From: Candidatus Lindowiibacteriota bacterium
Lineage (GTDB): Bacteria; Lindowbacteria; 2-12-FULL-62-27
Direction of reading: 5' to 3'
DNA length: 9,758 bases
NCBI GenBank assembly: GCA_023249255.1
Contig: JAHFCY010000118.1
Span: forward strand, 1 to 9,758
This document shows, one piece after another, positions 1 through 9,758 of the stretch. Position 1 is the first letter of the stretch; every line of letters starts with the position of its first letter. The translations under genes were made by a program, and so were the position numbers. The notes below the pieces were generated by a model, which was not told the origin of the DNA, did not search any database, and saw only the letters and a list, made by a program, of their open reading frames with translations.

Positions 1-701
1 AAGACAACGACCGCCGCCGGCAATTTCGATTTCAGCCCGGCCCGATTTTCCATTCAATCGTTCTGGCTGATGAAATCAACCGCACGCCTCCGAAAACCCA
101 GGCGGCGCTTCTTGAGGCCATGCAGGAGCGCAAAGTCACCGTCGCTGGAACCGATTATCCGCTCTCCGATCTGTTTTTCGTCCTCGCTACGCAAAATCCG
201 ATCGAACAGGAGGGAACCTACCCGTTGCCGGAAGCTCAGCTCGACCGGTTTTTGTTCTGCCTGCGCGTGAATTATCCGAACGAGGACGAGGAGAAGCGGA
301 TCCTGTCGCAGGAAAGCTCCGTGCCGGCCGCGCCGATCCGGCCGGTGGTGTCGGCGGATGAGATCAAACACTTTCAGCGCCAGGCCCGTGAAATCATCGT
401 CGCTGAAAGTCTCGTCGCGTCGGTGGTCCGCGTCCTGCGCGAAAGCAGGCCCGATGTATCGTCGATCCCGGAAATTCGCCGGCATGTCCGCCTCGGCGTC
501 GGCACCCGCGCCGGAGCGTTTCTGCTGACGGCGGCCAAAGCCCGCGCGCTTCTGGCCGACCGGCCGCACGTCACGCCGGACGACATTCGCGCCGTCGCTC
601 CGCCCGTCCTCTCGCACCGGATCCTCATGGATTTCACGGCCGAGGCCGAGGGAGTCAAATCGTCGCAGATCATAGACCGGCTGGTTTCGCTAATTGCTTG
701 A
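1..701 (+). CDS. MoxR-family AAA+ ATPase, 5' end missing
   Basis: The reading frame is open from base 3 at the left edge, so the N-terminus, including the Walker A loop, lies outside the window; about 232 residues remain. Visible in order are the Walker B segment IVLADEINR followed by the MoxR signature PPKTQAALLEAM, the sensor-1 strand LATQNP, the signature IEQEGTYPLPEAQLDRF, and a C-terminal lid helix beginning GVGTRAG (sensor-2 position, usually GASPRA in this family). MoxR ATPases are cytoplasmic ring-forming AAA+ proteins thought to act as chaperones or metal-insertion factors for partners with vWA domains. The next gene overlaps its stop by 4 nt (TTGA), so the two are probably translationally coupled, and vWA proteins follow downstream. 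The family call is firm; the substrate is unknown. Confidence 0.96.
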   Translation, partial: DNDRRRQFRFQPGPIFHSIVLADEINRTPPKTQAALLEAMQERKVTVAGTDYPLSDLFFVLATQNPIEQEGTYPLPEAQLDRFLFCLRVNYPNEDEEKRILSQESSVPAAPIRPVVSADEIKHFQRQAREIIVAESLVASVVRVLRESRPDVSSIPEIRRHVRLGVGTRAGAFLLTAAKARALLADRPHVTPDDIRAVAPPVLSHRILMDFTAEAEGVKSSQIIDRLVSLIA

Positions 702-1576
702 GCGAACAATCCCTCAAGTCTTCCGCCCGAATTCTTTTTGAATCCATTGTCGGCCTGAAAGTCCGCCCGAGATTTTGCCGTGCGGAAGGTCCGTCCGGCC
801 TTCATCGGTCTCCCCAGCGTGGAGAGACGGTCGAATTTTCCGAATACAAACCCTATGCGCCGGGCGTGGAACTGCGGTTTGTGGACTGGAAACTATACGC
901 GCGGACGGACAGGCTGTTCGTCAAATCGTTTTGCGACGAGCGTGCGTCCAGGTTTTTGGTCGTCTGCGACGACAGCGAATCGATGCGGTATCCGAAGGAT
1001 GGGCCGATGAAGATCCAGTTGGCCGGAGAACTGGCCCTCGGTCTCGCCTTTCTCGCCGTCCGGCGCCAGAAGGATGCCCTCCACCTGACCGCGCTGTCTC
1101 AAGTGTCCGGTGATGATCTGTCGGAATCCCAACCGCTTGGCGGAATTTTCGTGGGGATCGAGCGCATTTTGAATGAGGCGAAATCCAGCGCGACTTCGGC
1201 GCCTCTTCTCGAATCCCTGTCGAATCTCGATCTGCGGTATCCGACGACGATTATCGTGATTTCCGATTTATACGAACAACCCGGCGAGGTGTTGAACTGG
1301 AGCCTTCGGATGCGCCATCGCGGCCATGAATGCTGGTTCTTGCAGACGCTGTCCAGGGAGGAAATTGCGCTTCCGTTCGAAAGTCTGAGAAATTTCGTCG
1401 ACGTCGAAACCGGCCATAAACTTCAGCTCGATCCCCGGGCAATCCGGTCGCATTACAGCCGCGCCCTGCATGACCACATCTCCGGATTGAAGGCTCTTGC
1501 GGCTCACGGCCGGTACGCCCTCGGCATCGTCGGCCAGGATCCGGCGGTCATCCTCAAACGGTTCCTGACGGATTGA
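698..1576 (+). CDS. DUF58 domain protein (vWA-like MoxR partner)
   Basis: A 292-residue protein starting at TTG, whose first three bases plus the next A form the TTGA overlap with the MoxR stop. Residues 35-80 carry the DUF58 hallmark: GLHRSPQRG, then VEFSEYKPYAPG, then RFVDWKLYARTDRLFVKSF. The usual PGDD of this motif is PGVE here. A vWA-type fold follows with an intact-looking metal-site motif D91-D-S-E-S95 and the later strand TTIIVISD ending in Asp190. No transmembrane segment is visible, so it is probably cytoplasmic or membrane-associated. DUF58 proteins almost always sit beside MoxR ATPases, as here, and are taken to be their direct partners. No biochemical activity is assigned to the family. 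Confidence is high for the family and the start is well supported by the overlap. Confidence 0.95.
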   Translation: MSEQSLKSSARILFESIVGLKVRPRFCRAEGPSGLHRSPQRGETVEFSEYKPYAPGVELRFVDWKLYARTDRLFVKSFCDERASRFLVVCDDSESMRYPKDGPMKIQLAGELALGLAFLAVRRQKDALHLTALSQVSGDDLSESQPLGGIFVGIERILNEAKSSATSAPLLESLSNLDLRYPTTIIVISDLYEQPGEVLNWSLRMRHRGHECWFLQTLSREEIALPFESLRNFVDVETGHKLQLDPRAIRSHYSRALHDHISGLKALAAHGRYALGIVGQDPAVILKRFLTD

Positions 1577-1597
1577 CGCGCCACAGATGATCCATCC

Positions 1598-3550
1598 ATG
1601 ATTTTTTCGTTCCCCACTTTTTTGCCGTGGATTGCCGCGGCGTTTCTCCCATGGATTCTCCATCTGTTTTTATTCCGGAAAGCCGAGACGTTGCGGTTCC
1701 CCTCGCTCTATTTTTTGAAACAATGCTATGGCTGGTCAAATCGCCTGAAATGGCAGCGCCTCCTCCTCTTGCTCACGCGTTCCGCCCTGATGCTCTATTT
1801 CATCCTCGGCTTGCTTGGCCCCAGTTTCGAACGCGCCGCCGTCCCGAGCGGTTCGGCGGTGAACGGGTCGATTCTGTTCGTGCTGGACGACCGGCCGGCC
1901 ATGAAAATGAACGTGATGGCAAAGTCTGAATCGTTTTTTGAAAAATACAGGCAGGCGCTGATTGAGGAGCTGGAACACCGGCCGCATACGCAGGAGGTCG
2001 CGGCGGTTCCCCTCTCGGATTTGGCGGTTCCGGCGTCGATCCGGTTTGACTCGCCTCGCACGGCGATCGCCAAAATCCGAACGGCGGCCGTCTATTCCCT
2101 GGCCGTTCCGGCGGAAGAATATCTGCGCACATCTTCCGAACGACTGCGGTGTACCGTTCTGTTTTTCAGCCCGTTCCGGCTGGACATCAAGGATCCGAAA
2201 ATTTTGCGCGTCGGACCAAATTCCGCGCCTCAACCCAACGTGACGATGCTGTCGTTGAAATCGCCCACTGGCGCATTGGCGGGCCAGCCGGTTCCCCTCG
2301 AGGCGGCATTGGTCGATCCCTACGGCAGACCCGCCGACGCGATGGTCCGGTTTCAATTGGACACGCAGGAACTGGCCGTCGTGCCGGCCGAACGGGGACA
2401 CGCCGCGTTCGTCATGACGGGAGCGGCCGAAGGACGCCATCTGATCACGGCCGAAATTCTCCAGTCGGCGCCGGATGGATATCCCGACGACGATGCCCGG
2501 ACCGCCCAGATTGTGATCACGTCGGACCGCAAAGTCGGCGTTGCGTCCGGGACGTTGCCGAAAGCGTTCCAGGCGGCGCTTCAGGCGTTCGATCCGTCGT
2601 TTTCTCCATCGGAGGATGACGCATCCGCGTCCGGCCGATCCACAATTGTTCTTCGGTCCGAAAAACAGTGGGATCAGATCCGCCGCGTAATCCTGATCGA
2701 TGCGCCTGATGTCGCCCCGCCGGTGATCCGGAAAACGCTGGCCCGCGGCGCCGACATCGTCATATTTTCCGACGCGTGGGAATCTCGAACCGTGCAATGG
2801 CCCTATTCATTTCAGATGTCGATGACCGGCGATGCGTCGGTCGTGTCGCTCGACGCCTCCACGCTGTTCCAGATCGCCGGCGCGCCTGACGGATATTCCG
2901 ATTATTCTTCGTCCGCCACGCCGAATCGATATCTCAACGTCGTGCGAAAACTCAAATTGACGCCCCGGCCCGGCGATGTCGTTCTCGCCTCATTCACAGA
3001 CGGTCTTCCCGCCATCGTCCGCCGTCCGGTTGATCACGGATCGATCACGTTCGTCGCATTTTCAATCGACGATCCGTTTTTTCAGAGCAATCCCGCGTAT
3101 CTGCTTTTCGCGCAGAAACTCATCACGCTTTCGGAGCCGCAGTCTCCGGCCGTTCCCGCAAATTCGCGCGAGCCTCTGTTTGCGGCGATCCCGCTTCGCT
3201 CCGGCGCCGGCATTCCGCTCGGATCCGCCGCTCCCGCAGGTCCTGTTCGTTTAACGCAGGGGTCCGTCTCCGCCGTCTTGAGCCTCGGATACACGGGAGG
3301 TTCGTTTTTCGCCGAATTGCCATCGCCGGCTCCGTCCGCGGGGTTGTACCATCTGCTCGTTGCCGACGAAGAACGAGGCCTCGTCTTTCTTCATCCGGCC
3401 CCGCCGCCGCAGGTCGCACTGGCTGCAGACGCTGATTCGGGCCGGCAGCGATTCGAGATGGAATCGTTCTTTTTCTGGATCGCGATTTTGCTCATGGCCG
3501 TGGAACTTCTCTTGCTCCGCCAGATGAGGTCTCCGTCGTATGCATCTTGA
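1598..3550 (+). CDS. BatA-type membrane protein with degenerate vWA domain
   Basis: A 650-residue protein. The N-terminus matches the BatA / aerotolerance N-terminal region: a hydrophobic segment at residues 4-26 (FPTFLPWIAAAFLPWILHLF), a cytoplasmic loop with TLRFPSLYFLKQ, then a second membrane segment at about 55-74. A vWA-like strand follows (SILFVLDDRPAM, about 91-102), but the expected metal-binding DxSxS reads D-D-R-P-A, and the later strand that should end in SD(G/L) reads TVLFFSPF. The metal site therefore looks lost. A large extracytoplasmic region follows, including GDVVLASFTDGLPAIVRR near the C-terminal third, which resembles the amidotransferase-like segment of such proteins. One membrane helix ends the chain (about 625-641, FFFWIAILLMAVELLLL). 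It starts 21 nt after the DUF58 gene with no clear ribosome-binding site, and its end overlaps the next gene by 11 nt. Confidence 0.88.
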   Translation: MIFSFPTFLPWIAAAFLPWILHLFLFRKAETLRFPSLYFLKQCYGWSNRLKWQRLLLLLTRSALMLYFILGLLGPSFERAAVPSGSAVNGSILFVLDDRPAMKMNVMAKSESFFEKYRQALIEELEHRPHTQEVAAVPLSDLAVPASIRFDSPRTAIAKIRTAAVYSLAVPAEEYLRTSSERLRCTVLFFSPFRLDIKDPKILRVGPNSAPQPNVTMLSLKSPTGALAGQPVPLEAALVDPYGRPADAMVRFQLDTQELAVVPAERGHAAFVMTGAAEGRHLITAEILQSAPDGYPDDDARTAQIVITSDRKVGVASGTLPKAFQAALQAFDPSFSPSEDDASASGRSTIVLRSEKQWDQIRRVILIDAPDVAPPVIRKTLARGADIVIFSDAWESRTVQWPYSFQMSMTGDASVVSLDASTLFQIAGAPDGYSDYSSSATPNRYLNVVRKLKLTPRPGDVVLASFTDGLPAIVRRPVDHGSITFVAFSIDDPFFQSNPAYLLFAQKLITLSEPQSPAVPANSREPLFAAIPLRSGAGIPLGSAAPAGPVRLTQGSVSAVLSLGYTGGSFFAELPSPAPSAGLYHLLVADEERGLVFLHPAPPPQVALAADADSGRQRFEMESFFFWIAILLMAVELLLLRQMRSPSYAS

Positions 3551-5504
3551 ATTTTTGAGCGACCGCAAGAGTTTCGTGCTTCTGATGACGGCCCTGGCCG
3601 CGCTGGCCGTGCTGGCGGCGGCATTTGTGTATCCCCGGCCGGTGTTGCGGCGGCTCTTTGCGGTCCGCGCCGCTGTGATTTTCCTGTTTTTTTTCGGCGC
3701 CATTTCCCTCACCGCTGTCTATCCCGCCGCACGCACGCATGAGGCCACGCTCTATGTGATGGTCGACCGCTCGGTCAGCATGGATCAGAAGCCGCCGTCC
3801 GGCGGATCAAGATCTCCCCAAGAGACGGCTTCGGAATATCTGGCCCGCCTCAAAGACGCCTGCGACTCGGCCGGCGCAAATTTACAGGTTCTCTATTTCG
3901 CTGAACAGGCGTCGGACCAGATGTCGCAGATCGGCCGCCGGACAACGACACAGCTCTCGCCGGCTTTCTCGCTCCTCCTCGACCGGACGACAGCCCCGGG
4001 TCAGGCTGGATCTGCGCGGGCGATTTTGTTGTCCGATGGCGCGGCCGCCGACGAGCCGATGATCGAACCGTATTTGACTGCCCTCAATGAGCGCGGCCTT
4101 CCGGTGGACGTGATGTCCATCGAGGAGGCCGGCGAGGCCGGCGCGCCGAAATTATTTTTCCGGACTCCTGCGCCCAGCGTATCGACGGTCGGTGAAAGCA
4201 TTCCGATAGATATCGGAGTCGTCTCGTCGACGTCGGTCAGACTCACGGTCCTGGAAGGGAACACGCCGGCGGCGGACCGGACGGTTCAGAATCCGGCGGA
4301 GTTATCCTCCATTTATTTTGTTCCCAAAACGCCGGGCCTTCGCACGATCGTGGTCACCGCGCAAAATCAGCAGGGATCGACACGGGCTCAATTTCGGATG
4401 AAAGTTCTGCCGCGCCTCCTGCTTGAGCTGGAAGGTCAGCCGTCCTGGGATGCCCGGTTTTTTCTTGTCAGCGCGTCCCGGCGTCCCGGCGTATCGGTTC
4501 GGGGCCGTTGGGGCTCGCCGCCGTCATCCGATACGCAGTCGGTCGTCGTCTATTTTGGCGGACACGATATTTCACAACCGCCCGCTTCGCCTGTGATTTT
4601 CTGGGCGCAGTCGGAAATGCGGGGTGAGAATCGCGGCATTCGCTGGCTCGGCCGCCAGTCGGGATCATGGATGCCAACCACTGCGTCCGATCCGCGTCTG
4701 CGCGCGTCCGGCCGCCTCCAGCCGCTTTCGGGCCGCCAAAAAATTCTCCTCGATCTCGGATGGACGGTGCTCGATCGATATCCCGACGACATGCCGTTTC
4801 TGGCCGAACGCACGGATACGTCAGCGTCTTTGGCTTTTCTCGTGAACGGTGAGGGACTCTGGCGCTGGTGGCTCAATCCGGTGCTCGCGTCGGCCGATCC
4901 CCTCTCGGCCTCATCGCCCGCCTACGAGGCTGTTGTGGACCGGATCATCCAATGGGCGCGCCGGGCGGCCTTTCCGCCGGCAGAATTATTTTCTGTTCAG
5001 GAATCGGGACAGATGGGCGTGGCCATGGAATTTCTTGCTCTGTTTTCAATCGCCCCGCGGTCTGCGCCGCCACTCACCGTCGTTTCTCCGGATGGATCGC
5101 GCGAACAGGTGTACGGCGTGGGTACATCCGCAATCCGCTATTCGTATGTCCCGCGTCGCGCCGGCACGTATCAGGCGGTCCTATCGGCCGGATCGCTTCA
5201 GCCGGCAACGGCGGTGTTTGACGTGTCCGACGTTCCGTTTGATGTGGCTCATCCCGAACCCCGGCCGGATCTTCTCCGCCATATCGCCGGCAGAACGGGC
5301 GGCCGCCTCCTCGCCTCGAGTCACGATCGCATGAACCGCCCGATGAATGCCGACGCGCTTCTTTCGGAAATTCACGCGCTCGCCGCCACGCCCATCCGGG
5401 CCGCTGACCTGCGCGTGCGATTGACCGAGACACCGGCGTTTTTCGCGGCTCTCATCCTCCTCTTCGCCGTCCTCTGGACGCTCGAATCCAAATGGATCCG
5501 TTGA
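3540..5504 (+). CDS. membrane-anchored vWA domain protein, intact MIDAS
   Basis: A 654-residue protein. Two N-terminal membrane segments (about 11-29 and 42-60) are followed by a vWA domain at about 70-195. Its metal-ion-dependent adhesion site is intact: VDRSVSM gives D76-x-S78-x-S80, and ILLSDGAA supplies Asp166. Beyond lie beta-rich, Ig-like stretches (about 205-300 and 520-585), a middle region resembling the amidotransferase-like domain of such proteins (SVVVYFGGHDISQ), and a C-terminal membrane helix (about 632-648) ending in SKWIR. A GAGG at 3526-3529 lies 10 nt before the ATG, which sits inside the end of the preceding gene. The paired architecture suggests it forms a membrane complex with the degenerate vWA protein upstream, serviced by the MoxR ATPase; that is inference from family context. 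Confidence 0.9.
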   Translation: MHLEFLSDRKSFVLLMTALAALAVLAAAFVYPRPVLRRLFAVRAAVIFLFFFGAISLTAVYPAARTHEATLYVMVDRSVSMDQKPPSGGSRSPQETASEYLARLKDACDSAGANLQVLYFAEQASDQMSQIGRRTTTQLSPAFSLLLDRTTAPGQAGSARAILLSDGAAADEPMIEPYLTALNERGLPVDVMSIEEAGEAGAPKLFFRTPAPSVSTVGESIPIDIGVVSSTSVRLTVLEGNTPAADRTVQNPAELSSIYFVPKTPGLRTIVVTAQNQQGSTRAQFRMKVLPRLLLELEGQPSWDARFFLVSASRRPGVSVRGRWGSPPSSDTQSVVVYFGGHDISQPPASPVIFWAQSEMRGENRGIRWLGRQSGSWMPTTASDPRLRASGRLQPLSGRQKILLDLGWTVLDRYPDDMPFLAERTDTSASLAFLVNGEGLWRWWLNPVLASADPLSASSPAYEAVVDRIIQWARRAAFPPAELFSVQESGQMGVAMEFLALFSIAPRSAPPLTVVSPDGSREQVYGVGTSAIRYSYVPRRAGTYQAVLSAGSLQPATAVFDVSDVPFDVAHPEPRPDLLRHIAGRTGGRLLASSHDRMNRPMNADALLSEIHALAATPIRAADLRVRLTETPAFFAALILLFAVLWTLESKWIR

Positions 5505-6247
5505 ACCGGGTGGGACATGACAAACGCCGTCTCTCACGGGAACATCCTTATCCTGTCTGTGTTGGTCTGAGGTGGTCTGTGTCTGTCTGTGGCTCGGTTT
5601 TGATCTTGTTGCTTTCTCTTAATATTTTTGTTCCTCCCTTTGCTTTCGCCTCCGAGCTCCCCGGATTCGCCCGCCTCGCCTACGACGGCGGCGGCGATTG
5701 GTACAACGATCCCGGCATCCTCGAAAATTTGCACCGCTACGCCCAGCAGAACACGGGATTCGCTTTCGACCCGCTCGAACAGTCGGTGCGCCTGGGCGAT
5801 CCGGATCTCGCCGAACATCCGTTTCTCTACATGACCGGCCACGGCAACATCAAATTTTCAGAGGATGACATCAGGCGCCTTCGAGCCTATCTCCTCGCCG
5901 GCGGCTTTCTCTACGCGGATGATGATTTCGGCATGGATGAGGCATTCCGCCGCGAGATGAAAAAGGTTTTTCCGGAAAAGGCATGGATCGAGCTTCCCAA
6001 AACACATCCACTTTTTTCAGCCTATTTTCAATTCCCCACCGGCGCGCCCAAAATTCACAAGCATTACGGCGGCCCTCCGCGCGTGCTTGCGCTCATGGAA
6101 GGTGACCGGATTCTGGTGCTCTACACCTTTGACACCAACATCAGCGATGGCTGGGCCGATCCCGAAGTTCACGGCGACCCGAAGGAAATCCGGGAGGCCG
6201 CCCTTCAGTTCGGCGTCAATATTCTTCTCTTGCCCCTGACCCGTTAG
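5492..6247 (+). CDS. exported DUF4159 domain protein
   Basis: From ATG 5492 this is a 251-residue protein with a hydrophobic signal segment at about 34-52 and a probable cleavage after AFA (residues 51-53). The rest is a DUF4159 domain: LAYDGGGDWYNDP, then HPFLYMTGHGNIKFS, LRAYLLAGGFLYADDDFG, FRREMKKVFP and THPLFSAYF are all characteristic. No enzymatic function is established; the fold is thought to be related to amidotransferase-like or ThuA-like domains. The family often occurs in MoxR/DUF58/vWA operons, matching this position. The start is uncertain. ATG 5492 overlaps the upstream gene by 13 nt but has no ribosome-binding site. GTG 5579 has GAGG at 5569-5572 with a 6-nt spacer and would give a 222-residue protein with a short signal peptide, though one lacking positive charges at its N-terminus. 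Confidence 0.9.
   Translation: MDPLNRVGHDKRRLSREHPYPVCVGLRWSVSVCGSVLILLLSLNIFVPPFAFASELPGFARLAYDGGGDWYNDPGILENLHRYAQQNTGFAFDPLEQSVRLGDPDLAEHPFLYMTGHGNIKFSEDDIRRLRAYLLAGGFLYADDDFGMDEAFRREMKKVFPEKAWIELPKTHPLFSAYFQFPTGAPKIHKHYGGPPRVLALMEGDRILVLYTFDTNISDGWADPEVHGDPKEIREAALQFGVNILLLPLTR
5555..5594 (+). repeat. 10-bp tandem repeat, four copies (GTCTGTGnnn)
   Basis: Four consecutive 10-mers share GTCTG(T/A)G: GTCTGTGTTG at 5555, GTCTGAGGTG at 5565, GTCTGTGTCT at 5575 and GTCTGTGGCT at 5585. The period is not a multiple of three, so it does not encode a peptide repeat. It lies in the signal-peptide region of the DUF4159 gene or, if that gene starts at GTG 5579, across its start. The phrasing resembles short TCTGTG-rich 10-bp-period intergenic sequences that I recall from other environmental bacterial genomes. 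That comparison is from memory and not checked. Confidence 0.7.
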
Positions 6248-6376
6248 GAACAGGGACGTTCCATTCCGCACGGCAACAGGACGCGCCGGTTAGGCGGGAT
6301 ATCCCTCGACCCACACTGTAACGAAACAGGACAACCCGTCCATTTGGGCATTTCATGATTTTTGATGGAGTGTCAT

Positions 6377-6407
6377 GTAACAAATTGATTTCCTAAAAGT
6401 AACAAAT
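6377..6407 (+). repeat. GTAACAAAT direct repeat pair, 22 bp apart
   Basis: Two identical 9-mers, GTAACAAAT at 6377-6385 and 6399-6407, start 22 bp apart, about two DNA helical turns. A related GTAACGAAA lies at 6318-6326. They occur in the AT-rich part of the spacer before the histidine kinase gene and overlap the promoter candidate. This arrangement could be a protein-binding site, but nothing in the sequence identifies the protein. Confidence 0.4.
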
Positions 6408-6412
6408 ATTCT
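6385..6412 (+). promoter_or_regulatory. weak sigma-70-like promoter candidate for the kinase/regulator operon
   Basis: TTGATT (6385-6390) and TATTCT (6407-6412) are separated by 16 bp, and each matches 4 of 6 consensus positions. The pair lies in an AT-rich island (roughly 6340-6450) in otherwise GC-rich DNA, 47 bp before the ATG of the kinase gene. The spacer 6248-6459 has no supported gene and no convincing terminator after the DUF4159 stop. The call rests mainly on base composition and position. Confidence 0.3.
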
Positions 6413-6459
6413 CTGTTTTTCCTGCGCTCAGTGAATTCTATTTGCTCAATTCCATTGGG

Positions 6460-7710
6460 ATGATCACGCAATCGGAATTTCGGCGAAAGGTGATCGTGGG
6501 GTGGATTGCCCTGCAGATTTCCATTTTCGGAGTTGCGTCCTATTGGGGACTGTACCGGATCCATCAACTCATGGAACGGCAGATGGTGGAGGGTATCCAG
6601 CGGCATCTGACTCGGATCGCCACTCTGGTGTCCCGCGGGGAATTGCCCCTGCAAAATGTCGTTACAGCCGCCGGGATTCATCCGAGGGTGATCCGGGCGA
6701 GGATCGAAAAATTACCCGACACGTCCCGGATGTCGGGCGGGACGCCGCCGGGATCGAACGGCGTGAACATCCGAGTCATTCAAGAAGGAACCGGAGTCTT
6801 CCACGATTTCAGTCATGTCTATGAAGGCTCGGTACCGCTCAACGGCGGCGCTGAAAAGTTCGTCGCCATTTACGAAACCTCGGACGTCAATTCCGCCTTC
6901 GCTCGAAGTTCCAAAGCGCTCATCGAGACCCTCGGTATCCTGCTCGTTCTTTCCACCCTCTGCGCGGGCTGGGTCTATCGGGCGCTGGAGCGGAAAGTCG
7001 AGGAACGGACGAAGGAGCTGATGCGGACGCACGAGGAGCTGGCGCAGGCGGAGAAGATGGCGGTGCTGGGAGAGATGGCGGCCGAATTGGCCCACGAAAT
7101 TCGAAATCCCCTCGCCGGCATCCGCCATGCCGTGGAATTTCTATCGTCCAGACATGGGGATTCGTCGAGCCGAAATGAAATGTCGAAACTGTCTCTGACC
7201 GGATTGGATCGGATCGAGCGGATGATTTCGAGCACATTGACCCTGGTCAAGCAGGGGACTCGCAATCCGGAACGGCTGTCCGTCACGAAAGTCTCACTAA
7301 CGGATCTGATTCGGCAGGCCGCGTCGGAAATGGGATTGAACCGGCAGGTGACGGTAACGACAAACGGCGGAAATTCCCATTCGGCATTTGTCGACCGCGA
7401 CGCGACGATCCAGATTTTGTCAAATCTTTTCCGCAACGCCGCCGATGTTTCGAAGGGAGAAGCAATCCTCGTCACGATTCAACACGAATCGGGAAACATC
7501 CACGTCTGCATTCAAGACAAAGGACCGGGGATTTCAGAAGTTGCCCGGGACCGGATTTTTGAGCCTTTTTTCACGACGAGACCGGGTGGGCTGGGTCTGG
7601 GGTTGGCCATCGCCCGGCACCTCGCGCGGAGTCAGAATGGCGATCTCAAAGTCGGGGATTCGGACACCGGAGGATGTTTTGTGTTGACCCTGCCCGAGGC
7701 GTCGGCATGA
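6460..7710 (+). CDS. membrane sensor histidine kinase
   Basis: A 416-residue kinase from ATG 6460; an in-frame TTG at 6442 would add six residues, and neither start has a good ribosome-binding site. A first membrane helix (about 11-29) and a second (about 154-174) flank a sensor segment of about 120 residues that I do not recognise. After a charged, coiled-coil-like linker comes the HisKA domain with the H-box LAHEIRNPLAG, where His212 is the predicted phosphorylation site. The ATP-binding domain shows the N-box LSNLFRNAAD (Asn322, Asn326), the G1 box DKGPGIS, the F-box FEPFFTTR and the G2 box GGLGLGLA. This set marks an NtrB/AtoS-like kinase. Its stop overlaps the start of an NtrC-type regulator by ATGA, so the two are cognate partners. 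Confidence 0.95.
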   Translation: MITQSEFRRKVIVGWIALQISIFGVASYWGLYRIHQLMERQMVEGIQRHLTRIATLVSRGELPLQNVVTAAGIHPRVIRARIEKLPDTSRMSGGTPPGSNGVNIRVIQEGTGVFHDFSHVYEGSVPLNGGAEKFVAIYETSDVNSAFARSSKALIETLGILLVLSTLCAGWVYRALERKVEERTKELMRTHEELAQAEKMAVLGEMAAELAHEIRNPLAGIRHAVEFLSSRHGDSSSRNEMSKLSLTGLDRIERMISSTLTLVKQGTRNPERLSVTKVSLTDLIRQAASEMGLNRQVTVTTNGGNSHSAFVDRDATIQILSNLFRNAADVSKGEAILVTIQHESGNIHVCIQDKGPGISEVARDRIFEPFFTTRPGGLGLGLAIARHLARSQNGDLKVGDSDTGGCFVLTLPEASA

Positions 7711-9098
7711 TATCTTCGGTGAGATCGCCCCATGAGAAATCTCCGCGCGGCCGGGTGTTGTTGGTTGACGATGACGTCATTTTCCGCAGGGCGCTGGCGG
7801 CGACGCTGTCCCATGCGGGGTTTTACGTCCGCGCGTATGCGTCTGGAACGGAAGCTCTGGCCGGCATCACGACCGAGACGCCGGGATTTGAAGTGGCGCT
7901 TATCGATTTGCGCATGCCGGCAATGGATGGCATGTCAGTTTTGCGTGAAGCCCATCGGATGGATCCATCCCTCCATATTATAATGCTGACGGCCTACGGG
8001 GATGTGCCGGCGGCTGTCGAAGCCGTCAAGGCGGGAGCGGAGGATTTTCTTTTGAAGCCGATGGAGACGGCCCTGTTGGTGACGAAATTGACGCGAATTT
8101 GCAATGTCCGCCGGGCGATGAGAAAAGCATCCAAGGGAACTCAAATCATCCACCAGAGCGCCGTCATGCGGCAACTGCTTGCCGATGCGCGTCGGGTGGC
8201 GACGGCGCGTTCGACCATTTTGATCGTCGGCGAAACAGGATCGGGCAAAGACTTACTGGCACACTACATCCACCGTCACAGCAGGCGCAAAGGACCTTTT
8301 GTGGGAGTGAACGTGGCCGCGATTCCACGCGATCTTGTGGCGGCTGAACTTTTCGGAAACACCAAAGGCGCATTCACGGGCGCCGTATCGGAACGCAAAG
8401 GCCTGTTTGTCGCGGCCCACGGCGGGACGTTGTTTCTGGATGAGGTTGGCGACATGCCAATGGAACAACAGCCGCATCTTCTGAGGGCGCTCCAGGAAAG
8501 ACTCGTTCGGCCCGTGGGTGGAACCGAGGAGCGGCCGGTCGACGTGCGCGTGATAGCGGCGACCTCCAAGGACCCCGATACGCTGGTGTCCTCCAAACAA
8601 ATCCGGCAGGATCTCTTTTATCGGCTCTCCGTGGTTATCCTCCGGATCCCGCCGCTTCGGGAACGCAAAGAGGACATATCGGCGTTGGCGGAATCATTTC
8701 TTGAATCTGTCCGGCAACAGGGAGTTGCCGCCGCCGAAACGATCTCGACAGAACTGCTGAACATCCTCGGAAAACACGACTGGCCGGGAAATGTCCGTGA
8801 ACTTCAGAATGTCATCCTGCGCATGGCGATCGCCTCCCCATCCCGCGAGTTGACGCCGCGGGATCTGCCGGCTGATTTTTCGGCGTCGTCCATGCCGGCC
8901 ATCCGCCCCTTGATTGACCTGAAGCGGCTGGCGGATCTCGAAGGCTGTATCACGTTGCCGGAAATTCTGGATCGCGTCGAACGGGAAAGCGTCATGTGGG
9001 CGATGACGGTCAGCGGAGGAAACCACAGCCGGGCCTCAAAACTCCTGCGTATTCCGAGGACCACATTGAATGCGAAGATCACGAAATGGTCGAAGTGA
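7707..9098 (+). CDS. sigma-54-dependent NtrC-family response regulator
   Basis: A 463-residue regulator with three domains. The receiver (about 16-130) has the acidic pair D21/D22, phosphoacceptor Asp67 in ALIDLRMPAMDG, Thr95 and Lys117. The central AAA+ domain (about 147-375) has Walker A GETGSGKD, the sigma-54-contacting GAFTGA loop (221-226), Walker B TLFLDEVGDM and the arginine motif FYRLSV. The C-terminus (about 430-460) is a Fis-type helix-turn-helix, GGNHSRASKLLRIPRTTLN. The AAA+ entry sequence VNVAAIP departs from the common VNCAAIP. ATG 7707 overlaps the kinase stop as ATGA and has GAGG at 7696-7699, 7 nt upstream. An in-frame ATG at 7674 is less likely because its GGAGG abuts the codon. 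When phosphorylated it should activate sigma-54 promoters; the adjacent cytochrome gene is the obvious candidate. Confidence 0.97.
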   Translation: MISSVRSPHEKSPRGRVLLVDDDVIFRRALAATLSHAGFYVRAYASGTEALAGITTETPGFEVALIDLRMPAMDGMSVLREAHRMDPSLHIIMLTAYGDVPAAVEAVKAGAEDFLLKPMETALLVTKLTRICNVRRAMRKASKGTQIIHQSAVMRQLLADARRVATARSTILIVGETGSGKDLLAHYIHRHSRRKGPFVGVNVAAIPRDLVAAELFGNTKGAFTGAVSERKGLFVAAHGGTLFLDEVGDMPMEQQPHLLRALQERLVRPVGGTEERPVDVRVIAATSKDPDTLVSSKQIRQDLFYRLSVVILRIPPLRERKEDISALAESFLESVRQQGVAAAETISTELLNILGKHDWPGNVRELQNVILRMAIASPSRELTPRDLPADFSASSMPAIRPLIDLKRLADLEGCITLPEILDRVERESVMWAMTVSGGNHSRASKLLRIPRTTLNAKITKWSK

Positions 9099-9140
9099 TG
9101 CGCCAACCGCGGCCGATTCGATTCGCGTCATGGGGCCGTA

Positions 9141-9159
9141 GTGTCCGCCGTCAGGACAC
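9141..9159. promoter_or_regulatory. GTGTCC-N7-GGACAC inverted repeat, candidate upstream activator site
   Basis: A perfect 6-bp inverted repeat, GTGTCC at 9141-9146 and GGACAC at 9154-9159 with a 7-bp centre, spans 19 bp. Its centre is about 143 bp upstream of the transcription start predicted from the -24/-12 element. Enhancer sites for NtrC-family activators commonly lie 100-200 bp upstream of such promoters, and this family is encoded immediately upstream. The half-site CAGGACA also occurs at 6327-6333, before the kinase gene. Binding is inferred from symmetry and position alone. Confidence 0.55.
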
Positions 9160-9161
9160 AC

Positions 9162-9187
9162 GTGACGGATTTCCGTCACTTTATTTC
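9162..9187 (+). terminator. 18-bp hairpin with weak T-rich tail; possible terminator or operator
   Basis: GTGACGGA (9162-9169) and TCCGTCAC (9172-9179) form a perfect 8-bp inverted repeat around two T residues, followed by TTTATTT. It begins 63 bp after the regulator stop, a reasonable place for a terminator of the kinase/regulator operon, although the T tract is interrupted. Its symmetry and its position between the other palindrome and the -24/-12 element also allow a role as a protein-binding site. The sequence does not decide between them. Confidence 0.5.
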
Positions 9188-9266
9188 GATTTGTCCAGCG
9201 TCGGCCGAAATTTTAACGGGTTGTGTATCACCAAGTTGTCACGTATGCGGGACGTTGGACTTGTTG

Positions 9267-9282
9267 TGGAATCGTCTTTGCA
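9267..9282 (+). promoter_or_regulatory. sigma-54 (-24/-12) promoter of the cytochrome gene
   Basis: TGGAATCGTCTTTGCA matches the sigma-54 consensus TGGCACG-N4-TTGC(A/T). The invariant GG (9268-9269) and GC (9280-9281) are exactly 10 bp apart, and the -12 half TTGCA is complete. The -24 half TGGAATC departs from TGGCACG at three positions. Taking the final C as -12 puts the transcription start near 9293, giving a leader of about 62 nt before ATG 9355. The neighbouring NtrC-type activator and the upstream inverted repeat support the call. Confidence 0.68.
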
Positions 9283-9342
9283 ACACCCCCTCAAATGGCG
9301 TTTGCGCATTCATCGAACGCCTGTGGTTGCTCCATAACAGCA

Positions 9343-9349
9343 AAGGGGG
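9343..9349 (+). promoter_or_regulatory. strong ribosome-binding site for the cytochrome gene
   Basis: AAGGGGG lies 5 nt before ATG 9355. It is one of the clearest Shine-Dalgarno matches in the window and fixes this start. Confidence 0.75.
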
Positions 9350-9354
9350 TCTAT

Positions 9355-9758
9355 ATGAAGACAGGTCAACTGACGATTCTTGTTGTGCTCTGTTTGATTT
9401 TCGTGATGGGAGAGATGGCGCTGGCGCCGGACGCTCATGGCATGCCCAACTTCGCGCGCAAATACAACATGAGTTGCGGCGGATGCCACATGCCCGTTCC
9501 GCGGCTCAATGAGTTCGGATATCAGTTTCGTGCCGCCGGTTACCGCATGCCCGATGGCATCGGCAAAGAGGAAACCTCGAAGGACATGGGGGACTACTTC
9601 ACGGCTCGGACGCAGATTCGATACGACCGCAGGCAGACAAAGGCGGCTCTGACCGGCGTGAAGACGAACAAGAGTGAGCAAACTCTGCATGAGGTCACAC
9701 TCTATCCGATCACGGGAGCGTACGCCAAGAATTTCTCCTCGATGATTGAAATGTCCGT
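9355..9758 (+). CDS. exported mono-heme c-type cytochrome, possibly an outer-membrane barrel fusion (3' end missing)
   Basis: The first 134 codons of a gene running off the right edge. Residues about 6-19 form a hydrophobic signal core (LTILVVLCLIFVMG), with probable cleavage after ALA (22-24) and export to the periplasm. Next comes MPNFARKYNMSCGGCHMPVP with one CxxCH heme-attachment motif (C41, C44, H45), then RLNEFGYQFRAAGYRMP. This FAR-KY..SC..CH...P.LN.FG..FR..GY pattern is one I know from poorly characterised cytochromes of environmental bacteria. The following alternating stretches (YFTARTQIRYDRR, TLHEVTLYPITGAYAKNF) look like outer-membrane beta strands, as in cytochrome-porin proteins such as Cyc2; this is inference from a fragment. 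It is transcribed separately from the regulator gene, probably from its own sigma-54 promoter. Electron-transfer partner and substrate are unknown. Confidence 0.8.
   Translation, partial: MKTGQLTILVVLCLIFVMGEMALAPDAHGMPNFARKYNMSCGGCHMPVPRLNEFGYQFRAAGYRMPDGIGKEETSKDMGDYFTARTQIRYDRRQTKAALTGVKTNKSEQTLHEVTLYPITGAYAKNFSSMIEMS

Follow-up and report, generated by a model that had tools for sequence, protein, structure and literature searches.

The outer-membrane electron-conduit operon that appears to begin at the end of the window, the stretch of 9,758 nucleotides analysed here, is probably under two layers of control. The first is transcription by sigma-54 polymerase and the second is a feedback in which a 3'UTR element, complementary to a ribosome-binding site (RBS) of the operon, would act on the start of its own message. 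From the sequence elements, their conservation and complementarity and the order of the genes, we infer that the operon is transcribed, that the regulator binds, that element and RBS pair in vivo and that the effect is repression, along the following lines. A sensor kinase would phosphorylate an NtrC-type regulator, which would bind the inverted repeat or repeats at 9141-9179 and drive sigma-54 polymerase from a -24/-12 element at 9267-9282. The resulting single transcript would carry a cytochrome-porin, a c554-type multihaem cytochrome and a lineage-only protein of 358 aa. As this message builds up, the 3'UTR element, whether still part of the mRNA or set free as a small RNA, would pair with the RBS and limit translation of the barrel protein, and possibly also that of further outer-membrane barrels that share this RBS.

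Both regulatory genes lie on the forward strand of the window. The kinase (6442-7710) is a plain HisKA/HATPase_c sensor (PF00512 and PF02518), and the regulator (7674-9098; PF00072, PF00158, PF25601 and PF02954) has a receiver domain, a sigma-54 AAA+ domain and a Fis-type HTH, with the GAFTGA loop intact within AELFGNTKGAFTGAVSE, as the original prediction had it. The regulator reached no NCBIfam equivalog cut-off, and its homologues elsewhere are distant (Methylotenera, Pseudomonas and others, at about 35-44% identity), spacer comparison with them being uninformative. The target gene starts at 9355 on the same strand and is cut at 9758 by the end of the contig. The last 31 bases of the window are exactly the first bases of a further contig, C161, and across this 31-nt overlap the open reading frame runs on to base 917 of C161. 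The joined protein has about 429 aa and ends in GIFLW. It appears to be a fused cytochrome-porin, with a signal peptide and one CxxCH at the N-terminus and a barrel-like remainder, and it found no match in Pfam, NCBIfam or the PDB. An exported c-type cytochrome had been predicted here; the continuation on C161 points to a single-haem, barrel-like protein and not to a simple soluble cytochrome. After the cytochrome-porin gene, C161 carries a c554-type multihaem gene (Cytochrome_C554 domain, PF13435) and the gene for the 358-aa protein, and the operon closes with the 3'UTR element and a terminator. The 358-aa protein belongs to no clear family and is present in 3 of 386 genomes, all three of them from this lineage. 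These three were compared throughout: G000, which holds the window, C161, C55, C291, C292 and C356, and its family relatives G001 and G002. Gene order in the window and C161 is that of G002 C39, and the 358-aa gene is also found in G001 C8. In layout, a single-haem N-terminal domain followed by a predicted outer-membrane barrel, the window protein resembles Cyc2, the fused cytochrome-porin of iron oxidisers (PMC8406198), the two being compared by layout and not by sequence homology. It differs from Cyc2 in that no family model (Pfam, NCBIfam) matches it and in that its operon has a c554-type partner. Upstream of the kinase, at 3-6247, genes for a MoxR-type AAA protein, a DUF58 protein, a BatA-like protein, a 654-aa membrane protein and a DUF4159 protein stand in a row. 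Gene sets of this MoxR/DUF58/BatA-like/DUF4159 kind are common and poorly understood.

Control of the operon by sigma-54 is very likely, judging from the spacer and its counterparts. The -24/-12 element TGGAATCGTCTTTGCA lies on the forward strand at exactly the predicted position, 9267-9282, with GG-N10-GC spacing and TTGC at -12. It would place the transcription start near 9293, just ahead of a predicted leader hairpin (GGCGTT...AACGCC, 9297-9321). With position weights that are our own approximation of the published consensus, its score has p=0.015 when the 220 nt before the RBS are dinucleotide-shuffled; of 298 upstream regions taken as background, 3.0% score 9.9 bits or more and 2.3% score at least 11 bits. 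Taken alone, at this 1.5-3% level, the match is suggestive, not decisive. The case is strong because such a site occurs in all five cytochrome-porin leaders: when the 220 nt before the RBS were scored in the window, C291, G002 C7, G001 C8 and G002 C39, the best 16-mer had GG-N10-GC spacing every time (TGGAATCGTCTTTGCA, TGGAACCCTTTTTGCA, TGGAATGTCATTTGCA, GGGTACCCCTTTTGCA and CGGCATGGATTCTGCT, with shuffle p values of 0.015, 0.005, 0.007, 0.033 and 0.015). Four porin leaders of the KIEITG/KIELSG type share the RBS and are without a -24/-12 element (p=0.53-0.66), so that conservation of the promoter and of the RBS are separable; a fifth porin leader, in G001 C5, carries CGGAATATCCTTTGCA (p=0.03). 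It is quite improbable that the element is a chance match, with the operon relying instead on read-through from the kinase and regulator genes or on another sigma factor. Scores this high do occur in about 3% of upstream regions, but the recurrence in all five leaders speaks against chance, as do a sigma-70 scan of 9000-9500 in which no promoter was found and the place of the element as the best local match between paralogous spacers.

These paralogous spacers belong to a second kinase, regulator and cytochrome triple on C291, in the genome of the window itself, where the regulator is 61% and the cytochrome 45% identical to those of the window and the kinase is present in two pieces (47% and 34%). 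The top local match between the two spacers starts exactly at the -24/-12 element (9267-9304; 12 of 500 shuffles equal it), and their global alignment is weakly better than that of shuffles (75 vs 55 +/- 10). The same order of three genes is found in G002 C7 with a regulator of 36% identity, and further cytochrome-porin operons are present in G001 C8 and G002 C39. Together with the parts list and with an rpoN gene in the genome (1.2e-51), whose absence would have counted heavily against it, the recurrence at C291 and G002 C7 supports the original prediction that kinase and regulator are wired to the cytochrome gene through sigma-54. The arrangement is like that of NtrC-, AtoC- and ZraR-type systems in its receiver-AAA+(GAFTGA)-HTH regulator, adjacent kinase, candidate enhancer and -24/-12 promoter, and differs in its target, here an apparent electron-conduit operon.

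The enhancer is the weaker half of this layer, although sensor, activator, enhancer candidate, promoter and target do all occur in one piece as had been proposed. The palindrome GTGTCC-N7-GGACAC, a candidate activator-binding site, is present at 9141-9159, and on its own a repeat of 6+6 bases is weak evidence. A further perfect inverted repeat at 9162-9179 had been overlooked (GTGACGGA-TT-TCCGTCAC, followed by TTTATTT); it may be a second operator or a weak terminator of the regulator gene, and a terminator scan picks it up at about chance frequency. At the equivalent places and in the same order, the C291 spacer has the similar GTGTGTC-N7-GACACAC, in which the distance between the arms differs by 2 bp, and then a shorter GCGG-TTTT-CCGC. 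The palindromes of the G002 C7 spacer, TTTCAAAATGAAA and TTTCAATTTGAAA, are unlike those of the window. Binding of the activator to the repeat or repeats at 9141-9179 is plausible and unproven.

The second layer concerns the strong RBS that had been noted before the cytochrome start codon. This sequence, AAAGGGGG, does stand ahead of the ATG at 9355, and it is probably an RNA-pairing site as well. Twelve nucleotides of it, GCAAAGGGGGTC (9340-9351, forward strand), are perfectly complementary to GACCCCCTTTGC on C161, where the 3'UTR of the same operon reads GACCCCCTTTGCCGG near 2835-2846, just before the terminator; as RNA, the element GACCCCCUUUGCC is the exact complement of the RBS GCAAAGGGGGUC. 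Every cytochrome-porin leader of the family has the decamer GCAAAGGGGG ahead of its start codon. When the three genomes were searched whole, 10 of 10 decamers in RBS position preceded genes for outer-membrane cytochrome-porins or porin-like proteins, a count that leaves out a self-complementary repeat (G001 C4:85210) and chance matches within ORFs. The 3' element has the consensus CYYYUUUGCCGGUAAGGUCCGA (core CYYYUUUGCCGGUAAGGUC). With up to 3 mismatches and in both orientations it has 12 copies in the three genomes and the reversed control has none. Two of the copies, at C292 and G001 C41, are full-length and in the target orientation; the others lie mostly on the sense strand at the 3' ends of outer-membrane operons and are followed by a G+C-rich hairpin and a T run. 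Two looser searches were discarded, since the matches of GGCAAAGRRG-N-ATG were mostly within ORFs or unrelated and several matches of CCCCCTTTGC in G001 fell in unremarkable coding or repeat regions. We likewise set aside the idea that the conserved GCAAAGGGGG leader is a riboswitch, as Rfam gave no match at gathering or relaxed thresholds and the flanks are not conserved.

Six outer-membrane operons in the three genomes carry both the RBS target and the 3' element. Pairing extends over 12 nt for the window and C161, 12 nt in G001 C8, 11 nt in G001 C5 (an operon whose genes, by eye, encode a porin, an Fe-S protein, an oxidoreductase, a chaperone-like protein and a tetrahaem protein), and 10 nt each in G002 C39 and in C291/C356, these two contigs being linked by homology only; in G002 C7 it includes one G-U pair, judged by eye. 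Tried against the leaders of all six operons, the window element fits its own best (12 nt vs 11). This greater length comes from a matched difference, T to C in the RBS and A to G in the element, giving GGGGGTC/GACCCCC where the other operons have GGGGGTT/AACCCCC. A second matched variant occurs at the porin of C55, whose RBS is altered to CAAAGAGGGG and whose own element, 50 nt past the stop codon, is altered to CCCCUCUUUG.

On these grounds it is rather likely that pairing between the RBS and the 3'UTR element is functional. The alternative is that the sigma-54 layer alone is real, the decamer being a strong RBS kept by descent and the 3' sequences a separate, terminator-linked repeat of the lineage with a chance likeness to an anti-Shine-Dalgarno sequence. 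The decamer fits the general anti-Shine-Dalgarno, the genes are partly paralogous, and self-complementary CCCCCTTGCAAAGGGGG repeats are scattered through G001 and G002 as well. The loci being partly homologous, the counts given above are not independent events, and since the seed of the element is C-rich and anti-Shine-Dalgarno-like, some complementarity to any RBS is expected. In three operons (C291/C356, G002 C39 and G002 C7) the real element is in fact outdone in pairing strength by the best of its 500 shuffled versions, and folding predictions for the C291 and G001 C8 leaders have the target largely base-paired. In a duplex-energy ranking of 360 leaders, barrel leaders came top for four of the five elements tested and were not ranked first for the stand-alone C55 element. 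Nevertheless we consider descent alone unlikely: the decamer is identical in two cytochrome-porin and two porin groups in spite of diverged flanks, its complement lies on the sense strand at the 3' ends of the very operons that bear the target, and the variant RBS of the C55 porin is paired with a variant element.

If the pairing is functional, the RNA that carries it may take more than one form. The short elements (C55, G001 C30 and two in G002 C124) are predicted to fold with the 5' seed left unpaired, followed by a GGUAAGG hairpin and then a strong terminator; four base pairs are altered on both sides in a compensatory way, among only four sequences. At C55, G001 C30 and the second G002 C124 copy (C124b) a -10-like sequence of TAAAAT type lies, by eye, about 20 nt upstream. 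No element matched Rfam at the gathering score, and an RNA model run over 290 genomes gave outside the family weak matches alone, of 28.4 bits or less. Neither Hfq nor an RNase_E_G match (RNase E/G) was found in the three genomes, and both searches detected their control genomes; the assemblies are 81-94% complete, so that absence is not certain for any single genome.

These observations bear on a further possibility, that the elements are trans-acting small RNAs of one outer-membrane regulon and that the RNA of each operon represses competing barrels more than itself. The three -10-like sequences before compact seed-hairpin-terminator RNAs would suit it, as would the C356 element, which follows a paralogous barrel operon at its end and fits the RBS of the C292 porin over 14 nt, its best partner. 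The porins of C292 and G001 C41, moreover, have the target and no obvious element of their own. On the other side, most elements sit in the 3'UTRs of operons that carry the target themselves, the window element prefers its own leader, and the failure to find Hfq and RNase E/G makes a released Hfq-dependent small RNA unlikely. We regard this possibility as somewhat doubtful, and the preferred reading remains a feedback of each operon upon itself.

Feedback from a 3'UTR to a Shine-Dalgarno sequence has been documented for few genes, the closest cases being in pathogens with well-known RNA machinery. In icaR of Staphylococcus aureus a C-rich anti-Shine-Dalgarno motif in the 3'UTR, UCCCCUG, pairs with the G-rich Shine-Dalgarno UAGGGGG of its own mRNA, so that translation is blocked and the message becomes open to RNase III; of the decay factors tested the RNase III mutant alone affected IcaR levels, and an hfq mutant had no effect (PMC3868564). 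The C-rich 3'UTR motif complementary to the Shine-Dalgarno sequence of its own operon, over 12 nt in the window and C161, is common to both. However, icaR is one gene of a Firmicute, while the element described here is longer and conserved, is found in at least six outer-membrane operons of another lineage, and has matched variants. OppZ and CarZ of Vibrio cholerae are autoregulatory small RNAs derived from 3'UTRs; the RNA comes from the end of an operon and pairs with a translation-initiation region within it, and OppZ requires maturation by RNase E as well as Hfq (PMC7398697). Here too the element lies in the 3'UTR of the operon with which it pairs and is ended by a terminator, but the searches of the three genomes brought up no RNase E/G and no Hfq. 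That argues against an OppZ-type pathway and for one like that of icaR, or for an unknown chaperone. Repression as the sign of the regulation, and a route that either stays inside the mRNA or uses a released RNA, are suggested by analogy with icaR (PMC3868564) and with OppZ and CarZ (PMC7398697). We read the window system as like these in effect, without the machinery of OppZ, a reading that is unproven.

More broadly, it is tentatively possible that this lineage, in which Hfq and RNase E were not detected, runs a regulon of 3'UTR anti-RBS RNAs over sigma-54 control, so that respiratory and porin operons limit themselves and compete. Each operon-end RNA would then match its own RBS and, more weakly, those of other barrels. 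If this is true, operons with matched complementary 5' and 3' ends would show the device working without Hfq or RNase E machinery in an uncultured lineage, and in a functional class, outer-membrane electron conduits, in which over-production is costly. An apparent strong RBS could then be a regulatory target that is seen only by reading the far end of the operon, and the matched variants of RBS and element offer a natural basis for testing by compensatory mutation.

Several related sequences were seen alongside. A second group of porins, with the C-terminus GIGWQF (L016 994-2281, L263 near 7453, and L206 and L208 on the minus strand), has the RBS (C)AAAGAGGG(A/G)G or GGTAAAGGAGG, and its members in C55 and G002 C124 are followed by a seed-hairpin-terminator element. 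A porin gene in G001 C1, which sits after PII-like and ammonium-transporter-like genes, has a diverged element, CGCCCTTTTACCGGTAAGGTTC, with a terminator directly past the stop codon (L261, minus strand). The dispersed CCCCCTTGCAAAGGGGG repeats, flanked by GAGGGGGG, occur at L180, L183, L186, L188, L196 and L201 in G001 and at L191 in G002, and have the decamer in common either by chance or by descent. Near position 43557 of G001 C4 (L258) the apparently intergenic sequence AACCCCCTTTGCGGTAAGGTCTCAATAAGACC may be another stand-alone element. Finally, the G002 C7 operon has its 3' end, comprising the end of a cupredoxin-like gene, the element and the terminator, duplicated on G002 C111 (L209 and L014).
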